From Maribacter hydrothermalis (lineage in GTDB: Bacteria; Bacteroidota; Bacteroidia; Flavobacteriales; Flavobacteriaceae), in NCBI RefSeq assembly GCF_001913155.1, contig NZ_CP018760.1:1860001-1924000 (forward strand): a stretch of 64,000 bases of DNA, read 5' to 3'. This document shows positions 1 to 64,000 of the stretch, one piece after another. Position 1 is the first letter of the stretch; each line of letters begins with the position of its first letter. The notes beneath the pieces are model-generated. The model searched no databases and was not told the DNA's origin. It saw only the letters and a program-made list of their open reading frames with translations. The position numbers were made by a program, and so were the translations under genes.

Positions 1-1
1 T

Positions 2-1141
2 AGGGATAAAACTAATATTAGAGCAATTGAAAATACCACAAGTATATCGACAGACTATGTAAAACCGCTTAGTAATGGGAGATTAGAACTTGGTGCAAAA
101 TTGCGTATTCGTAGGCTCCCGGTAGATTATACAATTACTCCAGGTAACGAATCTATTATTTATCCTGGATTAGGTTCCTTCTCTGATTGGGGAGAAAACC
201 TATATGCAGGCTACGCAAATTATCTTTTAGAGAAAGAATTTTATGATGTTGAAGCGGGGTTACGAGCAGAACAAACCAATGTTTTTTATGATTTAGACCC
301 TGCAAACACCTATTACCCTAACAATGATAAATACGATTATTTTGAGCTGTTCCCAAGTGCTCGTTTTACCTACAAATTAAACGAAAACAATAAATTATCG
401 GCCTTTTATAATCGCCGTATTGATAGACCTGGTGAGCCGGAATTACGCGTATTTCCTAAATATGACGACCCAGAACTTTTAAAAGTAGGTAACCCCTATT
501 TACGTCCTCAGTTTACCGATGCTTTTGAAATTGCTCATAAATATTCGTGGTCTAATGGTTCTTTGTTTTCATCTGTATATCATCGTATTATTCAAGATCA
601 GTACATGCGTGTTTATAGTATAGACGACTCAAACCCTAACTATGACATTGTTAACCGTATTTACCAAAACACGGGTAGAGCAACGAATACAGGGTTGGAG
701 TTATTATTGAGTCAAGATATTACGCAAAATTGGAGTCTTTCTAACACTGTTAACTGGTATTCAAATATTATTGACCATTATGAAGGCACTGTGCTTTTCC
801 CATTTGTAAGACCTTTTGTAATTGAGGAATCTACCGCTAATGCTTGGAATGCAAAACTATCATCTGAAGTTAATTTACCTAGCGATTACACTTTTCAACT
901 TACGGGGGTTTATTATTCGGACAAGAATATTCCGCAGGGCAAAGAGCTTTCTCGCTACTCTGTAGATTTGGGTTTTAAGAAAAGTCTCTGGAACAAAAAA
1001 GCAGAACTTACCTTCTCTGCCACAGATATTTTCAACCGTTTTGGTATTCGCCAAGAAGTTACCAACGAAGGTTTTACTGCTACTTATCAAAATTATTTTG
1101 AGACCCAATTATTTAGATTGGGGCTTAAATACAAAATTTAA
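2..1141 (+). CDS. Outer-membrane beta-barrel (TonB-dependent receptor-like), 5' truncated
   Basis: The frame is open from base 2, so the gene begins before the window; about 379 C-terminal residues remain. The translation is rich in alternating aromatic/polar strands (LYAGYANY, KLSAFYNRRIDRP) and ends with an aromatic-rich terminal strand, FRLGLKYKI, as expected for an outer-membrane barrel recognised by the BAM machinery. The 'NRRIDRPGEPELRVFPKY' region is typical of the OMP_b-brl_3 type of TonB-dependent receptor in Bacteroidota, and the two complete barrel genes later in this window share its pattern. The plug domain would lie upstream. The substrate cannot be inferred. A DUF347 gene follows after 10 bases and may be co-transcribed. 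Confidence 0.85.
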   Translation, partial: RDKTNIRAIENTTSISTDYVKPLSNGRLELGAKLRIRRLPVDYTITPGNESIIYPGLGSFSDWGENLYAGYANYLLEKEFYDVEAGLRAEQTNVFYDLDPANTYYPNNDKYDYFELFPSARFTYKLNENNKLSAFYNRRIDRPGEPELRVFPKYDDPELLKVGNPYLRPQFTDAFEIAHKYSWSNGSLFSSVYHRIIQDQYMRVYSIDDSNPNYDIVNRIYQNTGRATNTGLELLLSQDITQNWSLSNTVNWYSNIIDHYEGTVLFPFVRPFVIEESTANAWNAKLSSEVNLPSDYTFQLTGVYYSDKNIPQGKELSRYSVDLGFKKSLWNKKAELTFSATDIFNRFGIRQEVTNEGFTATYQNYFETQLFRLGLKYKI

Positions 1142-1151
1142 ACCGCACACT

Positions 1152-1889
1152 ATGAATTCTTTAAATAAGGTTGCCCAAATTACCTTGCTTTTCTGGTTAA
1201 TGAAAATTGTGGCAACTACACTTGGTGAAACATTAGGTGATTTTATTGCACAAACTTTAGGTTTAGGCTATACGGTTGGTATACTAATTACACTTGCGTT
1301 TTTTGGCATTGTATTGTTTATTCAACTCACAAGAAAAAAGTACATTCCTGTTTGGTTTTGGCTGGTCATTATTGCGACTACAACTTTAGGCACAGAAATC
1401 TCAGATTTTATTGACCGTAGCCTCCATTTAGGTTATACATGGGGTAGTCTCTTATTATTTGCCGGACTATTAATTACGTTATATCTATGGCATAAAAAAT
1501 ATAAAAGCTTAGAGGTATACCCAATTATAGACCAAAATAAAGAAACCTATTATTGGATTGCTATTTTGTTCTCTAATAGCCTTGGTACTGCCTTCGGCGA
1601 CTATCTAAGTGATGTTATAGGTTTAAGTTATTTAAATGGTGCTATGGTTACTGCAGGTATAATTATACTGGTAGTTGTTTTACATTATTTCACTAAAATT
1701 AATCAGATATTTCTTTTCTGGATTGCCTTTATATTCACTAGACCATTTGGGGCTACTTTTGGAGATTTCTTAACTAAGCCTTTAGCAAAAGGTGGTTTAG
1801 ATTTAGGAACATTGAATGCGTCATTGGTTGCACTCATTTGCATGATGCTTTTAATAGTCCTATCGCATAGAAAATTGAGTAGCAAATAA
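1152..1889 (+). CDS. DUF347-repeat integral membrane protein
   Basis: A 245-residue, very hydrophobic protein built from four internal repeats at about residues 22-43, 77-98, 142-163 and 196-220. Each carries a TLG-x4-D-[FY] type motif, with an aspartate at residues 30, 85, 150 and 205, followed by two transmembrane stretches. This is the pattern of the DUF347 repeat family (COG4705), whose function I cannot state. The start at 1152 is chosen because it lies 10 bases after the receptor stop codon and gives MNSLNKVAQ directly before the first helix; a longer in-frame extension would lie inside the receptor gene. A regular row of buried acidic residues suggests ion or small-solute handling, but that is inference. 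Confidence 0.75.
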   Translation: MNSLNKVAQITLLFWLMKIVATTLGETLGDFIAQTLGLGYTVGILITLAFFGIVLFIQLTRKKYIPVWFWLVIIATTTLGTEISDFIDRSLHLGYTWGSLLLFAGLLITLYLWHKKYKSLEVYPIIDQNKETYYWIAILFSNSLGTAFGDYLSDVIGLSYLNGAMVTAGIIILVVVLHYFTKINQIFLFWIAFIFTRPFGATFGDFLTKPLAKGGLDLGTLNASLVALICMMLLIVLSHRKLSSK

Positions 1890-1910
1890 AAACATTTTTC
1901 TAACCTACAA

Positions 1911-1947
1911 AACTTTAAATTCTCTTAAGAATCGCCACATACATTTA
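1911..1947 (+). promoter_or_regulatory. Putative promoter element of the LtaS-like gene
   Basis: A 24-base block (1911-1934) matches the block at 4871-4894 at 20 of 24 positions. In both places it is followed, at the same offset of 29 bases, by a -7-like box (TACATTTA at 1940-1947 here, TAGTTTTC at 4900-4907 there). Each box lies 25-30 bases before a start codon. The conserved spacing suggests a promoter plus an upstream regulator site. A 7-bp inverted repeat (1945-1951 with 1958-1964) overlaps the likely transcription start. Confidence 0.45.
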
Positions 1948-1975
1948 GGGTCAAATTACCCTAATAACAGTATTT

Positions 1976-3961
1976 ATGTGGACCTTTCTTTTTCCGAAAC
2001 GCTTTTCATTACTTAAAGCTTTTGTGTTTTTATTTATTGGTATGTCGTTCTTAGTACGATTTACGTTTTTCATTTGGGATTACGCTGAGGTTGATGCACA
2101 GTTGAGTTCCATTGCTAGAACTTTTGCAACAGGCTTGTTTTTCGATATCGGCACTCTTCCTCTTTTTATGCTGCCTTTTTTAATTTACCTCCTTGTATTT
2201 CCTAAAAAATGGGTTGGTACACTGGTAGATAGAAGTATTACATGGTTTGGGTTTTTTCTCGCCATTTTAATCATCTATTTTTCCTTCTTCGGGGAGTTTA
2301 CTTTTTGGGACGAATTTCAACGCCGTTTCAACTTTATTGCGGTAGACTATTTAATTTACACCTATGAAGTGGTTAAAAATATTAATGAATCGTATCCGCT
2401 TCCTTTACTATTAAGCTCTTTAATTTCTTTAGTAGGCATCACGCTATTTATCTGTTATAAGAGAAAACTGTTTTACCATACTTTTAATAACGAAACTAGC
2501 TTTAAACAGCGTTTTACTGCAACTTTGCCCTGGTTGGTTATTTGTATTCTTTTCTCCTTTTATATTAGCAACAGCCAAGCAGAATGGTCTAAAAACAGAT
2601 ATAACAACGAAATTTCAAAAGCTGGGATTTATTCTTTCTTTGCTGCGTTTAGAAATAACGAATTGGCATTTTCCGAATTCTACAGCACTATTCCCGAAAA
2701 GGACGCTTTTGCTATAGTAAAAAAACAATACTCACCTTTCAAAGACGAGTTTGTACATCCTAATAAAAATGAAATATACAGAACGGTGCACACTCCAGAC
2801 ACTACTGGTATTGAGCAAAAACCAAATGTAATTTTTATTTGTATTGAGAGTCTTAGCGGTAAGTACCTAAATAGTTTAGGAAGTGATTTAAATATTACAC
2901 CTGTTTTAGATTCTCTTGCCAATAACAGTTTATTTTTTACTAATCTATACGCTACAGGCACGCGTACAGTTCGTAGTATGGAGGCCATAACCCTTTCTAT
3001 ACCACCAACTCCCGGGAGAAGTATCGTAAAACGTAGCAATAACACAGGGCTTTTTACTATTGGAGAAGTGTTTAAAAACAAAGGATACGACCGTAATTTC
3101 TTTTATGGGGGTGATGGATATTTTGATAATATGAATACCTTTTTCGGTGGAAACGGATTTAATATTGTAGATCGCGGAAGAGGCTTTTTATTGGATGCAA
3201 ATATCAATGTAAAGCGTACAAATATTGAAGATGATGAGGTAACTTTTGAAAATGCATGGGGCGTTTGTGATGCCGATATTTACAATAAGGTTTTAAAAGA
3301 AGCTGATATTGCCTATGCGACTGGTAAACCATTTTTCGATTTTGTAATGACCACATCTAACCATAAACCTTTTACATATCCTGAAGGAAAAATAGATATT
3401 CCGTCTGGAACCGGAAGAAATGGTGCTGTAAAATATACGGATTATGCAATTGGAGCGTTTTTAAAAGAGGCAAAAACTAAACCTTGGTTTAAAAATACAG
3501 TCTTTGTAATTATGAGTGATCATTGTGCTAGTAGTGCAGGTAAATGGGAATTGGATGTGGCGAACTACCACATACCAGCTTTTATATTTAATTTATCGCA
3601 ACAGCCAAATGCAAAAATTAATACTCTTTGTTCTCAGATAGATGTTTTTCCTACCTTATTTTCTACCTTAGGTTGGGATTATAAAAGCAACTTATTTGGT
3701 ATGGATATCTTAAAAATGACTCCACAAAATGAGCGTGCTTTAATAGGAAACTATAGAAAATTAGGCTATTTAAAAGATAATAAGGTGATGGTGCTTGGCG
3801 ATGGGGAAACGGTTAATTTTTATCAATGGAATCCTTTAGATAATGGATTGCAACAAACACCTATGAATGAGTCTTTCAAAAAAATTGCTATTGCTAACTA
3901 TCAAGTAGCAGATGAGTTGTACCATAATGGCGGACTCCAATTAAAATCGCTTCATCAATGA
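1976..3961 (+). CDS. LtaS-type sulfatase-fold phosphoglycerol transferase
   Basis: A 661-residue protein with about five N-terminal transmembrane helices (residues 10-195) and a periplasmic alkaline-phosphatase-fold domain (about 280-640). Visible motifs are NVIFICIESLSG (metal-binding Glu in the first strand), GTRTVRSMEA with Thr331 as the probable nucleophile, and MSDHCASSAG with the metal-binding Asp-His pair. Enzymes of this family move phosphoglycerol from phosphatidylglycerol to a glycan or polymer and release diacylglycerol, or in other branches move phosphoethanolamine. The next gene, a diacylglycerol kinase, overlaps it by four bases (ATGA), which fits recycling of that diacylglycerol. 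Acceptor unknown. Arylsulfatase activity is less likely because no CxPxR motif is present. Confidence 0.85.
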   Translation: MWTFLFPKRFSLLKAFVFLFIGMSFLVRFTFFIWDYAEVDAQLSSIARTFATGLFFDIGTLPLFMLPFLIYLLVFPKKWVGTLVDRSITWFGFFLAILIIYFSFFGEFTFWDEFQRRFNFIAVDYLIYTYEVVKNINESYPLPLLLSSLISLVGITLFICYKRKLFYHTFNNETSFKQRFTATLPWLVICILFSFYISNSQAEWSKNRYNNEISKAGIYSFFAAFRNNELAFSEFYSTIPEKDAFAIVKKQYSPFKDEFVHPNKNEIYRTVHTPDTTGIEQKPNVIFICIESLSGKYLNSLGSDLNITPVLDSLANNSLFFTNLYATGTRTVRSMEAITLSIPPTPGRSIVKRSNNTGLFTIGEVFKNKGYDRNFFYGGDGYFDNMNTFFGGNGFNIVDRGRGFLLDANINVKRTNIEDDEVTFENAWGVCDADIYNKVLKEADIAYATGKPFFDFVMTTSNHKPFTYPEGKIDIPSGTGRNGAVKYTDYAIGAFLKEAKTKPWFKNTVFVIMSDHCASSAGKWELDVANYHIPAFIFNLSQQPNAKINTLCSQIDVFPTLFSTLGWDYKSNLFGMDILKMTPQNERALIGNYRKLGYLKDNKVMVLGDGETVNFYQWNPLDNGLQQTPMNESFKKIAIANYQVADELYHNGGLQLKSLHQ

Positions 3962-4845
3962 TTCGCATACATTTTATCGTAAACCCTATTGCTGGCCATG
4001 GTAATGCTCCTTTAACACAAGAAGAGCTACAACCTTTTTTTATAAATGGTGTACATGATTTGACTATTAAGGTGTCCGAATACAAAGCTCATGCAACCGA
4101 GCTCACAAAAGCATCTATCCAAGAAAAAGCAGATATTATTGTTGCCTGTGGTGGCGATGGTACTATCAATGAAGTAGCTACGTGCTTAATAGGTACCGAT
4201 ATTGCTTTAGGCATTGTGCCTATGGGTTCAGGAAACGGATTAGCATCCAACCTTAAAATTCCTAAAAAGAGAAGAAAGGCCTTAGAAATTATTCGAAACA
4301 AACATGTAGAACGTATGGATGTGGGCAATATAAACGGCCGTTACTTTTTTAGTAATACTGGTGTTGGTTTTGATGCTAGTTTAATAAAACACTACGAGTC
4401 TTCAGAAAAAAGAACAATCTTAGGATATATAAGTGCCTGTGCTATTACTTTTCGTGATATAGAAAAAAATGAACCGCTTTCTATTACCGTTGATGAAGAA
4501 ACACCAATGATAAATCCGTTTATCATTCTAATTTCTAACTCTAATGAAATGGGCTATAAGCTAAGTTTAACACCAAAAGCATCATTACAAGACGGACTAT
4601 TAGATGTTCTTGTAATAAAGAAAATTGGTAAGTTTAAAATGCTTTGGTTGGGCTTTTTAATTCTCATTAGAAAAGTACATTGGTTAAAGGAATCTAAAAG
4701 CTTTCAAACAAAAAATATTCAATTAAAATGCGATGATTCTGAGTTTTTTGACACCCAAGTAGATGGCGAGCATAATAGAATTGACAATAACCACCTTAAC
4801 ATTTCCCTTTTAGAAAAATCTTTATGTGTGCTCACGGCAAAATAA
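3958..4845 (+). CDS. Diacylglycerol/lipid kinase (YegS/DgkB family)
   Basis: A 295-residue soluble kinase of the DAGK catalytic fold. Motifs in order are NPIAGHG (9-15), the nucleotide-binding GGDGT (65-69) and GSGNG (90-94), followed by a C-terminal beta-sandwich that ends near 'VDGE'. The family phosphorylates diacylglycerol or related lipids with ATP at the inner membrane surface. The start codon overlaps the stop of the LtaS-like gene (ATGA), so translation is probably coupled. I infer that it converts the diacylglycerol released by that enzyme to phosphatidic acid for phospholipid resynthesis. A sphingolipid or other lipid substrate, plausible in Bacteroidota, cannot be excluded. Confidence 0.85.
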   Translation: MIRIHFIVNPIAGHGNAPLTQEELQPFFINGVHDLTIKVSEYKAHATELTKASIQEKADIIVACGGDGTINEVATCLIGTDIALGIVPMGSGNGLASNLKIPKKRRKALEIIRNKHVERMDVGNINGRYFFSNTGVGFDASLIKHYESSEKRTILGYISACAITFRDIEKNEPLSITVDEETPMINPFIILISNSNEMGYKLSLTPKASLQDGLLDVLVIKKIGKFKMLWLGFLILIRKVHWLKESKSFQTKNIQLKCDDSEFFDTQVDGEHNRIDNNHLNISLLEKSLCVLTAK

Positions 4846-4870
4846 GCTTCAATAACATATTGTAAAATTC

Positions 4871-4907
4871 AACTTTAAATTCTCTTTAGGATTGTATTGT
4901 AGTTTTC
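4871..4907 (+). promoter_or_regulatory. Putative promoter element of the PAP2 gene (copy of 1911-1947)
   Basis: The second copy of the block at 1911-1934 (20 of 24 bases identical), again followed at an offset of 29 bases by a -7-like box (4900-4907). The start codon at 4932 lies 24 bases after the box. Two copies at the two transcription units of one lipid module suggest shared control. Confidence 0.45.
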
Positions 4908-4931
4908 GAGCAAATTTAAATTCGTTTGAAT

Positions 4932-5492
4932 ATGCTTTTTAGTTTCGAGCCTAAAAAACTATGCAGTAAACTGATTCTACTTTTTATATGTATTACCTCA
5001 ACAAGTACTTATAGTCAAGGTGATGCTGTAGAAACTTCTGGTGATATGCTACTTTTTGCTATGCCTGCATCTGCCCTTGCCGGTTCGCTTATTGCTGGTG
5101 ATTATGAAGGTACCAAGCAATTTGCCAAAGGTTTTGTCCTTAACCAAGCTGTAACTATTGGGTTAAAATATGCCGTAAATAAAGATAGACCCTATGATAA
5201 TGGCGTAAGAGGTTTCCCTTCTGGGCATACTTCAACTACTTTTCAAAGTGCTGCCTTTATTCAAAAAAGATATGGGTGGGGCTATGGTATACCTGCCTAT
5301 GTTTTAGCTGGTTATACCGGCTATAGCCGTATAAATGCTCAAAAACATGATGGTTGGGATGTTTTAGCCGGTGCAGTTATTGGTATTGGTAGCGCCTATA
5401 TTTTTACCACTCCCTACCAAAAAGAACATATGCAGCTCAGTTTCGTCAATGATACGGATAGTTATTCTCTCGGCTTTGTCTATAAATTTTAA
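4932..5492 (+). CDS. PAP2-family lipid phosphatase, exported
   Basis: A 186-residue protein with an N-terminal signal or anchor (residues 10-28, ending TYSQ) and the complete three-part PAP2 phosphatase signature: K79-x6-R86-P87, PSGH at 96-99, and S132-R133-x5-H139-x3-D143. Members remove phosphate from phosphatidic acid, phosphatidylglycerol phosphate, undecaprenyl pyrophosphate or lipid A. The ATG at 4932 is preferred over a TTG two codons upstream. It lies 86 bases after the lipid kinase gene and shares a promoter element with that unit. The last strand ends YSLGFVYKF, with an aromatic terminal residue, which could indicate outer-membrane association; that is speculative. Confidence 0.85.
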   Translation: MLFSFEPKKLCSKLILLFICITSTSTYSQGDAVETSGDMLLFAMPASALAGSLIAGDYEGTKQFAKGFVLNQAVTIGLKYAVNKDRPYDNGVRGFPSGHTSTTFQSAAFIQKRYGWGYGIPAYVLAGYTGYSRINAQKHDGWDVLAGAVIGIGSAYIFTTPYQKEHMQLSFVNDTDSYSLGFVYKF

Positions 5493-5495
5493 TTT

Positions 5496-6047
5496 CTAGT
5501 CTAAACTGGCGTGGTCTAAATTATGGCTACAGCTATAATGTGCATTATCCGCAGCATATGCAGATGCTTCTGCTGAGTTTCTAACCTCTCTAAGTATACG
5601 TTGTGCAATTCTCATATGAAACTGCAAATTCCCAAGGTTTTTTGAGTTCGATGCGCTTTTTACATGATCATAAACTTCACTTGCAAAATCGCGCGTATCT
5701 ATTGCATTCTTTTCGGCGTCAATGGTATAACTCATTGCTTCTCCTAAACCACATTTTTCAGAATCATATTGAGCCTCGGATGCAAGAATAACAGCTTCAT
5801 CGGCGGCATTTACTGCTTGCCCCATTAACAACATTACTGTTTTTGTATTTGCACGAGCTGCGCTTAAACTAGCATTATAAGAAGCCGTTTCTGCAGCGGT
5901 ACTTAATGAATCGGTTAGTTGACTTACCTGAACCATATATTTCTGTACGTCGCTAATTTCGCTTTTAAAAATATCGCACTGCGCTTGTGTGTAATATGAA
6001 GTAAATAATAAAACAATGACTTTTAAGTAGGCTTTAATCTTTATCAT
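5496..6047 (-). CDS. Secreted alanine-rich helical protein, function unknown
   Basis: A 183-residue protein with a clear signal peptide (residues 1-22, cleavage after TQA). The mature part has Cys near its start and near its end and is rich in Ala, Ser, Asn and Asp, with repeated Ala-rich helical stretches (TAAETASYNASLSAARA and AEASAYAADNAH), suggesting a long helical bundle or coiled coil in the periplasm. I recognise no family. It is convergent with the PAP2 gene, three bases away, and has its own upstream region. The ATG at 6047 is the only start that precedes the signal peptide. Confidence 0.65.
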   Translation of the reverse strand: MIKIKAYLKVIVLLFTSYYTQAQCDIFKSEISDVQKYMVQVSQLTDSLSTAAETASYNASLSAARANTKTVMLLMGQAVNAADEAVILASEAQYDSEKCGLGEAMSYTIDAEKNAIDTRDFASEVYDHVKSASNSKNLGNLQFHMRIAQRILREVRNSAEASAYAADNAHYSCSHNLDHASLD

Positions 6048-6244
6048 TCTTAGGAGAACTTTAATTGGTTATGATACTAACTTCATTATTTTGCAAATCG
6101 TATTTTTTTTAGACCAACTGCACAAAATTCAGAAAACACTTATTAAATACATTTCATATTTATAATTTCACTTTTAAAATACAATAGTTATTAGGAGTAC
6201 TATTGATTTCTATACCTTTAATAATTGAATCGTAGTGCTACATA

Positions 6245-7297
6245 ATGACTAAAGAATACATCCAAAAAATACTTGCTGAATTTAACCTTAACCTCAGTTC
6301 TTTGCATTGGGTTCCCTTGACTAGCGGACTAATTAATGACACGTATTTAATTACAGATAGTGATTGCCAGCAATTTATTCTTCAGAAAATAAATACCCAT
6401 GTATTTAATAATGCAGCTAAATTAATGGACAACATCAATTACACGCTGCCATTTTTAAATGGAAATGATTATGTGCAAATAGCTTTTTTACCTACAAAAG
6501 AGGGCAAAAATTGTCTTCAGATAAATGGTGAATTTTGGCGTATAATGACCTATATTGCAAATAGTACCACCTTTAATACGACCACAGATACTACTATCGC
6601 ATTCGAAGCTGGGCGCATTGTAGGTAAATTTCATGGTCTTTTAAAAAGCATTAATGTTGATACTATTGAAGACACTTTGCCCAAATTTCACAACTTAGCC
6701 CATAGAACTAAAGAGTTTAAAGAAGCATTACAAAATGCAGATACGCAAAAAAAAGAAATTGCCGAATTGGCCATAAACCAAGCTCATTTTTTTTTAACCG
6801 AATTGGCACATCTAAATAATAAAGAGCTTCCTGTTAGAATTTGTCATAACGATACTAAACTGAATAATATATTATTTTCCAAAACCACCAACAAAGCACT
6901 TTGTCTAATAGATTTAGACACGATTATGAAAGGGTACTTCTTCTATGATTTTGGTGATGCTATTAGAACTGTGGTAAATAATGCTCCTGAAGACGAGCAA
7001 CATCACGAACTTATAAATTTTGACAAAACACTTTTTAAAGCTTTTGTGGATGGTTTAGCGGCCAACGAACCTTTTTTAACAGCTTCGGATAAAGAAAGTC
7101 TACCACTAGGCGCTGTTTTTATGCCTTTTATTCATGGTTTACGTGCATTGACCGACTACCTTAACAATAATAAATACTACAAAGTTACCTATGAAAACCA
7201 AAATTTAGACCGCTGCCTTAGTCTTTTCAATTTTTCTGAAAAAGCACTGAACAAAAAAGATTTTATGTCGGCTTATATTTCACAAAAACTAAGCTAA
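6245..7297 (+). CDS. APH-fold phosphotransferase (COG2334-like, possible sugar kinase)
   Basis: A 350-residue protein with an aminoglycoside-phosphotransferase/choline-kinase fold. The catalytic loop is H201-N202-D203 with N208 (CHNDTKLNNILF), and the metal-binding Asp lies in LIDLD (223-225), followed by YDFGDAIR. The N-terminal lobe carries LTSGLINDTYLI and FILQKINTHVF, which recall N-acetylhexosamine 1-kinases and the RdoA-like kinases of COG2334. It is a single-gene unit with an AT-rich upstream region and converges on the next gene. I favour a small-molecule sugar or aminosugar substrate over an antibiotic because drug-resistance enzymes of this fold are usually shorter; the substrate is unproven. 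Confidence 0.7.
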   Translation: MTKEYIQKILAEFNLNLSSLHWVPLTSGLINDTYLITDSDCQQFILQKINTHVFNNAAKLMDNINYTLPFLNGNDYVQIAFLPTKEGKNCLQINGEFWRIMTYIANSTTFNTTTDTTIAFEAGRIVGKFHGLLKSINVDTIEDTLPKFHNLAHRTKEFKEALQNADTQKKEIAELAINQAHFFLTELAHLNNKELPVRICHNDTKLNNILFSKTTNKALCLIDLDTIMKGYFFYDFGDAIRTVVNNAPEDEQHHELINFDKTLFKAFVDGLAANEPFLTASDKESLPLGAVFMPFIHGLRALTDYLNNNKYYKVTYENQNLDRCLSLFNFSEKALNKKDFMSAYISQKLS

Positions 7298-7308
7298 TTA
7301 GTTAATCT

Positions 7309-8193
7309 CTAAGGTTTCAGTTTTAATTTGGTGATGGTGCCTAAACCGTCTTTTTTTCCTTCGCTTGAAATATACAATTCACCACTAGGACTAAAAGTGA
7401 TGCCTTCCGGTTGAGGAAATATTTTTTTGTCTAAACGATACCCTATTTTTACAATTCCGTTTTTATCTACAACCAACAATTTAGGATTTACTCCCTCTAG
7501 CATATATATTTCTTTGGTCTTAGGGTGTATTGCAATATCCGAAGGGCGAAAGTTTCGATACATTTTTTTCTCCCTAAATTGCTTTAATACTTCATTACTC
7601 ATATCTAAACGCATAACGGGATTAGAAACTATTTTATGATTCTTTAAAGAAAATGCATAAACACCTTTAAAATTGTCCGAATCTATATCGTGGTCTTTTG
7701 GTATAACCAATAATTGATTATTTGCTACATCTAATTCTAAACTTTCCATGTTATTCTTCTCATCAAAACTAGTTTCGTAAGATGTTATTTTTCTGTTTGG
7801 ATCTTGAAAATTTTCAATAACAGTAATCGTACCGTCACTCTCTAACACATAGGCATTAGTCCCTTTTACTGAAAGACCTTCATAATCGCCGGCACTACCG
7901 AATACAATTTCTTCTATCACCTTTTTGCTTTCTAGATCATAAATAAATATGATTCCGTCTTCATCCTGTATAGCGGCTATGTGATTTTCATCCATCCAAG
8001 AAATACCTGAAACTTCACGTAAACCTTCTGGCAAATTCCATCGTTCAGAAATTTCATAAGCTACTTTTTCATCTCCATCATTAGGCATCCAACCTCTAAA
8101 ATTCATAAAAAGAAAACTTATACCTATAACGATAGCAGCAATTGTCCATAATTTTACTTTTGCCATATTTAACGTGTTGGTATTAGATGTCAT
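7309..8193 (-). CDS. SdiA-regulated domain (YjiK-like) beta-propeller protein
   Basis: A 294-residue protein with one N-terminal membrane anchor (about residues 13-30) and a periplasmic six-bladed propeller-like domain. The opening WNLPEGLREVSGISW and later MESLELDVANNQLL, RPSDIAIHPKTKEIYMLEG and FPQPEGITFSPSGELYISSEG match the SdiA-regulated/YjiK family (PF06977). These proteins are thought to bind ligands or act as phytase-like or scaffold propellers; no activity is established. The ATG at 8193 is used; a second at 8166 (MAKVKLW) would still keep the anchor. The gene is convergent with the kinase gene at 6245 and lies downstream of the sensor kinase gene, 96 bases away. Confidence 0.75.
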   Translation of the reverse strand: MTSNTNTLNMAKVKLWTIAAIVIGISFLFMNFRGWMPNDGDEKVAYEISERWNLPEGLREVSGISWMDENHIAAIQDEDGIIFIYDLESKKVIEEIVFGSAGDYEGLSVKGTNAYVLESDGTITVIENFQDPNRKITSYETSFDEKNNMESLELDVANNQLLVIPKDHDIDSDNFKGVYAFSLKNHKIVSNPVMRLDMSNEVLKQFREKKMYRNFRPSDIAIHPKTKEIYMLEGVNPKLLVVDKNGIVKIGYRLDKKIFPQPEGITFSPSGELYISSEGKKDGLGTITKLKLKP

Positions 8194-8289
8194 TTTTCTT
8201 TTATTTATAAATATTTATAGAAAACTAATCTTCAATTCTGTAAAGAAATAGGAATAGGAATAGATTTATTGAAGCTTTTCATATAAAAC

Positions 8290-9564
8290 TTAACGATGAG
8301 GGGGAAAAATTAGCGTAAAATTATGCTTCTCTGTAAATGAATATTCCAATATTAAGTGATACTTATCTGTAATGGCTTTACTAATAGCGAGTCCTAATCC
8401 GGTAGATCGGCTATTTGCCGAAGTCTTTTTAAAGCGTTTGAAAAGGCTGTTGGTATCTAATACTGTAGCTATACCAAAATTTTTGAGACTAATCTTCCCT
8501 TCATCTATTACAATATCTATTTCCTTACCTGCCTGCCCATGTATAATTGCATTTTTAATTAAGTTGGTCATCATAATAATTGCTAAATCGGTATTCATTG
8601 TATACCGTATATTAGCATTTGCCACAACGTTTAAACGCATATTTTTATGTGTAGCAAAGTCTGAAAAATCTGTCGTAACATTTTTTATCAGCTCATTAAA
8701 ATCAATAGTCTCTTCTTCTAAATATTGTTTGTTATCAATCTTAGAAAGCAATAGTAGCGATTTGTTTAACCGCGTTAACCTGGTAAGATTATCTAAAACA
8801 CTACCAACTTCTTGCGATTGTATGCCTGACAGATCATTCTTCTCCAGCAACAATTCTAACTTGTTAATGGCAATGGCAAGCGGAGTCTGTAATTCATGTG
8901 CTGCATTTTCTATAAATTCTTTTTGGGCAACATAGCTATCGCGCGATTTTTCTGTTAATCGCTCTACACTCTGGTTCAATAAATTAAACTCGTCTATTGT
9001 GGTGGGTACAGATGTTATAGGGTCGTCCTTTTCAATTCGAAAGCCTTTTAACCTATCGATGAGCATATAAAATGGTTTCCATACCTTTTTCATGACCAGA
9101 TTATTTAGCACAACAATACTTAGTATCAATAACAAGTATAAACCCACTAGGTATTTAAACAAATTTTCTATCTGGTCATCTTCTTCCACCATAGAAGTAA
9201 TGAGCTTTATTTTGTAATAACTATCCCCTTGTTTAAATGTACTTTCAAGCATACGTATTGGCTCATATTCATCTTCGTTTTGCATATACATTATAGTATC
9301 GCGATAACTATCTTTAAAATTGGTATGAGCACCCAATTGCGTATTTTTAATGGTGTAATTATTGACTCCGAATTCTGTGTCTTGCAATAAATATGGATTA
9401 TCGTTTACTGCTCTTATTATCAACTCTTTTTGATTCTCTAGTCCATCATCCAAACTGTCATATACCTCATCTAACATGGCAAAATAAAAGATTACCGCCC
9501 ATATAGATATAAGTACGATAAGCAGTATTGCAAAATATTTTGTGGTGTGGTTTAGAAGCTTCAT
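8290..9564 (-). CDS. Two-component sensor histidine kinase
   Basis: A 424-residue inner-membrane kinase. It has a first helix at about 11-30, a periplasmic sensor of about 105 residues rich in acidic groups, and a second helix at about 137-156. The dimerisation region carries phospho-acceptor H223 in AAHELQTP, and the ATPase domain has an N box (NLIKNAIIHG) and a G box (STGLGLAISKAI). It follows the response regulator gene by 12 bases on the same strand, so the two form an operon. The acidic sensor loop could bind cations, but no known sensor fold is recognisable. The PepSY-like gene divergent from this operon is the likely target. Confidence 0.9.
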   Translation of the reverse strand: MKLLNHTTKYFAILLIVLISIWAVIFYFAMLDEVYDSLDDGLENQKELIIRAVNDNPYLLQDTEFGVNNYTIKNTQLGAHTNFKDSYRDTIMYMQNEDEYEPIRMLESTFKQGDSYYKIKLITSMVEEDDQIENLFKYLVGLYLLLILSIVVLNNLVMKKVWKPFYMLIDRLKGFRIEKDDPITSVPTTIDEFNLLNQSVERLTEKSRDSYVAQKEFIENAAHELQTPLAIAINKLELLLEKNDLSGIQSQEVGSVLDNLTRLTRLNKSLLLLSKIDNKQYLEEETIDFNELIKNVTTDFSDFATHKNMRLNVVANANIRYTMNTDLAIIMMTNLIKNAIIHGQAGKEIDIVIDEGKISLKNFGIATVLDTNSLFKRFKKTSANSRSTGLGLAISKAITDKYHLILEYSFTEKHNFTLIFPPHR

Positions 9565-9576
9565 TGCCTTTGTACT

Positions 9577-10254
9577 TTATATCACTTGTAGCTTATAACC
9601 TACACCATAAATTGCTTCTATCTCTATACTTGCAGTGGCATCAGTAAGTTTTTTACGTAGATTTTTTATTTGCGAATAGATAAAATCAAAGCTATCTGCT
9701 TGATCAATATGATCACCCCACACATGTTCTGCCAAGGCTGTTTTGGTTACCAAGCGGGTTTTATTTGAAATCAAATATAAAAGTACGTCGTATTCTTTAC
9801 GGTTAAGAACAACTTCGTTAGTATTAATATGAACACTTCTACTTTCTGGGTCAATGCAAACATTGCCAATTTCTATAAATTTATTGCCTTCAAAGTTTCT
9901 ACGGCGCACTATTGCTTTTACCCGTGCATGTAGTTCTGCCATATGAAAAGGTTTGGGCAGGTAATCATCAGCCCCTAAATTAAGACCTTTAATGCGGTCA
10001 TCTAAAGAGTCTTTTGCCGAAACAATAATTACGCCGTCATCTTTACCTTGTTGCTTAAGCTGTTTTAAAAGTTCTAATCCGTTTCCATCTGGTAGGGTAA
10101 TATCTAACAAAATACAATCATAATCATATACACCAATTTTAGTGTTGGCCGTTGCGTAATCAGCGGCAGTTTCTACCACATATTGCTCGCGCTCCAAAGT
10201 TTGGAGCATATTTTCAAGCATTTGTGGTTCGTCTTCTATTATAAGAATTTTCAT
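9577..10254 (-). CDS. OmpR/PhoB-family response regulator
   Basis: A 225-residue regulator with a receiver domain at 1-115 (acidic pocket E7-D8, phospho-acceptor D51, conserved K101 in LPKPFH) and a winged-helix DNA-binding domain at about 125-223 (EYDVLLYLISNK, VWGDHIDQADSFDFIYSQIKNLRKKL, YGVGYKL). It is the first gene of the operon with the histidine kinase. Its upstream region, shared with the divergent PepSY-like gene, contains a long inverted repeat (10290-10307 with 10353-10370) that is the best candidate for its operator and for autoregulation. Confidence 0.93.
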   Translation of the reverse strand: MKILIIEDEPQMLENMLQTLEREQYVVETAADYATANTKIGVYDYDCILLDITLPDGNGLELLKQLKQQGKDDGVIIVSAKDSLDDRIKGLNLGADDYLPKPFHMAELHARVKAIVRRRNFEGNKFIEIGNVCIDPESRSVHINTNEVVLNRKEYDVLLYLISNKTRLVTKTALAEHVWGDHIDQADSFDFIYSQIKNLRKKLTDATASIEIEAIYGVGYKLQVI

Positions 10255-10289
10255 GGCGCTGTTGTTTGCAACAACAATATAGCAGAATT

Positions 10290-10370
10290 CTAGAAAGAAA
10301 TGGGAATTAAGGGTCGTAGTAAAATAGCGCTCAATAAGTTAAAATAAATATTATTCCCAATTTCTTCTAG
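10290..10370. promoter_or_regulatory. Inverted repeat in the divergent regulator/PepSY promoter region
   Basis: The 18-base arms 10290-10307 and 10353-10370 are inverted copies matching at 15 of 18 positions, each holding the core GGGAAT, with 45 bases between them. A further GAAGGGAAT occurs at 10388-10396, just before the PepSY-like gene. The position between the response regulator start (10254) and the PepSY-like start (10414) suggests binding sites for that regulator. Binding is inferred, not shown. Confidence 0.5.
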
Positions 10371-10413
10371 TTTTGGTACTTTTCTTTGAAGGGAATTTAA
10401 AAATTATCTGATT

Positions 10414-10860
10414 ATGAAAAATAAAAAATTAGCAACAGTAGCTTTAACGGTTTTAGGTGCATTTACAGTTTTTGCACAGGATATTAACCCTAATGATGTA
10501 CCTGTAAATTTAAAACAGAATTTTAAACAAAATTATCCCCAAGCAAGTGATATTGAGTGGGAAATGAATGGACAGGCTTACAAAGTAGAATTTGATGCTA
10601 ACAGACAAGAGTATGAAATTTGGTATGCTACGGATGGAAATATCACTAAGACAGAACAAGAAATGACCGAAGCAGATTTACCACAAACTATTAAAACCGT
10701 AATTGCCGATAACTATTTAGGTTACAAAGTAGATTCTGTTGAAAAAACTATTGAAAATGGTGACATCACATATAAAGTAGAACTTGAAAAAGGATGGAAT
10801 GATGAAAAAGAAGTTGTTTTCGATGAAAACGGAAAAGTACTTAGCGAAATAATTGATTAG
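10414..10860 (+). CDS. PepSY-like domain periplasmic protein
   Basis: A 148-residue exported protein: signal peptide at about 1-20 (VFAQ), then two tandem PepSY-like (BLIP-like, PF11396) units. The first has YPQASDIEWEMNGQAYKVEF and a continuing YEIWYATDG strand; the second has YLGYKVDSVEKTIENGDITYKVELEKG. The family is frequent in Bacteroidota periplasms and often sits beside two-component systems; its partners are not well established. It is divergent from a response regulator/kinase operon with an inverted repeat between them, which suggests that it is induced by that system. A hairpin terminator follows. Confidence 0.85.
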   Translation: MKNKKLATVALTVLGAFTVFAQDINPNDVPVNLKQNFKQNYPQASDIEWEMNGQAYKVEFDANRQEYEIWYATDGNITKTEQEMTEADLPQTIKTVIADNYLGYKVDSVEKTIENGDITYKVELEKGWNDEKEVVFDENGKVLSEIID

Positions 10861-10889
10861 TGTTTCTTTGATTGGGAGATGTGGAAAGG

Positions 10890-10917
10890 GCCGGAATTCT
10901 GATTCTGGCTTTTTTTA
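10890..10917 (+). terminator. Rho-independent terminator after the PepSY-like gene
   Basis: An 8-bp stem (10890-10897 with 10902-10909, one G-U pair) with a 4-base loop is followed by seven T residues. It lies 29 bases after the PepSY-like stop codon. Confidence 0.8.
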
Positions 10918-10948
10918 TTCTATACCAGCACCGTAAAGACTACCTTTA

Positions 10949-11512
10949 CTACTTTAAAAGTTCATCTAAAAGCTTGCGTACTTTTTTACTGTTCCAATCG
11001 GCTGCTCCCGTTTCTTTAATGATAATTTTTCCGTTGGCATCAATTACATAATTGGTGGGAATACTATTTTCTTCTAAGATTTCTGGTGTTTGCATTTGGG
11101 GAAAATAAATGGGTAGTTCATATCCTTTTTTACTAACAAAGCGCTGTACTTTTTCGGGCTCTTCTTGTGTCAATAAAACAAAATTAACCTTACCCCCATA
11201 ATCTTTATACAACTCTTGAATTCCTGGTAACTCTGCAATACATGGCGGACACCAAGTTGCCCAATAACTCAAAAACGTGACTCTCCCTTTACCGATCCCA
11301 ATGCTCTTTGTATTTCCCTGCAAATCGATAACGGCATACTGAAAAGGACTTACCTCGTTTTGGTTTCCCTCATCCTGAATACTAGGTGACCAAACCGCTA
11401 CTTTAAGTTTATTTACTGCCACTTGAATTGGTGTTCTGGTCTGTGGAATTATCAACAACAAAATAAACACTACAAATATGATATCACTTATTTTAATTTT
11501 ACGTTTTTTCAT
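10949..11512 (-). CDS. TlpA/ResA-like membrane-anchored thioredoxin
   Basis: A 187-residue protein with an N-terminal membrane anchor (residues 10-23) and a periplasmic thioredoxin fold. The redox motif is W-C88-P-P-C91 in the strand SYWATWCPPC, and the cis-proline lies in NSIPTNYVID. TlpA/ResA-type proteins reduce disulfides during cytochrome c maturation or protect periplasmic thiols. The CPPC dipeptide favours a reducing role. It lies 40 bases downstream of the MscS gene on the same strand and may be co-transcribed. No cytochrome biogenesis genes are nearby, so the client is unknown. Confidence 0.88.
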   Translation of the reverse strand: MKKRKIKISDIIFVVFILLLIIPQTRTPIQVAVNKLKVAVWSPSIQDEGNQNEVSPFQYAVIDLQGNTKSIGIGKGRVTFLSYWATWCPPCIAELPGIQELYKDYGGKVNFVLLTQEEPEKVQRFVSKKGYELPIYFPQMQTPEILEENSIPTNYVIDANGKIIIKETGAADWNSKKVRKLLDELLK

Positions 11513-11552
11513 ATAGAATGTAGTCGAAATACTTGGTGATTATTAACGGGAA

Positions 11553-12446
11553 CTATTCTTTTGTACTCTTATTTATTTTTATGGGAATTTCCGTCTCCTT
11601 ACCATAAAGCTTTATTTCTTGTATATCTGCTGGCAAATAGTAACCTGCTTTCACTAATTCTTCCTTAACATGCTTAATTACATTGCCTCTTGTTATTAAT
11701 GCCGACCGCCTAAAATCTTTCGTATCTACCCAAAAATAAATTTTTAAATTAACCGTGCTTGTAGCAAGTGTTTCTTCTACTACAAAATTTTGATGTTCTT
11801 TATCTTCAATTACAGTAGGTTCTTTTTGTAGTGCCTGCAATATGGCTGTTTTTGCTCCTTCAATGTTATCTTCATACGCTATTCCGACAATGAAATCCCA
11901 CCTGTAAAAACCATCTTCGGTATAATTTGTTACTGGCTTGGTAAGTACATCGCTATTAGGGATATACACATCTTTACCATCAAAAGTTTTTAATTTGGTG
12001 TACCTAAATTCTAATGCCTTTACTTTTCCAAAATTTTCTCCAATTTCTACCGTATCATCAATATCAAAAGGTCTACCGAAAGCCATTATAATTCCTGCAA
12101 TAAAGTTTTGTCCTATATCTTTAAATGCAAATCCAAGAACAACGGCACTGGCTCCTGCAGCGGTTAAAATTCCAGCGGCAATTGCACCTAGCCCAGAAGC
12201 CTCTAAACCAAGCATTATTGCTATTATCACAAAAATATATTTTATGGCCTTCCCTAAAAATGTACTCATTAATGGGTCTTTTGTTTTGACGGATAAGCGT
12301 TTTTTAACAACGTTGCCAATAAATGAACCCACTAAAAGACCAAAAACAATAATAAGAATACCTAAGCCTATTCCTGGTAATTGATGTATTACTTGATTAT
12401 AGAATGATGAAATAGATTCTGTTACTGTTGTTGTGCTTTCTTGCAT
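11553..12446 (-). CDS. Small-conductance mechanosensitive channel (MscS family)
   Basis: A 297-residue channel with three N-terminal helices (about 20-45, 65-90, 95-125). The third is the pore helix, rich in Gly and Ala (LGAIAAGILTAAGASAVVLGFAFKDIGQNFIAG), as in MscS. The beta domain follows with PFDIDDTVEIGE and VYIPNSDVL, and then the alpha/beta C-terminal domain. The protein opens under membrane tension during hypo-osmotic shock and releases solutes. It is probably the first gene of a unit with the downstream TlpA-like gene. Upstream lies a long stretch without a clear gene. Confidence 0.92.
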   Translation of the reverse strand: MQESTTTVTESISSFYNQVIHQLPGIGLGILIIVFGLLVGSFIGNVVKKRLSVKTKDPLMSTFLGKAIKYIFVIIAIMLGLEASGLGAIAAGILTAAGASAVVLGFAFKDIGQNFIAGIIMAFGRPFDIDDTVEIGENFGKVKALEFRYTKLKTFDGKDVYIPNSDVLTKPVTNYTEDGFYRWDFIVGIAYEDNIEGAKTAILQALQKEPTVIEDKEHQNFVVEETLATSTVNLKIYFWVDTKDFRRSALITRGNVIKHVKEELVKAGYYLPADIQEIKLYGKETEIPIKINKSTKE

Positions 12447-13126
12447 ATTGATAATAAGTTTTGATTCTTATAAAAGAATAATTGTGGATTATTAGTTATC
12501 ACTGAAGCCGTTCATATCGTTTATAACTAAATATAAAGAATTAATCTTATGAAATTTCCATTTAAAATTAGTGCTTGTATATACATTTTAAACCTTAACC
12601 CGTAGCCGCTAAAGAGATACTGTCTCTTGAAATTTGTCCTATATTTAAAAGTGATTTAACCACCATTTCCTTCTTAAGAATTAACTTTTCTATAATTATT
12701 TGGTATTTCGTTCTTGGGTTTTATAAAACTTTAATCATGTCTTTAATTTTTAATGCTTTCTCAAAATTGGCCTAGTTTATATTACATATTCTATCTTTTC
12801 GAAACTTCCGTTAAATGTTCTGGATTGTCATATTTATTCTTGAAAAATGCACAAAAAGAAAGTCTTACAATATCGATTTTTGTAGCAACCATATTATTTA
12901 TCCCCAACTTTAGAGGTCTTTATATTAGAAAGTTGATGCACTACATCAGTGCTGTTTTTTGAGCTCGACATCAATATATTGGCTGGTACAGCCGTTGGTA
13001 TTACAATCTGTTTCATTAGTATTTTTTAATACTAGGATTTTGCCCGTAAAGTAACATTCTAGAACAATTAAGCATCAAAAACAAGAGCAAAATTTTCTGA
13101 AAAACTTTATCGTTTTGCAGTAACGT
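12447..13126. other. Gene-poor stretch of 680 bases
   Basis: No RNA gene or convincing intact CDS is seen. On the plus strand a possible short membrane-protein ORF (12753-12962) appears to run on in the next frame to 13029; it is listed separately. A 7-bp palindrome (13117-13133) overlaps the stop codon of the minus-strand gene at 13127. The region looks like a site of gene decay between conserved blocks. Confidence 0.5.
12753..13029 (+). pseudogene. Possible frameshifted small membrane protein
   Basis: The ATG at 12753 opens 69 codons to a TGA at 12960-12962, encoding a hydrophobic Tyr- and Phe-rich peptide ending KLMHYISAVF. A run of six T residues (12955-12960) directly precedes the stop. 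In the next frame the reading continues as FFELDINILAGTAVGITIC to a stop at 13027-13029, which looks like a natural transmembrane helix. A one-base slip in the T run would join them into about 92 residues. No family recognised and no strong ribosome-binding site, so it may be chance. Confidence 0.25.
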
Positions 13127-13393
13127 TTACTGCTCGTCCTCCTTTGTTTTATTATACTTGGTAAACTCCACCTTCTTATCTTCTAATATCTTATAAAAAC
13201 GCCTATGCGATATTTTTAAGTCTTTTGTTATTTGCGCAACTTTTTTCTTTTTCTTCTTATAAAGTGTAATCTCAGCCGTTACCGCTTTATTAAAATAGTA
13301 TTTGTTAAGTGCTTCAACAACCTCTAATGCAGATTTATTAGTGCCATTTACATAAATATCTATTGCTGATTTTATTTCTTGTAAGCCTTTCAT
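13127..13393 (-). CDS. Small Fis-like HTH protein, function unknown
   Basis: An 88-residue basic protein. Residues 1-45 are helical (LQEIKSAIDIYV and ALEVVEALNKYYFNKAV). Residues 46-75 include a Lys-rich stretch (KKKKKKVAQ) and a helix-turn-helix-like run, VAQITKDLKISHRRFYKIL, in the position and style of Fis-type DNA-binding domains. The tail is charged. It begins 4 bases after the stop of a 58-codon gene on the same strand, so the two are probably translated together. I recognise no family. A DNA-binding regulator is the best guess; a toxin-antitoxin pair is possible but has no direct support. Confidence 0.6.
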   Translation of the reverse strand: MKGLQEIKSAIDIYVNGTNKSALEVVEALNKYYFNKAVTAEITLYKKKKKKVAQITKDLKISHRRFYKILEDKKVEFTKYNKTKEDEQ

Positions 13394-13397
13394 GCAT

Positions 13398-13574
13398 TTA
13401 TTTTTCAGATTCTACGGCGTTATACTTCAATATAAGCTGATTATACCTAGTAGTATCATCTAATGAATGGTTGCCATAATCTTTTACCACATTAAACTTT
13501 ATATTGTTGTTTGCCAAAAATGTTGCTACTCTTTCAAGCTCTTCGGGGGAACCTTTTATTTCAATCTTTGCCAT
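13398..13574 (-). CDS. Very small protein upstream of the HTH gene, function unknown
   Basis: A 58-residue ORF reading MAKIEIKGSPEELERVATF at its start, then a short strand IKFNVVKDYG and a final helix with TRYNQLILKYNAV. Its helix-strand pattern and length suggest a small alpha/beta domain rather than chance translation. The ATG at 13574 is the natural start. The stop codon is separated by 4 bases from the start of the 88-residue HTH gene. No known family is recognised. The GH30 gene, 42 bases upstream on the same strand, could read into it. Confidence 0.5.
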   Translation of the reverse strand: MAKIEIKGSPEELERVATFLANNNIKFNVVKDYGNHSLDDTTRYNQLILKYNAVESEK

Positions 13575-13616
13575 TATGTAATCATACGTTTTTTAAAATT
13601 CTTGTTCATAGTACTA

Positions 13617-15068
13617 TTAATCTTTAATTTCACTTGGATTTTTATAGACCAAACTGCCTATAGATTTTGCTGGTATTTCTATAAAAACGGAATTTTCATT
13701 TACTTTTATCTCAATGGTCTTATCAACCGTTTCCTTATTTTGTAGAATTACAACCACTTCGCTTGCCGGAGTTATAAACGCCACATTAGGGAGGTTATCA
13801 TATGTATTTGACGCAATTCGCCTAGACCCCGGTGGCACAAATTTAGATGCTTGCCCAATTATATAATACCCCGGATTACGAACTACTGAATCCCCAGTTA
13901 TCGTCAATGCCCCTAAACAGCGGTCGCACCCACCACGGTCTGTATGCGGATCCTCATTTTCATCTGCCGCTAAATTCCATTCTAATACGGTTTTACTCCA
14001 GTTTCTGGTAGCGCCAATAATTAATGTTTCGTTATGCCAGGCAACATCGCCTTCAAAATTACCAGGTGCGCCAACCCATTGCTCCGTAAAATAGATGTTT
14101 TTAGTGGGGTGTGCCTCGTGAACCTCGGACAAGGCTTCTATCTTGCCCCCGTATAAATGAAAAGCCGAACCATCTATATATTGCGCAGCATCCGCATCAT
14201 TTAAAATAGAAATAGGATAATCGGGGCGGTCTGCATTATGGTCATAAATAACAATTTTTGTTTTGATTCCTAATCTTTTAAAGGTTGGCCCTAAATCATT
14301 TTTTATAAAATCGGCCTGCTGCTCGGCCAGCATTAAAAGGCTAGGATTATTGCCTGGGTGCAAGGGTTCGTTCTGTATCGTCAAAGCATCTATGGTAATA
14401 CCATGCTTACTCATTTCTTGTATATATTTTGCCAAATAATTAGCATAGACATTTTGATATTTTGGTAATAAACTACCGCCGCGCGTATCTTGGTTGTCTT
14501 TCATCCAACTAGGAGGTGACCACGGGGAGCCCATAAGTTTTAGATTCGGTGAAACATCTAAAATCTCCTTTAACACTGGTATCAAATACAACGTATCATA
14601 CGCCAAAGAAAATTTTGACAAAGATTCATCGGTCAAACCTTTGGGCAAATCATTATACGACCAAGGATATTCATCTAGATCAGAGCCACCTATACTTAAC
14701 CGTAAATAACTAACTCCTATGGCATTGGCTTCTTTACCAAATAATTCTTGAATTAACGCCGCTCTTGCCGATGCGGACATTTGGCTCATGTGTAATGCAC
14801 TGCCTCCCGTTAGTGTAAACCCAAAGCCATCTATTTCTTGGTAAGTAGTCTTAATATCTACCGCAACCTCCATCTCTGCCTTTAGCAAACTATCCATGTT
14901 TACAGCATGTTCTTGTACTAATTGCGATTTGTCTAAAGTGGTAATATATAGTTTAGCTTCTGCACTATTTTCTTCAATTGTTTTTTTATCCTTGGTAGAA
15001 CAGGCCGTATTAGCGACTAAGAAAAATAGCGCCAAAAGGGCACAAAAATTGACATGGTCGTATTTCAT
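13617..15068 (-). CDS. GH30-family glycoside hydrolase lipoprotein
   Basis: A 483-residue lipoprotein (lipobox VANTAC, Cys23) with a (beta/alpha)8 barrel and a C-terminal beta domain. GH30 signatures are EIDGFGFTLTGGSA, LMGSPWSPPSWMK, the acid/base E234 in TIQNEPLH and the probable nucleophile E329 in YFTEQWVG. Family members hydrolyse beta-glucosides, glucosylceramide, beta-1,6-glucan or xylan; the overall look is closest to glucosylceramidase/beta-1,6-glucanase types. It is probably exposed on the cell surface or in the periplasm and yields glucose-type sugars. It lies just before other carbohydrate genes. The exact substrate cannot be read from sequence. Confidence 0.88.
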   Translation of the reverse strand: MKYDHVNFCALLALFFLVANTACSTKDKKTIEENSAEAKLYITTLDKSQLVQEHAVNMDSLLKAEMEVAVDIKTTYQEIDGFGFTLTGGSALHMSQMSASARAALIQELFGKEANAIGVSYLRLSIGGSDLDEYPWSYNDLPKGLTDESLSKFSLAYDTLYLIPVLKEILDVSPNLKLMGSPWSPPSWMKDNQDTRGGSLLPKYQNVYANYLAKYIQEMSKHGITIDALTIQNEPLHPGNNPSLLMLAEQQADFIKNDLGPTFKRLGIKTKIVIYDHNADRPDYPISILNDADAAQYIDGSAFHLYGGKIEALSEVHEAHPTKNIYFTEQWVGAPGNFEGDVAWHNETLIIGATRNWSKTVLEWNLAADENEDPHTDRGGCDRCLGALTITGDSVVRNPGYYIIGQASKFVPPGSRRIASNTYDNLPNVAFITPASEVVVILQNKETVDKTIEIKVNENSVFIEIPAKSIGSLVYKNPSEIKD

Positions 15069-15213
15069 TTTAAAACTGCGTTTTTGGTGTGTTTAAAAAT
15101 AGTGAACTTATAGCTGTCTTCAATAAAAAAGAAGCCCGAGTGTTTCAAGGTAGGTTTCTTTAATAAACGCTCTTAGCTTAAAAGAGTATCTTGTCACTTA
15201 TTAACAATCTCCC

Positions 15214-15504
15214 ATGCCCAATAACAATTCTTCTAAATCTTGGATTTCCATTCTTATTGAAATGGTAGAGGTCTTCTTTAACAGTGCCCGCCGGCGCGAA
15301 AGAAAAAGAATATGGCATCAACATGTAGTTCCATACAAAAATAACTGGGCAGTACGTCGTGAAGGCAACAAACGCATTACCTCTAAACATAGACTTCAAA
15401 ATACCGCAATTAACAAAGCAAAAAAACTAGCTAGTAAATACAAGGCTGATGTCATCATCCATAGAGAAGATGGTACAATACGTGACCGAATAAATTTTGA
15501 TTGA
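15214..15504 (+). CDS. DUF2188-domain protein
   Basis: A 96-residue protein whose C-terminal 65 residues form a DUF2188 domain: WHQHVVPYKNNWAVRREGN, then a helix INKAKKLASKYKADV and the ending IIHREDGTIRDRINF. The family is small, widespread and without known function. The N-terminal 30 residues (SWISILIEMVEVFF followed by an Arg-rich stretch) are unusual for the family; an internal ATG at 15262 would remove about half of them. It is divergent from the GH30 gene and stands alone. Confidence 0.75.
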   Translation: MPNNNSSKSWISILIEMVEVFFNSARRRERKRIWHQHVVPYKNNWAVRREGNKRITSKHRLQNTAINKAKKLASKYKADVIIHREDGTIRDRINFD

Positions 15505-15735
15505 TATTTAATGACAAACCTTTGCTACGAAGCTATTTCTTACAATTTTTTTCTTAACACAATATTCAATTTCTAAACAGTCCAACTAAACTAATAGAAT
15601 ACCATTGTCATCCAAATTCTAATTCCCTGTTAAACTTTAAAACAACAAGCATGGTCTTTTGAATTTATCCTTATTTTTAAATCTTGTACATGCGTAATGT
15701 ACGATCAAACCAACATACTAAAACAAACTTAAATC

Positions 15736-16761
15736 ATGAAAAAATTACCAGTTTTCTTCATGGCCTTTCTATTGGCCTTTACCTCATCTTTTTCATCTAC
15801 CACCAAAACTTTACCTGAGCCCGAAAACACCTTTATTGGAAGTTGGACTATTGATGTCGTCGGTGGTGGTGTAGCTTGGTTAAAAGTACATGAAGAACAA
15901 GGAGTTCTAGATGCAGAATTATTATGGATCGGTGGTAGTGTTCTTCCTGTTTCCGATGTATACCTGGTTGATGAAAATACCCTTATCGTTACCCGTACTT
16001 CTGAAAATGAACTTAAAACCACTTCAGGAAAAGCGCGTACACACACAAGAACTTGGACCATGCGCATTACCAAAATTAATAATGCCATTGCTGGTACCAT
16101 GACCGGGCCTGCTTGGGGAAAAACAGGCGAAAACATAAGTTATTTTACAGGTTCCCGTATGCCTGATGTAGGTCCAAAACCAGATTTAAGCACTATTAAG
16201 TTTGGAAAACCTATTAAACTTTTCAACGGTAAAAACTTGGACGGATGGAGAACCATTGACCCCAAAAGTCCAAACGGATTTAAGGTCGTAAACGGCACCA
16301 TGCAAAACGACCCTGTACAACCAGAAAATGGAGAACATATCTATTATGGCAACCTGCGTACCAATCAAGAGTTTGAAGATTTTAATTTAAAGCTAGAGGT
16401 GAATGTCCCTAAAGGCAACAATAGCGGAGTTTATCTAAGAGGATTATATGAAATACAAGTGGTAGACTCTTATGGCCAGCCTCTTGATAGTCATAATATG
16501 GGTGCATTGTACAGTCGTGCTACACCGAGTGAAAATGCAGAAAAACCAGCTGGAGAGTGGCAAACTCTAGACATTACTTTGATAGACCGCCACGTAACAG
16601 TAATTTTAAACGGAAAAAAAATTGTTGATAATGTTGCTGCAGAAGGGCCAACAGGTGGAGCAATAAGCTCTGATGTTTTTGCTCCAGGGCCTATATATCT
16701 TCAAGGTGATCACGGTAATGTTGCTTATAGAAACATTGTTTTGACTCCAATACTAAAATAG
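15736..16761 (+). CDS. DUF1080 (3-keto-disaccharide hydrolase-like) secreted protein
   Basis: A 341-residue exported protein (signal peptide about 1-22). Residues 30-145 form a beta-rich domain (FIGSWTIDVVGGG to AIAGTMTGPAWG) I cannot assign. Residues 155-341 are a DUF1080 concanavalin-like domain, with FNGKNLDGWRT, EFEDFNLKLEVNV, NSGVYLRGLYEIQVVD and PIYLQGDHGNVAYRNI. Some DUF1080 proteins cleave 3-keto-glycosides; others are only presumed to bind sugars. The next gene encodes a PQQ-type dehydrogenase, so an oxidise-then-cleave scheme is possible, but a terminator separates them. Confidence 0.8.
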   Translation: MKKLPVFFMAFLLAFTSSFSSTTKTLPEPENTFIGSWTIDVVGGGVAWLKVHEEQGVLDAELLWIGGSVLPVSDVYLVDENTLIVTRTSENELKTTSGKARTHTRTWTMRITKINNAIAGTMTGPAWGKTGENISYFTGSRMPDVGPKPDLSTIKFGKPIKLFNGKNLDGWRTIDPKSPNGFKVVNGTMQNDPVQPENGEHIYYGNLRTNQEFEDFNLKLEVNVPKGNNSGVYLRGLYEIQVVDSYGQPLDSHNMGALYSRATPSENAEKPAGEWQTLDITLIDRHVTVILNGKKIVDNVAAEGPTGGAISSDVFAPGPIYLQGDHGNVAYRNIVLTPILK

Positions 16762-16782
16762 TAAATCGAACGAAATCAGATT

Positions 16783-16822
16783 ATAAATAACACCATATAA
16801 CTAAATGGTGTTATTTATTTTC
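16783..16822 (+). terminator. Rho-independent terminator after the DUF1080 gene
   Basis: A perfect 14-bp stem (16783-16796 with 16805-16818) with an 8-base loop is followed by T residues. It separates the DUF1080 gene from the dehydrogenase gene at 16898. Confidence 0.8.
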
Positions 16823-16897
16823 ATGGCTTTTATATAAGCACAAACTTTCATTATAAACTAAAGACCATAGGGTCAATTTTACCTATTTTACCAGCTT

Positions 16898-18163
16898 ATG
16901 AACAACAAACCGATTACCAAAAAACCATTACGCCTACTAACCACCATTGCAGTCGCAACTCTTTTTATACAATGTAAACCTGAAACTAAACCTGTTGTAA
17001 AAACAGTTAGTAATGAAACCATTTTAAAAGCACCTGAAGGATTTTCAGTGTCAGAAATTGGCAAAGATTTAGGAGCAGTTAGGCACCTGACGGTTGCTAA
17101 AAACGGAGACATATACGCCAACAGATCAGTGTTGAAAGATGGTAAAGCAATTATAGTTCTGAAAGATACCGACAATGACGGAAACATAGATGCACAACAA
17201 GAATTTGCCGAGGTGCCTGGTACGGGGATTTTAGCTACAGATACCTATTTGTATACTTCATCTAATTCTGCCATATTTCGATATCCTTTAAATAGTGCCC
17301 AAGAAATTATAGATACGAATTCGCCAGAAAAATTAATAGATAGTCTTATTGATATGGGAATGGACAATGCCAAGCCTTTTACGGTTGATAATGATAAAAA
17401 CCTTTATGTTACCATTGGTTCGTGGAACGATGGCTGTAGAGATGGCAATGCTGGTATGATCCCATGTGCCATTTTAGATTCCGCCGGTGGTATATGGAAA
17501 TTTAAAACGGATAAACTGAATCAGACTTTTTCCGATGGTTCACGATATGCAACGGGACTTAAAAATGCCGTTGGGCTTGACTGGAATTTTAAAACCAACT
17601 CCTTATTTGCAACTGATCATGGTCGTGGTGGATTGCATAATTTTTATCCTGATGTATTTACTCAAAAACAAGATGCTGAATTACCTTCGGAAACCTTATA
17701 CGAAATAAAAGAAGGTGATAATGCCGGATGGCCAAAGTCCTATTACGACCATTTTAAAAACAAAAGAATGCTTGCGCCTGAATATGGTGGTGATGGTGAA
17801 CAATTATCAGAAGATAATTATATAAATCCTGTTGCAGCATTCCCAGCACATTTAGGCCCAAATGACTTGCTTTTCTATACAGGAGATATGTTTCCTGATA
17901 AATATAAAAACGGAGCATTTATAGCATTTCACAATCAGTCTGCTGAGCTTAAAAAGGGCTTTTTTGTTGCCTTTGTTCCTTTTAAGGATGGAAAACCGAA
18001 TGGCGATTGGGAACTATTCTTAGATAACTTTGCCGGATTTGATTTGGCTAACCCAGAAGGTGGTGAACTAAAACATCGCCCATGCGGATTAGCACAAGGA
18101 CCAGACGGTGCTCTTTATGTGTGCGATGATTTTGGTGGAAGTATTTTTAAGGTTACTTATTAA
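16898..18163 (+). CDS. PQQ-dependent sugar dehydrogenase-like lipoprotein (sorbosone dehydrogenase family)
   Basis: A 421-residue protein with an N-terminal signal and a lipobox-like LFIQC near residue 25. The rest is a six-bladed propeller typical of soluble glucose/L-sorbosone dehydrogenase-like proteins: GAVRHLTVAKNGDIYA, TVDNDKNLYVTIGSW, YATGLKNAVGLDW, FATDHGRGGLHNFYPD, EGDNAGWPKSYYD and RPCGLAQGPDGALYVCDD. Members oxidise sugars with PQQ in the periplasm. The host would need to make or import PQQ; no PQQ synthesis gene is in the window. It has its own upstream region after the terminator of the DUF1080 gene. Confidence 0.85.
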   Translation: MNNKPITKKPLRLLTTIAVATLFIQCKPETKPVVKTVSNETILKAPEGFSVSEIGKDLGAVRHLTVAKNGDIYANRSVLKDGKAIIVLKDTDNDGNIDAQQEFAEVPGTGILATDTYLYTSSNSAIFRYPLNSAQEIIDTNSPEKLIDSLIDMGMDNAKPFTVDNDKNLYVTIGSWNDGCRDGNAGMIPCAILDSAGGIWKFKTDKLNQTFSDGSRYATGLKNAVGLDWNFKTNSLFATDHGRGGLHNFYPDVFTQKQDAELPSETLYEIKEGDNAGWPKSYYDHFKNKRMLAPEYGGDGEQLSEDNYINPVAAFPAHLGPNDLLFYTGDMFPDKYKNGAFIAFHNQSAELKKGFFVAFVPFKDGKPNGDWELFLDNFAGFDLANPEGGELKHRPCGLAQGPDGALYVCDDFGGSIFKVTY

Positions 18164-18183
18164 TTTCTTCACCTTTTAGAAAT

Positions 18184-18218
18184 AAAAATTGCCCATCATA
18201 AACTGATGGGCAATTTTT
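18184..18218. terminator. Bidirectional terminator between convergent genes
   Basis: A perfect 15-bp stem (18184-18198 with 18204-18218) with a 5-base loop. An A run on the left and T run on the right let it act on both strands, serving the dehydrogenase gene (plus) and the M14 peptidase gene (minus). Confidence 0.9.
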
Positions 18219-18282
18219 GTTATTTATATATTCAATTGTAAAATTATTTAGCCCTTATATCCAATAAGGTATTTTAACTCGA

Positions 18283-20898
18283 CTACTTAGCCGCTCCTTC
18301 AAAAATAGTGTTGAAAATAAGCTTATACGTTCCTCTAGGTTGTGCTCTAAACTGAGGTCTAAAAGCGAACAATACAACAGAACCTTTTCCGTATTTTGCC
18401 CTTACCATTGCCGGTTTTTTAGCAATGTATTTTTTTTCGCCCATTGCCCAACCGCTCATTAATAAATCTTTCTCCGCATAATTAGCAATTACTTCAACTT
18501 CTGGCGCCGGAGCATCTTTAATATCCTCTGTACCGCCTTCGCCTTTTTTATCTTGCTTATCAATCACGAATGCACGACTTTTATTGAAGGATACGGATAC
18601 AGTATCTTGCATACCAAATGCTAATGGGTGTGTTGTGTCAAATCCTGTTTTTATCAATGAACCAGGAATAAAGAATTCCTTACTATCAGCACCTTCAGTA
18701 GCATCTTTCATAGGCAAGCCAAATTGTTCTATTACATAATTACTGGCCTCATCGAAAGCCATTAACGTACCGCCGTTTTTTACATAATTACTTAAGGCTA
18801 CTGAGCCTTCTAGACCAATACCGCCTGTAAACTTCTCTGGCATTTCTAATGGAGAATTTCCATGTAAAATTGATTTTGGACGTTGCGATGGCAGTATTAA
18901 CACATCATACTGAGATAAATCTTTTGTTTGAATGTCTTTATCGTGAAGGGTATCTGTTTCGAACTCATATTCATCCATGATAAAACGCGTCCATCCTTCA
19001 TCCATATTAGAAACCCAGGATTTGTACAACCCTACCTTTGGTGCATGAATTTTCGTCATTTCTACTTTGGGCTCTGCAGATAATCCTATTACCTCTAAAC
19101 CATATTCAGCGGCCAAATCATCTACAGATGCGCTTCCACCAGATACGATATACGAACCTGCCGGATATGTTGTTTTACCAGATTTGAACGATGCCTTAGT
19201 TTTATACGCCGTACCACCTGCTTTCAATACCTTGTTAGTTGCAATTACCGATGCATTGCTATTGGCACTTAACAAATATCCAAAGGAAGCGTTCCCCTTT
19301 ACAGTTCCTTCATAATATGATGCTGCATCCGATACTTTTTCCGAAGCTATTTCAAAAGGTTCTGCAATTTTATCAACTGAAACTCCCATTTGCATTGGCA
19401 AGGTCCATCCGGCCAAATCATAAGGCGTATCTGGTGGGCCTCCTGGATATTGAAAACGGGTCGGATAATTTTGTTTTTCTAACAAATCCATCAAATAGGG
19501 TCTAAAAGCTTGTGCTGTGTAAATTACATATGAACCTGCTTCGTACTTTTTACCATTTGTCTCAAAATTCTTAGTGGCTTTTTCAATTTCTATTCCTCCT
19601 TTAAGCAATACATTCACCAAGTTCACAGATTCAAAAGCATCCCATTGTTCTTTCCCGATTACATATGCAAATGGACCTTCCTTTTTCGACTTTTCAATTG
19701 CCGAAGCTCCCATTTTATAAATGTTATGCAAGTAATTGCTCTTACGGTCAGCCGCTAGATCTAAGGTTGCCCAAGTAGCCGTCAACATATAATCTACTGC
19801 ATCACGAAAATGAGATTCGCCTCCTTTCCAAGGGTCTGGATACATGATATCTGTGCCATCGGTTGGTGTGCCGCCGGCTACAGTTTTTGGTAATTTCTCT
19901 GGGTCGTAGAATCTTGGGGTTGGACTTGTGTGACCAACTTCTGTTAAAATGCCGATCATATTGTGGTAGTAAGGTACCGTACGCCCACCACCATTCCAGA
20001 ACATAGTATAAAAATTATCAGCAATAGCGCCTGGCATATTCTCCAATGAAAATCTTTTGGTCATCGCAGAACCTACTTCACTTACACCCGCAGTAATTGC
20101 TGGATGAATTTTCGGGTTCACAGGATCTGCATAAGGAGGTAACGATATTTTTGTCCATGATGGTGAAGATTGGTGGTGGTTATAGACAATCTGTGGGTAC
20201 CACTCGTTATATAAAATCTTGGTTACATTATACGTTTCTGGCATGGTATTCATAAACCAATCCCTGTTATTATCATGACCCATGTAGTAATGATATAAAA
20301 TTGGCGGGCGAGATGTTTCATAGGCCGTACCCATATTTTTCCTATACCAATCAACAACAATATCCAACCCATCAGGATTCATGACGGGCATCAATATGGT
20401 AATGACATTATCCCTGATTTTTTTCATTTCCGTGGTTTCGGAAGTGGCTAAGGTATAAGCCAGTTCCGATGTCATTTGGCCATGTGCCAATTCGGTAGAA
20501 TGCATTCCGCCATCTATCCAAACAATAGCTTTACCTTCTTCTGAAAGTTTTAAAGCTTCATCCTCTGTCACCTGAACACGAGCAAGTTTGGTACTAATAT
20601 CTTTCCACTTATCTAGCTGCTTTAGATTTTCTTCACTAGAAATAAATAGGATATACATTTTCCTGCCAAGTACAGTTGTTCCTATTTCCATTTTTTTGAC
20701 ACGGTCAGAAGCGCCATCTAATTTAGATAGGTAATCTTCAATTTGGGTGTAATCGGCTAATTTGTAGTCTGCGCCGACCTTAAAACCATAAACATCTTCC
20801 GGAGAAGGTACATTTTGAGCCATCATCATTGGTAACCATGACATGACTAGTGCAATCGTCAGCAACGCGACTTTACACCTAGAGTTTTTTGTAATCAT
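18283..20898 (-). CDS. M14-family zinc carboxypeptidase, secreted
   Basis: An 871-residue exported protein (signal peptide to about residue 27, MMAQ). The M14 domain shows the zinc motif H133-x2-E136 (GGMHSTEL), NPDG at 174-177, NRDWF near 211, the third zinc ligand in NHH (241-242) and the catalytic Glu320 in GILTEVGH, so it should be active. Residues after about 400 form a long C-terminal region with an extra domain (ILPSQRPKSILHG, SVALSNYVKNGGTLMAFDEAS) that resembles a glutamine-amidotransferase-like fold. It probably trims peptides in the periplasm or outside the cell. It is a single-gene unit. Confidence 0.9.
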   Translation of the reverse strand: MITKNSRCKVALLTIALVMSWLPMMMAQNVPSPEDVYGFKVGADYKLADYTQIEDYLSKLDGASDRVKKMEIGTTVLGRKMYILFISSEENLKQLDKWKDISTKLARVQVTEDEALKLSEEGKAIVWIDGGMHSTELAHGQMTSELAYTLATSETTEMKKIRDNVITILMPVMNPDGLDIVVDWYRKNMGTAYETSRPPILYHYYMGHDNNRDWFMNTMPETYNVTKILYNEWYPQIVYNHHQSSPSWTKISLPPYADPVNPKIHPAITAGVSEVGSAMTKRFSLENMPGAIADNFYTMFWNGGGRTVPYYHNMIGILTEVGHTSPTPRFYDPEKLPKTVAGGTPTDGTDIMYPDPWKGGESHFRDAVDYMLTATWATLDLAADRKSNYLHNIYKMGASAIEKSKKEGPFAYVIGKEQWDAFESVNLVNVLLKGGIEIEKATKNFETNGKKYEAGSYVIYTAQAFRPYLMDLLEKQNYPTRFQYPGGPPDTPYDLAGWTLPMQMGVSVDKIAEPFEIASEKVSDAASYYEGTVKGNASFGYLLSANSNASVIATNKVLKAGGTAYKTKASFKSGKTTYPAGSYIVSGGSASVDDLAAEYGLEVIGLSAEPKVEMTKIHAPKVGLYKSWVSNMDEGWTRFIMDEYEFETDTLHDKDIQTKDLSQYDVLILPSQRPKSILHGNSPLEMPEKFTGGIGLEGSVALSNYVKNGGTLMAFDEASNYVIEQFGLPMKDATEGADSKEFFIPGSLIKTGFDTTHPLAFGMQDTVSVSFNKSRAFVIDKQDKKGEGGTEDIKDAPAPEVEVIANYAEKDLLMSGWAMGEKKYIAKKPAMVRAKYGKGSVVLFAFRPQFRAQPRGTYKLIFNTIFEGAAK

Positions 20899-21059
20899 TT
20901 TTTGAATTAGTTTGTTTGAACTAGGAAATTAAGAAATAGTAAAGAGCTAAATAAATGTTACTTAGAAAGATTATGTTAAAAGAATTGTTAATTTCTATAT
21001 TCTTCACGAAATAGGTCTTTAATTACCATGTTTTTAAAAAAGTATACAATAAACTACGT

Positions 21060-21089
21060 CGGAGCAATTAAATCTTGAATGTCGAGTAA
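21060..21089. repeat. Dispersed intergenic repeat, copy 1
   Basis: A 30-base block matches the block at 36926-36955 at 26 of 30 positions, and more loosely the region 48884-48919. It lies in the 293-base gap between the M14 gene and the cardiolipin synthase gene, downstream of the latter. No ORF is in this gap. Confidence 0.5.
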
Positions 21090-21191
21090 TCAAATAATTC
21101 TTACGGGTGTTGATATGATTCGTCGTATCTCACAATCAAGTTATTTATTGCAAACTACTATATCGAATATTTTAAATGGTTTTACGAATAC

Positions 21192-22631
21192 TTAGATGAG
21201 AGGACTTACCAACCGAGCAAAATTCTCTTTTAAATAATCTATATTCTTACGTTGCTGAAATTTTTCTAAAGTAAGAACTTCGCTATCTTCTAAAAAGCCA
21301 AAAAACTGTTCTTTTAATTTCAAGGTCGTTTCTTCATGATACATTATTGCATTTACTTCGAAATTCTGCTCAAAACTCCGTATATCAAGATTAGCGGTGC
21401 CAATTGAACAAACCGTATCATCACTTAAAATTATTTTTGAATGCAAAAAACCTGGTTGGTACAAATAAATTTTGACCCCACTTTCTAATAAAGTTTCAAA
21501 ATAAGAGCGTACAGCCCATTTTACAATTACTGAGTCTGATTTCTCAGGTACTATAATTCTAATATCCACTCCACTCATTGCGGCAGATTTAAGAGCCAAT
21601 AATAAAGATTCAGGAGGTATTAAATAAGGATTCGCAATATACACGTAATCATCAGCTCCATTTATAATAGAAATATACTCATTTAAAATGGCTGCATATT
21701 TTAAATCTGGACCACTAGCTACAATTTGTGTAGGTACATTTTTCTTATACTCATATAAACAAAGAGCATTGGGTGTAAAGAGATTTTCTCCAGACACGAA
21801 ATACCAATCGTTAAAAAAAATGAACTTTAAGAAGTTTACTGCCATTCCCTTTATTTGCAAATGTGTATCGGCCCAAGTACCTAACTTTTTATCACCGTAC
21901 AGATATTTGTCGTCAATATTGATTCCCCCGGTAAAACCGATTTCATTGTCCACAACTAAAATCTTTCTATGATTTCTATAGTTGGTTCGTGCTAAAAAAA
22001 CTAACCGGACTTTCTGAAAACAAAAAACTTTAGCGCCTGCTTGCTTTAATTTATTTATATAATCTTTGCTCAAAGACCAACTCCCTAGCCCATCATAAAT
22101 AATATTGACGGTAACCCCCTCCTTTAATTTTCGAATAAATATCTGAGACAGCCTATCTGCTATTTTACCATTTTCGTAAATATAATATTCAATATAAATA
22201 CTATTCTTTGCAGCTTCGCAAGCTTTAAAGATCGCTTCAAAAGTTTCTTCACCATTATTTAGAATTGTTACCTCGTTATTAAAAGTAAGTGGTGAATTAT
22301 TAGCGTTTTCTAAAAAACTTATGAGCTTTTTATATTCACGTTGAATATTTACATCTTCAATTTTAAAAGGCTCAATATTATTCTTGTATTCTTTAAGAAA
22401 AGCTTTTATTTGTTTATCGTCAATTAACTCTTTTGCATTAAAAAGCTTAACTCTTCTTCGATTTAAACCGAAAGTAAAAAAGAGAGTTCCACCTAAAATC
22501 GGAATTGAAAATATGGTCATTAACCAAGCCCAAATTCGATATGGTTTATTTCCATCTTTCAACAACATATATAATGCTGTTAAATTGATGCCGGCGGTTA
22601 AAAAAATTAAAAATAATTGCCAAAGATTCAT
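21192..22631 (-). CDS. cls: Cardiolipin synthase (PLD superfamily)
   Basis: A 479-residue membrane protein with two N-terminal helices (about 5-25 and 35-58) and two phospholipase D motifs: HRKILVVDNEIGFTGG and HSKIILSDDTVCSIGTANLD, the second followed by RSFEQNFEVN. This is the normal architecture and length of bacterial ClsA, which joins two phosphatidylglycerols, or phosphatidylglycerol with phosphatidylethanolamine, into cardiolipin. The ATG at 22631 (MNLWQLFLIF) is chosen over one 60 bases upstream, because it sets the first helix at the N terminus as in the family. Confidence 0.92.
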   Translation of the reverse strand: MNLWQLFLIFLTAGINLTALYMLLKDGNKPYRIWAWLMTIFSIPILGGTLFFTFGLNRRRVKLFNAKELIDDKQIKAFLKEYKNNIEPFKIEDVNIQREYKKLISFLENANNSPLTFNNEVTILNNGEETFEAIFKACEAAKNSIYIEYYIYENGKIADRLSQIFIRKLKEGVTVNIIYDGLGSWSLSKDYINKLKQAGAKVFCFQKVRLVFLARTNYRNHRKILVVDNEIGFTGGINIDDKYLYGDKKLGTWADTHLQIKGMAVNFLKFIFFNDWYFVSGENLFTPNALCLYEYKKNVPTQIVASGPDLKYAAILNEYISIINGADDYVYIANPYLIPPESLLLALKSAAMSGVDIRIIVPEKSDSVIVKWAVRSYFETLLESGVKIYLYQPGFLHSKIILSDDTVCSIGTANLDIRSFEQNFEVNAIMYHEETTLKLKEQFFGFLEDSEVLTLEKFQQRKNIDYLKENFARLVSPLI

Positions 22632-23307
22632 TATTCGTTCGGTGTTATAATGAAGCAAGGTAAATAAATATAAATTACAATTTGTTCCCATGCTTATCTC
22701 CTAACCACCAATAAGAACGTAAGGGCTTTTTAATACATTTAAATTTTTCAATAAACTGTTTATTTTACCGCTCTTTCATATCCTCTATTGAATTGATTAA
22801 AATTATAGTAAATAGAAGAAGTGTTGTAAGAGAATAAACCTGTATAAGAATTTAATTTTATATAAAATTATAAGGACTATAAGCTGAAAAATATGACTAA
22901 TGAGAATAGGTGTTAGTTCATAACGTTTTGGGGAGGTTTTGTTTGGTCACACCTGCCGAGTTGAAAGGCCACCTGTACCGATAGCAAACGGGAGAGTTAG
23001 GTGCTCTTTGTTTCCATTGAATATCTTGTCTAGTAACTCGACATATTTAGCCAAGTTCCGGATATAAATACTGCATTTCATTAATTTAATTTTTCGCTTC
23101 AACCTTATGGAACGTGCATAAGCATCGCAATAAAACTATAGAAACAGAACCCAGTCTAATGTATTAAAGGTAAAACTTTTTGTTCCATAGGTCCCCTCAT
23201 TATGGTTTCCAATTCGTTTATCTAAATCCTCTTGACATGCGTCTATTTAAAACTTGTTGAATGTTAAACTTGGCAGAATGTAGGTGTATGACGGCATATC
23301 TAAAAAT
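22632..23307. other. Long non-coding stretch upstream of cls
   Basis: No intact gene is visible. The left part is AT-rich. The segment about 22905-23035 is clearly richer in G+C than its flanks and holds short repeats of CACCTG, but I find no long hairpin or RNA family. On the minus strand an interrupted ORF runs through it and is listed separately. The right end carries the tRNA terminator. Confidence 0.5.
22803..23135 (-). pseudogene. Interrupted ORF, possible gene remnant
   Basis: On the minus strand one frame is open from 23135 to a TGA at 22947-22949 and then again, in the same frame, to a TAA at 22803-22805. The first part contains an ATG at 23081 and reads IRNLAKYVELLDKIFNG then FAIGTGGLSTRQV; the second reads PNKTSPKRYELTPILISHIF. 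Only one stop breaks about 110 codons in otherwise AT-rich DNA. I recognise no family and see no good ribosome-binding site, so a decayed gene or chance are both possible. Confidence 0.2.
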
Positions 23308-23344
23308 AAAAATACTCCTTTAAATCCAAATGATTTAAAGGAGT
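23308..23344 (-). terminator. Terminator of the tRNA gene
   Basis: A perfect 13-bp stem (23314-23326 with 23332-23344) with a 5-base loop begins 8 bases beyond the 3' end of the minus-strand tRNA. On the minus strand it is followed by a T-rich run (complement of 23302-23313). Confidence 0.85.
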
Positions 23345-23352
23345 TTTAATAG

Positions 23353-23426
23353 TGGTCCCACCTGGACTCGAACCAGGGACCACCTGATTATGAGTCAGGT
23401 GCTCTAACCAGCTGAGCTATAGGACC
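23353..23426 (-). tRNA. tRNA with CAU anticodon, probably tRNA-Ile2 (lysidine)
   Basis: The minus strand folds into a complete 74-base cloverleaf: a 7-bp acceptor stem with one T-G pair, D arm with AGCTGGTTA loop, 5-bp anticodon stem with loop CTCATAA (anticodon CAT), 5-base variable loop and a T arm with TTCGAGT. CCA is not encoded. A CAU anticodon means Met or lysidine-modified Ile2. The acceptor pairs C4-G69 and C5-G68 agree with the determinants used by TilS on tRNA-Ile2 in E. coli, so Ile2 is preferred; initiator Met is excluded because the first acceptor pair is a normal G-C and the anticodon stem lacks the three G-C pairs. Confidence 0.9.
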
Positions 23427-23569
23427 GGTAACAATTCTAAAATTGCTCCGTAAACCTCTATTTCGATTTAAACCGATAAAGACTGGTGCTCAAACCAGCA
23501 GTTACAGAACTCGCGAATTGCGGATGCAATATTACTACTTATTTTTAACTGACACAAACAAAATAATGC

Positions 23570-23974
23570 TTACTCCCTGATTTCTTGACATAACTCTACT
23601 AACACCCCGTTGGCGGTCTTTGGATGAACAAAGGCTACTAGCTTATTATCAGCACCTTTTTTAGGTTTTTCATTCAGTAGCGTAAAGCCTTCTTTCTTTA
23701 AGCGTTCCATTTCTGTAATGATGTCTTCAACCTCGAAAGCAACATGATGTATTCCTTCTCCTTTTTTCTCTAAAAATTTGGCAATAGGTCCTTCTGGGTC
23801 TGTCGATGCCAATAATTCTATCTTATTAGGTCCGTTTTGAAAGAAAGAAGTCATTACACCTTCCGATGCTACTTCCTCTTGTTTATAGGGAGCTACACCC
23901 AATAATTTTTCGAAAAGCGCATTAGAATTTTCCATGTTCTTCACAGCAATTCCTAAATGTTCAATCTTTTTCAT
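23570..23974 (-). CDS. mce: Methylmalonyl-CoA epimerase
   Basis: A 134-residue protein of the vicinal oxygen chelate fold with two beta-alpha-beta-beta-beta units. Typical motifs are IEHLGIAVKNMENSN at the start, KIELLASTDPEGPIAKFLEKKGEGIHHVAFEVEDI in the middle and the terminal VAFVHPKTANGVLVELCQ, with metal ligands expected at His in EHLGIAV, His in IHHVAF and the Glu of VELCQ. It interconverts (R)- and (S)-methylmalonyl-CoA between propionyl-CoA and succinyl-CoA. Divergent from rbfA, with a 65-base shared promoter region. Confidence 0.93.
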   Translation of the reverse strand: MKKIEHLGIAVKNMENSNALFEKLLGVAPYKQEEVASEGVMTSFFQNGPNKIELLASTDPEGPIAKFLEKKGEGIHHVAFEVEDIITEMERLKKEGFTLLNEKPKKGADNKLVAFVHPKTANGVLVELCQEIRE

Positions 23975-24027
23975 GTCTTATTTACTTCAGAGTGCATTAT
24001 ATAGGGGTTAAGATACATTTTAATATG

Positions 24028-24035
24028 TATTTTTG
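24028..24035 (+). promoter_or_regulatory. Candidate -7 box of rbfA
   Basis: TATTTTTG matches the Bacteroidota -7 consensus TAnnTTTG. It ends only 4 bases before the ATG at 24040, so transcription would begin at or near the start codon. No convincing TTG -33 element is seen at normal spacing. Confidence 0.3.
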
Positions 24036-24039
24036 CAGT

Positions 24040-24432
24040 ATGGAAACGCAAAGACAACGAAAGATAGCTGGGGTCATACAAAAAGATATTGTAGATATTC
24101 TGCAAAAAGCTGCCATTGATGGCGGGCTACGCAACACCCTAATATCAGTGTCTAAAGTTGCAGTGACTACCGATTTATCTATCGCAAAAGTATACCTAAG
24201 CATTTTTCCTAATGATAAAGCGGGAGAATTAATGGAAGGGATAAAATCTAACCAGCCGCTTATTAAACACGAACTTTCTCAACGCACGCGTAATCAATTA
24301 CGAAGAGTGCCGGAGTTATTATTCTACCTAGATGATTCTTTAGATTACATTGAGAAAATTGAAAAGTCATTAAAGCGCGAAGAGAACCCTATAGAAAATA
24401 GAGATTTGTTACCTAAACGTAAAAAGTCCTGA
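24040..24432 (+). CDS. rbfA: Ribosome-binding factor A
   Basis: A 130-residue protein with the KH-like RbfA fold: METQRQRKIAGVIQKDIVDIL, SVSKVAVTTDLSIAKVYLSIFP, then RTRNQLRRVPELLFYLDDSLDYIEKIE. RbfA helps mature the 5' end of 16S rRNA in the 30S subunit. The ATG at 24040 is chosen because family members start at this point; an upstream in-frame ATG (23992) would add 16 unrelated residues. It is followed 4 bases later by the FtsX-type permease gene, an arrangement that suggests translational coupling. Confidence 0.93.
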   Translation: METQRQRKIAGVIQKDIVDILQKAAIDGGLRNTLISVSKVAVTTDLSIAKVYLSIFPNDKAGELMEGIKSNQPLIKHELSQRTRNQLRRVPELLFYLDDSLDYIEKIEKSLKREENPIENRDLLPKRKKS

Positions 24433-24436
24433 TCGG

Positions 24437-25642
24437 TTGAATTTTCCTCTATATATCGCTAAACGGTACGTGCGCTCTAAAAGCACGCAGAACGCGGTAA
24501 ATATTATTAATTTTATCACCTTTTTAGTAATTGTTATTGGTTCTGCAGCATTATTTATTGTGCTTTCAGCTTTCGCAGGATTAAAAAATTTTAGTCTTTC
24601 TTTTACCGAATCTTTTGATCCAGATTTAAAAGCTTCTCCCATAACCGGAAAGATTTTTACCCTTACTCCAGAACAAGAACAACGACTACAATCTGTAGAC
24701 GGACTAGCATTTTACTCCAAAGAGCTTGAAGAAAAAGTCTCTCTAGAGCACCGAGGAAAAAATCATATTGCTTATATAAAAGGCATCGATAGTAATTACA
24801 CCAAAGTTACGGGTGTTGACAGTACGCTTTATATTGGCGACTGGACAGTTAATGAATCTCAAGTAGTATCTGGTTTAGGAATAGCCAATATTTTAGGGGT
24901 AACTATAAATCAATTTCGAAGTCCCATGCAGATTTATGCTTTTAAACCAGGTAAGGGATCAATATCACAACAAAGTATTTCATCACTTTATAATCAATTG
25001 CCTATGGTTATTGGTGGTGTGTATGCCGTGGAAGCAGATTTAGACAATAAATATGTTTTTGCCGATTTAAGATTAACACAGGCATTGTTAGAAAAAGACT
25101 CGCTTTCCATTTCTGGAATTAATTTTAAGATGGATGAAGGTGTAGAACCAAGTTCTGTACGCTCAGAAATTCAATCTATTTTAGGATCGGGTGTTAAACT
25201 TAAGAATAGACAACAGCTAAATAGCACGCTCTATAAAATGTTGAATACTGAAAATGTGGCCACCTATCTCATATTTACATTAGTGCTTATTATCGCGCTT
25301 TTTAATGTGGTAGGCGCTATTATCATGATGATTTTAGACAAACAACAGAATTCTAAAACGCTTTATAGTTTAGGTACTACTATAAAAGAATTGCGTAGAA
25401 TTTACTTTGTACAAGGAATCCTCGTTACTGGTTTTGGCGGATTAATTGGTGTCTTAATAGGTGTACTAATCGTATGGTCTCAACTTGCTTTTAGTTGGTT
25501 GAAAATAACCCCGTCATTGGCGTATCCTGTGAAATTTGAATTTATAAATATTGTTATTGTACTTGCTACTATTATTGTACTAGGCATTATTGCTTCTAAA
25601 ATTGCCAGTAGCCGTATCAATAAAAAATTAGTGGACCTTTAG
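24437..25642 (+). CDS. FtsX-type ABC transporter permease (LolC/LolE-like), TTG start
   Basis: A 401-residue membrane protein beginning MNFPLYIAKRYV, the usual start of flavobacterial LolC/E-like permeases, here encoded from a TTG at 24437; no ATG is available before the first helix. It has one N-terminal helix (about 25-48), a large periplasmic MacB-like domain (50-270) and three C-terminal helices (275-300, 325-350, 370-392). Such permeases work with an ATPase to move lipoproteins or other substrates from the inner membrane. No ATPase gene is adjacent, so its partner is encoded elsewhere. Four bases separate it from rbfA, and its end overlaps dusB by 4 bases. Confidence 0.88.
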   Translation: MNFPLYIAKRYVRSKSTQNAVNIINFITFLVIVIGSAALFIVLSAFAGLKNFSLSFTESFDPDLKASPITGKIFTLTPEQEQRLQSVDGLAFYSKELEEKVSLEHRGKNHIAYIKGIDSNYTKVTGVDSTLYIGDWTVNESQVVSGLGIANILGVTINQFRSPMQIYAFKPGKGSISQQSISSLYNQLPMVIGGVYAVEADLDNKYVFADLRLTQALLEKDSLSISGINFKMDEGVEPSSVRSEIQSILGSGVKLKNRQQLNSTLYKMLNTENVATYLIFTLVLIIALFNVVGAIIMMILDKQQNSKTLYSLGTTIKELRRIYFVQGILVTGFGGLIGVLIGVLIVWSQLAFSWLKITPSLAYPVKFEFINIVIVLATIIVLGIIASKIASSRINKKLVDL

Positions 25643-26637
25643 AAAGTAGAAAACTCGTGGTCTCCAAACTTTTGCATCACCTCATCAAAAGCTGCAAAAA
25701 CTGAAGCCGAATCATCACTAGTCACCATTTTCATGCGATACTCCTTAAAATTAGGAATGCCCTTAAAATAGTTGGTGTAATGTCTGCGGGTTTCAAAAAC
25801 ACCTAATATTTCCCCTTTCCAATCTATAGACATTTGTAAATGACGGCGAGCGGCATCTACACGTTCTTCCATAGTTGGTGGAGCTAAATGTGTTCCTGTT
25901 TCAAAAAAATGTTTTATTTCCCTAAATATCCAAGGGTAACCTATACTTGCACGACCAATCATGGCGCCGTCTAGCCCGTATTCATCACGCATTTTTAAAG
26001 CTGCTTCTGGCGTATCAACATCACCGTTGCCAAATACAGGTATATGCATTCTGGGGTTGTTCTTCACCTCTCTAATTGGGTTCCAATCTGCACTTCCCTT
26101 ATACATTTGTGCACGGGTTCTACCATGAATTGAAATTGCTGCACAACCTACATCTTGTAACCGCTCTGCAACCTCAACAATTTTTATTGAATCATCATCC
26201 CAACCCAATCTTGTTTTTACTGTAATTGGTAGGTTGCTATGTTCTACCATAGCCTTGGTCAATGAGACCATTAAATCAATATCTTTTAATATTCCAGCTC
26301 CTGCCCCTCTAGAAACTACTTTCTTTACAGGACAGCCAAAATTAATATCTATGATATCTGGTTTAGATTTCTCTACAATCTCTACGGATTGTAGCATACT
26401 CTCCAAATTAGCTCCAAATATTTGTATACCTACCGGACGTTCCTTTTCGTATATATCTAACTTCATGACACTCTTTGCAGCATCACGTATTAATCCTTCC
26501 GACGAAATAAATTCTGTATACACGACATCAGCTCCTTGCTCTTTACAAAGGGCACGAAATGGCGGGTCGCTCACATCTTCCATTGGTGCTAAAAGCAGCG
26601 GGAAATCAGGCAGTTGTATGTCTCCTATTTTGGGCAC
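25639..26637 (-). CDS. dusB: tRNA-dihydrouridine synthase B
   Basis: A 332-residue FMN-dependent TIM-barrel enzyme. It shows LLLAPMEDVSDPPFR, the catalytic Cys102 in INFGCPVKKV, VKTRLGWDD, AISIHGRTRAQMYKGSADW, VFGNGDVDTPEAAL and DGAMIGRASIGYPW, in the usual order; the C-terminal helical domain recognises tRNA. It reduces specific uridines in the tRNA D loop with NADPH. The gene is convergent with the permease (4-base overlap) and divergent from the Lgt-like/radical SAM operon. Confidence 0.95.
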   Translation of the reverse strand: MPKIGDIQLPDFPLLLAPMEDVSDPPFRALCKEQGADVVYTEFISSEGLIRDAAKSVMKLDIYEKERPVGIQIFGANLESMLQSVEIVEKSKPDIIDINFGCPVKKVVSRGAGAGILKDIDLMVSLTKAMVEHSNLPITVKTRLGWDDDSIKIVEVAERLQDVGCAAISIHGRTRAQMYKGSADWNPIREVKNNPRMHIPVFGNGDVDTPEAALKMRDEYGLDGAMIGRASIGYPWIFREIKHFFETGTHLAPPTMEERVDAARRHLQMSIDWKGEILGVFETRRHYTNYFKGIPNFKEYRMKMVTSDDSASVFAAFDEVMQKFGDHEFSTF

Positions 26638-26660
26638 TGGCGTATTTTAATTTTGGGTTG

Positions 26661-26668
26661 CAAAGTTA
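26661..26668 (-). promoter_or_regulatory. Candidate -7 box of dusB
   Basis: On the minus strand TAACTTTG matches TAnnTTTG, 23 bases before the dusB start codon. A TTG (26682-26684, minus) lies 13 bases upstream, a little closer than the usual -33 spacing. Confidence 0.4.
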
Positions 26669-26840
26669 TATAAAAATACGACAAGGGCATTATGTTGATT
26701 ATTGGATAAAACTTAAGGTTTTAAATAGTATTCTTAACTATTGAAAAGCTTATTTATAGAAAGAATGTAAATTAGTGTCCGATTTGGTCTTTGAGTACGA
26801 TCAGACTGTATTTTTATCACCTAGAGAACTAATTTATAAC

Positions 26841-27035
26841 ATGTCTGACATTTCTATTTTTAACGACACCTTTGAATTGTGGTTAACACTTTTGGGACCC
26901 TTAGCTTTGTTCCTGTTATTAGGCTGGTTTTTTAGGTCTGCCGGAAAAAGGAGAACTGCGAAAATATTCTTTTACTTTGCTTTATTCTATGTGACTCTTC
27001 TTATAATTCTGTCGCTTATTCTAATTTCAGGATAA
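26841..27035 (+). CDS. Small two-helix membrane protein, first gene of the Lgt-like/radical SAM operon
   Basis: A 64-residue protein from the ATG at 26841; a GTG at 26775 would add 22 residues with no clear benefit. It has two transmembrane helices (about 16-30 and 41-62) joined by a basic loop (RSAGKRRTAK). The pattern GPxxLFxxxG - S - basic loop - AK - F recurs in the small protein that closes this operon (29162-29359), suggesting the two are related. Its stop codon overlaps the next start (TAATG). No family recognised; a subunit or membrane adaptor for the neighbouring enzymes is inferred. Confidence 0.6.
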   Translation: MSDISIFNDTFELWLTLLGPLALFLLLGWFFRSAGKRRTAKIFFYFALFYVTLLIILSLILISG

Positions 27036-27799
27036 TGATGACCATACCTTTTGAGCCTATTGTATTCGATATAAAACTTAACATACATCTCATATTAGAA
27101 TATCTGGCGTTCTTTGTCGGATTCAGATACTATGTTTTTCTACGTAAAAGAAGTACAGATGTCATTTCATCTAACAACCGGCTCTCCATAATAATAGGTG
27201 CTGTTTTTGGGGCTTTGTTTCTCTCTAGGGTAATTGCTTTTTTTGAAAATCCCGTAGCTCACTTACAAGAAGATTGGCTTTATAATTTGAACAATAAAAC
27301 CATAATAGGCGGACTATTTGGTGGTCTACTTGGTGTGGAGCTTGCCAAGAAGATTATTGGGGAGAAACATTCTTCTGGAGACTTATTTACATTACCCATT
27401 ATACTAGGCATTATCATTGGAAGAATTGGATGTTTTTTGTCGGGCATAAAAGAGTTTACCTATGGAAAAGAAACTTCTTTTTTTACGGGTATGGATTTGG
27501 GTGACGGAATTACTAGGCACCCCATTGCGTTGTATGAAGTGGTATTCTTGATTATTCTTTTTATTATCATCCGAAGTTTACAAAAATCGAATAGGACTTT
27601 TAAAAACGGAGATCTTTTTAAGCTCTTTATGGTAGCTTATTTTACCCTTCGTTTCTGTATCGAGTTTATAAAACCCAACAGTTTTTATACCCTTTGTCTA
27701 AGCAGCATTCAACTATTATGTTTAATTTGTTTGGTTTACTACCATAAATTCATCCTACGGGGAATTACATATGTCCGAAAAAAATTACACCTATTATGA
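27035..27799 (+). CDS. Divergent Lgt-like (prolipoprotein diacylglyceryl transferase family) membrane protein
   Basis: A 254-residue polytopic protein with about seven helices. The Lgt pattern is present: IIGGLFGG (91-98) at the place of the HGG motif, GRIGCFLSG (129-137) with R130, RHPIALYE (161-168), and RFCIEF (206-211) matching the essential Arg region of Lgt. Notably the His of the HGG motif appears replaced by Ile91, so normal diacylglyceryl transfer to lipoprotein cysteines is doubtful. The start overlaps the previous stop by one base (an ATG at 27038 is an alternative), and its last 29 bases overlap the radical SAM gene. A lipid-binding or altered transferase role beside a Tes-like enzyme is inferred. 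Confidence 0.7.
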   Translation: MMTIPFEPIVFDIKLNIHLILEYLAFFVGFRYYVFLRKRSTDVISSNNRLSIIIGAVFGALFLSRVIAFFENPVAHLQEDWLYNLNNKTIIGGLFGGLLGVELAKKIIGEKHSSGDLFTLPIILGIIIGRIGCFLSGIKEFTYGKETSFFTGMDLGDGITRHPIALYEVVFLIILFIIIRSLQKSNRTFKNGDLFKLFMVAYFTLRFCIEFIKPNSFYTLCLSSIQLLCLICLVYYHKFILRGITYVRKKLHLL

Positions 27800-29165
27800 T
27801 TTTACGTTAAGCCTTTGCCCGGAATGTTTACGACGGGTAGATGCTAAAATCGTTTTTGAAAACGAAAAGGTATACATGCTTAAAAATTGTAAAGAGCACG
27901 GTAGATCTAAAGTGCTTATCGCTGATGATATTGCATATTATAAGAATATAAGAAACTATAATAAGGCGTCTGAATACCCCAAAACATTCAATACAAAAAC
28001 GCATTATGGTTGCCCTTATGATTGCGGATTGTGCCCTGATCATGAACAGCATTCTTGCCTTACGGTTATTGAACTAACCGATCGTTGTAATCTTACTTGC
28101 CCAACTTGTTATGCTGGTTCTTCACCAACTTATGGCAGACATAGATCCCTTGAGGAAATAAAGAAAATGCTCGATGTTATTGTGAAAAATGAAGGTGAGC
28201 CAGATGTGGTGCAGCTTAGTGGTGGTGAACCTACCATACACCCTAATTTCTTTGAAATTCTAGATTACGCAAAATCACTCCCCATTCGGCATTTAATGTT
28301 GAATACCAACGGAATAAAAATTGCCAAGGATTTTGAATTTGCTAAGCGATTAGCCACCTATGCACCAGATTTTGAAGTGTATTTACAGTTCGATTCGTTA
28401 GACAATAAAGTGCTGCAAACCTTACGCGGAGCAGACCTAGCCGATGTTCGTTTAAAAGCTTTAGAACACCTTAACAAATTGAACCTTTCTACGACTCTTG
28501 TAGTCGTGCTACAAAAAGGGTTGAATGACCACGAAATGGGAAGTACTATAGATTTTGCACTCAAGCAAAAATGTGTACGCGGCGTTACTTTTCAACCTAC
28601 GCAAATAGCAGGTCGTTTAGATAATTTTGAAGTGGATGAAAACCGTATCACCTTAACAGAAGTACGAAGAAAAATACTAGAGCAGTCCCCTATTTTTGAG
28701 TCGGACGATTTAATACCTGTGCCCTGTAACCCCGATGCCTTGGTAATGGCTTATGCTTTAAAATTGGGCGATGAAGTAAATCCACTTACACGATTCATTA
28801 ACCCTGATGATTTACTAAACGAAGGAAAAAACACCATTATTTACGAGCAAGACGAGCAGTTACATGGTAAAATGATTGAACTTTTTAGCACGGGAAATTC
28901 CGTTGAAAAAGCATCTGAAAATTTAAAGAGTATTATGTGCTGCCTGCCAGAAATTGATGCGCCAGAGCTTGGATATGATAATTTGTTTCGTATCATTATT
29001 ATGCAATTTATAGATGCCCATAATTTTGATGTACGTGCTATTAAAAAATCGTGCGTGCACATTGTAAATAAGGATTATAAAATCATCCCGTTTGAAACTA
29101 TGAACCTGTTTTACAGAGATGATAAAATTGAACGACTTAAAGAACTACAAAACGAAATATTATGA
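27771..29165 (+). CDS. Tes/MJ0619-like radical SAM protein with auxiliary Cys motifs
   Basis: A 464-residue radical SAM enzyme. Before the core it has a rubredoxin-like N-terminal set, C16-x2-C19 and C40, then C81-x3-C85-x2-C88 and C96, suitable for an auxiliary Fe-S cluster. The radical SAM motif is C106-x3-C110-x2-C113, followed by QLSGGEPTIHP and a partial TIM barrel. This order matches COG1964 (MJ0619 and the archaeal tetraether lipid synthase Tes), which couples lipid tails through carbon-carbon bonds. Further Cys occur near the C terminus (IMCCLP). It overlaps the Lgt-like gene by 29 bases and the following small gene by 4 (ATGA). A role on lipids is inferred; another radical modification is possible. 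Confidence 0.75.
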   Translation: MSEKNYTYYDFTLSLCPECLRRVDAKIVFENEKVYMLKNCKEHGRSKVLIADDIAYYKNIRNYNKASEYPKTFNTKTHYGCPYDCGLCPDHEQHSCLTVIELTDRCNLTCPTCYAGSSPTYGRHRSLEEIKKMLDVIVKNEGEPDVVQLSGGEPTIHPNFFEILDYAKSLPIRHLMLNTNGIKIAKDFEFAKRLATYAPDFEVYLQFDSLDNKVLQTLRGADLADVRLKALEHLNKLNLSTTLVVVLQKGLNDHEMGSTIDFALKQKCVRGVTFQPTQIAGRLDNFEVDENRITLTEVRRKILEQSPIFESDDLIPVPCNPDALVMAYALKLGDEVNPLTRFINPDDLLNEGKNTIIYEQDEQLHGKMIELFSTGNSVEKASENLKSIMCCLPEIDAPELGYDNLFRIIIMQFIDAHNFDVRAIKKSCVHIVNKDYKIIPFETMNLFYRDDKIERLKELQNEIL

Positions 29166-29359
29166 TGTTAGAAGTTGGAAATCTAGACGGCCTTTTTGCT
29201 TTAATTCTTCTTATAATGTTTGGTCCTGCCCTTTTATTTATAATTATCGGAGCCATTTTGTTATCCAAACAAAAGAAAAAGGCCGGTAAAGTTTTTATGA
29301 TATTGGCAGGTGTTTATTGCCTAATAAGCCTTGGTATATGCGGTACAATGATGGCATAA
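29162..29359 (+). CDS. Small two-helix membrane protein closing the operon
   Basis: A 65-residue protein with two transmembrane helices (about 12-33 and 42-62) and a basic connecting loop (SKQKKKAGK). Its GPALLFIIIG - S - basic loop - GK - F layout resembles the first small protein of the operon (26841-27035). The start codon overlaps the stop of the radical SAM gene (ATGA), which indicates coupled translation; the ATG at 29165 is an alternative start. No family recognised. Confidence 0.6.
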   Translation: MMLEVGNLDGLFALILLIMFGPALLFIIIGAILLSKQKKKAGKVFMILAGVYCLISLGICGTMMA

Positions 29360-29365
29360 TAGCTA

Positions 29366-31765
29366 TTATAAACGCTTACCTTCATCCGTGCTCTTTCTCT
29401 TAGAATTATCGCGAATTTTTGTATTACCAAACTTGTACCTGAAACCAAAGACCAATAATCTGTTTTCTGATCTTGTATTTACAATAGTGCTCTGTTCAAG
29501 ATAATCTCTTGTTGAGATTGTATTTCCCGTATTAAAAATATCCTCAACACCTAGAGAAATGCTTGCATCCTTATTCCAAAATGTTTTTCTAAGAGATACT
29601 CCCAATTTACTATTAGAATCAAAAGTGGCGTTACCATAAATATATGGCGAAAAATAAATAAAGGTAATATCTGCATACAACGATTTATCCTTTAACAAGG
29701 TAAAGTAATTATTGGCGCGTATCAACGTGGTCCAAATAGAGTTCTCTTGTATTGTATTTGTACTTAAATCCGTAAAACTATCCTTATCGCGATAGTGGCT
29801 AACAAGAAAATATAAGTACCAATAATCTGTTAATTCTTTTGATACACTAACATCAACACCATAAAAATAATTAGTCTCTAAATTTATAACTTGTGTACTA
29901 AGTATGTTAGTGGCATTATCTTGCGTTATTTGTTGTACCTGCTCATTAGATTTTTTAGTGGCGAATAACACCACTTTATAATCGCGGTCGTATACATAAT
30001 CAAATTGGATATCATCGCTATAAGCAGGTTTTAAATTAGGATTACCTTCATATATAGAATTTGCAGATAGGTAAAATTGAAAAGGATTAATAGTACTGTA
30101 CCTGGGTCTGGTAATCCGTCTAAAATACTTAAGGTAATACGCATTTTTATTTGACGTATATGATAAAGCCATATTAGGGAAAAAATCTAAATAAGAGTTT
30201 GTGTTTAATGCGGTAGATATGTTTAAATCTCCTTTTGTATCGGTATACTCCGAACGCAAACCTAAATTTAATTTCCAATCTTCCCAGTTACTGTTCAATG
30301 TTAAATAACCTGCATAAATTTGTTCATCATACTTAAATAAACCCGAATCCGTTGGGTTAAATCCGTCTACCGAATCATTAAAACCAGACTGCGTTATACT
30401 TGCCTGGGAATTAATAGTTGCTACTCTTAAACCTGTTTCCATTATAGATTGTTTTGATAATGGCAGTGTAAGATCTGTTTGTGCACTAAAAAGATTTATA
30501 ATTTGATCAGACCAAACTCTTAATGTATTTTCTGAGGTATTGTCGGTAAAACCTTGTACAATGTTATTATTCAATACTTGTTTCCGCTTAGAATCGTAAT
30601 AGGTATAATGTACATTAGTAGATAACTCCGCACCTTTATCATTTAACTTATGTACCCAATCTAAATAGTTAGATGAGTTGTAATTATCGTTTTTTAGTTC
30701 GTTGTGGCCATTTAACTGTGCGGTTAAATCTCCATTAATCGTATTAATATCCGTACTTGCAAAATTATTTCCTGTTCCGTTTGGTAATAAGCTAGAAGTA
30801 GAGGAAAGACTTATTGTATTCTTGTCGTTCAATTGTAAATCTAAAAAAAGATTAATGTTGTGACTTTTTTCTTTATTGATCAATTTTTGTTCTGAAGTCC
30901 AAACTTCACTTTTTTGTCCATTTTCAAAAAAAGAGGTAATGTCTGTAAATCTACTCCAATTTCTATTATGGCTAAAACTATAGTTGGCAGAGAAGTCTAT
31001 TTTTTTTCCCTTGAAAAAATGGTCAGTACCTATGGTATGTTTGGGTAATACCCCTTGCGTATATCTATTAAAGACAGCTCCATTATAACCTGCAACCAAG
31101 TTTTTTTTCATTTTAATATCAATAAGTAATCCTCCTTCAGCACTATATTTTGCTGGAGGGCTTGTAATTACTTCAATAGATTGTACATTGCTTGCAGAAC
31201 TACCGGTAAGGAGGTTTATGATATCTTCTTCGGGTAAATTAACTAGCTTACCATTGATCATGACATTTACATTTGGACTGCCATTTATGTATAAACGGTT
31301 ATTCATTACCATTACTCCTGGGGTGCGTTTTAGAACATCCCAAATATCACTATCTGATAATGACGTATTCTCGATATTAAAAATGTGACGGTCTGCCAAC
31401 TGTTTTAGCACTGGTTTTTTTTGAGTAACCACGACTTCATCTAGCTCCTGAGCATTTTGAATAATAAGTGGATTAATTTCAATATCTGTAGACAATTGAA
31501 TTATTTCACTTTCTACCGTATTGCCTATATAACTAGCTACTATTTTATATTTTTCTTTTTTAAATACGACAAATTCATAAATACCTTCTTCATCGGTAGT
31601 TGTACCCTTAATAAAATCTCCCCCCCCAGACAGTAGCAATACATTTACCAAAGCTATTGGCTTTTGGTCATTATCTATGACTAAACCTTTTATCTTATAT
31701 TCTTGTGAATAAGTAATTGAAATAAATAAGCAAATAAAAAATGCAGTAATAAAATTCCTATTCAT
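29366..31765 (-). CDS. TonB-dependent receptor-like outer-membrane protein (OMP_b-brl_3 type)
   Basis: A 799-residue protein: signal peptide (1-20), a carboxypeptidase-regulatory-like domain (about 23-110, IKGLVIDNDQKPIALVNV), a plug domain (about 115-215, including LKRTPGVMVMNNRLYING and EVITSPPAKYSAEGG) and a long beta-barrel (about 225-790). It lacks an obvious SusC signature and no SusD gene follows, so it is not a typical polysaccharide-utilisation transporter. It is tandem with a paralogue (31860-34265), 94 bases apart. Substrate unknown. It converges on the radical SAM operon, 6 bases away. Confidence 0.9.
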   Translation of the reverse strand: MNRNFITAFFICLFISITYSQEYKIKGLVIDNDQKPIALVNVLLLSGGGDFIKGTTTDEEGIYEFVVFKKEKYKIVASYIGNTVESEIIQLSTDIEINPLIIQNAQELDEVVVTQKKPVLKQLADRHIFNIENTSLSDSDIWDVLKRTPGVMVMNNRLYINGSPNVNVMINGKLVNLPEEDIINLLTGSSASNVQSIEVITSPPAKYSAEGGLLIDIKMKKNLVAGYNGAVFNRYTQGVLPKHTIGTDHFFKGKKIDFSANYSFSHNRNWSRFTDITSFFENGQKSEVWTSEQKLINKEKSHNINLFLDLQLNDKNTISLSSTSSLLPNGTGNNFASTDINTINGDLTAQLNGHNELKNDNYNSSNYLDWVHKLNDKGAELSTNVHYTYYDSKRKQVLNNNIVQGFTDNTSENTLRVWSDQIINLFSAQTDLTLPLSKQSIMETGLRVATINSQASITQSGFNDSVDGFNPTDSGLFKYDEQIYAGYLTLNSNWEDWKLNLGLRSEYTDTKGDLNISTALNTNSYLDFFPNMALSYTSNKNAYYLKYFRRITRPRYSTINPFQFYLSANSIYEGNPNLKPAYSDDIQFDYVYDRDYKVVLFATKKSNEQVQQITQDNATNILSTQVINLETNYFYGVDVSVSKELTDYWYLYFLVSHYRDKDSFTDLSTNTIQENSIWTTLIRANNYFTLLKDKSLYADITFIYFSPYIYGNATFDSNSKLGVSLRKTFWNKDASISLGVEDIFNTGNTISTRDYLEQSTIVNTRSENRLLVFGFRYKFGNTKIRDNSKRKSTDEGKRL

Positions 31766-31859
31766 GTAGTTAGTCTGTTGTAGGAATTAAATGTAGGAAA
31801 GTAAATCCGAATTGCCTTACGTAAATGTTAATATTTTAACAAGAAACATTAATTTTGAA

Positions 31860-34265
31860 TTAATTTTCTAGTCGTTCTCGTTCTGTTTTTTCAATGCTGC
31901 GGTCGTTGTCTTCAAGTCTGAAATTTCCAAAATTATATGTGAATCCAAATTTAACGTATTGCGTTTCGGGTACAGTTAAATAGCTATTGTTTTGATTCAA
32001 GTACCTTGAGGAAATATAAGCATTGTATTTACCCAAAAGGTCATTAGCGCTTATACTAAATACCGCTCTGTTCTTTAAAAATGATTTTCTAAGGCCTAAC
32101 GTTAAATTAATTGATTCCTCTTGTAGATATGAACCTTGTAAGAATCCAGATAAATAGGTGAAGCCCAATTCACCCTTAAAAGTACCATCTTTAGAAATCG
32201 TTAAATAGTTTGTCAAATCTATATATGCTCCATTATACTCATTCTTAAAAGAATAAGGAGTGCTCTGTAATGCTATAAATGTTTCGTCTTCATGAAACAA
32301 AGAAATGTAACTATAGAGGTACCAATTATTGCTAATTGATTTACCATAGGTGAAATCTAAACCAAATGATGTGCTTTCAAGAACATTTTGAGTAATATCT
32401 CTTAAAACTAAATTTTCGTTGTCCTGAAAAGTTAATGTTGAGATATATTGACCATTATCCCTATAATAAAAATCGAAAAAGTATTCTTGATTAAGTGTGT
32501 AGTTAAAATTAAAGTTATGGCTAAAACTTGGCAAAAGATTAGGATTCCCCTCTACAAAAGTTCGTTCATTAATATATGTTCTAAACGGATTTAAATCTTC
32601 GTACCTAGGGCGTTGTAATTTTCTAGAATAGTCAAAAGAAAGACTATTATTCTCATTAATATTATGAAGTATGTATAACGAAGGAAACAACTCCAAATAC
32701 TTAAGGTTATTAATATTGGTTACGTTTTGCGAAATACCTGTACTCTCTGTCTGCTCTGCTCTTAACCCCGATTTTAAAGTCCACTTTTTCCAGTCTTTTG
32801 AAAAACTAAAATAGGCAGCATAAACACGTTCATCATAATTATAATCATCGGACAAGTTTGGAATAAATTCAGAACCATTATTACGTAAAAAATAGTCTAG
32901 CTTACTTTCAGAATTTATAAAGGAACCTTTTACTCCCGTTTCTAAAAACACAGTTCCTACATAATCGTTATAATCTACTTGGGCTGTTTTAATTTCAATT
33001 TGTTGGTCCACATTTGTAGCAAAATTAAAATCGCGTATAAAAGATCCATCAGGCAAAAAATAATTAGAATTTACATTCTGTGTTCTCATAAGGTCAAAAT
33101 AAGTGTAATGGGCATTTACATTTAAATTACCTTGATTTTTAAATTTATGTTTAAAGGTTAGATCGCCAGAAATATTGTTCTTTTTTTCATTTAAAAAACT
33201 CCCTGTGGTAAATGTAGAATCTAAAACATTTAATCCATTTTTTATCGTGGTATTCTGAAAAAAATCTGATTCTTTTTTAGGTTGTAACTGGGCATTAGTA
33301 GTTAAACTAAGTGTATTCTTGTCATCAAATTCATAATCTATTACCAGGCCTACACTGTGCGTATTACTACGTATTATTTGGTCAAAATCTGTGTCCCAAA
33401 TAGAAAATATACCTGTTTCATTTAAATAATTGGTGTTATTTAAAGTATTAACGAATTCCTTTTTTGGAATAAAAGTATAGCTCGCATTCAAATTTAATTT
33501 ATCCGTTTTATAAAAATGAGAAGTGCCAAAATTGTATTTCGGAAATACACCTTGCGTATACCCGGCACTTATATTCCCTTTATAGCCCACAGATAAATTT
33601 TTACTGGTGACAATATTTAAAATGGAGCCGCCTTCTGCATCATAACTTGCTGGTGGATTATAAATAACCTCAACCGACTTTATATTTTCCCCCTGGTAAT
33701 TTTCTAAAAGATTCCGAACCTCTTCTGATGATAGTTGTACTTTACGATTATTTATATAAACCGTAGTTGCTTGGTTACGTACTTTTAACTCGTCATTCAT
33801 AACAATGACTCCTGGAGTTTGGCGTAAAATGTCCCAAGAATTATTTTGCGATATCACCGTGTTTTCAACATTAAAAACAATGCGATCTACCTTTTTTTCC
33901 ACAACTGGTCGGTTACTTATTACAGTTACTTCATTAAGTGCTTGCGCTTGTTGCTCTATAATTACAGCACCAATTTTAGTGTCCCTTAAAATCTCTAAGG
34001 CAAGATTATTGGACATTTGTCCTACATAGGATGCTTTTAAAAAGTATAGCCCTTCCGGTATATTAGAAATTGAGAAATTGCCGTTCTCGTCTGCTGAGGA
34101 TCCTTTAACCAATACAGAATCTGTTACGGTTAATAAAAAAACAGAAGCAAACGCTACCGGTTCTTGAAATTGGTCTTTTACCTCGCCTTTTAACTCGTAG
34201 GTTTGACCAAAAGCACCTTGTGTTATGCTAAAGGTTAACAACAGAAAAGCAAATAGTAGTCTCAA
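31860..34265 (-). CDS. TonB-dependent receptor-like outer-membrane protein, paralogue of the next gene
   Basis: An 801-residue protein of the same plan as its neighbour: signal peptide (1-20, GAFGQ), regulatory-like domain (about 22-112), plug (about 118-220, with LRQTPGVIVMNDELKV and EVIYNPPASYDAEGG) and barrel to the end. The plug and barrel motifs show that it and 29366-31765 arose by duplication, but they are clearly diverged. A TAnnTTTG box lies 20 bases before its start. Ligand unknown; the pairing suggests related but not identical substrates. Confidence 0.9.
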   Translation of the reverse strand: MRLLFAFLLLTFSITQGAFGQTYELKGEVKDQFQEPVAFASVFLLTVTDSVLVKGSSADENGNFSISNIPEGLYFLKASYVGQMSNNLALEILRDTKIGAVIIEQQAQALNEVTVISNRPVVEKKVDRIVFNVENTVISQNNSWDILRQTPGVIVMNDELKVRNQATTVYINNRKVQLSSEEVRNLLENYQGENIKSVEVIYNPPASYDAEGGSILNIVTSKNLSVGYKGNISAGYTQGVFPKYNFGTSHFYKTDKLNLNASYTFIPKKEFVNTLNNTNYLNETGIFSIWDTDFDQIIRSNTHSVGLVIDYEFDDKNTLSLTTNAQLQPKKESDFFQNTTIKNGLNVLDSTFTTGSFLNEKKNNISGDLTFKHKFKNQGNLNVNAHYTYFDLMRTQNVNSNYFLPDGSFIRDFNFATNVDQQIEIKTAQVDYNDYVGTVFLETGVKGSFINSESKLDYFLRNNGSEFIPNLSDDYNYDERVYAAYFSFSKDWKKWTLKSGLRAEQTESTGISQNVTNINNLKYLELFPSLYILHNINENNSLSFDYSRKLQRPRYEDLNPFRTYINERTFVEGNPNLLPSFSHNFNFNYTLNQEYFFDFYYRDNGQYISTLTFQDNENLVLRDITQNVLESTSFGLDFTYGKSISNNWYLYSYISLFHEDETFIALQSTPYSFKNEYNGAYIDLTNYLTISKDGTFKGELGFTYLSGFLQGSYLQEESINLTLGLRKSFLKNRAVFSISANDLLGKYNAYISSRYLNQNNSYLTVPETQYVKFGFTYNFGNFRLEDNDRSIEKTERERLEN

Positions 34266-34284
34266 TAGTAGCTTGGGTTGAATT

Positions 34285-34292
34285 CAAATCTA
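34285..34292 (-). promoter_or_regulatory. Candidate -7 box of the receptor gene at 31860-34265
   Basis: The minus strand reads TAGATTTG, matching TAnnTTTG, and ends 19 bases before the ATG at 34265. No good TTG -33 element is visible. Confidence 0.35.
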
Positions 34293-34393
34293 ATTAAAAA
34301 TTAGTTGTAATCCTTTACATTTTTTGTAATCTAAAGAAAAGATGACAACAATAAATTGGCGATTACACTAAGGCTTAGCGCTATAAATTAGAT

Positions 34394-34401
34394 TATATTT
34401 G
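34394..34401 (+). promoter_or_regulatory. Candidate -7 box of lepA
   Basis: TATATTTG matches TAnnTTTG and lies 64 bases before the lepA ATG. The -33 region is not convincing. Confidence 0.4.
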
Positions 34402-34465
34402 CAATTGCTTTTTAACGCCGAGCACTGTTTTTGGTTTAAAACTGCTACATTATACTGTTATTGTT

Positions 34466-36262
34466 ATGAAAAACATTAGAAATTTCTGCATAATTGCACA
34501 TATTGACCACGGTAAAAGTACCCTGGCCGACAGACTATTAGAGTTTACCGGTTCGGTTACCGATCGCGAGAAAAAAGAGCAATTATTAGACAGTATGGAT
34601 CTTGAAAGAGAGCGTGGTATTACCATAAAAAGTCATGCCATACAAATGGATTATACCTATAAGGGAGAGCAATATGTTTTAAACTTAATTGATACCCCAG
34701 GACACGTAGATTTCTCTTACGAGGTTTCAAGATCTATTGCAGCATGCGAAGGTGCTCTTTTAGTAGTAGATGCTGCACAGAGTATACAAGCACAAACAAT
34801 TTCTAACCTGTACCTGGCTTTAGAAAATGACTTAGAAATAATTCCGGTTTTAAATAAAGTAGATTTACCTAGTGCCAACCCAGAAGAAGTTACAGATGAT
34901 ATCGTTGACCTTTTAGGTTGTAACGCTGATGAGGTAATACCTGCATCTGCAAAAACAGGTATTGGTATTGAAGAAATATTATCGGCTATTATAGAACGTA
35001 TTCCTGCACCAAAGGGAAACCCTGATGAGGCTCTACAGGCTCTTGTGTTCGATTCTGTTTATAACCCTTTTAGAGGGGTTGAAACCTATTTTAGAGTTAT
35101 AAATGGAGAAATTAAAAAGGGCCAAAAAATAAAATTCGTAGCTACGGACAAAGACTATTATGCTGATGAAGTAGGTACTTTAAAATTATCTCAAGTAGTT
35201 AAAAAAAGTGTCAAAGCCGGGGATGTAGGTTATTTAATTACAGGAATTAAAGATGCCCGGGAAGTTAAAGTTGGTGATACTATTACAGATGCCGACAACC
35301 CTACTAAAAACCCAATTGGAGGTTTTGAAGATGTAAAACCAATGGTGTTTGCAGGTATTTACCCTGTTGATACCGATGAGTTTGAAGAATTACGTTCTTC
35401 AATGGAAAAATTGCAATTGAATGATGCTTCTCTTGTCTTTGCTCCAGAAAGCAGTGCTGCCCTTGGTTTTGGATTTAGATGTGGTTTCTTAGGAATGCTG
35501 CACATGGAAATTATTCAAGAGCGTTTAGAACGAGAATTTAATATGACGGTTATTACTACGGTACCCAACGTTAGCTACCACGCATTTACACGCAAGAATC
35601 CCGAAACTCCTATTATTGTAAACAACCCTAGTGATTTACCCGATCCTTCTAGTATTGATCATGTTGAAGAACCTTATATAAAAGCTACGATTATTACAAA
35701 GGCCGACTTTGTTGGTAACGTAATGTCATTGTGTATTGAAAAACGTGGCGTAATCACCAACCAAACGTATTTAACCACCGAGCGTGTTGAACTTAATTTT
35801 GATATGCCTTTGGCAGAAATAGTTTTTGATTTTTATGATCGATTAAAAACCGTTTCTAAAGGCTATGCCTCTTTCGACTATACACCACTAGGAATGCGTC
35901 CTTCCAAGCTAGTCCGGGTAGATATTTTACTAAATGCACAGCCCGTAGATGCTCTTTCGGCATTACTACATGCCGATAATGCAGTAACTATAGGTAAAAA
36001 GATTTGCTCCAAACTAAAGGAATTGATACCAAGACAACAATTTGATATTCCTATACAAGCTGCTATTGGCGCAAAAATTATATCAAGAGAAACAACTAAA
36101 GCATTACGTAAAGATGTTACCGCAAAATGTTATGGTGGCGATATATCTCGTAAACGTAAACTTCTTGAAAAACAAAAGAAAGGTAAAAAACGTATGCGTC
36201 AAGTAGGTAATGTAGAAGTACCACAAGAAGCTTTTATGGCCGTATTAAAACTTAACGACTAA
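34466..36262 (+). CDS. lepA: Elongation factor 4 (LepA)
   Basis: A 598-residue translational GTPase of normal family length. G1 is [13 protein letters not shown], the switch region is [15 protein letters not shown]3 is DTPGHVDF, G4 is NKVDLP and G5 lies in ASAKTGIGI. The EF-G-like domains follow, and the C-terminal LepA-specific domain includes [18 protein letters not shown] and ends [14 protein letters not shown]4 acts on the ribosome during initiation and elongation under stress. A single-gene unit, convergent with a small lipoprotein gene. Confidence 0.97.
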
Positions 36263-36276
36263 CGCGCTCGTTCTAT

Positions 36277-36723
36277 TTAATTTCTTTGGCAGGCTAGATC
36301 TCTAAAAACTTCTTCATCGGTAGGGTTTTCCTCTAATATCGATATTACGGTTTCTAGCGATTCTCCTTCAAAGTCATCTATTACTGTTCCGCTAACAGTA
36401 ATACCATCTCCTTCTTTACATACAGGAAAGGTAGTTACATTGGGTCCAGAACATTCGTAACAGTCTCCTGTTGCATCAAATTCTTTTTCAAGTTCTTCGC
36501 AGAATGCCTGTGCCGCTTCATTAAATGTTACGTTGCTCGGCAGGTCTAAAAGTTCTCCAGTTAAATCGCCCTGAATGTAAATACCAACTTGTTGTTGGCC
36601 TTCATCACAAATTTCAACACCATCTACACTACAAGTTATACAGTTATTAGCATCACTTTTGGTACAGGCCACTCCAACAATTACCAATTGAAAACATACT
36701 ATTACTTTATTTAAATTTTTCAT
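36277..36723 (-). CDS. Small Cys-rich lipoprotein, function unknown
   Basis: A 148-residue lipoprotein from the ATG at 36723 (MKNLNKVIVCF); a longer start at 36786 would put 21 residues before the signal. The lipobox is VGVAC with Cys20. The mature part has seven more Cys in pairs (NCITC, CYEC and others), two repeats of a hydrophobic-acidic pattern and many Asp/Glu. Disulfide-bonded surface or periplasmic protein is likely. Convergent with lepA (14 bases). No family recognised. Confidence 0.65.
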   Translation of the reverse strand: MKNLNKVIVCFQLVIVGVACTKSDANNCITCSVDGVEICDEGQQQVGIYIQGDLTGELLDLPSNVTFNEAAQAFCEELEKEFDATGDCYECSGPNVTTFPVCKEGDGITVSGTVIDDFEGESLETVISILEENPTDEEVFRDLACQRN

Positions 36724-36925
36724 TTCAACACTTTTAATAGGTTCTTTAATACACGTAAAACTAGTGTTGAAACCACTGGTGTACAATACCTTAAAAGATG
36801 TATTTATTTATACTGGTTTTCCCTTATATTTAGAAAACAGCATTCAAAAAAAAGAAAGTAAACAACCTCAGTGTACGCCCATGAGGTATTTATAGGAAGA
36901 ACTATTTTCATTTCGAGACAAGCTT

Positions 36926-36955
36926 CGGAGCATTTAAATCTCGATTATCGAGTAA
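36926..36955. repeat. Dispersed intergenic repeat, copy 2
   Basis: Matches 21060-21089 at 26 of 30 positions and contains a near palindrome (CTCGATTATCGAG). It lies just after the 3' end of the antiporter gene (minus), as copy 1 lies after the cls gene. Confidence 0.5.
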
Positions 36956-36964
36956 AATCATTAC

Positions 36965-38821
36965 TTATGAATTGTTGGCCTCTTCTTTACTATGGTTTTC
37001 GGTAGGAAATATTTTGCCTAAATATGCCAATTTATAGCCTTTTTGTATATCGGTAAAGTCATTGCTGTCGGCTGTAATAATTTGTATATCCCCTTCTGGA
37101 TTTTTTAAGAATAAAGGAACAATATCGGCATCTGCCTTTGTTATTTCTATTAAACCCTCGTAATGCTCAGTATCGTGAAGGTCAATTTCATGAATAGCCG
37201 GATATTTCCTAGCAGCTTCCATAAGTTTTATAAAATCATCTGTATGCGAAAACAAGCCCTCTTTGGGGTTGTTTTCCGGATCAGTCATTTCATCTGCATC
37301 AACCAATCTAAATGAGCCATTTTCCCCAAATACATCTTGAAATTTATTTATAGCATACTTGTTTATGTCTGAGTTTCCAGTTAAGGCCATTAAGTATCCT
37401 ATATCATTAAGTTCTATGTTATCCGTTAAACTATCGGAATATACATTGGCTGAAAATGCTTCTAAGCCCAATTTATTTGCCTTATCAATGTTAGATTGAT
37501 TATTGTCAATTAAAACAACATGCCTATCATTTTGGTGTAAATAATTACCTATTAACCTTGATGCTTTTGAGGCCCCTAATATTAAAATACCTTCAGATTT
37601 GTTTAGGAATACTCCAATTAATTTAGCAAATACCCTAGCTGTGGTAGCGTTTAAAAGTACGGTGCCAAGTACAATCATAAAAACAAGAGGGGTTATGTAC
37701 TCTGCTCCAGGCTCTCCTTTAGATAATAACTTAGACCCAAATAGAGATGCAATACCCGCCGCAACGATACCTCTAGGTCCAACCCAACTAATGAATAGTT
37801 TCTCGTTAAGTTTTAAGTTAGAACCTATTGCGCTAAGAAAAACACCAAGTGGTCTAATCAATAATACTATTGAGAGAAATAAAGCTATTGTTTTCCACGT
37901 AAGAATTAATTCTAGGTCCGCAATATTGATATTGGCGGCAAGTAAAATAAACAAAATAGAAATCAATAAAATACTTAGCGATTCTTTAAAATAAAGCAGC
38001 TCTTTTATATTTGGCAAATTAGTATTCCCCATAACCATACCCATAACCACGACAGCCAATAATCCGGATTCATGGGCAAAAACATCGGACATTACAAATA
38101 CGCCCAGCACTACGGAAAGCGACACAACATTTAATAAATAATGCGGTATAAAATTCTTTTTAATTAAAAAAGTAAGCCCGTGTGCAAATGTGAAACCAAA
38201 AGTAAAGCCAAATAATAATATTTTAGCGAACTCTATTAGTGCGGTCATCGTATATGCCTGGCCTTCACCTACACTTATAAACTCGTATACCAATACTGCG
38301 GCTAATGCCCCAATAGGATCTATAAGAATACCTTCCCACTTTAGAATTGCCGAAATATCTTTTTTAAGCGGTATATTTCTTAAAATAGGCGTAATCACTG
38401 TAGGCCCAGTAACAATAATCAAGGCAGAAAATAAAAAACAAAGCTGCCAGGAAAGACCAAAAAGAAAATAGGCTGCAATTGCTGCCCCAAAAAATGTAGT
38501 TAAGCTCCCTAGGGTAATTAATTTTGTAATAACGGGGCCAATACTGCTTATTTCTGACCGTTTAAGTGTTAAACCACCCTCAAATAATATGATGCTAATG
38601 GCAAGTGAAACAAAATAATAAAGACTTTCTCCTGGGAAAAGCCCTTTTGTACCATTCCATATTGGTTCAATAATTTTAGACCCATCTTCGGTATAAAGTG
38701 TTGATAATGGACCAACTAATAGCCCAATAAGGATTAACGGTAATATAGCTGGTAATTTTAAACGCCATGCTACCCATTGCGCAAGTATCCCTAAAATTAT
38801 TATTCCAGCAAGCTCTATCAT
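36965..38821 (-). CDS. CPA1-type cation/proton antiporter with TrkA-N domain
   Basis: A 618-residue transporter with 12-13 helices in residues 1-405 and a cytoplasmic TrkA-N-like nucleotide-binding domain from about 410 (ILILGASKASRLIGNYL, VVLIDNNQSNIDKANKLG) plus a C-terminal TrkA-C-like part. Helical motifs such as LIVTGPTVITPIL and WVGPRGIVAAGIASLF match NhaP/CPA1 exchangers. It probably exports Na+ or K+ in exchange for protons, gated by nucleotides. Single-gene unit. Confidence 0.9.
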   Translation of the reverse strand: MIELAGIIILGILAQWVAWRLKLPAILPLILIGLLVGPLSTLYTEDGSKIIEPIWNGTKGLFPGESLYYFVSLAISIILFEGGLTLKRSEISSIGPVITKLITLGSLTTFFGAAIAAYFLFGLSWQLCFLFSALIIVTGPTVITPILRNIPLKKDISAILKWEGILIDPIGALAAVLVYEFISVGEGQAYTMTALIEFAKILLFGFTFGFTFAHGLTFLIKKNFIPHYLLNVVSLSVVLGVFVMSDVFAHESGLLAVVVMGMVMGNTNLPNIKELLYFKESLSILLISILFILLAANINIADLELILTWKTIALFLSIVLLIRPLGVFLSAIGSNLKLNEKLFISWVGPRGIVAAGIASLFGSKLLSKGEPGAEYITPLVFMIVLGTVLLNATTARVFAKLIGVFLNKSEGILILGASKASRLIGNYLHQNDRHVVLIDNNQSNIDKANKLGLEAFSANVYSDSLTDNIELNDIGYLMALTGNSDINKYAINKFQDVFGENGSFRLVDADEMTDPENNPKEGLFSHTDDFIKLMEAARKYPAIHEIDLHDTEHYEGLIEITKADADIVPLFLKNPEGDIQIITADSNDFTDIQKGYKLAYLGKIFPTENHSKEEANNS

Positions 38822-39286
38822 CTAATTTGTTTTGGATAAAAATAACAATTAAACGGCAGTATAAACCATAAATATGCTCTATGACCAGCATTTTTAGATT
38901 ACCCCTATAATCTGTGTAAAACATTTTTTAAGCTTTCTTAATTTTTATAGACTCTTTTCTAGGTTGGTTATGATACCTAAAATTGAGAGTGTAATCTTAA
39001 ACTTTAGTATAGTTTGTTTTATACCAATGAATTTGTGTTTAAACACAATAAAATAGCTTAACAAAAAACCGTTTTTTCCAAACTTACGCTATAAACCTAT
39101 ACGTTAGCTTCTAATAAGCATGTTTTAAATGTTGTTTTAAAACAAACTATATCTTACAAGAGGTGAAGAAAACACTTAATTATAAATAGTACTTTTATAT
39201 CTTAGTTTATAGTTCTAGCCTATTCATAAAAAAATAGACTTTCAAATTTCTAAAAACAGAAAAGTACTAATTAAAAGGACTTTAAA
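38822..39286. other. 465-base intergenic region upstream of the large sensor kinase
   Basis: No gene is visible. It holds a perfect 14-bp inverted repeat listed separately, a GTTTTAAAAC palindrome within its right arm, and a good ribosome-binding site (AAAAGGAC) just before the TTG start at 39287. Confidence 0.6.
39008..39151. promoter_or_regulatory. Long-range perfect inverted repeat before the sensor kinase gene
   Basis: The 14-base arms 39008-39021 and 39138-39151 are exact inverted copies, 116 bases apart. The right arm is embedded in the palindrome 39132-39145. Such spaced arms suggest a looped operator for a dimeric regulator, possibly autoregulation of the kinase/receiver pair. Confidence 0.35.
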
Positions 39287-42200
39287 TTGCTCATAAAAAA
39301 ACAACTTTCAGTTTTTAATAAACCTATACTAGAAGGTCTTCTTGTCTTTTTATTAGTCTTGCTTATTAGCCAAACAATTACCTATCAAAAATTACAGTTA
39401 AAAGAGCAATCCGAAAAGAATGATATTAATCAAAGAGTTTCAAGACTTAAAGAAGACTTGCAAAATGTTCTAGGACAAAGTTATAATGTTACACAAACAT
39501 TAGCATTCATAGTTGATAATTATGGCATCCCAGAAAACTTTGACAGTATTGCTAAGTTACTTTTAAATAGCAATAAAAATATTGATGCTCTGGAACTTGT
39601 AAATAGTGAAGGGGTTATTACACATGTTTATCCTTTAAAAGGCAATGAAGTTTTAGGCTTAAATATTCTAAATGACGTAGATAATAAATTTGGGGCTAGA
39701 ATTACCCTTGAAAAAAAAGATTATTATACCGCTGGACCCATACATTTAACACAAGGAGGTTCTGGTATTATTGGAAGAAGGCCTCTATATAAAGAGGGAG
39801 AATTTAATGGTTTTGTGGCAGCAGTGGTAAGACTTTCAACTGTTGTACCCGCAATACAAATTGATTCTCTAGGGGATAATCAGTTTTCTTATCAATTATC
39901 CAAAATTAATTTAGATAAAACTGAAGAGGTTTTTTATAGCACTAATACTGCCATTGGTGATGATGCCCTAAGTATACCCCTGACCACGAGCAAAGGTGAA
40001 TGGAAGCTTTATGTGATTTATAACAAAACAACATCTGATACTACCATTATTTTATTTTCCATTCTTGGTCTGTTGCTTTCATTTGTAAGCGGCATACTTG
40101 TTTGGCAACTTGCAAGGCAACCTCAAAAACTGACTCAATTAGTAGATGAAAAAACGGCTTTGTTAAAAGAGAGTCGCGAACGTTATAAGCTTCTTGTAGA
40201 GCAAGCTTCTGACGGTATATTTTTATCGGATATGCATGGAAATTTAACAGATGCCAATACCTATGGTGTTCAACTATTTGGATATGACAAAAGCGAACTT
40301 CTTAACAAGAATTTAAATAGCTTAATAACCGCCGATAACTTAGTCAAACAACCATTACGGCATGCAGAGATGGAATTAGGAGACACTGTGCTTTATGACC
40401 GTGTTTTAATTAAAAAAGATGGAACACCCCTTAATGTTGAAGTCAGTGCTAAAAAAATAAATGAAACAACCATTCTTGGTATTGTAAGAGATTCTACCGT
40501 AAGAAAAGAACTAGAAAAAAAAGTACATGAGAATTTACAAAAATTCAGCAAAGCCTTTAATAGTGGTTTTGTTGGCATGGTCATTAAAGACGAAAATAAC
40601 TGTTTTGTAGATGCCAATGATTATTTTTTAAACCTAATAGGCTATTCACTAGATGAAATAAAAGGTAAAAGTATACCAGAAATAGGTTTGGTAAATATCG
40701 AAGAGGCTTTAAAAACAAACCCTGCCATAAAAAACTTTGCTTCTACCGAAAGGGTCGGAAAAATAGAGGTAGATTTTACAACTAAGCAAGGTGAAATTAT
40801 ACATGTCATTACTTCTATGGAACCTTATGAATATCAAGGTAAAAAATATAGTTTAAGTACCTATGTTGACCAAACTGAGATTAAAAAAGCTACTTTCAAA
40901 ATTATACAAAGTGAAAAGAAATATAGACAACTAACAGAACGTATTTCCGATGCCTATATCTCTTTCGATAAAGATTGGAACTTTATTAGCATCAATTCAA
41001 GAGCGGCCAAAATTGTAGGCATGGACCCCATTGAAATGATTGGTAAAAATCTTTGGAAAGAATTTCCAGAGTTCAAAAATTCAGAGGCATATGCTTTTTT
41101 TAAGGGTGCTATGGCTCGCCAAATATTTACACATTTTGAACAATACCATGAAAAATTTGGTAGATGGTTAGAAAATTACCTTTACCCTTCTCCAAATGGG
41201 CTATCTATTTATTTTAGAGATGTTACTCGCAAGAAAAAAGAAGAATTAGAAAAACAAAAATTAATTGCCATTATAGAAAATAGCCCTGGTTTTATTGGGT
41301 TGGCAAATTTAGATGGCGAAGCGTTATTTATTAATGATGCAGGTAAAAAACTTGTTAATTTCCCTAGTGATAAAGACATAACCACCACTTCAATCTTAGA
41401 TTTTTTTACTGAAGATTATCAAAAAATAGTTTTACAAGAGCATCTGCCTGCTATAAAGAATACCGGAGTATGGACTGGAGAAGTGCCTTTTAAAAATTTT
41501 GATGATGATAGCACAGTCCCTCTGGAGTTCTCAGGGTTTATAATAAGTGATAAAAACAACGAACCTATTGGAATAGGATCCATTGGGTTCGATTTAACAG
41601 AACGTAAAAAAGCACAAGAAGAAATTTTAGACCTACAATCTAAAATGGATGCCGCCATACGTATTGGAAAAATAGGGTATTGGGACTTTAATATTATAAC
41701 AGAAACCTTTATATGTTCCCCTATAATATATGACATCTATGATATTTCTCAAGACGAGGATATGACAATAGACCTTCTTGAAAGTCTTATACACCCAGAT
41801 GATCTAGAAAAACATCGCCAGAACTTACGAGAAATTATAACTGAAGCGCTACATCATTCATCTACTTATCGCATAATTGTCCGTGATGGTTCTATTCGCC
41901 ATTTATTAGTAGAAATGGAGGTGGTTAGAAACAAAGAAAACTTACCTATAAAATTTTGGGGAACGGTCATTGATATTACCAAACAAAAAGAGGCGGACTA
42001 TGAAATTATAGAACTTCAATCTAGAATGGATGCAGCAATACGTATTGGAAAAATAGGCTATTGGGATTTTGAATTGGCAACGCAAAAAATAACATGGTCT
42101 TCTAGAATGTACGAAATTTATGAGATTAAAAAAGATGTTACTGTTACACTTGAGCTTCTTGAAAGCCTTATTCATCCTGATGATTTAAATTCTCATAGAG

Positions 42201-43861
42201 ATGTGGTAGAACGTATAGCTATTGAAAATAAGACACACTCTTTGGTATATAGAATAATAGTCAATGATGGTTCCATAAAATACATATCTGTTGAAATGGA
42301 AACTCAATTAGATGCAAATAATAATCCAGCTAGGTTTATAGGTACTGTAATTGACATCACAGAACAAAAAGAATCTGAGATAAAAATTCTTGATTTACAA
42401 TCAAAAATGAACGCTGCAATAAGAATTGGGCAGTTTGGCTATTGGAATTGGGAAATGGACAAAGACACTGTTGAGTGGTCTAAAGAAATGTACAAAATCC
42501 ATCATGTTGATCCTAGCATTATTATGACTCCAGAGTTGGTTAGGGATATAATCTATCATGATGATTATTACATAATTGAAAATAAAATAACTGAAAGTGA
42601 AGAAAACAAATCAACTTCTCCAACGTTTTATAGAATTCTCCTTAAAGACAATACATTTAGACATTTTTTAGCCTTTTCCGAAATAATTTATGATGTTGCC
42701 GGAAAGCCAATTAGATATCACGGTACTGCCATGGACATTACTAAAAGTGTTATTGCAGAAAAAGCTCTTAAAGAAAGTGAAGAAAAGTTTGCAAAGGCAT
42801 TTGAAACAAACTATGTTGGCATGCTGTTAATGGATACCGAACAAATCATTATTGAAGCTAATGAAACGGTTTGCACGCTTTTAAATACATCCAAAAAAGA
42901 ATTAATAGGAAAAAAAATAATGGATACTGGTGTTGTTACATTAGATGATTATTATTTAGAAAAAAGAAAGAAAGCATTAGCTTCCTTTTTTAAAGACGGC
43001 AAGCAAATCAATGAAGAATTTAAGGTAACACTTAAAAATGGTCAGAAAAAAACACTTTTGGTTTCTAAAGAATTTTTACAAATAAAAGATTCGCCCAAAA
43101 TTTTGGTCACATTAATAGATGACACTCAAAGAAAAGAAGCAGAAGAAGCGGTAGAAACCCAATATTTAGAACTTAAAAAAACGAATTCTGAATTGGATAG
43201 TTTTGTCTACAGCGCTTCGCACGAACTAAGAGCTCCTTTAGCTTCTGTTTTGGGTTTAATACAATTAACTTTATTAGACGAACAGGAGCCGCAATTAAAG
43301 CTTCATTTAAATATGATGGAAAAATCTATAGTTCGTTTAGATGACTTCATTAAAGATATTATAGAATATTCCCGTAATAAACACGTAGATATTAAGCTAG
43401 TAACTATTAATTTTATTAACTTAATTGAAAATTCTATTGAAAGTTTTTGGTACCTAGAAAATACTAGTAAAATAAACATTGATATAGACGTTAATGACGC
43501 TATAGAATTTGTTTCTGACAGCAAAAGAATTTCAATTTTATTAAATAATTTTATCTCCAATGCGATAAAATATCATGATTTAAATAAAAAATCGCCATCA
43601 ATTTGGGTTAATATCAAAACCTCTAAAAAAGAGGCGATAATAATAATAAAAGATAATGGTGTTGGTATAGAAAATGACCAATTAGACAAAATTTTTGATA
43701 TGTTTTATAGAGTTTCCTCTAAAGTAATGGGTACTGGAATTGGGCTATTTATTGTAAAAGAAGTCCTGTCGAAATTAAATGGGTCTATAAATGTAGAATC
43801 TAAAATTGGAGAAGGATCAACCTTTACCTTAAAAATACCTAACGAATCTAAAAGAAAATAA
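39287..43861 (+). CDS. CHASE/multi-PAS hybrid-type sensor histidine kinase, TTG start
   Basis: A 1524-residue kinase. The TTG at 39287 is used because an in-frame TAA lies at 39272 and AAAAGGAC precedes it by 7 bases. There is a helix at about 15-32, a periplasmic CHASE-type sensor (about 35-240), a second helix (about 252-275), then several PAS/PAC units to about 1290. Three of these, near 785-910, 911-1038 and 1039-1165, are clear tandem duplicates beginning LQSKMDAAIRIG-like. The kinase core has H1312 in ASHELRAPL and an ATPase domain with DNGVGIENDQ and GTGIGLFIVKEVL. No receiver is fused; one is encoded directly downstream. The ligand is unknown. Confidence 0.9.
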   Translation: MLIKKQLSVFNKPILEGLLVFLLVLLISQTITYQKLQLKEQSEKNDINQRVSRLKEDLQNVLGQSYNVTQTLAFIVDNYGIPENFDSIAKLLLNSNKNIDALELVNSEGVITHVYPLKGNEVLGLNILNDVDNKFGARITLEKKDYYTAGPIHLTQGGSGIIGRRPLYKEGEFNGFVAAVVRLSTVVPAIQIDSLGDNQFSYQLSKINLDKTEEVFYSTNTAIGDDALSIPLTTSKGEWKLYVIYNKTTSDTTIILFSILGLLLSFVSGILVWQLARQPQKLTQLVDEKTALLKESRERYKLLVEQASDGIFLSDMHGNLTDANTYGVQLFGYDKSELLNKNLNSLITADNLVKQPLRHAEMELGDTVLYDRVLIKKDGTPLNVEVSAKKINETTILGIVRDSTVRKELEKKVHENLQKFSKAFNSGFVGMVIKDENNCFVDANDYFLNLIGYSLDEIKGKSIPEIGLVNIEEALKTNPAIKNFASTERVGKIEVDFTTKQGEIIHVITSMEPYEYQGKKYSLSTYVDQTEIKKATFKIIQSEKKYRQLTERISDAYISFDKDWNFISINSRAAKIVGMDPIEMIGKNLWKEFPEFKNSEAYAFFKGAMARQIFTHFEQYHEKFGRWLENYLYPSPNGLSIYFRDVTRKKKEELEKQKLIAIIENSPGFIGLANLDGEALFINDAGKKLVNFPSDKDITTTSILDFFTEDYQKIVLQEHLPAIKNTGVWTGEVPFKNFDDDSTVPLEFSGFIISDKNNEPIGIGSIGFDLTERKKAQEEILDLQSKMDAAIRIGKIGYWDFNIITETFICSPIIYDIYDISQDEDMTIDLLESLIHPDDLEKHRQNLREIITEALHHSSTYRIIVRDGSIRHLLVEMEVVRNKENLPIKFWGTVIDITKQKEADYEIIELQSRMDAAIRIGKIGYWDFELATQKITWSSRMYEIYEIKKDVTVTLELLESLIHPDDLNSHRDVVERIAIENKTHSLVYRIIVNDGSIKYISVEMETQLDANNNPARFIGTVIDITEQKESEIKILDLQSKMNAAIRIGQFGYWNWEMDKDTVEWSKEMYKIHHVDPSIIMTPELVRDIIYHDDYYIIENKITESEENKSTSPTFYRILLKDNTFRHFLAFSEIIYDVAGKPIRYHGTAMDITKSVIAEKALKESEEKFAKAFETNYVGMLLMDTEQIIIEANETVCTLLNTSKKELIGKKIMDTGVVTLDDYYLEKRKKALASFFKDGKQINEEFKVTLKNGQKKTLLVSKEFLQIKDSPKILVTLIDDTQRKEAEEAVETQYLELKKTNSELDSFVYSASHELRAPLASVLGLIQLTLLDEQEPQLKLHLNMMEKSIVRLDDFIKDIIEYSRNKHVDIKLVTINFINLIENSIESFWYLENTSKINIDIDVNDAIEFVSDSKRISILLNNFISNAIKYHDLNKKSPSIWVNIKTSKKEAIIIIKDNGVGIENDQLDKIFDMFYRVSSKVMGTGIGLFIVKEVLSKLNGSINVESKIGEGSTFTLKIPNESKRK

Positions 43862-43862
43862 T

Positions 43863-44261
43863 ATGGGTAAAGATGTAAGCATTTTATTGATAGATGATTC
43901 GGATGTGGATAATTTTATAAACAAAGCAATTATTTCGAAAGAAGAAAATGTTTCTACTATTACCACATTAACCTCTGGCACTGATGCTTTAAACCATCTA
44001 AACAGTATTATTGATGAACCTGAAAACTACCCAGATGTAATTTTCTTGGACATTAAAATGCCAAGAATGAATGGATTCGAGTTTTTAGACGAATATATTA
44101 AACTGCCAGAAAGTTTAATAAACCATTGTACCCTATACATTTTAAGCTCTTCATTAGACTCTATAGATTCAAATAAAGGCAAAGAATATCCTATTGTAAA
44201 AAAGCATCTAACAAAGCCTTTGGCACATCATCAAATTGCAAAACTACTACCAGAAGTTTAA
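43863..44261 (+). CDS. Single-domain response regulator (Rcp1 type)
   Basis: A 132-residue receiver without output domain: acidic pocket D11-D12, phospho-acceptor D63 in FLDIKMPRMNG, conserved K118 in HLTKPL. It starts one base after the stop of the large sensor kinase, so it is its natural partner, either as a phosphate sink or as a phosphorelay intermediate. Its layout is that of Rcp1-like receivers common in Bacteroidota. Which downstream regulator it serves is not visible. Confidence 0.92.
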   Translation: MGKDVSILLIDDSDVDNFINKAIISKEENVSTITTLTSGTDALNHLNSIIDEPENYPDVIFLDIKMPRMNGFEFLDEYIKLPESLINHCTLYILSSSLDSIDSNKGKEYPIVKKHLTKPLAHHQIAKLLPEV

Positions 44262-44360
44262 AATTTAAATTGCATTTTAGCCTTTTATATCTACTGCGCT
44301 AAATGATAATATATTCTTAATAATCCTAAGATATCATCCGCTTTTATTATTTTGCCCTTT

Positions 44361-45221
44361 ATGAAAATTTATCCCGTTGAAACTGGCAATTTTAAATTAG
44401 ACGGCGGTGCTATGTTTGGTGTCGTTCCAAAAACTATTTGGCAGAGAACAAATCCGGCAGACAGTAACAATCTTATTGATATTGCTGCACGTAGTTTATT
44501 AATTGAAGATGGTAATCGGCTTATCTTAATAGATGCTGGTATGGGAAATAAGCAATCGGACAAATTTTTTGGTTACTACTACCGTTGGGGAGATTTTAAT
44601 ATTGATGCTTCCCTAAAAAAATATGGGTTTCATAGGGATGATATTACCGATGTGTTTTTTACGCACTTACATTTTGATCATTGTGGAGGTGCAATACAGT
44701 GGAATAAAGACCATACCGGCTATGAACCTGCTTTCAAAAATGCAAAGTTTTGGACAAATAAAAATCATTGGAAATGGGCAACAGAACCTAACCCGAGAGA
44801 AAAAGCATCTTTTTTAAAAGAAAATCTAATTCCAATGAAGGATAGTGGTCACTTAACTTTTATAGATGGTACCGAAGATAGTTTTATAAAAAACAGTCCG
44901 CTAGGTTTTGACATTCGCTTTGTAGACGGCCATACAGAAAAACAAATGTTACCACAATTTTCTTATAAAGGAAAAACCATTGCATATGTTGCTGATTTAA
45001 TACCTACCGTTGGTCATATTCCTTTACCCTATGTTATTGGATATGATACTAGACCTTTACTTACGATGACGGAGAAAGAATTATTCCTTAATCAGGCTGT
45101 AGAAAACAATTACTATTTGTTTTTTGAACATGATGCACACAACCAATTATGCACCCTAAAACACACAGATAAAGGTGTCCGCTTGGATCAAGTATATACT
45201 TTTGACGAAGTCTTCAATTAA
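44361..45221 (+). CDS. MBL-fold metallo-hydrolase
   Basis: A 286-residue metallo-beta-lactamase-fold protein with THLHFDHCGG holding H102-x-H104-x-D106-H107, a later DGHTEKQML with the third metal His, DLIPTVGHIPLPYV with the bridging Asp, and a C-terminal FEHDAH. Two metal sites can be filled. The layout resembles quorum-quenching lactonases and similar hydrolases, but substrate is unknown. The ATG at 44361 is preferred over a TTG three codons earlier. Single-gene unit. Confidence 0.85.
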   Translation: MKIYPVETGNFKLDGGAMFGVVPKTIWQRTNPADSNNLIDIAARSLLIEDGNRLILIDAGMGNKQSDKFFGYYYRWGDFNIDASLKKYGFHRDDITDVFFTHLHFDHCGGAIQWNKDHTGYEPAFKNAKFWTNKNHWKWATEPNPREKASFLKENLIPMKDSGHLTFIDGTEDSFIKNSPLGFDIRFVDGHTEKQMLPQFSYKGKTIAYVADLIPTVGHIPLPYVIGYDTRPLLTMTEKELFLNQAVENNYYLFFEHDAHNQLCTLKHTDKGVRLDQVYTFDEVFN

Positions 45222-45274
45222 TTTTACACTATTATATAATAACTATAAATAATTTATTAATACGTTTACCTTAT

Positions 45275-46924
45275 ATGACAAATACATATTTTAAATCCAT
45301 TTTCATTTTATCAATCGCAGCCATATTAACTGGTTGTGGAAGTACTAGTCCTGCCGGTGGTAGCGGACTTATTTTAACTCCAGTAGAGAATATTGATACT
45401 TCTCCCTTAAAAATTGACGACTTATCGACAACCGAAAAAAAGAATTGGGGGCATTTAGATCTAGTTGCCGATACGATTCCCGGTATGAGCGTTGACAAGG
45501 CCTATGACGAAATAATAAAAAACAAGAAAGGTACTAAAACCATTGTTGCGGTATTAGATTCTGGAATTGATTTAAACCATGAAGACCTTAAAAATGTGTT
45601 ATGGACCAATACCAAAGAAAAAGCAGGTAATGGTAAAGATGATGATGGTAATGGCTACATAGACGATATTCATGGGTATAACTTCTTAGGAGAATCTTAC
45701 AACGAACAGTTAGAATATGTGCGTATGCTTCGCTTAAATATTGGTGACGCAACTACCTTATCTAAGGCAAAAGCTAAGTTAGACACCGAATATGCCGAGG
45801 CTTTACAAGGTAAACAACAATATGAGCAAATTTATCAAGCTGTAAAAAATGCTGATGCTGAAGTTAAAAAATATTTGAAAAAAGAATCGTACACTAAAAA
45901 AGATTTAGCGGATATAAAGACTACTGATCAAGCAATGCAACAAAATATTGCTATCCTTAATCAAATGTTCGGTATTAAAGATTCTATACCTGAAGTTTTA
46001 AAAGAGTTAAATAACGGTCTTACCTATTATTCAGAACAACTTAATTATAATCTAAATAAAGATTTTAATGGTAGAGAGCCCGTAGGTGATGATGCTTATG
46101 ATATTACCGATGTTAATTACGGAAATGGAAATCCTAAAAATAGAGTAGACGATGAAAGCCACGGTACACATGTTGCTGGTATAATTGCAGCAGAACGTAA
46201 TAACGGAAAAGGAGCAAACGGGGTTGCCAATAATGTTGCCATAATGAGTATTAGGGCAGTTCCTAATGGCGATGAGTATGATAAAGATATTGCTAGAGGT
46301 ATTCGTTATGCTGTTGATAACGGTGCTAGAGTAATAAACGGAAGTTTTGGAAAGTCTTTTTCTCCTAAAGCAGAATGGGTATATGAAGCTATAAAATATG
46401 CCGCTGAACATAATGTACTTTTTGTTCATGCAGCTGGTAATGATGGTGCTAATTTAGACGACCCAACCATTGGCAACTATCCTAATGACCAAGTAAAAAA
46501 TGGACCGGAAATTGCTGATAATGTAATTACCGTAGGTGCCTTAAACCCTAAATACGGTTCTGAGCTAGTGGCTAGCTATTCTAATTATGGTAAGGTAAAC
46601 GTAGATATTTTTGCTCCTGGTACCGATATTTATTCTAGCTATCCAAATAATGAGTACGAATACTCTCCTGGTACTTCTATGGCTGCTCCCGCAGTAGCAG
46701 GGGTTGCTGCTTTGGTTTTGTCTCAATACCCAACACTAACAGCGGCACAGGTTAAAAAGATAATTTTACAATCTGGGCTACCTATTAGAGCAAAAGTAAT
46801 ATTAGGCGGAGATAATGCTAAAAGTGCATCGCTAGACCAAATTTCTACTTCTGGTAAAATTGCAAATGCATACAATGCTTTAATATTAGCTAGCAAAGTA
46901 GCTGCCGGACAGATTCAATTATAA
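45275..46924 (+). CDS. Subtilisin-like S8 serine peptidase lipoprotein
   Basis: A 549-residue lipoprotein (lipobox ILTGC, Cys21). The S8 catalytic triad is D95 (VAVLDSGIDL), H296 (ESHGTHVAG) and S468 (PGTSMAAP). About 190 residues lie between the Asp and His, an insertion that is helical and charged (AKAKLDTEYAEALQGKQQ, YEQIYQAVKNADAEVKKYL), longer than in classic subtilisins. It is probably bound to the outer membrane and faces the periplasm or the surface. It is followed 16 bases later by the M1 peptidase gene, so the two are an operon for protein or peptide digestion. Confidence 0.92.
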   Translation: MTNTYFKSIFILSIAAILTGCGSTSPAGGSGLILTPVENIDTSPLKIDDLSTTEKKNWGHLDLVADTIPGMSVDKAYDEIIKNKKGTKTIVAVLDSGIDLNHEDLKNVLWTNTKEKAGNGKDDDGNGYIDDIHGYNFLGESYNEQLEYVRMLRLNIGDATTLSKAKAKLDTEYAEALQGKQQYEQIYQAVKNADAEVKKYLKKESYTKKDLADIKTTDQAMQQNIAILNQMFGIKDSIPEVLKELNNGLTYYSEQLNYNLNKDFNGREPVGDDAYDITDVNYGNGNPKNRVDDESHGTHVAGIIAAERNNGKGANGVANNVAIMSIRAVPNGDEYDKDIARGIRYAVDNGARVINGSFGKSFSPKAEWVYEAIKYAAEHNVLFVHAAGNDGANLDDPTIGNYPNDQVKNGPEIADNVITVGALNPKYGSELVASYSNYGKVNVDIFAPGTDIYSSYPNNEYEYSPGTSMAAPAVAGVAALVLSQYPTLTAAQVKKIILQSGLPIRAKVILGGDNAKSASLDQISTSGKIANAYNALILASKVAAGQIQL

Positions 46925-46940
46925 TAATTACAAGACAAAG

Positions 46941-48794
46941 ATGACTAAATCAATTTTTACTTTTTTAACCGTTTTATTTGCAATAGGGCTAGTAGCTCAG
47001 AATAAAACTGACTATTGGCAACAACATGTAGATTATACTATGGAAGTGGATATGGATGTTGATACTTTTCAATATACCGGAACACAAACTTTAGTATACA
47101 CGAATAACTCGCCAGACGAATTAAAAAGGGTTTACTTCCATTTATATTTTAATGCCTTTCAACCTGGTAGTGAAATGGATATTCGTTTACAGTCTATTGC
47201 AGATCCAGATGATAGAATGATTACTAAAGAAAAGAAAAGTAGAATAGCAACTCTTACAGAGAGCGAAATGGGATATTTACACCCGACTACTTTAACTCAA
47301 GATGGTAAAGAAGTTTCTTTTTCAGAGGAAGGTACCGTATTGGTAGTTGAATTAGCCTCTCCCATTGCCGCAGGTAGCAAGTCTACTTTTAATATGGCGT
47401 TTAAAGGTCAAGTGCCATTACAAATTAGACGTTCTGGTAGAAATAGTGAAGAAGGTGTTGCCTTATCTATGAGCCAATGGTATCCAAAATTGGCGGAATA
47501 TGATTTTGAAGGTTGGCATGCAGATCCTTATATTGCTCGTGAGTTTCAAGGTGTTTGGGGGGATTTTGATGTGAAATTAACTTTAGACAAAACGTATACC
47601 GTTGGTGGTACCGGTTATCTTCAAAACCCAAATGAAATTGGTCATGGTTATGAAAATGCTGGAACAAAAATTAAGAAACAAAAAGGCAAGACATTAACAT
47701 GGCATTTTAAAGCCCCTATGGTTCATGATTTTATGTGGGCTGCTGACCCTGACTATATTCATGACATTCAACAAGTTCCTAATGGTCCTGTGCTACATTT
47801 TCTTTATAAAAACAATCCTAAAATCTTAGAAAACTGGAAAAACCTTCAGCCTAAAACCGTTGCAGCAATGGAGTTTTTTAATAAGAATATAGGTAAATAT
47901 CCGTATGATCAATATTCGGTTATACAAGGTGGCGACGGCGGTATGGAATATGCTATGTCAACTTTAATAACCGGTGATCGTACCTTTGGTAGCCTTGTTG
48001 GTGTAATGGCGCACGAAATGGCGCATTCATGGTTTCAACACATATTAGCTACGAACGAAGCTAAACATGAATGGATGGATGAAGGGTTTACCTCCTTTAT
48101 TTCTAAACTTTGTATGAGTGAGATTATGGACTATGAAAAAGAAAACCCTTTTGAGGGTACCTACAAAGGGTATAGAAACCTAGCACTGTCTGGAAAAGAA
48201 CAGCCACAAACAACCCATGCAGACCGTTATGACCTAAACTTTGCATACGGAGTATCTGCCTATAGCAAAGGTTCTATCTTTTTATCGCAATTAGGATATG
48301 TAATTGGTCAAGACAAATTAATGGAGACCATTCGTAGGTACTATGATGAATTTAAATTTAAGCACCCGGTACCAAATGATATTAAACGAGTAGCTGAAAA
48401 AGTTTCCGGTTTTGAGCTAGATTGGTATTTAACCGATTGGACCCAAACCACTAACACTATTGACTACGGAATTAAAGAAGTTATTGCTGCAGAAAATACT
48501 ACAAAAGTAACTTTAGAGCGTTTAGGTACTATGCCAATGCCTTTAGATATTTTAGTGGTCTATAATGATGATACCAAAGAAACTTTCTACGCTCCTTTAC
48601 GTATGATGCGTGGTGAAAAGGAGAATCCGTATGCTGGTATTGAACGAACAATTATAGAAGATTGGGCCTGGGCTTACCCAACTTATAGTTTTGTAATCAA
48701 CAAACCACTATCATCAATAAAAGCAATTGTTATAGATCCTTCTCAACTAATGGCTGACATTATTTTAGAAAATAATGTTTGGCAAGCAGAGTAG
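46941..48794 (+). CDS. M1-family zinc metallopeptidase, secreted
   Basis: A 617-residue exported protein (signal peptide to about residue 20). The N-terminal beta domain is followed by the M1 zinc centre H358-E359-x2-H362 with the third ligand E381 at the usual 18-residue spacing (HEMAHSW and WMDEGFTSF). The exopeptidase GAMEN-like region reads GGMEYAM. It removes N-terminal residues from peptides in the periplasm or outside. Operon partner of the S8 peptidase. Confidence 0.92.
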   Translation: MTKSIFTFLTVLFAIGLVAQNKTDYWQQHVDYTMEVDMDVDTFQYTGTQTLVYTNNSPDELKRVYFHLYFNAFQPGSEMDIRLQSIADPDDRMITKEKKSRIATLTESEMGYLHPTTLTQDGKEVSFSEEGTVLVVELASPIAAGSKSTFNMAFKGQVPLQIRRSGRNSEEGVALSMSQWYPKLAEYDFEGWHADPYIAREFQGVWGDFDVKLTLDKTYTVGGTGYLQNPNEIGHGYENAGTKIKKQKGKTLTWHFKAPMVHDFMWAADPDYIHDIQQVPNGPVLHFLYKNNPKILENWKNLQPKTVAAMEFFNKNIGKYPYDQYSVIQGGDGGMEYAMSTLITGDRTFGSLVGVMAHEMAHSWFQHILATNEAKHEWMDEGFTSFISKLCMSEIMDYEKENPFEGTYKGYRNLALSGKEQPQTTHADRYDLNFAYGVSAYSKGSIFLSQLGYVIGQDKLMETIRRYYDEFKFKHPVPNDIKRVAEKVSGFELDWYLTDWTQTTNTIDYGIKEVIAAENTTKVTLERLGTMPMPLDILVVYNDDTKETFYAPLRMMRGEKENPYAGIERTIIEDWAWAYPTYSFVINKPLSSIKAIVIDPSQLMADIILENNVWQAE

Positions 48795-48822
48795 TTTCTT
48801 TTGCTAAACTTTAAGCAATTTA

Positions 48823-48846
48823 TGCCCTCATTTATGGGGGCAAATT
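48823..48846 (+). terminator. Possible terminator after the M1 peptidase gene
   Basis: A 7-bp stem (48823-48829 with 48836-48842, one T-G pair) with a 6-base loop, followed by only a weak T run (AATTACTT). Located 29 bases after the stop codon. Confidence 0.35.
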
Positions 48847-48883
48847 ACTTAGGCGCAACAAATAGAGAATTAATAGCGAAGAA

Positions 48884-48919
48884 CGGAGCGTAGCTTTATA
48901 AAGCTCGTTTATCCAGTAA
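48884..48919. repeat. Degenerate dispersed repeat, possible copy 3
   Basis: Begins with the same CGGAGC as 21060 and 36926 and ends with a 16-base stretch matching 14 of 16 bases of copy 2; the middle differs and forms a palindrome (AGCTTTATAAAGCT at 48892-48905). Located between the M1 gene and rnpA. Confidence 0.3.
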
Positions 48920-48940
48920 ATACTTTCAATACTAATTTTA

Positions 48941-49324
48941 ATGGACCAATCTTTCGGAAAAAAGGAAAAACTTAAGAGTAAAGCCCTCATCACACAATTG
49001 TTTGATGAAGGTAAAGGTGTTTCTGTTTATCCATTGAAATTAATTTATTTGTCTACGGAGAATAACGATAAACCATTACAAACTGGCGTTACTGTTTCCA
49101 AACGGAATTTTAAAAGTGCCGTAGACCGAAACAAGATCAAACGTTTACTGCGAGAGTCGTACAGGCTTAATAAAGCATTGGTTTTTAACAATACAGATGC
49201 TAAGTTTGCGTTTCTATTTTTATACCTTGGTAAGGATATGCCTTCTTTTATCCAATTAGACCAGAAAATGAAGCAGGTATTGAACAAGTTTAAGCTACAA
49301 ATTGATGAAAAAAATAGTAAGTAA
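48941..49324 (+). CDS. rnpA: Ribonuclease P protein component
   Basis: A 127-residue basic protein with the RnpA signature RNKIKRLLRESYR (about residues 64-76) preceded by TGVTVSKRNFKSAVD. It is the protein subunit of RNase P, which matures tRNA 5' ends. The ATG at 48941 (MDQSFGKKEKL) fits family starts. Its 3' end overlaps the S41 protease gene by 20 bases. Neither rpmH nor dnaA is next to it here. Confidence 0.93.
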   Translation: MDQSFGKKEKLKSKALITQLFDEGKGVSVYPLKLIYLSTENNDKPLQTGVTVSKRNFKSAVDRNKIKRLLRESYRLNKALVFNNTDAKFAFLFLYLGKDMPSFIQLDQKMKQVLNKFKLQIDEKNSK

Positions 49325-50933
49325 AAAAGTTCTTGTACCCATAATAGCTATTGCCTTTCTTTTTATAGGAAGTAGTTATAAAAGCGACTTCTTTGAAATT
49401 GCTAAGCAAATAGAAATCTTTACCACATTGTTCAAAGAATTGAACATGAATTATGTAGACGAAACCAACCCGGCCGAATTAATGGATACCGCCATTAAAA
49501 ACATGCTAGAAGAATTAGATCCTTATACCAAATTTTTAAATGAGCAAGATGTAGAGTCCTATAGAATTAACAATGCTGGTGAATATTCAGGAATAGGAGC
49601 TATGGTACGCTCTTTTAAAGATAGATTATTAATTGTAGAACCACATGAAGGCTACCCAGCGGACAAAGCTGGTTTAAAGGCCGGAGACGAAATAATTCAA
49701 ATAGGAGATATCAAAGTAACGGATTTTGAAGACAACGCCAGTGAGCTCTTAAAAGGCGCAAATGGCTCTACCGTGAATGTTACCTATAAAAGACAAGGAA
49801 AAATAAGTACCACGTCCATTACTCGTGAGGGTATAGAGGTTGATGCTGTTCCTTTTTTTAAAATGATTGATAATAAAACAGGGTATATCGTTTTAGCAAA
49901 GTTTAACGCTAAAGCCACTGAACAAACAAAATCTGCTTTATTAGATTTAAAAGGAAAAGGCGCTGAAAAAATTATACTAGATCTAAGAGGTAATCCTGGC
50001 GGATTATTATCTGAAGCTATTAATGTTACGAACTTATTTGTACCTAAAGGGGAACTTGTAGTTACCACAAAATCTAAGGTTAAAAAATTCAATCGCGAAT
50101 ACCACACAACTAACCAAGCGGTAGATGAAGAAATTCCGTTAGTAGTTTTAGTAAATGGAAGTAGTGCTTCTGCCAGTGAAATTGTATCTGGCAGTTTACA
50201 AGATTTAGACAGAGCCGTTATTATGGGTGCCAGAAGTTTCGGTAAAGGTTTAGTACAACGTCCGCTTAAACTTACCTATGGCACACAGTTAAAAGTTACT
50301 ATCTCTAGATACTACACTGCTTCGGGTCGTTGCATACAGGCATTGGATTATTGGAATAGAGACGACTCGGGAAATGCAGTTAGAAACACCACATTTAATG
50401 ATTTCTCTACCCGTAATGGCCGAAAAGTACAAGATGGTGGAGGTGTTCTACCGGATATTGAAATTGCAACCTCAAAAACAAATGACCTTACGTTAGCCTT
50501 GCTTCAAAACAACGTTATTTTTGACTATGCAACCGACTATCATTATGCACATAACTACACCTCGGTTTCTGATTTTAAATTTACCGATAGTGATTTTAAC
50601 GAATTTAAAGACTATGTAAAGCAAAGTAATTTCTCTTTTGAAACCAAAGCCGAAAAAGCAATTAAAAATGCCCTTTCGGGAGACGAAAATGATTTCTTAG
50701 GTACTGATGTTAAGGATAGTTACAAAACACTTTTAGCAAATATTGAAAAAGGTAAGATCAATGCTTTAGATAAGTACCAAAGCGAGATTCAAAAAAACCT
50801 AGAAGATGAAATAGTTACCCGTTATTTTTACCGAGATGGTTTGTACCAGTATTACCTAACTAATGACGATGCAATTTTAGCCGCTACAGAATTATTGGGT
50901 AATAATTCTAAGTATAGCGCAATTTTTAAATAG
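49305..50933 (+). CDS. S41-family C-terminal processing peptidase
   Basis: A 542-residue periplasmic protease with an N-terminal anchor (about 8-25), a PDZ domain (about 90-170, YSGIGAMVRSF and GLKAGDEIIQIGD) and the S41 catalytic domain with the Ser in NGSSASASEIVSG and the Lys in GARSFGKGLVQ (Ser/Lys dyad). Members trim C termini of periplasmic or outer-membrane proteins. The start at ATG 49305 overlaps rnpA by 20 bases; a TTG one codon earlier is an alternative. Confidence 0.92.
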   Translation: MKKIVSKKVLVPIIAIAFLFIGSSYKSDFFEIAKQIEIFTTLFKELNMNYVDETNPAELMDTAIKNMLEELDPYTKFLNEQDVESYRINNAGEYSGIGAMVRSFKDRLLIVEPHEGYPADKAGLKAGDEIIQIGDIKVTDFEDNASELLKGANGSTVNVTYKRQGKISTTSITREGIEVDAVPFFKMIDNKTGYIVLAKFNAKATEQTKSALLDLKGKGAEKIILDLRGNPGGLLSEAINVTNLFVPKGELVVTTKSKVKKFNREYHTTNQAVDEEIPLVVLVNGSSASASEIVSGSLQDLDRAVIMGARSFGKGLVQRPLKLTYGTQLKVTISRYYTASGRCIQALDYWNRDDSGNAVRNTTFNDFSTRNGRKVQDGGGVLPDIEIATSKTNDLTLALLQNNVIFDYATDYHYAHNYTSVSDFKFTDSDFNEFKDYVKQSNFSFETKAEKAIKNALSGDENDFLGTDVKDSYKTLLANIEKGKINALDKYQSEIQKNLEDEIVTRYFYRDGLYQYYLTNDDAILAATELLGNNSKYSAIFK

Positions 50934-50940
50934 TATAATA

Positions 50941-51816
50941 CTATTCGTAAGCACACGTTCTAGCGTCTGAAACCACATAATACTCTTTGTAATTAATAGC
51001 ATTTGGGTCCATGCACCCTTTTAGATTCCTAATTTTAATATCCTTGAAATCTATTGGTTGCCCTTCACTTTGCAAAGCAATCATTCCTTCTTTTAAGGGT
51101 TTGCCATCTTGTTTAATTTTAGGGTCAAAACCATTTGCTACTCCTCCTCCTATTTGTGGTTTTGTATACTCCAATACAGTTTTTCCGTTGATAATATGTG
51201 TAACTAAAGAGTCGTGTAGCACTATTAACTCTGCCGTTACCCATTGTTCCCCAAAATAAGTGTCTGAGGTAGAATTAATACAATGTCTTGGGTCAATTTT
51301 ACCGTTATAAACCACATCGGTACCTGGTGAACACATATTACCGGTTGGGCGCTCCTTACCTTCTTCTACTCCTGCCAAAAACTGCATCTCTACAGATATG
51401 GGCCAATCTTGTTCTTTCAACATTGTTTTAGGGTCTTGTGAATGAAACATGATACCGCTATTTTTAATCGTATACTCTGGTGCTCCTTGGTATAGCTCAC
51501 CAACAAAACGATACTGCATGGTTAAGTGAAAATCAGAAAATGGCTGATTGTAATATAAATGGGAAAACCGGTCATTAAAATCCCCCTCGTAGTTGTCGTA
51601 CCTAACTTTCACCATATTATCTTCGGCTCTAAACGTATCTCCATAATTATCACCCACTTCGTAATGATGAATTTTAGTTGTCCATCCGTCTAAATTAGTA
51701 CCATTAAACATGGTTTCCCAACCATCTTCCGCCTGTTGTGCTTGCGATACTCCAATCCCTATTGAAAATATAAATGCGTTAATTAATAAGCCCGACATAA
51801 GTACTTTTCTTCTCAT
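50941..51816 (-). CDS. DUF1080 secreted protein with C-terminal DP-x-NY-type Cys motif
   Basis: A 291-residue exported protein (signal peptide to about residue 27). A DUF1080 concanavalin-like domain covers about 30-255 (FNGTNLDGWTT, DFHLTMQYRFVGEL, NSGIMFHSQD, ALQSEGQPIDFKDIKIRNL). The last 25 residues carry GCMDPNAINYKEYY followed by a terminal Cys near the end, a variant of a short Cys-bounded motif often found at the ends of Bacteroidota extracellular proteins. Probably acts on or binds (3-keto-)glycosides. Convergent with the S41 gene (7 bases). Confidence 0.82.
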   Translation of the reverse strand: MRRKVLMSGLLINAFIFSIGIGVSQAQQAEDGWETMFNGTNLDGWTTKIHHYEVGDNYGDTFRAEDNMVKVRYDNYEGDFNDRFSHLYYNQPFSDFHLTMQYRFVGELYQGAPEYTIKNSGIMFHSQDPKTMLKEQDWPISVEMQFLAGVEEGKERPTGNMCSPGTDVVYNGKIDPRHCINSTSDTYFGEQWVTAELIVLHDSLVTHIINGKTVLEYTKPQIGGGVANGFDPKIKQDGKPLKEGMIALQSEGQPIDFKDIKIRNLKGCMDPNAINYKEYYVVSDARTCAYE

Positions 51817-52021
51817 TTGAAATAGTCTTAGAGTAAATAGTTAATGATATTAGCTGAAAACCATAGGTATTAATATGCTCCTAAATATAATAATTGTTCT
51901 GTAATAAAATTATTATGGTCTTTATACCAATTTGATTTTAAATACCAACACAATGAGTTCATTTATTATCGCTACTTTTAAATTAACAAACCGCAAGTAT
52001 CATATCTCAACAACATAAATT

Positions 52022-53527
52022 ATGCGTATTCACTTATTAATTGCCTCCAGTATTTTGTTAAGTTTATTTTCAAATGCTCAGGAATCTAAAAAAGAAACTC
52101 CCCTTAAACCAATACCAGAAGCAAAATCTTTTGTCACCAAACATCAAGGTGTTTTTGGAGGTAGAACCATCGACTATACCACAACTGCAAAAGAAACTTT
52201 TTTAACTAATAAAGAAGGGGACTCTATTGCAACATTTTGGTCGGTAGCCTATACAAAAACGGCTATAGGCGATGTTACTAAAAGGCCCGTAACCTTTGTT
52301 TTTAATGGCGGCCCAGGTTCTGCTTCTATGTGGCTACACATGGGGTTCTTTGGTCCTAAAATTGTAAAAGTAGATTCTGACGCCATACAAGATGATGGAG
52401 CTGCACCTTATAATTTAATAAACAACGAACATGGCTTATTAGATATAACCGACTTAGTATTTATAGACCCCGTAGGCACAGGTTATAGTAGGTTAGTAGG
52501 TACAGGTGAAGGTGAAGATTTTTACGGGCTTAAAGAAGATGTAGATTCTTTTGCACAATTTATTAGAACGTGGGTAACTGATAATGAACGCTGGTTTTCT
52601 CCAAAATACTTAGCGGGTGAAAGTTATGGTACCACGCGTGCTGCTGCACTTGGTAATGCCTTAGAGGGTTCTGGACAAAACATGGCCTTAAACGGAATGA
52701 TTTTAATATCTCAAGCTTTAGATTATGCTGGTTCTACCTCCGAACCTAATAATATAACATCATTCATAACTTATTTACCTAGTATGGCCGCTACTGCTTG
52801 GTATCATAAAAAAGCAGGTCAAGGTAAATCTTTAGTGGACTTTACTCAAGAATGTCGTGATTTCACCTACAATACATATATACCAGCGCTTTACAAAGGC
52901 AATCTTTTAAATGAAAACGAGAAAAATGCCATAGCCGAAAAATTAGCCTATTTCACTGGCTTAGATAAAACCTATATTCTACAATCTAACTTAAGAATAT
53001 TAATGGGCCGTTTTCAAAAACAATTGTTACTAGATAAAGGTTTGGCTATTGGTAGGTTAGATGGCCGTTTTATGGGTGATGAGGAAGATAAAGTCTCTGA
53101 AAAACCACATTTGGGCGATGCCGCTAGTTATCAAATAAGTGCGGCTTACACCGCTAGTCTTAACCATTATTTTGCTTCGGAATTAAAAATAAAAATGGAT
53201 AGGCCCTATATAACATCTGGTGGTGGTTCTAATTGGAGATGGAGAACTGTACCGGATAGTCAATATTGGGAACCAATGCCTGTAAATACCGCTCCTGAAT
53301 TAGGAGAAACCATGCGTAGAAACACAGCAATGAAAATTATGGTTGCTAGTGGGTATTATGATTTAATTACTCCGTTTTTTGATGCGGAGTATACTTTTGA
53401 TAGAAACGGCATAGTTAAGGAACGTGTGCAAATGAAATATTATGAAGGTGGCCATATGATGTATACACACGAGCCAGATTTAATACAATTAAGCAAAGAT
53501 ATTCGTGAGTTTATAACTGCCAATTAA
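52022..53527 (+). CDS. S10-family serine carboxypeptidase-like protein, secreted
   Basis: A 501-residue exported alpha/beta hydrolase (signal peptide to about 20). The oxyanion hole region FNGGPGSASMWLH, nucleophile S201 in GESYGTTRA, D447 (YYDLITP) and H478 (EGGHMMY) form the S10 triad in proper order. Cleaves C-terminal residues of peptides in the periplasm, preferably at acidic pH in known members. The next gene starts 12 bases later, so they form one unit. Confidence 0.9.
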   Translation: MRIHLLIASSILLSLFSNAQESKKETPLKPIPEAKSFVTKHQGVFGGRTIDYTTTAKETFLTNKEGDSIATFWSVAYTKTAIGDVTKRPVTFVFNGGPGSASMWLHMGFFGPKIVKVDSDAIQDDGAAPYNLINNEHGLLDITDLVFIDPVGTGYSRLVGTGEGEDFYGLKEDVDSFAQFIRTWVTDNERWFSPKYLAGESYGTTRAAALGNALEGSGQNMALNGMILISQALDYAGSTSEPNNITSFITYLPSMAATAWYHKKAGQGKSLVDFTQECRDFTYNTYIPALYKGNLLNENEKNAIAEKLAYFTGLDKTYILQSNLRILMGRFQKQLLLDKGLAIGRLDGRFMGDEEDKVSEKPHLGDAASYQISAAYTASLNHYFASELKIKMDRPYITSGGGSNWRWRTVPDSQYWEPMPVNTAPELGETMRRNTAMKIMVASGYYDLITPFFDAEYTFDRNGIVKERVQMKYYEGGHMMYTHEPDLIQLSKDIREFITAN

Positions 53528-53539
53528 TATTATCCTTTA

Positions 53540-55672
53540 ATGAAGATCATCACCAATTTGATTAGAATATTGGTACTTTCACTTATAATATTAAGTGCCT
53601 GCACAGAAAAATCTTCAAAAGGGGACGATAAAGCCTATACTACTTGGTCATCATATCTAGGAGATTCGGGAAGAAGTCATTTTACCACACTCGAACAAAT
53701 AACACCAAATAACGTTTCTCAATTACATGTTGCTTGGCGTTACGAATCAGCAGATTGGGGACAAATGCAAATGAATCCTTTGGTAGTTGATAGTATCGTC
53801 TATGGTGTTACCGCAGCTTTAAGAGTAGTCGCTCTCCATGCCGAAACAGGAAAAGAGTTGTGGCAGTTTGGAGATTCTGTTCAAGTATGGCACTCTACAA
53901 GTAGAGGTGTCTCTTATTGGGAGAAAGATGATGATAAACGAATACTATGCACACGTGGTGCTAATCTATATGCCTTAGATGCACTTACTGGAAAGCCAGT
54001 GCCTTCTTTTGGTGTTGAAGGTAAAATTGATATGCGTTCTGGTATGCCTGATTCCGCCAAAGAAAAATTTGTTATCTCAAATACCCCAGGAACAGTATTT
54101 AAAGACCTTATAGTAATGCCTTTGCGTATATCTGAAGGTTCAGACGCTGCTCCTGGAGATGTCATGGCTTTTAATGTAATTACAGGAAAGTTAGAATGGA
54201 TTTTTCATACTATTCCACACCCAGGTGAATTAGGTTATGAAACATGGGAAGACCCTAATGCCTATAAAAATCCAACTATTGGTGCAGCTAATAATTGGGC
54301 CGGAATGGCCTTAGATGAAGAAGCAGAAATTATTTATATTCCTACTGGGTCTGCAGCCCCAGATTTTTACGGTGGAGACCGTTTAGGGAGTAATTTATTT
54401 GCTAATTCTTTAGTTGCCTTAAATGTAAATAACGGAGAATATCTATGGCATTTTCAATTTACACATCATGATATTTGGGACCGTGATCTTCCTGCCCCAC
54501 CTAATCTATTAACAGTAAAACATAATGGGCAAAAAATAAAGGCGGTAGCACAAATTACCAAACAAGGGTTTGTTTATTTATTTAACAGATTAACTGGAGA
54601 GCCTTTATTTGAAATTGAAGAAGTACCTGTGCCTCCTTCAAAATTAGTAGGTGAAAATGCTTGGCCAACACAGCCCATACCAAACAAACCTAAACCATTT
54701 GCACGGCAATCTAATGAACTAACTAAAAACGATATTAGTCCTTATGCCGACAATAAAGAAGAGCTTATAAGAATTTTTGAATCTGCAGAAAAAGAAGTTT
54801 ATAGTCCACCAAACCTGACTCCTACTTTGTTGTTGCCGGGTTATGATGGGGCAGCTGAATGGGGTGGCGCCGGTGTTGATCCCGACGATGGAATTTTATA
54901 TGTAAACTCGAATGAAATGGCCTGGAACCTTCAAATGAATATAAAGAAAACTCCAATAGAAGAACTTACCATTGGTTCAACTATTTATTCTAATAAATGT
55001 GCAACATGCCATCAACCATATAGAACTGGGGTATCATCTAGCGGTTTTCCCTCTTTAATAGATATACAACTTAAAAAAAGTAAAAATGAAATTGTTTCTA
55101 TCATTACAAATGGTAAAGGAATGATGACTGGATTTCCAACTTTATCAGCTACTGAAAAAGAGGCTTTAGTTCAGTTTTTGTTTAATGAAGAGGAAACCAA
55201 TACTAATGATAAAATGGAGATTGCATCAAGTGAAAATTTGTATGTTTATCAGCATAGTGGTTATAATAAATTCTTAGATAGTAATGGCTTACCCGGTATA
55301 TCGCCACCATGGGGAACATTGAATGCAATTGATTTAAACACTGGTGATTTTTTATGGTCAATACCTTTTGGTGAAACTTTGGAACTTAAAGAAAAAGGGT
55401 TCCCAACTACAGGTACCGAAAATTATGGTGGGCCAATTATTACAAAAAACGGACTTATACTCATCGCTGCTACCAAAGATGGTTATTTGAGGGCATTTGA
55501 TAAAAAAACAGGTACTCTTCTTTGGGAATATGAATTGCCTGCAGCTTCATTTGCAACGCCCGCTACTTATGAATATAATGGTAAACAATATATTGTTCTT
55601 GCTTGCGGTGGTGAAAAGCTAGGAACTAAAAAAGGAAATCAAATCATTGCATTTTCTTTACCTAACCCTTAA
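53540..55672 (+). CDS. PQQ-dependent dehydrogenase with inserted cytochrome c domain, lipoprotein
   Basis: A 710-residue quinoprotein (lipobox ILSAC near residue 21). An eight-bladed PQQ propeller runs through most of the length (WRYESADWGQMQMNP, NWAGMALDEEAEIIYIPTG, FTHHDIWDRDLPAPPNL, GGAGVDPDDGILYVNSNEMAWN, GTENYGGPIITKNGLILIAAT). Within it, at about 475-555, is a cytochrome c module with heme motif CATCH at 487-491 and a Met ligand probably in GMMTGFP. Such enzymes oxidise sugars or alcohols and pass electrons to the inserted heme. It follows the S10 gene by 12 bases and overlaps the NlpC gene by 11 bases. Confidence 0.88.
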   Translation: MKIITNLIRILVLSLIILSACTEKSSKGDDKAYTTWSSYLGDSGRSHFTTLEQITPNNVSQLHVAWRYESADWGQMQMNPLVVDSIVYGVTAALRVVALHAETGKELWQFGDSVQVWHSTSRGVSYWEKDDDKRILCTRGANLYALDALTGKPVPSFGVEGKIDMRSGMPDSAKEKFVISNTPGTVFKDLIVMPLRISEGSDAAPGDVMAFNVITGKLEWIFHTIPHPGELGYETWEDPNAYKNPTIGAANNWAGMALDEEAEIIYIPTGSAAPDFYGGDRLGSNLFANSLVALNVNNGEYLWHFQFTHHDIWDRDLPAPPNLLTVKHNGQKIKAVAQITKQGFVYLFNRLTGEPLFEIEEVPVPPSKLVGENAWPTQPIPNKPKPFARQSNELTKNDISPYADNKEELIRIFESAEKEVYSPPNLTPTLLLPGYDGAAEWGGAGVDPDDGILYVNSNEMAWNLQMNIKKTPIEELTIGSTIYSNKCATCHQPYRTGVSSSGFPSLIDIQLKKSKNEIVSIITNGKGMMTGFPTLSATEKEALVQFLFNEEETNTNDKMEIASSENLYVYQHSGYNKFLDSNGLPGISPPWGTLNAIDLNTGDFLWSIPFGETLELKEKGFPTTGTENYGGPIITKNGLILIAATKDGYLRAFDKKTGTLLWEYELPAASFATPATYEYNGKQYIVLACGGEKLGTKKGNQIIAFSLPNP

Positions 55673-56855
55673 TAGTATCTCGTTTTTTAAGATTAATAAT
55701 ATTTTTATCCTCCATATTAAGTATTCTTTTCGACCTCAAATAGCGGCCAACATTAAATTCATCAAAGTTCGGAGAATTTTTATCTACACTACTTATCCGT
55801 ACCATATTCGACGAATGTATAAATTTATTATCCCCAATCCACATACCAACATGTACCACTTTTTCTGTGGTAGTTTCGGTAGCTTTTCGTCCAAAAAACA
55901 ACAAATCCCCCTTTTCTAACTTACTAAAATCTGAAATAGAGTCTATAGATTTACCGGCATGCACTTGTTGCGATGCATCACGTGGTATGACCATTCCATT
56001 TAAATAATAAATAGTCTTGGTAAAACCACTACAGTCTACTCCTTTGGTTGACGTGCCTCCCCACAAATATGGAACACCAATTAATGTTTTAGAGATTGCT
56101 ATCAATGAATCAGCTTCAAAATCTAAATTAGACAACCATGTATTATAATCTTCAGCTTCATTTTTACGTACAAAAGCTTTTCTACCATCAGGAAATTCAA
56201 CTTTATAAAAACCATTTTCTTCATTTAAAAACTTTAATATATTACCAGCTACTAAATCAGAAACAATGCTTTCTTCATCTATAGTATTATATGCATGACC
56301 ATAGGTTTTAGTATATATAATCTTTTTTGAAGTTGTCCATTGCAATAAACTTTCCTCATTCATTAACTGAATTCCACCGGAATCTACCCATGCTAAATAA
56401 TCATCCGGTGTTTGTATCAAATACCAATCTCCATCATTTTTTAAAACATTCACTTCAGTACCAAGAATAGCTTGTGTTGCCAACTCTGCAGAGTGCTTTG
56501 GGTTACTTCTTAAATTAGCTGCTGAAATATTAATAACTGCTTTTGTTTTTCCCTTTAAATCCAATGATGGAAGTATTTTAATATGGTCTTCTACCTCAAT
56601 ACCTTTTTTATGTAAAACCGCTTTCAGAGAATCCACAGCATTTGGTAAATTACTTTCGCCTACTAATGTAAAATTTGAAGAACCAGATAAAACATCTATA
56701 TTAAAAAGTGCTGTCCGTTTATCTGGAGCAAAGTGTTTTTTAACACTTTCTACCTCCCGAACCAGAATATTTTTTTCCTCAATATTGATGCCACAGGACA
56801 TATTTAATAATATCAAAATCAATACATAAGCTTTATGGTACAGTGTTGTCTTCAT
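55662..56855 (-). CDS. NlpC/P60 (C40) cell-wall peptidase lipoprotein with SH3 domains
   Basis: A 397-residue lipoprotein (lipobox LNMSC, Cys21). Two SH3-like domains lie at about 105-165 and 180-235 (NLRSNPKHSAELATQAILG, TKTYGHAYN), followed by an NlpC/P60 domain with C275 (GVDCSGFTK), H335 (VVHVGMW) and H347 (FIHSSN). It hydrolyses peptide bonds in peptidoglycan stem peptides, probably gamma-D-Glu-diaminopimelate. Convergent with the PQQ dehydrogenase (11-base overlap) and divergent from the DNA methyltransferase gene. Confidence 0.9.
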   Translation of the reverse strand: MKTTLYHKAYVLILILLNMSCGINIEEKNILVREVESVKKHFAPDKRTALFNIDVLSGSSNFTLVGESNLPNAVDSLKAVLHKKGIEVEDHIKILPSLDLKGKTKAVINISAANLRSNPKHSAELATQAILGTEVNVLKNDGDWYLIQTPDDYLAWVDSGGIQLMNEESLLQWTTSKKIIYTKTYGHAYNTIDEESIVSDLVAGNILKFLNEENGFYKVEFPDGRKAFVRKNEAEDYNTWLSNLDFEADSLIAISKTLIGVPYLWGGTSTKGVDCSGFTKTIYYLNGMVIPRDASQQVHAGKSIDSISDFSKLEKGDLLFFGRKATETTTEKVVHVGMWIGDNKFIHSSNMVRISSVDKNSPNFDEFNVGRYLRSKRILNMEDKNIINLKKRDTIKG

Positions 56856-56911
56856 GCCTAAAATAGTTTCTTATAGTATTAGCCTTGTGAATTTATGTAA
56901 TTTTATCGCAA

Positions 56912-58141
56912 ATGAAGAAACTTAAGGTCATAGAACTTTTTGCAGGTGTTGGCGGATTTCGTTTAGCCCTTGAAGATACTAATGCGTATTCTGTAGTTTA
57001 TAGTAATCAGTGGGAACCTAGTACAAAAACACAGCATGCTTCTTTAGTTTACGAAGCTAGGTTTGGAAAGCAAAACCATAGTAATAAAGATATTTCCGAA
57101 GTGGTTACCAAAGATATTCCTGATGCAGATATGTTAGTCGGTGGCTTTCCTTGCCAAGATTATTCTGTGGCAACAACATTACAAAACTCCAAAGGTTTAA
57201 TTGGTAAAAAAGGAGTTTTATGGTGGACAATTCATAGAATATTATCAGAGAAAAAAAATGCTCCTAAATATTTATTTCTAGAAAATGTAGACCGGTTGCT
57301 TAAATCTCCGTCAAACCAAAGAGGAAGAGATTTCGCAATTATGCTTAAAAGCCTTGATGATTTAGGGTATGCTGTAGAATGGAGGGTAATTAATGCTGCT
57401 GATTATGGTATGCCTCAACGGCGGCGACGAATTTTCTTTTTAGGATATCATAAATCTACGGCGCTTTACAAACAGTTTAAAAAGAACACGCCAAAAGAAT
57501 GGATTTTTGAATCTGGTACAATAACATCTGCATTTCCAATTTCCAGTACTTCTTCTCTGATAACATCTTTTACTATTGATGAGGATTTAGTTTCATTATC
57601 AGAAAATTTTAATGTTGGTGCTAAATTATCTCCATTCCAAAATACAGGTGTTTTTATAGATGGAAAAGTATATACTACTAAAACCACTCCTAATTTTGAT
57701 GGAAAAAGAACCGTTTTAGAAGATATATTAGAAAAAGGTAATATAGCTGAAGAATATTATATTAAAGAAAATGCATATGAAAAATGGGAATATTTAAAAG
57801 GAGCAAAAAAAGAAACACGAACTGCCAAAACTGGTTATTCGTATAGTTACAGCGAAGGAAGAATGATTTTTCCGGATGCCCTAGACAATGCATCAAGAAC
57901 CATTATAACTGGGGAAGGTGGTAAAAGTCCGTCACGTTTTAAGCACGTTATTCAAACTAAAAAGGGATTACGACGATTAACTCCAATAGAACTAGAACGT
58001 TTAAACATGTTCCCCGATAACCATACCTTTTTAGAAGGTATTTCAAATACCAAAAGAGCTTTTTTTATGGGTAATGCATTAGTCGTTGGGGTTGTTCAAA
58101 AAATAGGTCAGATTTTAGCCAAGAAAATAAGTGAATCATGA
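56912..58141 (+). CDS. C5-cytosine DNA methyltransferase of a type II R-M system
   Basis: A 409-residue m5C methyltransferase with ordered motifs: I (IELFAGVGGFRLALE), IV with the catalytic C81 (GGFPCQDYS), VI (FLENVDRLLKS), VIII (QRRRRIFFLGYH) and X at the end (RAFFMGNALVV). The region between VIII and IX (about 190-340) is the target-recognition domain. The start ATG at 56912 precedes motif I by 8 residues. Its stop overlaps the next start (ATGA), and the next gene looks like its restriction enzyme. The recognition sequence cannot be deduced from sequence alone. Confidence 0.9.
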   Translation: MKKLKVIELFAGVGGFRLALEDTNAYSVVYSNQWEPSTKTQHASLVYEARFGKQNHSNKDISEVVTKDIPDADMLVGGFPCQDYSVATTLQNSKGLIGKKGVLWWTIHRILSEKKNAPKYLFLENVDRLLKSPSNQRGRDFAIMLKSLDDLGYAVEWRVINAADYGMPQRRRRIFFLGYHKSTALYKQFKKNTPKEWIFESGTITSAFPISSTSSLITSFTIDEDLVSLSENFNVGAKLSPFQNTGVFIDGKVYTTKTTPNFDGKRTVLEDILEKGNIAEEYYIKENAYEKWEYLKGAKKETRTAKTGYSYSYSEGRMIFPDALDNASRTIITGEGGKSPSRFKHVIQTKKGLRRLTPIELERLNMFPDNHTFLEGISNTKRAFFMGNALVVGVVQKIGQILAKKISES

Positions 58142-58746
58142 AAAGCAAGTTCGCATCTGATTTAAAAAAAGAGAAACAACTTTCTTTATTATTAGATGTG
58201 TACTATAAAAAACAGTTATTCTCTTACAGCACAACCCGTGTACATGATATTAAAAACCAATTAGCTGGTATAGACGTTCAGTTTATACATAACCATACCA
58301 AGGTTATTTACAATATTGATGAAAAAGCACAACTAGATTATATAAATGAGGATTTACCAACATTTGCATTTGAGTTAGGATACCACAAGAACAATATTTA
58401 TAAACAAGGTTGGCTTTTCGATGAAGATAAAGAAACAGATTTTTATGCTTTAGTTACTGCTATTTACGAAGACGAACCAGGAGTATATACCAGTTGTAAA
58501 ATAACATTGGTTAATAGAAGTAAACTGTGTTCTTTTTTAATTCAATTAAAATTAACAAAGCAAATTTTAGATAAGTATTGTGATGAAAATAAGAACATTA
58601 ACGGTAAACTAAAGCTAGCTGAATTAAATAGTAGAAATGAGGGTTATTTATATTTTTCAAAAAAGAATAAAGCCGAAAAACCAATTAATCTAATACTAAA
58701 ATTAGACTTTTTAATTGAACAAGGAATTGCTAAACGATTGGTTTAA
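58138..58746 (+). CDS. Probable PD-(D/E)XK restriction endonuclease paired with the methyltransferase
   Basis: A 202-residue protein of unknown family. Starting 4 bases before the methyltransferase stop (ATGA), it is translationally coupled. It has a plausible PD-(D/E)XK core: D46 in LAGIDVQF, then D61-E62-K63 in NIDEKAQ after a 15-residue gap, with a following hydrophobic strand TFAFELGY. This is the order and spacing of many type II endonucleases. No sequence-family match is recognised; the call rests on motif pattern and position. Confidence 0.55.
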   Translation: MKSKFASDLKKEKQLSLLLDVYYKKQLFSYSTTRVHDIKNQLAGIDVQFIHNHTKVIYNIDEKAQLDYINEDLPTFAFELGYHKNNIYKQGWLFDEDKETDFYALVTAIYEDEPGVYTSCKITLVNRSKLCSFLIQLKLTKQILDKYCDENKNINGKLKLAELNSRNEGYLYFSKKNKAEKPINLILKLDFLIEQGIAKRLV

Positions 58747-58826
58747 AAATATGTCTTTTAGCACAACATATTGTTAATCAGCGTTTAAAATTTGGAATTC
58801 TCGTTTTTTTTGTTATTTTACTAGGT

Positions 58827-59201
58827 ATGGTAAAAGTAGAAAAGTCAGAAAATATAGCGTTTTTAGAAAAATCAATACAGCATTTAGAAGCTACTGGTTT
58901 CGAGAATATTAAAGCCGATATGGAAGGTTATGAAACCCCTAAATCATACTCCAGAAAAGGTAAAAATGATAATATTACTCCAGATATTGTTGCTATTAAA
59001 AATGGTAGAAAATACTATTTCGATATTAGTCTTAAATCTCCAAAAACTAGATTATTAAAATCTAAATGGTTGTTTTTAGATACCTTGAGTAGAATGAACT
59101 CTAACCGATTTAGAATTATTACGACTAAAGGGCATTATAAATTTACAGATAATATGCTTGAAGATATTAACCTTAGTAACAAAACCCCTATTAAAATATA
59201 G
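58827..59201 (+). CDS. Small nuclease-fold-like protein, function unknown
   Basis: A 124-residue protein reading MVKVEKSENIAFLEKSIQHL at its start. Residues 48-72 (DNITPDIVAIKNG then YYFDISLKSPK) resemble a PD-(D/E)XK core, with P52-D53 and D66, but the final Lys sits four residues after D66 rather than two, so catalysis is uncertain. It lies 80 bases after the R-M pair on the same strand. I favour a host gene beside the R-M pair over a third R-M component because its start has its own upstream gap. A convergent GNAT gene and terminator follow. Confidence 0.55.
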   Translation: MVKVEKSENIAFLEKSIQHLEATGFENIKADMEGYETPKSYSRKGKNDNITPDIVAIKNGRKYYFDISLKSPKTRLLKSKWLFLDTLSRMNSNRFRIITTKGHYKFTDNMLEDINLSNKTPIKI

Positions 59202-59261
59202 GACTCTGTAATGGAATATATTTCATACCCTTCTAGGTAAAATTTGAAAATAAAAATTTGT

Positions 59262-59290
59262 AAAAATGACCGTTAAAAACGGTCATTTTT
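59262..59290. terminator. Bidirectional terminator between convergent genes
   Basis: A 13-bp perfect stem (59262-59274 with 59278-59290) with an A tract on one side and a T tract on the other serves both the small nuclease-like gene (plus) and the acetyltransferase gene (minus). Confidence 0.85.
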
Positions 59291-59295
59291 AATTT

Positions 59296-59739
59296 TTAAT
59301 TTTTAATCATTGCAATATGTGGAATTCCATCTTCTAAATAGCCTTCACCTATTGTTCTAAAGCCTAATTCCGTATAAAATTTAGTTAAATAAACCTGAGC
59401 TGATATTTTAATATCATCTTCATTAAATTTTTCTTTTACAGCGTTAATGGATGCTTGCATGATATCCTTCCCATAACCATAATTTCTATATTCTTTATGT
59501 ACGGCAACCCTACCAATACTAGACTCGTTAAAATAATAACCAGGTTTAAATATTCTAGTATAAGCAACAATCTTATTATTATTATAACCTATTACATGAA
59601 TTGCTTTATCATCTTTCCCATCTAAATCTTGATAAACACAATCTTGTTCAACAACAAAAATTTCAGTTCTAAGTTGAAGTACTTCATAAAGTTCTAATGT
59701 TGTTATTTCACCAAATTCTTTTACTTTAATATCTAACAT
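59296..59739 (-). CDS. GNAT acetyltransferase (ElaA family)
   Basis: A 147-residue GNAT-fold protein. ElaA-like features are TLELYEVLQLRTEIFVVEQDCVYQDLDG at the start, and the acetyl-CoA pyrophosphate loop VAVHKEYRNYGYGKDIMQ (R/Q-x-x-G-x-G/A pattern). The C-terminal half (FYTELGFRTIGEGYLEDGIPHIAMIK) is also typical. The acceptor substrate is unknown. Convergent with the small nuclease-like gene. Confidence 0.85.
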   Translation of the reverse strand: MLDIKVKEFGEITTLELYEVLQLRTEIFVVEQDCVYQDLDGKDDKAIHVIGYNNNKIVAYTRIFKPGYYFNESSIGRVAVHKEYRNYGYGKDIMQASINAVKEKFNEDDIKISAQVYLTKFYTELGFRTIGEGYLEDGIPHIAMIKN

Positions 59740-59848
59740 AAATATGCTTAATTAAGTGATATTGTTTACAACTTATATATTGTAAGTACTTGTTTTAAAA
59801 CAGATTATAGTAATACTCCTTAGGTTATTAACATTACTATACTACTTA

Positions 59849-60280
59849 TTATTGAAGTGGTATTTTTTCTATTCTACGTTCATGTCTACCACCAGAAAAA
59901 GGCGTGTTTATAAACGTTGAAATCATTTCCAGTGCTTGCGGCAATGCTATGTATCTAGCAGGTAAACTAATAATGTTAGCGTCGTTATGCTCTCTTGCTA
60001 ATTGGGTTATTTCTTTGGTCCAACATAAAGCAGCTCTAACATTTTGTTGTTTATTAGCAGTCATACAAGCTCCATTACCACTACCACAAATTAAAATTCC
60101 AAAATCTACGATTCCTTTTTCAACATCTTGAGCAACAGGATGAGCAAAATCTGGATAATCAACACTATCCGTACCATCGGTACCATAGTTTATAACTTCA
60201 ATTTGTTTTGATTTTAATAAACCAAGTATAGCTAGCTTATACTCAGTACCCGCATGGTCATTACCAATAGCTATTTTCAT
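59849..60280 (-). CDS. rpiB: Ribose 5-phosphate isomerase B
   Basis: A 143-residue RpiB/LacAB fold protein: IGNDHAGTEYK with His9, YPDFAHPVAQDV, the catalytic Cys65 in LICGSGNG, and HNDANIISLPARYIAL. Interconverts ribose 5-phosphate and ribulose 5-phosphate in the pentose phosphate pathway. Normal family length. Its upstream AT-rich region is shared with rnr. Confidence 0.94.
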   Translation of the reverse strand: MKIAIGNDHAGTEYKLAILGLLKSKQIEVINYGTDGTDSVDYPDFAHPVAQDVEKGIVDFGILICGSGNGACMTANKQQNVRAALCWTKEITQLAREHNDANIISLPARYIALPQALEMISTFINTPFSGGRHERRIEKIPLQ

Positions 60281-60928
60281 TAAGTGTATTATTTATAGGT
60301 TAATAGTTCATAATTTATCATACGGGGGATCGATAAAATGCAGGCTAAAGGTACAATAATCGAACATTGACAACAAAATTTAAGCACTTGACAACATTTG
60401 TTTTTAAATAAAATTTAATAGTTGTTAATTACTATGTTATAAGCATGGTTTTCTTCATGCATAAATTGTTTAAAAAAACATAGTTAAATATTTGCTTTTT
60501 AATATTGGCTTCTGCTTACATTTTTAATCTTCTAAAGAAGAATTAAAATATTAGAAAGTATTAGTACTTTTTCATCAAAAAAATGCTCCTAGTTAACATT
60601 AAAATTACATTTAGTTATTAATAAAATTATGTTAATAGCCGTTATCAACCATAACTAATAACTTCTCAAAATACTGATTTTCAATTATCAATTAGTATTT
60701 ATAGCTGTCAACAACTTTTAGTATTTCACTAATTCAAACATTTTAGAAATAAGTTATACCTGTTGTTAACAGACTATAATAATCATCAAAATTTAATTTA
60801 ATTTAAAAGAAAAAATGGCAATTATGATATATATGTTAATAACAACATTTGAGCATCACTATTCTATAAAGGGTTAATTAATTGGTAGTGGATTATAATT
60901 CGTAATTTTCCAACAAATAATAAGTTTA
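60281..60928. other. AT-rich 648-base region between divergent rpiB and rnr
   Basis: No gene of normal size is visible. Two exact TTGACAACA repeats (60367-60375 and 60388-60396) are 21 bases apart, two helical turns, which suggests a dimeric protein site. Related TGTTAACA-type strings recur (near 60591, 60761 and 60835). A 20-codon ORF (60815-60877) with a purine-rich lead (AAAAGAAAAA) lies just before rnr. The divergent promoters must be here. Confidence 0.45.
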
Positions 60929-63121
60929 ATGTCGAAAAGAAACAAGAAGGCGAAGAACCATAGAAAGAATGAAATAACAAGAGGAATTTTTACCGTTCTA
61001 GAAAAAGAACCAAGTAAGAGTTTTAATTATAAGCAAATAGCCGCCAAGATAGATATAACAAGTGCTGAAGATAGAAATCTTCTTATAAAAAGATTAACTG
61101 AATTAAATGAAAAGAAACGTATTCAGCAAGTTGATCGTGGGCAATATAAAGTTTTAGAAAATACAAAATCGTACCACGAAGGAACTGTAGATCTAACGGG
61201 AAAAGGCAATGCTTATATTGTTGTTGAAGGTATGGATGATGATATTTTTATTCCATCTAATAAAATAAACAAAGCTTTTCATAAAGATAAAGTTGAAGTT
61301 TATATATATCCTAGAAGTAAAAGTAAAAAGTTAGAAGGTGAAATAGTAAAAGTAATTGAACGGTATAAAACTACTTTTGTAGGTATTGTGGATATGCAAA
61401 AAACATTTGCATTTGTACGACCAACAGACTTTAGAATGTACACCGATATTTTTGTTTCGATTGATAAATTAAATGGAGCTAAAAATGGTGAAAAGGTAAT
61501 AGTGGAAATTACGGATTGGCCAGATGATGTTGATTCTCCTTTTGGTAAAGTAACAGAAGTACTTGGAATTCCAGGAGAACACGATACAGAAATACACTCT
61601 ATTTTAGCAGAATATGGATTACCATATTCCTTCCCAACTGAAGTTCAGCGTTTTGCCGATGACATAGATACAAGTATTAAACAAGAAGAAATTCTTAAAA
61701 GAAGAGATGTAAGGGACGTCCTTACATTTACAATTGATCCTAAAGATGCTAAAGATTTTGATGACGCACTTTCTTTTCAAGTTTTAGATAATGGCAATTA
61801 TGAAATAGGAATTCATATTGCCGATGTTTCGCATTATTTAGAAAAAGAAACCATATTGGATGATGAGGCCTATGAAAGGGCAACATCTGTATATTTGGTT
61901 GATAGGGTAGTTCCTATGTTGCCAGAAGTTTTATCAAATAATGCTTGTTCGTTAAGACCAAACGAAGAAAAATATACGTTTTCTGCTATTTTTGAGCTGG
62001 ATACTAATGCAATAATTAAAAATCAGTGGTTTGGGCGTACTGTAATCAATTCTAATGAACGTTTTGCGTATGAAGAAGCTCAGTATATCTTAGAAACTGG
62101 TAAAGGTAACATACCGCAAGAAATATCTATTAGAGAATCTGCTTACGAGGTTTCCAATGATGTTGTTCATGCAACCTTGGAAATGGACCGCCTAGCAAAG
62201 ATTATGCGTGAAAAGCGAATGGATTTAGGTGCATTATCTTTCGATAAAGTGGAAGTACGTTTCAATCTTGATGAAAATAGTGAACCGATAGGAGTTTATT
62301 TTAAAGAATCTAAAGATGCCAATAAGCTAATAGAAGAATTCATGCTTTTAGCTAATAGAAAAGTTGCTGAATTTATTGGTAAACAAAAACCTAAAAAGAC
62401 TTTTGTTTACAGAATACATGATGATCCGGATCCAGATAAGTTAATGGCTTTAAATGGAATTGTATCTAAATTTGGACATAAATTGGATTTTAAGGATAAA
62501 AAATCTATCAGTTCATCTTTAAATCAACTTTTGCAAGATGTAAAAGGTAAAAAAGAACAGAATATGGTGGATACACTTACAATTCGCAGTATGAGTAAGG
62601 CAGTTTATACTATTGATAATATTGGCCATTATGGTTTAGCATTCGATTATTATACACATTTTACATCACCAATTAGAAGATATCCTGATGTTATGGTACA
62701 TCGTTTATTGCAGCATTATCTAGATGGTGGAGCTTCCGCTAAAGAAGAAGAGTTCCAGAAAAAGTGTAAACATTCTTCAGATATGGAATATTTAGCTTCC
62801 AGTGCGGAACGTGATTCTATAAAGTATATGCAAATTAAATTTATGCAGGATCATAAAGATGAGGAATTTCGTGGGGTTATTAGTGGTGTTACAGAATGGG
62901 GAATTTATGTAGAAATTATTTCGAATAAATGTGAAGGTATGATTCGTATTCGTGACATAAAAGGAGATTATTATATATTTGATGAGAAGCAATATGCCAT
63001 AATTGGAGAGCGTACCAAGAATAAATATCAGTTAGGTGATGAAGTTACTGTTATGGTAAAAAGCACTGATTTAATTAAAAGACATCTAGATTTTGTTTTG
63101 ATTCCTGACCCTAATAATTAA
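60929..63121 (+). CDS. rnr: Ribonuclease R
   Basis: A 730-residue exoribonuclease of normal family plan: N-terminal winged-helix domain (about 10-70), two cold-shock domains (75-215), the RNB catalytic domain (about 255-585) and a C-terminal S1 domain (about 640-725). The catalytic acidic cluster lies in DPKDAKDFDDAL (D270, D276, D278, D279). It degrades structured RNA 3' to 5' and helps remove defective rRNA and tRNA. The ATG at 60929 gives MSKRNKKAK. A GIN-domain gene follows. Confidence 0.95.
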   Translation: MSKRNKKAKNHRKNEITRGIFTVLEKEPSKSFNYKQIAAKIDITSAEDRNLLIKRLTELNEKKRIQQVDRGQYKVLENTKSYHEGTVDLTGKGNAYIVVEGMDDDIFIPSNKINKAFHKDKVEVYIYPRSKSKKLEGEIVKVIERYKTTFVGIVDMQKTFAFVRPTDFRMYTDIFVSIDKLNGAKNGEKVIVEITDWPDDVDSPFGKVTEVLGIPGEHDTEIHSILAEYGLPYSFPTEVQRFADDIDTSIKQEEILKRRDVRDVLTFTIDPKDAKDFDDALSFQVLDNGNYEIGIHIADVSHYLEKETILDDEAYERATSVYLVDRVVPMLPEVLSNNACSLRPNEEKYTFSAIFELDTNAIIKNQWFGRTVINSNERFAYEEAQYILETGKGNIPQEISIRESAYEVSNDVVHATLEMDRLAKIMREKRMDLGALSFDKVEVRFNLDENSEPIGVYFKESKDANKLIEEFMLLANRKVAEFIGKQKPKKTFVYRIHDDPDPDKLMALNGIVSKFGHKLDFKDKKSISSSLNQLLQDVKGKKEQNMVDTLTIRSMSKAVYTIDNIGHYGLAFDYYTHFTSPIRRYPDVMVHRLLQHYLDGGASAKEEEFQKKCKHSSDMEYLASSAERDSIKYMQIKFMQDHKDEEFRGVISGVTEWGIYVEIISNKCEGMIRIRDIKGDYYIFDEKQYAIIGERTKNKYQLGDEVTVMVKSTDLIKRHLDFVLIPDPNN

Positions 63122-63211
63122 TTTGGAATGAAATTTGGTATAAGGTGACTGTATTAGAAGGGTAACTTAAAATTTAGTTGCAACTCTATTAAACAAATTT
63201 ATACGTAAAGA

Positions 63212-63889
63212 ATGAAACAAGTTGTAGTTTTTATGTTTCTCTTAAATTGTGTTTTGGCTATTAGCCAGGATAATAAGATTACTCAAAATTTAGATTCCTT
63301 CAAAGAATTAAAAGGTTTTGATGGGTTATCTATTAACTTAATTAAGTCTACAGAGAATAAAGCAATTATTTCAGGTGAAAATACAGGTAAAGTAGCTATT
63401 GTAAATAATGAAGGTGTTCTGAAAATACGAATGCAAATTGGAAAAATATTTAGTGGATATAAAACTTTTGTTGACCTCTATTATAGTAATGATATTTTAG
63501 TAATTGATGTTAACGAAGATGCTCGAATAGTTACTGAAGGTATTATAAAACAAGATATTTTAGAATTGAAAGCCCAAGAAGGTGGTGAAGTAATTGTAAA
63601 TGCCGAAGTTGAACAAATGTTGATAAAGTCGGTATCTGGTGGTATTATTATTACAAAAGGTAATTCTAATCTCCAAGATGTTCAAATAAATACAGGAGGT
63701 ATTTATGAAGGTAAAAATTTTACAACTAACTTTTCAACTATTAACGTCAATGCTGGCTCTAGAGCAGAAATTAACGCAAAAGATTATGTAAAAGCTACTG
63801 TAAAGGCTGGAGGAGAAGTTTTAATATATGGAAACCCAAAGAAGTTGGAAGAAAAAACAGTATTTGGTGGTACAATAAAAAGAATGTAA
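63212..63889 (+). CDS. GIN-domain (DUF2807) secreted protein
   Basis: A 225-residue exported protein (signal peptide to about residue 19). The mature part is a right-handed beta-helix-like repeat region, FDGLSINLIKSTENKAIISGEN, KIFSGYKTFVDLYYSND, then GGEVIVNAEVEQMLIKSVSGG, characteristic of the DUF2807/GIN family. Such proteins are common in Bacteroidota envelopes; function is not established, adhesion-like roles have been suggested. It lies between rnr and a LysE-type transporter on the same strand. Confidence 0.82.
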   Translation: MKQVVVFMFLLNCVLAISQDNKITQNLDSFKELKGFDGLSINLIKSTENKAIISGENTGKVAIVNNEGVLKIRMQIGKIFSGYKTFVDLYYSNDILVIDVNEDARIVTEGIIKQDILELKAQEGGEVIVNAEVEQMLIKSVSGGIIITKGNSNLQDVQINTGGIYEGKNFTTNFSTINVNAGSRAEINAKDYVKATVKAGGEVLIYGNPKKLEEKTVFGGTIKRM

Positions 63890-63895
63890 AATTTA

Positions 63896-64000
63896 ATGTT
63901 AGAAGATATACAAGCAGCAATCCCTTTAGGCTTTTTTTTAAGCTTTATGGTTGGTCCTGTCTTTTTTGTTCTTTTAGAAACAAGTGCAATCAAAGGATTT
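63896..64000 (+). CDS. LysE-family translocator, 3' truncated
   Basis: The first 35 residues of a membrane exporter: MLEDIQAAIPLGFFLSF then MVGPVFFVLLETSAIKGF. The 'GPVFFVLLETS' segment, with a Pro near the first helix, is a typical LysE/RhtB start. The gene begins 6 bases after the GIN-domain stop codon and runs past the window end. The amino acid or metabolite exported cannot be told. Confidence 0.7.
   Translation, partial: MLEDIQAAIPLGFFLSFMVGPVFFVLLETSAIKGF

Follow-up and report, generated by a model that had tools for sequence, protein, structure and literature searches.

A conserved set of a Tes-like radical SAM protein, an Lgt-like membrane protein and a small membrane protein with a C-terminal cysteine in Maribacter hydrothermalis and other bacteria

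Introduction

Two described enzymes are among those closest to the proteins considered here. One is Lgt, the lipid substrate of which is phosphatidylglycerol (PMC8689077, in part), and the other is the radical SAM tetraether synthase Tes, or GDGT-MAS (MJ0619). Published screens treat bacterial homologues of Tes as potential producers of membrane-spanning lipids (PMC8941075 and PMC11868695, both in part), with a threshold of e<1e-50 and identity above 20% (PMC8941075, in part). A bacterial membrane-spanning lipid synthase, Mss, is also said to be Tes-like in structure (PMC13274423, in part), a likeness that we compare by description only. The third point of reference is the classical lipoprotein signal peptide, in which a positive flank and a hydrophobic helix are followed by a Cys at the end of the helix. 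In this study we analysed a window of 64,000 nucleotides from the genome of Maribacter hydrothermalis, in which genes related to Lgt and Tes lie next to the gene of a small membrane protein with a Cys near its C-terminus. Our literature searches for this gene set found no description of it.

Gene order and conservation

Four open reading frames lie on the same strand and overlap by 1, 29 and 4 bases, and their coordinates confirm this part of the initial annotation:

26775..27035, + strand: gene 1, small membrane protein of 86 aa (GTG start) or 64 aa (in-frame ATG at 26841, the start used in the initial annotation), without Cys, non-core
27035..27799, + strand: Lgt-like membrane protein, 254 aa, with H103 replaced, R143 and R239 kept, N146 changed to Cys and Y26 to His (EcLgt numbering)
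27771..29165, + strand: Tes-like radical SAM protein, 464 aa, with an N-terminal rubredoxin-like ribbon, an N-terminal auxiliary cluster, the radical SAM core and an altered C-terminal domain
29162..29359, + strand: gene 4, membrane protein of 65 aa with a positive loop, a last helix, G-x-C (Cys60) and a five-residue tail

However, the conserved unit consists of three genes and not of the four-gene operon first proposed. No gene-1-like ORF was found upstream of the Lgt-like gene in the seven same-genus loci examined, and a search in 20 other relatives gave two weak matches only, one of which (in G305) adjoins the radical SAM gene of that genome and is therefore probably its gene 4. On these grounds gene 1 was rejected as a core part. 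It is weakly homologous to gene 4 (E 6.7e-05) and, judged by its sequence, is a Cys-less copy or relative of gene 4 that was not found in the close relatives examined. For the other three genes, comparison with seven same-genus genomes gave dN/dS ratios of 0.01-0.02 (radical SAM), 0.07-0.11 (Lgt-like) and 0.05-0.14 (gene 4), which are rough values, dS being above 1 in many comparisons; such low ratios fit constraint on all three. The RNA search gave one tRNA as its sole match.

Co-occurrence of the genes

The linkage of the gene set is observed directly. Using the radical SAM protein alone, we found 587 matches and took the best 80, ranked relative to locus L028, for inspection. Within 5 kb of the radical SAM gene, 72 of these 80 loci have an Lgt-like gene. 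The figure is 68 of 72 for loci with more than 1.5 kb upstream, and 64 of 65 for those that, in addition, have more than 1.4 kb downstream. Since the search alignment was built from proteins mostly of Lgt-bearing loci and the loci are those nearest L028, this pairing rate is not valid for all Tes-like proteins; nor do the taxa of the best 80 of 587 matches give a prevalence, and several are metagenome bins that may be misclassified. Among the eight of the best 80 with no nearby Lgt-like gene, the contig begins at the radical SAM gene in four (L079, L086, L088, L109) and ends just after it in one (L046), two (L081, L117) have more than 5 kb upstream without an Lgt-like gene and end just past the radical SAM gene, and one (L080) has both flanks present and no Lgt-like gene. 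There is likewise no Lgt-like gene near L147, L172 and L173, the first of which is the Tes-like protein of genome G066 (32% identity) and keeps the Tes-type Cys residues.

Of 296 Bacteroidota genomes sampled, 26 gave a match to the radical SAM protein and 27 to the Lgt-like protein. One of these 27 matches, that of G189, was dropped from the pair count as an ordinary Lgt with the His motif kept. The pair is present in 25 of the 27 genomes with at least one of the two genes. The pair genes of G034 and G272 are on different contigs, both kept, and in G017 the Lgt-like gene has neither of its partners in the neighbourhood. That the Lgt-like gene co-occurs with the radical SAM gene, a check suggested beforehand, is strongly upheld. 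The framing of the set as one of Bacteroidota is not, as it is found in many unrelated bacteria, and the trio is kept in very distant loci of Mycobacterium branderi, Nonomuraea and Ktedonosporobacter. Whatever the mechanism may be, these results provide a conserved context for a large branch of Tes-like proteins.

The Tes-like radical SAM protein

The Cys residues of this protein that matter most for the comparison with Tes are as follows:

28011..28034, + strand: C81/C85/C88, Cys of the N-terminal auxiliary cluster common to Tes, from the alignment (Tes ligands per PMC9433317, in part)
28086..28109, + strand: C106/C110/C113, radical SAM CX3CX2C, from the match to MjTes and the alignment
28725..29054, + strand: C319, C390, C391 and C428, candidate C-terminal auxiliary-cluster Cys, from the alignment

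The Pfam search identified Radical_SAM (PF04055, 98.6 bits) and Zn_ribbon_HMPTM (PF23545, 71.4 bits). The initial annotation called the protein Tes-like, and the homology is clear (MjTes 7tol, E 1.1e-70), extending over the ribbon, the N-terminal cluster, the core and part of the C-terminal domain; membership in a named family is another matter. Against the Tes model NF045702 it scores 293.2 bits where the cut-off is 450, and ten relatives, eight from other phyla and two Bacteroidota, reach 262.5 to 347.3 bits, all below that cut-off. Its best NCBIfam match, over nearly the whole length, is the TrsS radical SAM (seleno)protein model NF045646, with 330.1 bits against a cut-off of 490, and none of the 296 Bacteroidota genomes contains a TrsS match over cut-off. 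Membership in Tes or TrsS was rejected on these scores.

With Tes the protein has in common the CX3CX2C core, the rubredoxin-like C-C-C-H (C16, C19, C40, H43) and the C-C-C of the N-terminal cluster (C81, C85, C88; Tes ligands of both from PMC9433317, in part). All the residues noticed earlier, C81/C85/C88/C96 and the core motif, are indeed present, but the description of the former as extra does not stand for C81/C85/C88, which align with the N-terminal cluster of Tes; C96 is absent from MjTes. The C-terminal auxiliary cluster of the MjTes type (Met439 region, CC, PFC) was not found in the window's protein, where Cys 427 is replaced by Ser, Cys 442 by Glu and Tyr459 by Ile, with Met439 kept; the Cys ligands of that cluster are our reading of the alignment, the published account naming, in its accessible part, only Met439. 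In the alignment of 51 aligned rows and one mis-picked row (L116), the main clade lacks the Tes-type Cys of positions 427 and 442 as well as Tyr459. A tree including MJ0619, as had been proposed, places the Lgt-associated proteins apart from MjTes (96/94), with MjTes partial, an arbitrary root, long branches for L172, L147 and L173, and L116 dropped. The protein differs from Tes in its altered C-terminal Cys, the loss of Tyr459, its Lgt-like and Cys-tail operon partners and its separate branch.

These comparisons bear on the idea, raised in the initial annotation, of a synthesis of bulk membrane lipids. The Tes-like enzyme would join lipid tails into membrane-spanning or cross-linked lipids, head groups would be the task of the Lgt-like protein, and the small protein would serve as an accessory subunit. 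It draws on the extent of the homology to MjTes and on phosphatidylglycerol as the lipid of Lgt, but the score below the Tes cut-off, the position outside the MjTes branch and the residues lost in the main clade make it unlikely in our judgement. A further argument comes from a soil strain with 99.27% rRNA-gene similarity to Pedobacter panaciterrae strain 048 (LGEL), for which ordinary and 3-hydroxy fatty acids are reported, the word "diabolic" appearing, in the accessible part of the paper, only in the reference list (PMC10025309, in part). Strain 048 is evidently the genome source of locus L060. The argument is weak: lipids that are minor or were not looked for may have escaped notice, and the L060 genome belongs to the related strain 048 and not to the isolate itself. 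For geochemistry, members of this branch may be counted in Tes screens for the wrong reason.

The Lgt-like protein

Two sites of Lgt can be followed in this protein:

27422..27433, + strand: GRIGC motif, from R130 (EcLgt R143) to C133 (EcLgt N146), with R in 59/59 and C in 58/59 proteins
27650..27652, + strand: R206 (EcLgt R239), kept in 59/59

That this is a membrane protein of the Lgt type, as first thought, agrees with the Pfam match to LGT (PF01790, 81 bits, cut-off 24.9) and with its predicted fold, which matches that of Lgt in a VIA-align comparison covering Foldseek's top 1000 chains. It scores only 39.8 of the 118.9 bits of the Lgt equivalog model TIGR00544, and it differs from Lgt at several sites. 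The catalytic His103 (HGG) is replaced in all 59 Lgt-like proteins, one row (L101) having a His within five columns, N146 has become Cys and Y26 His, and the stretch from GRxG to RHP is shortened to a median of 32 residues (55 measurable Lgt-like sequences) from 53 in Lgt. Since a change of His103 inactivates E. coli Lgt (PMC8689077, in part), the Lgt-like protein may not be a transferase. It was rejected as the only Lgt of the host, which has an ordinary 320-aa Lgt elsewhere.

The C-terminal cysteine of the small proteins

29339..29341, + strand: Cys60 codon, proposed acceptor, from conservation in gene-4 homologues

Gene 4 had been treated as a passenger, but its C-terminal Cys proves to be the most telling feature of the locus. 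Cys60 lies just past the final helix, and the G and C of G-x-C are invariant in all 120 homologues listed of 380 found. In 22 chosen members the only invariant columns are this Cys and Met1, and outside the tail there is little sequence conservation from one lineage to another. In the 98 loci examined, 63 membrane ORFs begin just downstream of the radical SAM stop codon, and 61 of them have a Cys in the last 20 residues, where 21% would be expected from Cys frequency. A plain control against other hydrophobic ORFs of the same loci shows a smaller contrast (82/93 versus 48/108, p 3e-11) because unannotated or spurious ORFs are Cys-rich, and it is a poorer control than the post-stop ORFs or the genome-wide count, in which gene-4 homologues (E<=1e-5) occur in 13 of 296 Bacteroidota genomes, each of which is also one of the 25 that have the Lgt-like and radical SAM pair. 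Proteins with similar tails adjoin the pair in several phyla. A scripted search did not find a Cys-tail protein in 25 of 104 loci; several of these have one in a looser listing and six have fewer than 400 bases left downstream. The protein is seemingly missing near L016, L049, L058, L066, L079, L085, L097, L101, L109 and L115, and the 104 called tails include a few that are probably spurious ORFs (69 aa in L047, 48 aa in L007, 51 aa in L045).

Like the classical lipoprotein signal peptide, these tails combine a positive flank, a hydrophobic helix and a Cys at its end, but here these elements are C-terminal, with 1-14 residues after the Cys, and none of the 104 tails matches the published lipobox [LV][ASTVI][GAS]C (PMC8689077, in part). 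In 97/104 tails the residues ahead of the last helix carry a net positive charge, so the Cys should face the side of Lgt. Where any are called, a locus has one to three Cys-tail copies, a number that suits substrates.

We tentatively favour, as quite possible though short of probable, the reading that a dedicated Lgt paralogue lipidates the C-terminal Cys of the small membrane protein, and that the radical SAM enzyme tailors the lipid concerned. The operon would then be a self-contained system, in which the last helix of gene 4, its positive cytoplasmic flank and its outward Cys would mimic a lipoprotein signal peptide at the C-terminus. The Lgt-like enzyme would move a diacylglyceryl-type lipid onto the tail Cys from a rebuilt catalytic site, with the two key arginines kept, His103 lost, a new His and Cys and a shorter stretch before RHP, and the Tes-like enzyme, on the cytoplasmic side, would alter the acyl chains before or after transfer. 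We infer this chemistry, namely the outside C-terminus, the Cys as acceptor, the lipid as donor and radical SAM action on the lipid, from the features described above. As the radical SAM protein is presumably cytoplasmic whereas Lgt acts outside, coupling the two needs a further step. The lipid or lipoprotein theme of the initial annotation remains plausible.

The same tail could be used in other ways. It is quite improbable, we consider, that the small protein itself is the substrate of the radical SAM enzyme, which would form a thioether or other bond at the tail Cys in a RiPP-like manner with the Lgt-like protein as a lipid-binding scaffold. Small and variable proteins that share one conserved Cys and are encoded, at times in several copies, next to a radical SAM gene do resemble RiPP precursors, and an Lgt-like protein that has lost His103 could well be non-catalytic, but the best scores come from the TrsS and Tes models and not from peptide-maturase models, the charge pattern puts the Cys away from the cytoplasm, and both Lgt arginines are fully kept. 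Alternatively, the small protein may be a structural subunit in a complex with the Lgt-like protein, its Cys forming a disulfide or binding metal, perhaps with Cys133, with no lipid involved. Both are membrane proteins with a fixed Cys, new in the Lgt-like protein (58/59), but one to three copies and poor conservation outside the tail are unusual for a fixed subunit, and we hold this to be quite improbable.

If lipidation of the tail Cys is true, many bacterial phyla would possess a second route of protein lipidation, with a C-terminal signal and its own radical SAM lipid tailoring. One clade co-encodes a methyltransferase, and all six complete proteins exceed the Pfam cut-off of ICMT, a family named for methylating isoprenylcysteine; a seventh (L046) is cut by the contig end. 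As all six also pass the cut-off of the phospholipid methyltransferase family (PEMT), the ICMT reading is not firm. We speculate, while regarding it as quite unlikely, that the system is a bacterial equivalent of CaaX lipidation in eukaryotes. The small membrane proteins would bear a lipidation signal at the C-terminus, and a dedicated Lgt paralogue would attach to its Cys a lipid that the Tes-like enzyme has remodelled, possibly by tail coupling, which would staple the protein across the membrane; the ICMT homologue of this clade would methylate the trimmed C-terminal Cys.

Relation of the small proteins to known families

Pfam and NCBIfam searches assigned the small proteins to no family over cut-off, and the host genome gave no further significant homologue of gene 4 (next E 0.18). 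Gene 4 weakly matches the C-terminal half of DUF4064 (PF13273; E 0.0021, 18.7 of 32.1 bits), a family without attached function whose domain is precomputed in one (P0320) of the 120 listed homologues. The name of the lipo-invert C-terminal anchoring domain (NF058595), a term not found in the literature searched, hints at the same concept, a lipoprotein-like anchor at the C-terminus, but gene 1 (12.3 bits, E 0.16) and the small protein of L032 (8.2 bits, E 3.1) fall below its cut-off of 37 bits, and the matches listed for the small proteins of Mycobacterium branderi do not include it. The small protein of L119 shows a weak zinc-ribbon match at its N-terminus.

Gene organization and conservation of the pair

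The most economical reading of this gene set is that it comprises an enzyme, a tailoring enzyme and a substrate. As the best explanation overall we tentatively favour one in which the Lgt paralogue would lipidate a C-terminal Cys and the radical SAM enzyme would tailor the lipid. Reading of the ORFs in the window reproduces the overlaps of 1, 29 and 4 bases that the initial annotation had described for four same-strand genes:

26775-27035, + strand: gene 1 (ORF reading)
27035-27799, + strand: Lgt-like ORF (Pfam LGT, 81 bits)
27771-29165, + strand: radical SAM ORF (Pfam Radical_SAM and HMPTM zinc ribbon)
29162-29359, + strand: gene 4 (ORF reading)

Directly downstream on the opposite strand lies a tandem outer-membrane beta-barrel/TonB-receptor-like pair (29366-31765 and 31860-34265, - strand), whose members share 32% identity; the Pfam scan covers the first (29366-31765).

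The nearest named Lgt-like proteins come from Maribacter, and 27 of the 36 genomes available for the genus, some of them incomplete, carry the radical SAM gene. Against seven same-genus genomes, dN/dS is 0.07-0.11 for the Lgt-like gene, 0.01-0.02 for the radical SAM gene and 0.05-0.14 for gene 4, with dS above 1 for many values. The four-gene set loses gene 1, since no ORF of its type is found upstream of Lgt in any of these seven genomes; 20 other relatives give two weak matches only. Gene 1, which opens the operon, is similar to gene 4 (E 6.7e-05) but has no cysteine; this Cys-less copy is possibly a recent duplicate that has another role or is being lost.

The proposed association of the Lgt-like gene with the radical SAM homologues is borne out among 296 sampled Bacteroidota genomes, where the radical SAM protein occurs in 26 (E<=1e-40), the Lgt-like protein in 26 and both in 25. 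The Lgt-like count was 27 (E<=1e-12) before genome G189 was dropped, its match being an ordinary Lgt that has the His motif. Genome G066 carries the radical SAM protein alone (32% identity) and G017 the Lgt-like protein alone. The link is more than shared position, because genomes G034 and G272 carry the pair on different contigs.

A scan of named genomes with the radical SAM alignment gave 80 loci, the best 80 of 587 matches and those nearest locus L028. They represent Bacteroidota, Cyanobacteriota, Bacillota, Pseudomonadota, Chloroflexota, Actinomycetota, Acidobacteriota, Elusimicrobiota, Armatimonadota, Myxococcota, Planctomycetota and Spirochaetota, as well as two archaeal bins. In these best 80 of 587, an Lgt-like gene lies near the radical SAM gene in 72 loci. 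Restricting the count to loci with complete flanks gives 64 of 65, and requiring over 1.5 kb of upstream sequence gives 68 of 72. The rate is valid for this branch only, since the alignment was built mostly from Lgt-bearing loci and the loci kept are the closest to L028. The Lgt-like gene is upstream in 67 loci, with a median gap of -7 bases. Flavobacterium davisii (L048:5280-5970) has the Lgt-like gene split into two ORFs as read. Locus L115, on a contig binned as Thalassarchaeaceae (archaea), has both genes; the proteins encoded after them combine an EF-hand-like N-terminus with a membrane helix, and no Cys tail is seen in them.

Small membrane proteins with a C-terminal cysteine

The flanks encode small membrane proteins, most of them directly 3' of the radical SAM gene, whose C-terminal part is a hydrophobic helix with a Cys (for example LGIC-G, IGFGTC, IGAGAC, LNAAC and VGFSVC). 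A scripted search found 104 such Cys-tail proteins, spread over 79 of 104 loci; 67 of the proteins are less than 60% identical, and the commonest residues ahead of the Cys are [ILV]-G-F-[GS]-x. Because possession of a Cys was the criterion for choosing these 104, and a few of them are probably spurious ORFs, two tests free of that selection were made. In the first, covering 98 loci and membrane ORFs starting -70 to +150 bases from the radical SAM stop, 61 of 63 had a Cys among their final 20 residues, against 21% expected from Cys frequency; the p value of 5e-39 is overstated, as the loci are related. In the second, a gene 4 profile matched 13 of the 296 genomes at E<=1e-5, all 13 with the pair; weaker matches (1e-4, 4e-4) fell in two genomes without it, and the other 12 pair-bearing genomes gave no match, some having another Cys-tail protein. 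Some loci, such as L066, L085, L101, L049 and L097, have the Lgt-like gene and seemingly no Cys-tail protein nearby.

Protein databases contain 380 gene 4 homologues; the 120 listed all have both the Gly and the Cys of G-x-C. Pfam and NCBIfam scans of the small proteins gave no family over cut-off; gene 4 reaches 18.7 of 32.1 bits for DUF4064, a domain precomputed in 1 of the 120 listed homologues. NCBIfam includes a model for another C-terminal anchor, lipo-invert, below whose cut-off the proteins of this set fall, so curators had a related idea elsewhere. A literature search, judged from titles and the starts of abstracts and with most subscription papers outside its scope, found no apparent description of the combination.

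Proposed lipidation and distant versions

The Cys tail resembles a signal-peptide helix and lipobox placed at the wrong end of the protein. None of the 104 tails matches a classical lipobox, however, which would suit a dedicated transferase, and the stretch ahead of the last helix is net positive in 97 of 104, which suggests that the Cys lies outside, where Lgt works. The weakest step of this proposal is that the radical SAM enzyme, by analogy with Tes, would act on acyl chains.

In one clade (L032, L033, L042-L046) the genes run radical SAM, ICMT-type methyltransferase, DUF4395, Lgt-like, and a Cys-tail protein comes next in L032, L033 and L042-L044; its call in L045 is probably spurious. In this clade the methyltransferase exceeds the Pfam ICMT and PEMT cut-offs in all six complete proteins, that of L046 being cut by the contig end, and DUF4395 is over cut-off in 5/5 scanned, with a local profile match in L044. 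This ICMT match, together with general knowledge of CaaX processing, invites a comparison in which the set would be a bacterial counterpart of CaaX lipidation with a remodelled lipid, a reading that as a whole we consider improbable.

A Mycobacterium branderi plasmid encodes an Lgt-like protein, two Cys-tail proteins (SGGLC-TG, TVGVC-TG) and a radical SAM protein 27% identical to that of L027. A similar tail ends a 368-residue ORF of uncertain start codon in Nonomuraea. The Cys tail may be attached to N-terminal parts of different kinds, as in a Planctomycetales bin (L119:8208-9749), where three tandem proteins have zinc-ribbon-like N-termini and C-terminal membrane Cys tails.

Relationship of the radical SAM protein to Tes

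The description of the radical SAM protein as Tes-like holds as homology, MjTes (7tol) being its best solved relative by sequence (E 1.1e-70), and fails as family membership, with NCBIfam scores of 293.2 bits for Tes (cut-off 450) and 330.1 for TrsS (cut-off 490). Ten relatives, eight from other phyla, also fall below both cut-offs, and none of the 296 Bacteroidota genomes passes that of TrsS. By alignment to the Tes ligands given in PMC9433317, the protein shares with Tes its ribbon (C16/C19/C40/H43), N-terminal cluster (C81/C85/C88) and core (C106/C110/C113). The main clade lacks Tes-type cysteines at 427 and 442 and keeps C319, C390/C391 and C428. The Lgt link does not depend on these altered C-terminal cysteines, because the Tes-type ones persist in L047 and in the type represented by L030, L175 and L176.

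That the operon makes bulk membrane-spanning lipids, as such homology might suggest, appears unlikely. Weakly against it, the available part of PMC10025309 reports ordinary and 3-hydroxy fatty acids, with the word diabolic only in its references; the strain described there shares 99.27% similarity with Pedobacter panaciterrae strain 048 (LGEL), from whose record locus L060 evidently comes.

A 51-row tree, arbitrarily rooted and containing long branches, sets 47 proteins of Lgt-associated groups apart from MjTes, L147, L172 and L173 at support 96/94; a few of the 47 were assigned to these groups by kinship, as their contigs stop before an Lgt-like gene could be seen. L172 and L173 lie on haloarchaeal and Mycolicibacterium plasmids; in both, a methyltransferase gene comes after the Tes/TrsS-like gene, and the stretch examined shows no Lgt-like gene. 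L147, from G066 (Bacteroidota), encodes a Tes-like protein with Tes-type C-terminal cysteines and no Lgt-like gene nearby, and is a stronger candidate for an enzyme that truly makes membrane-spanning lipids.
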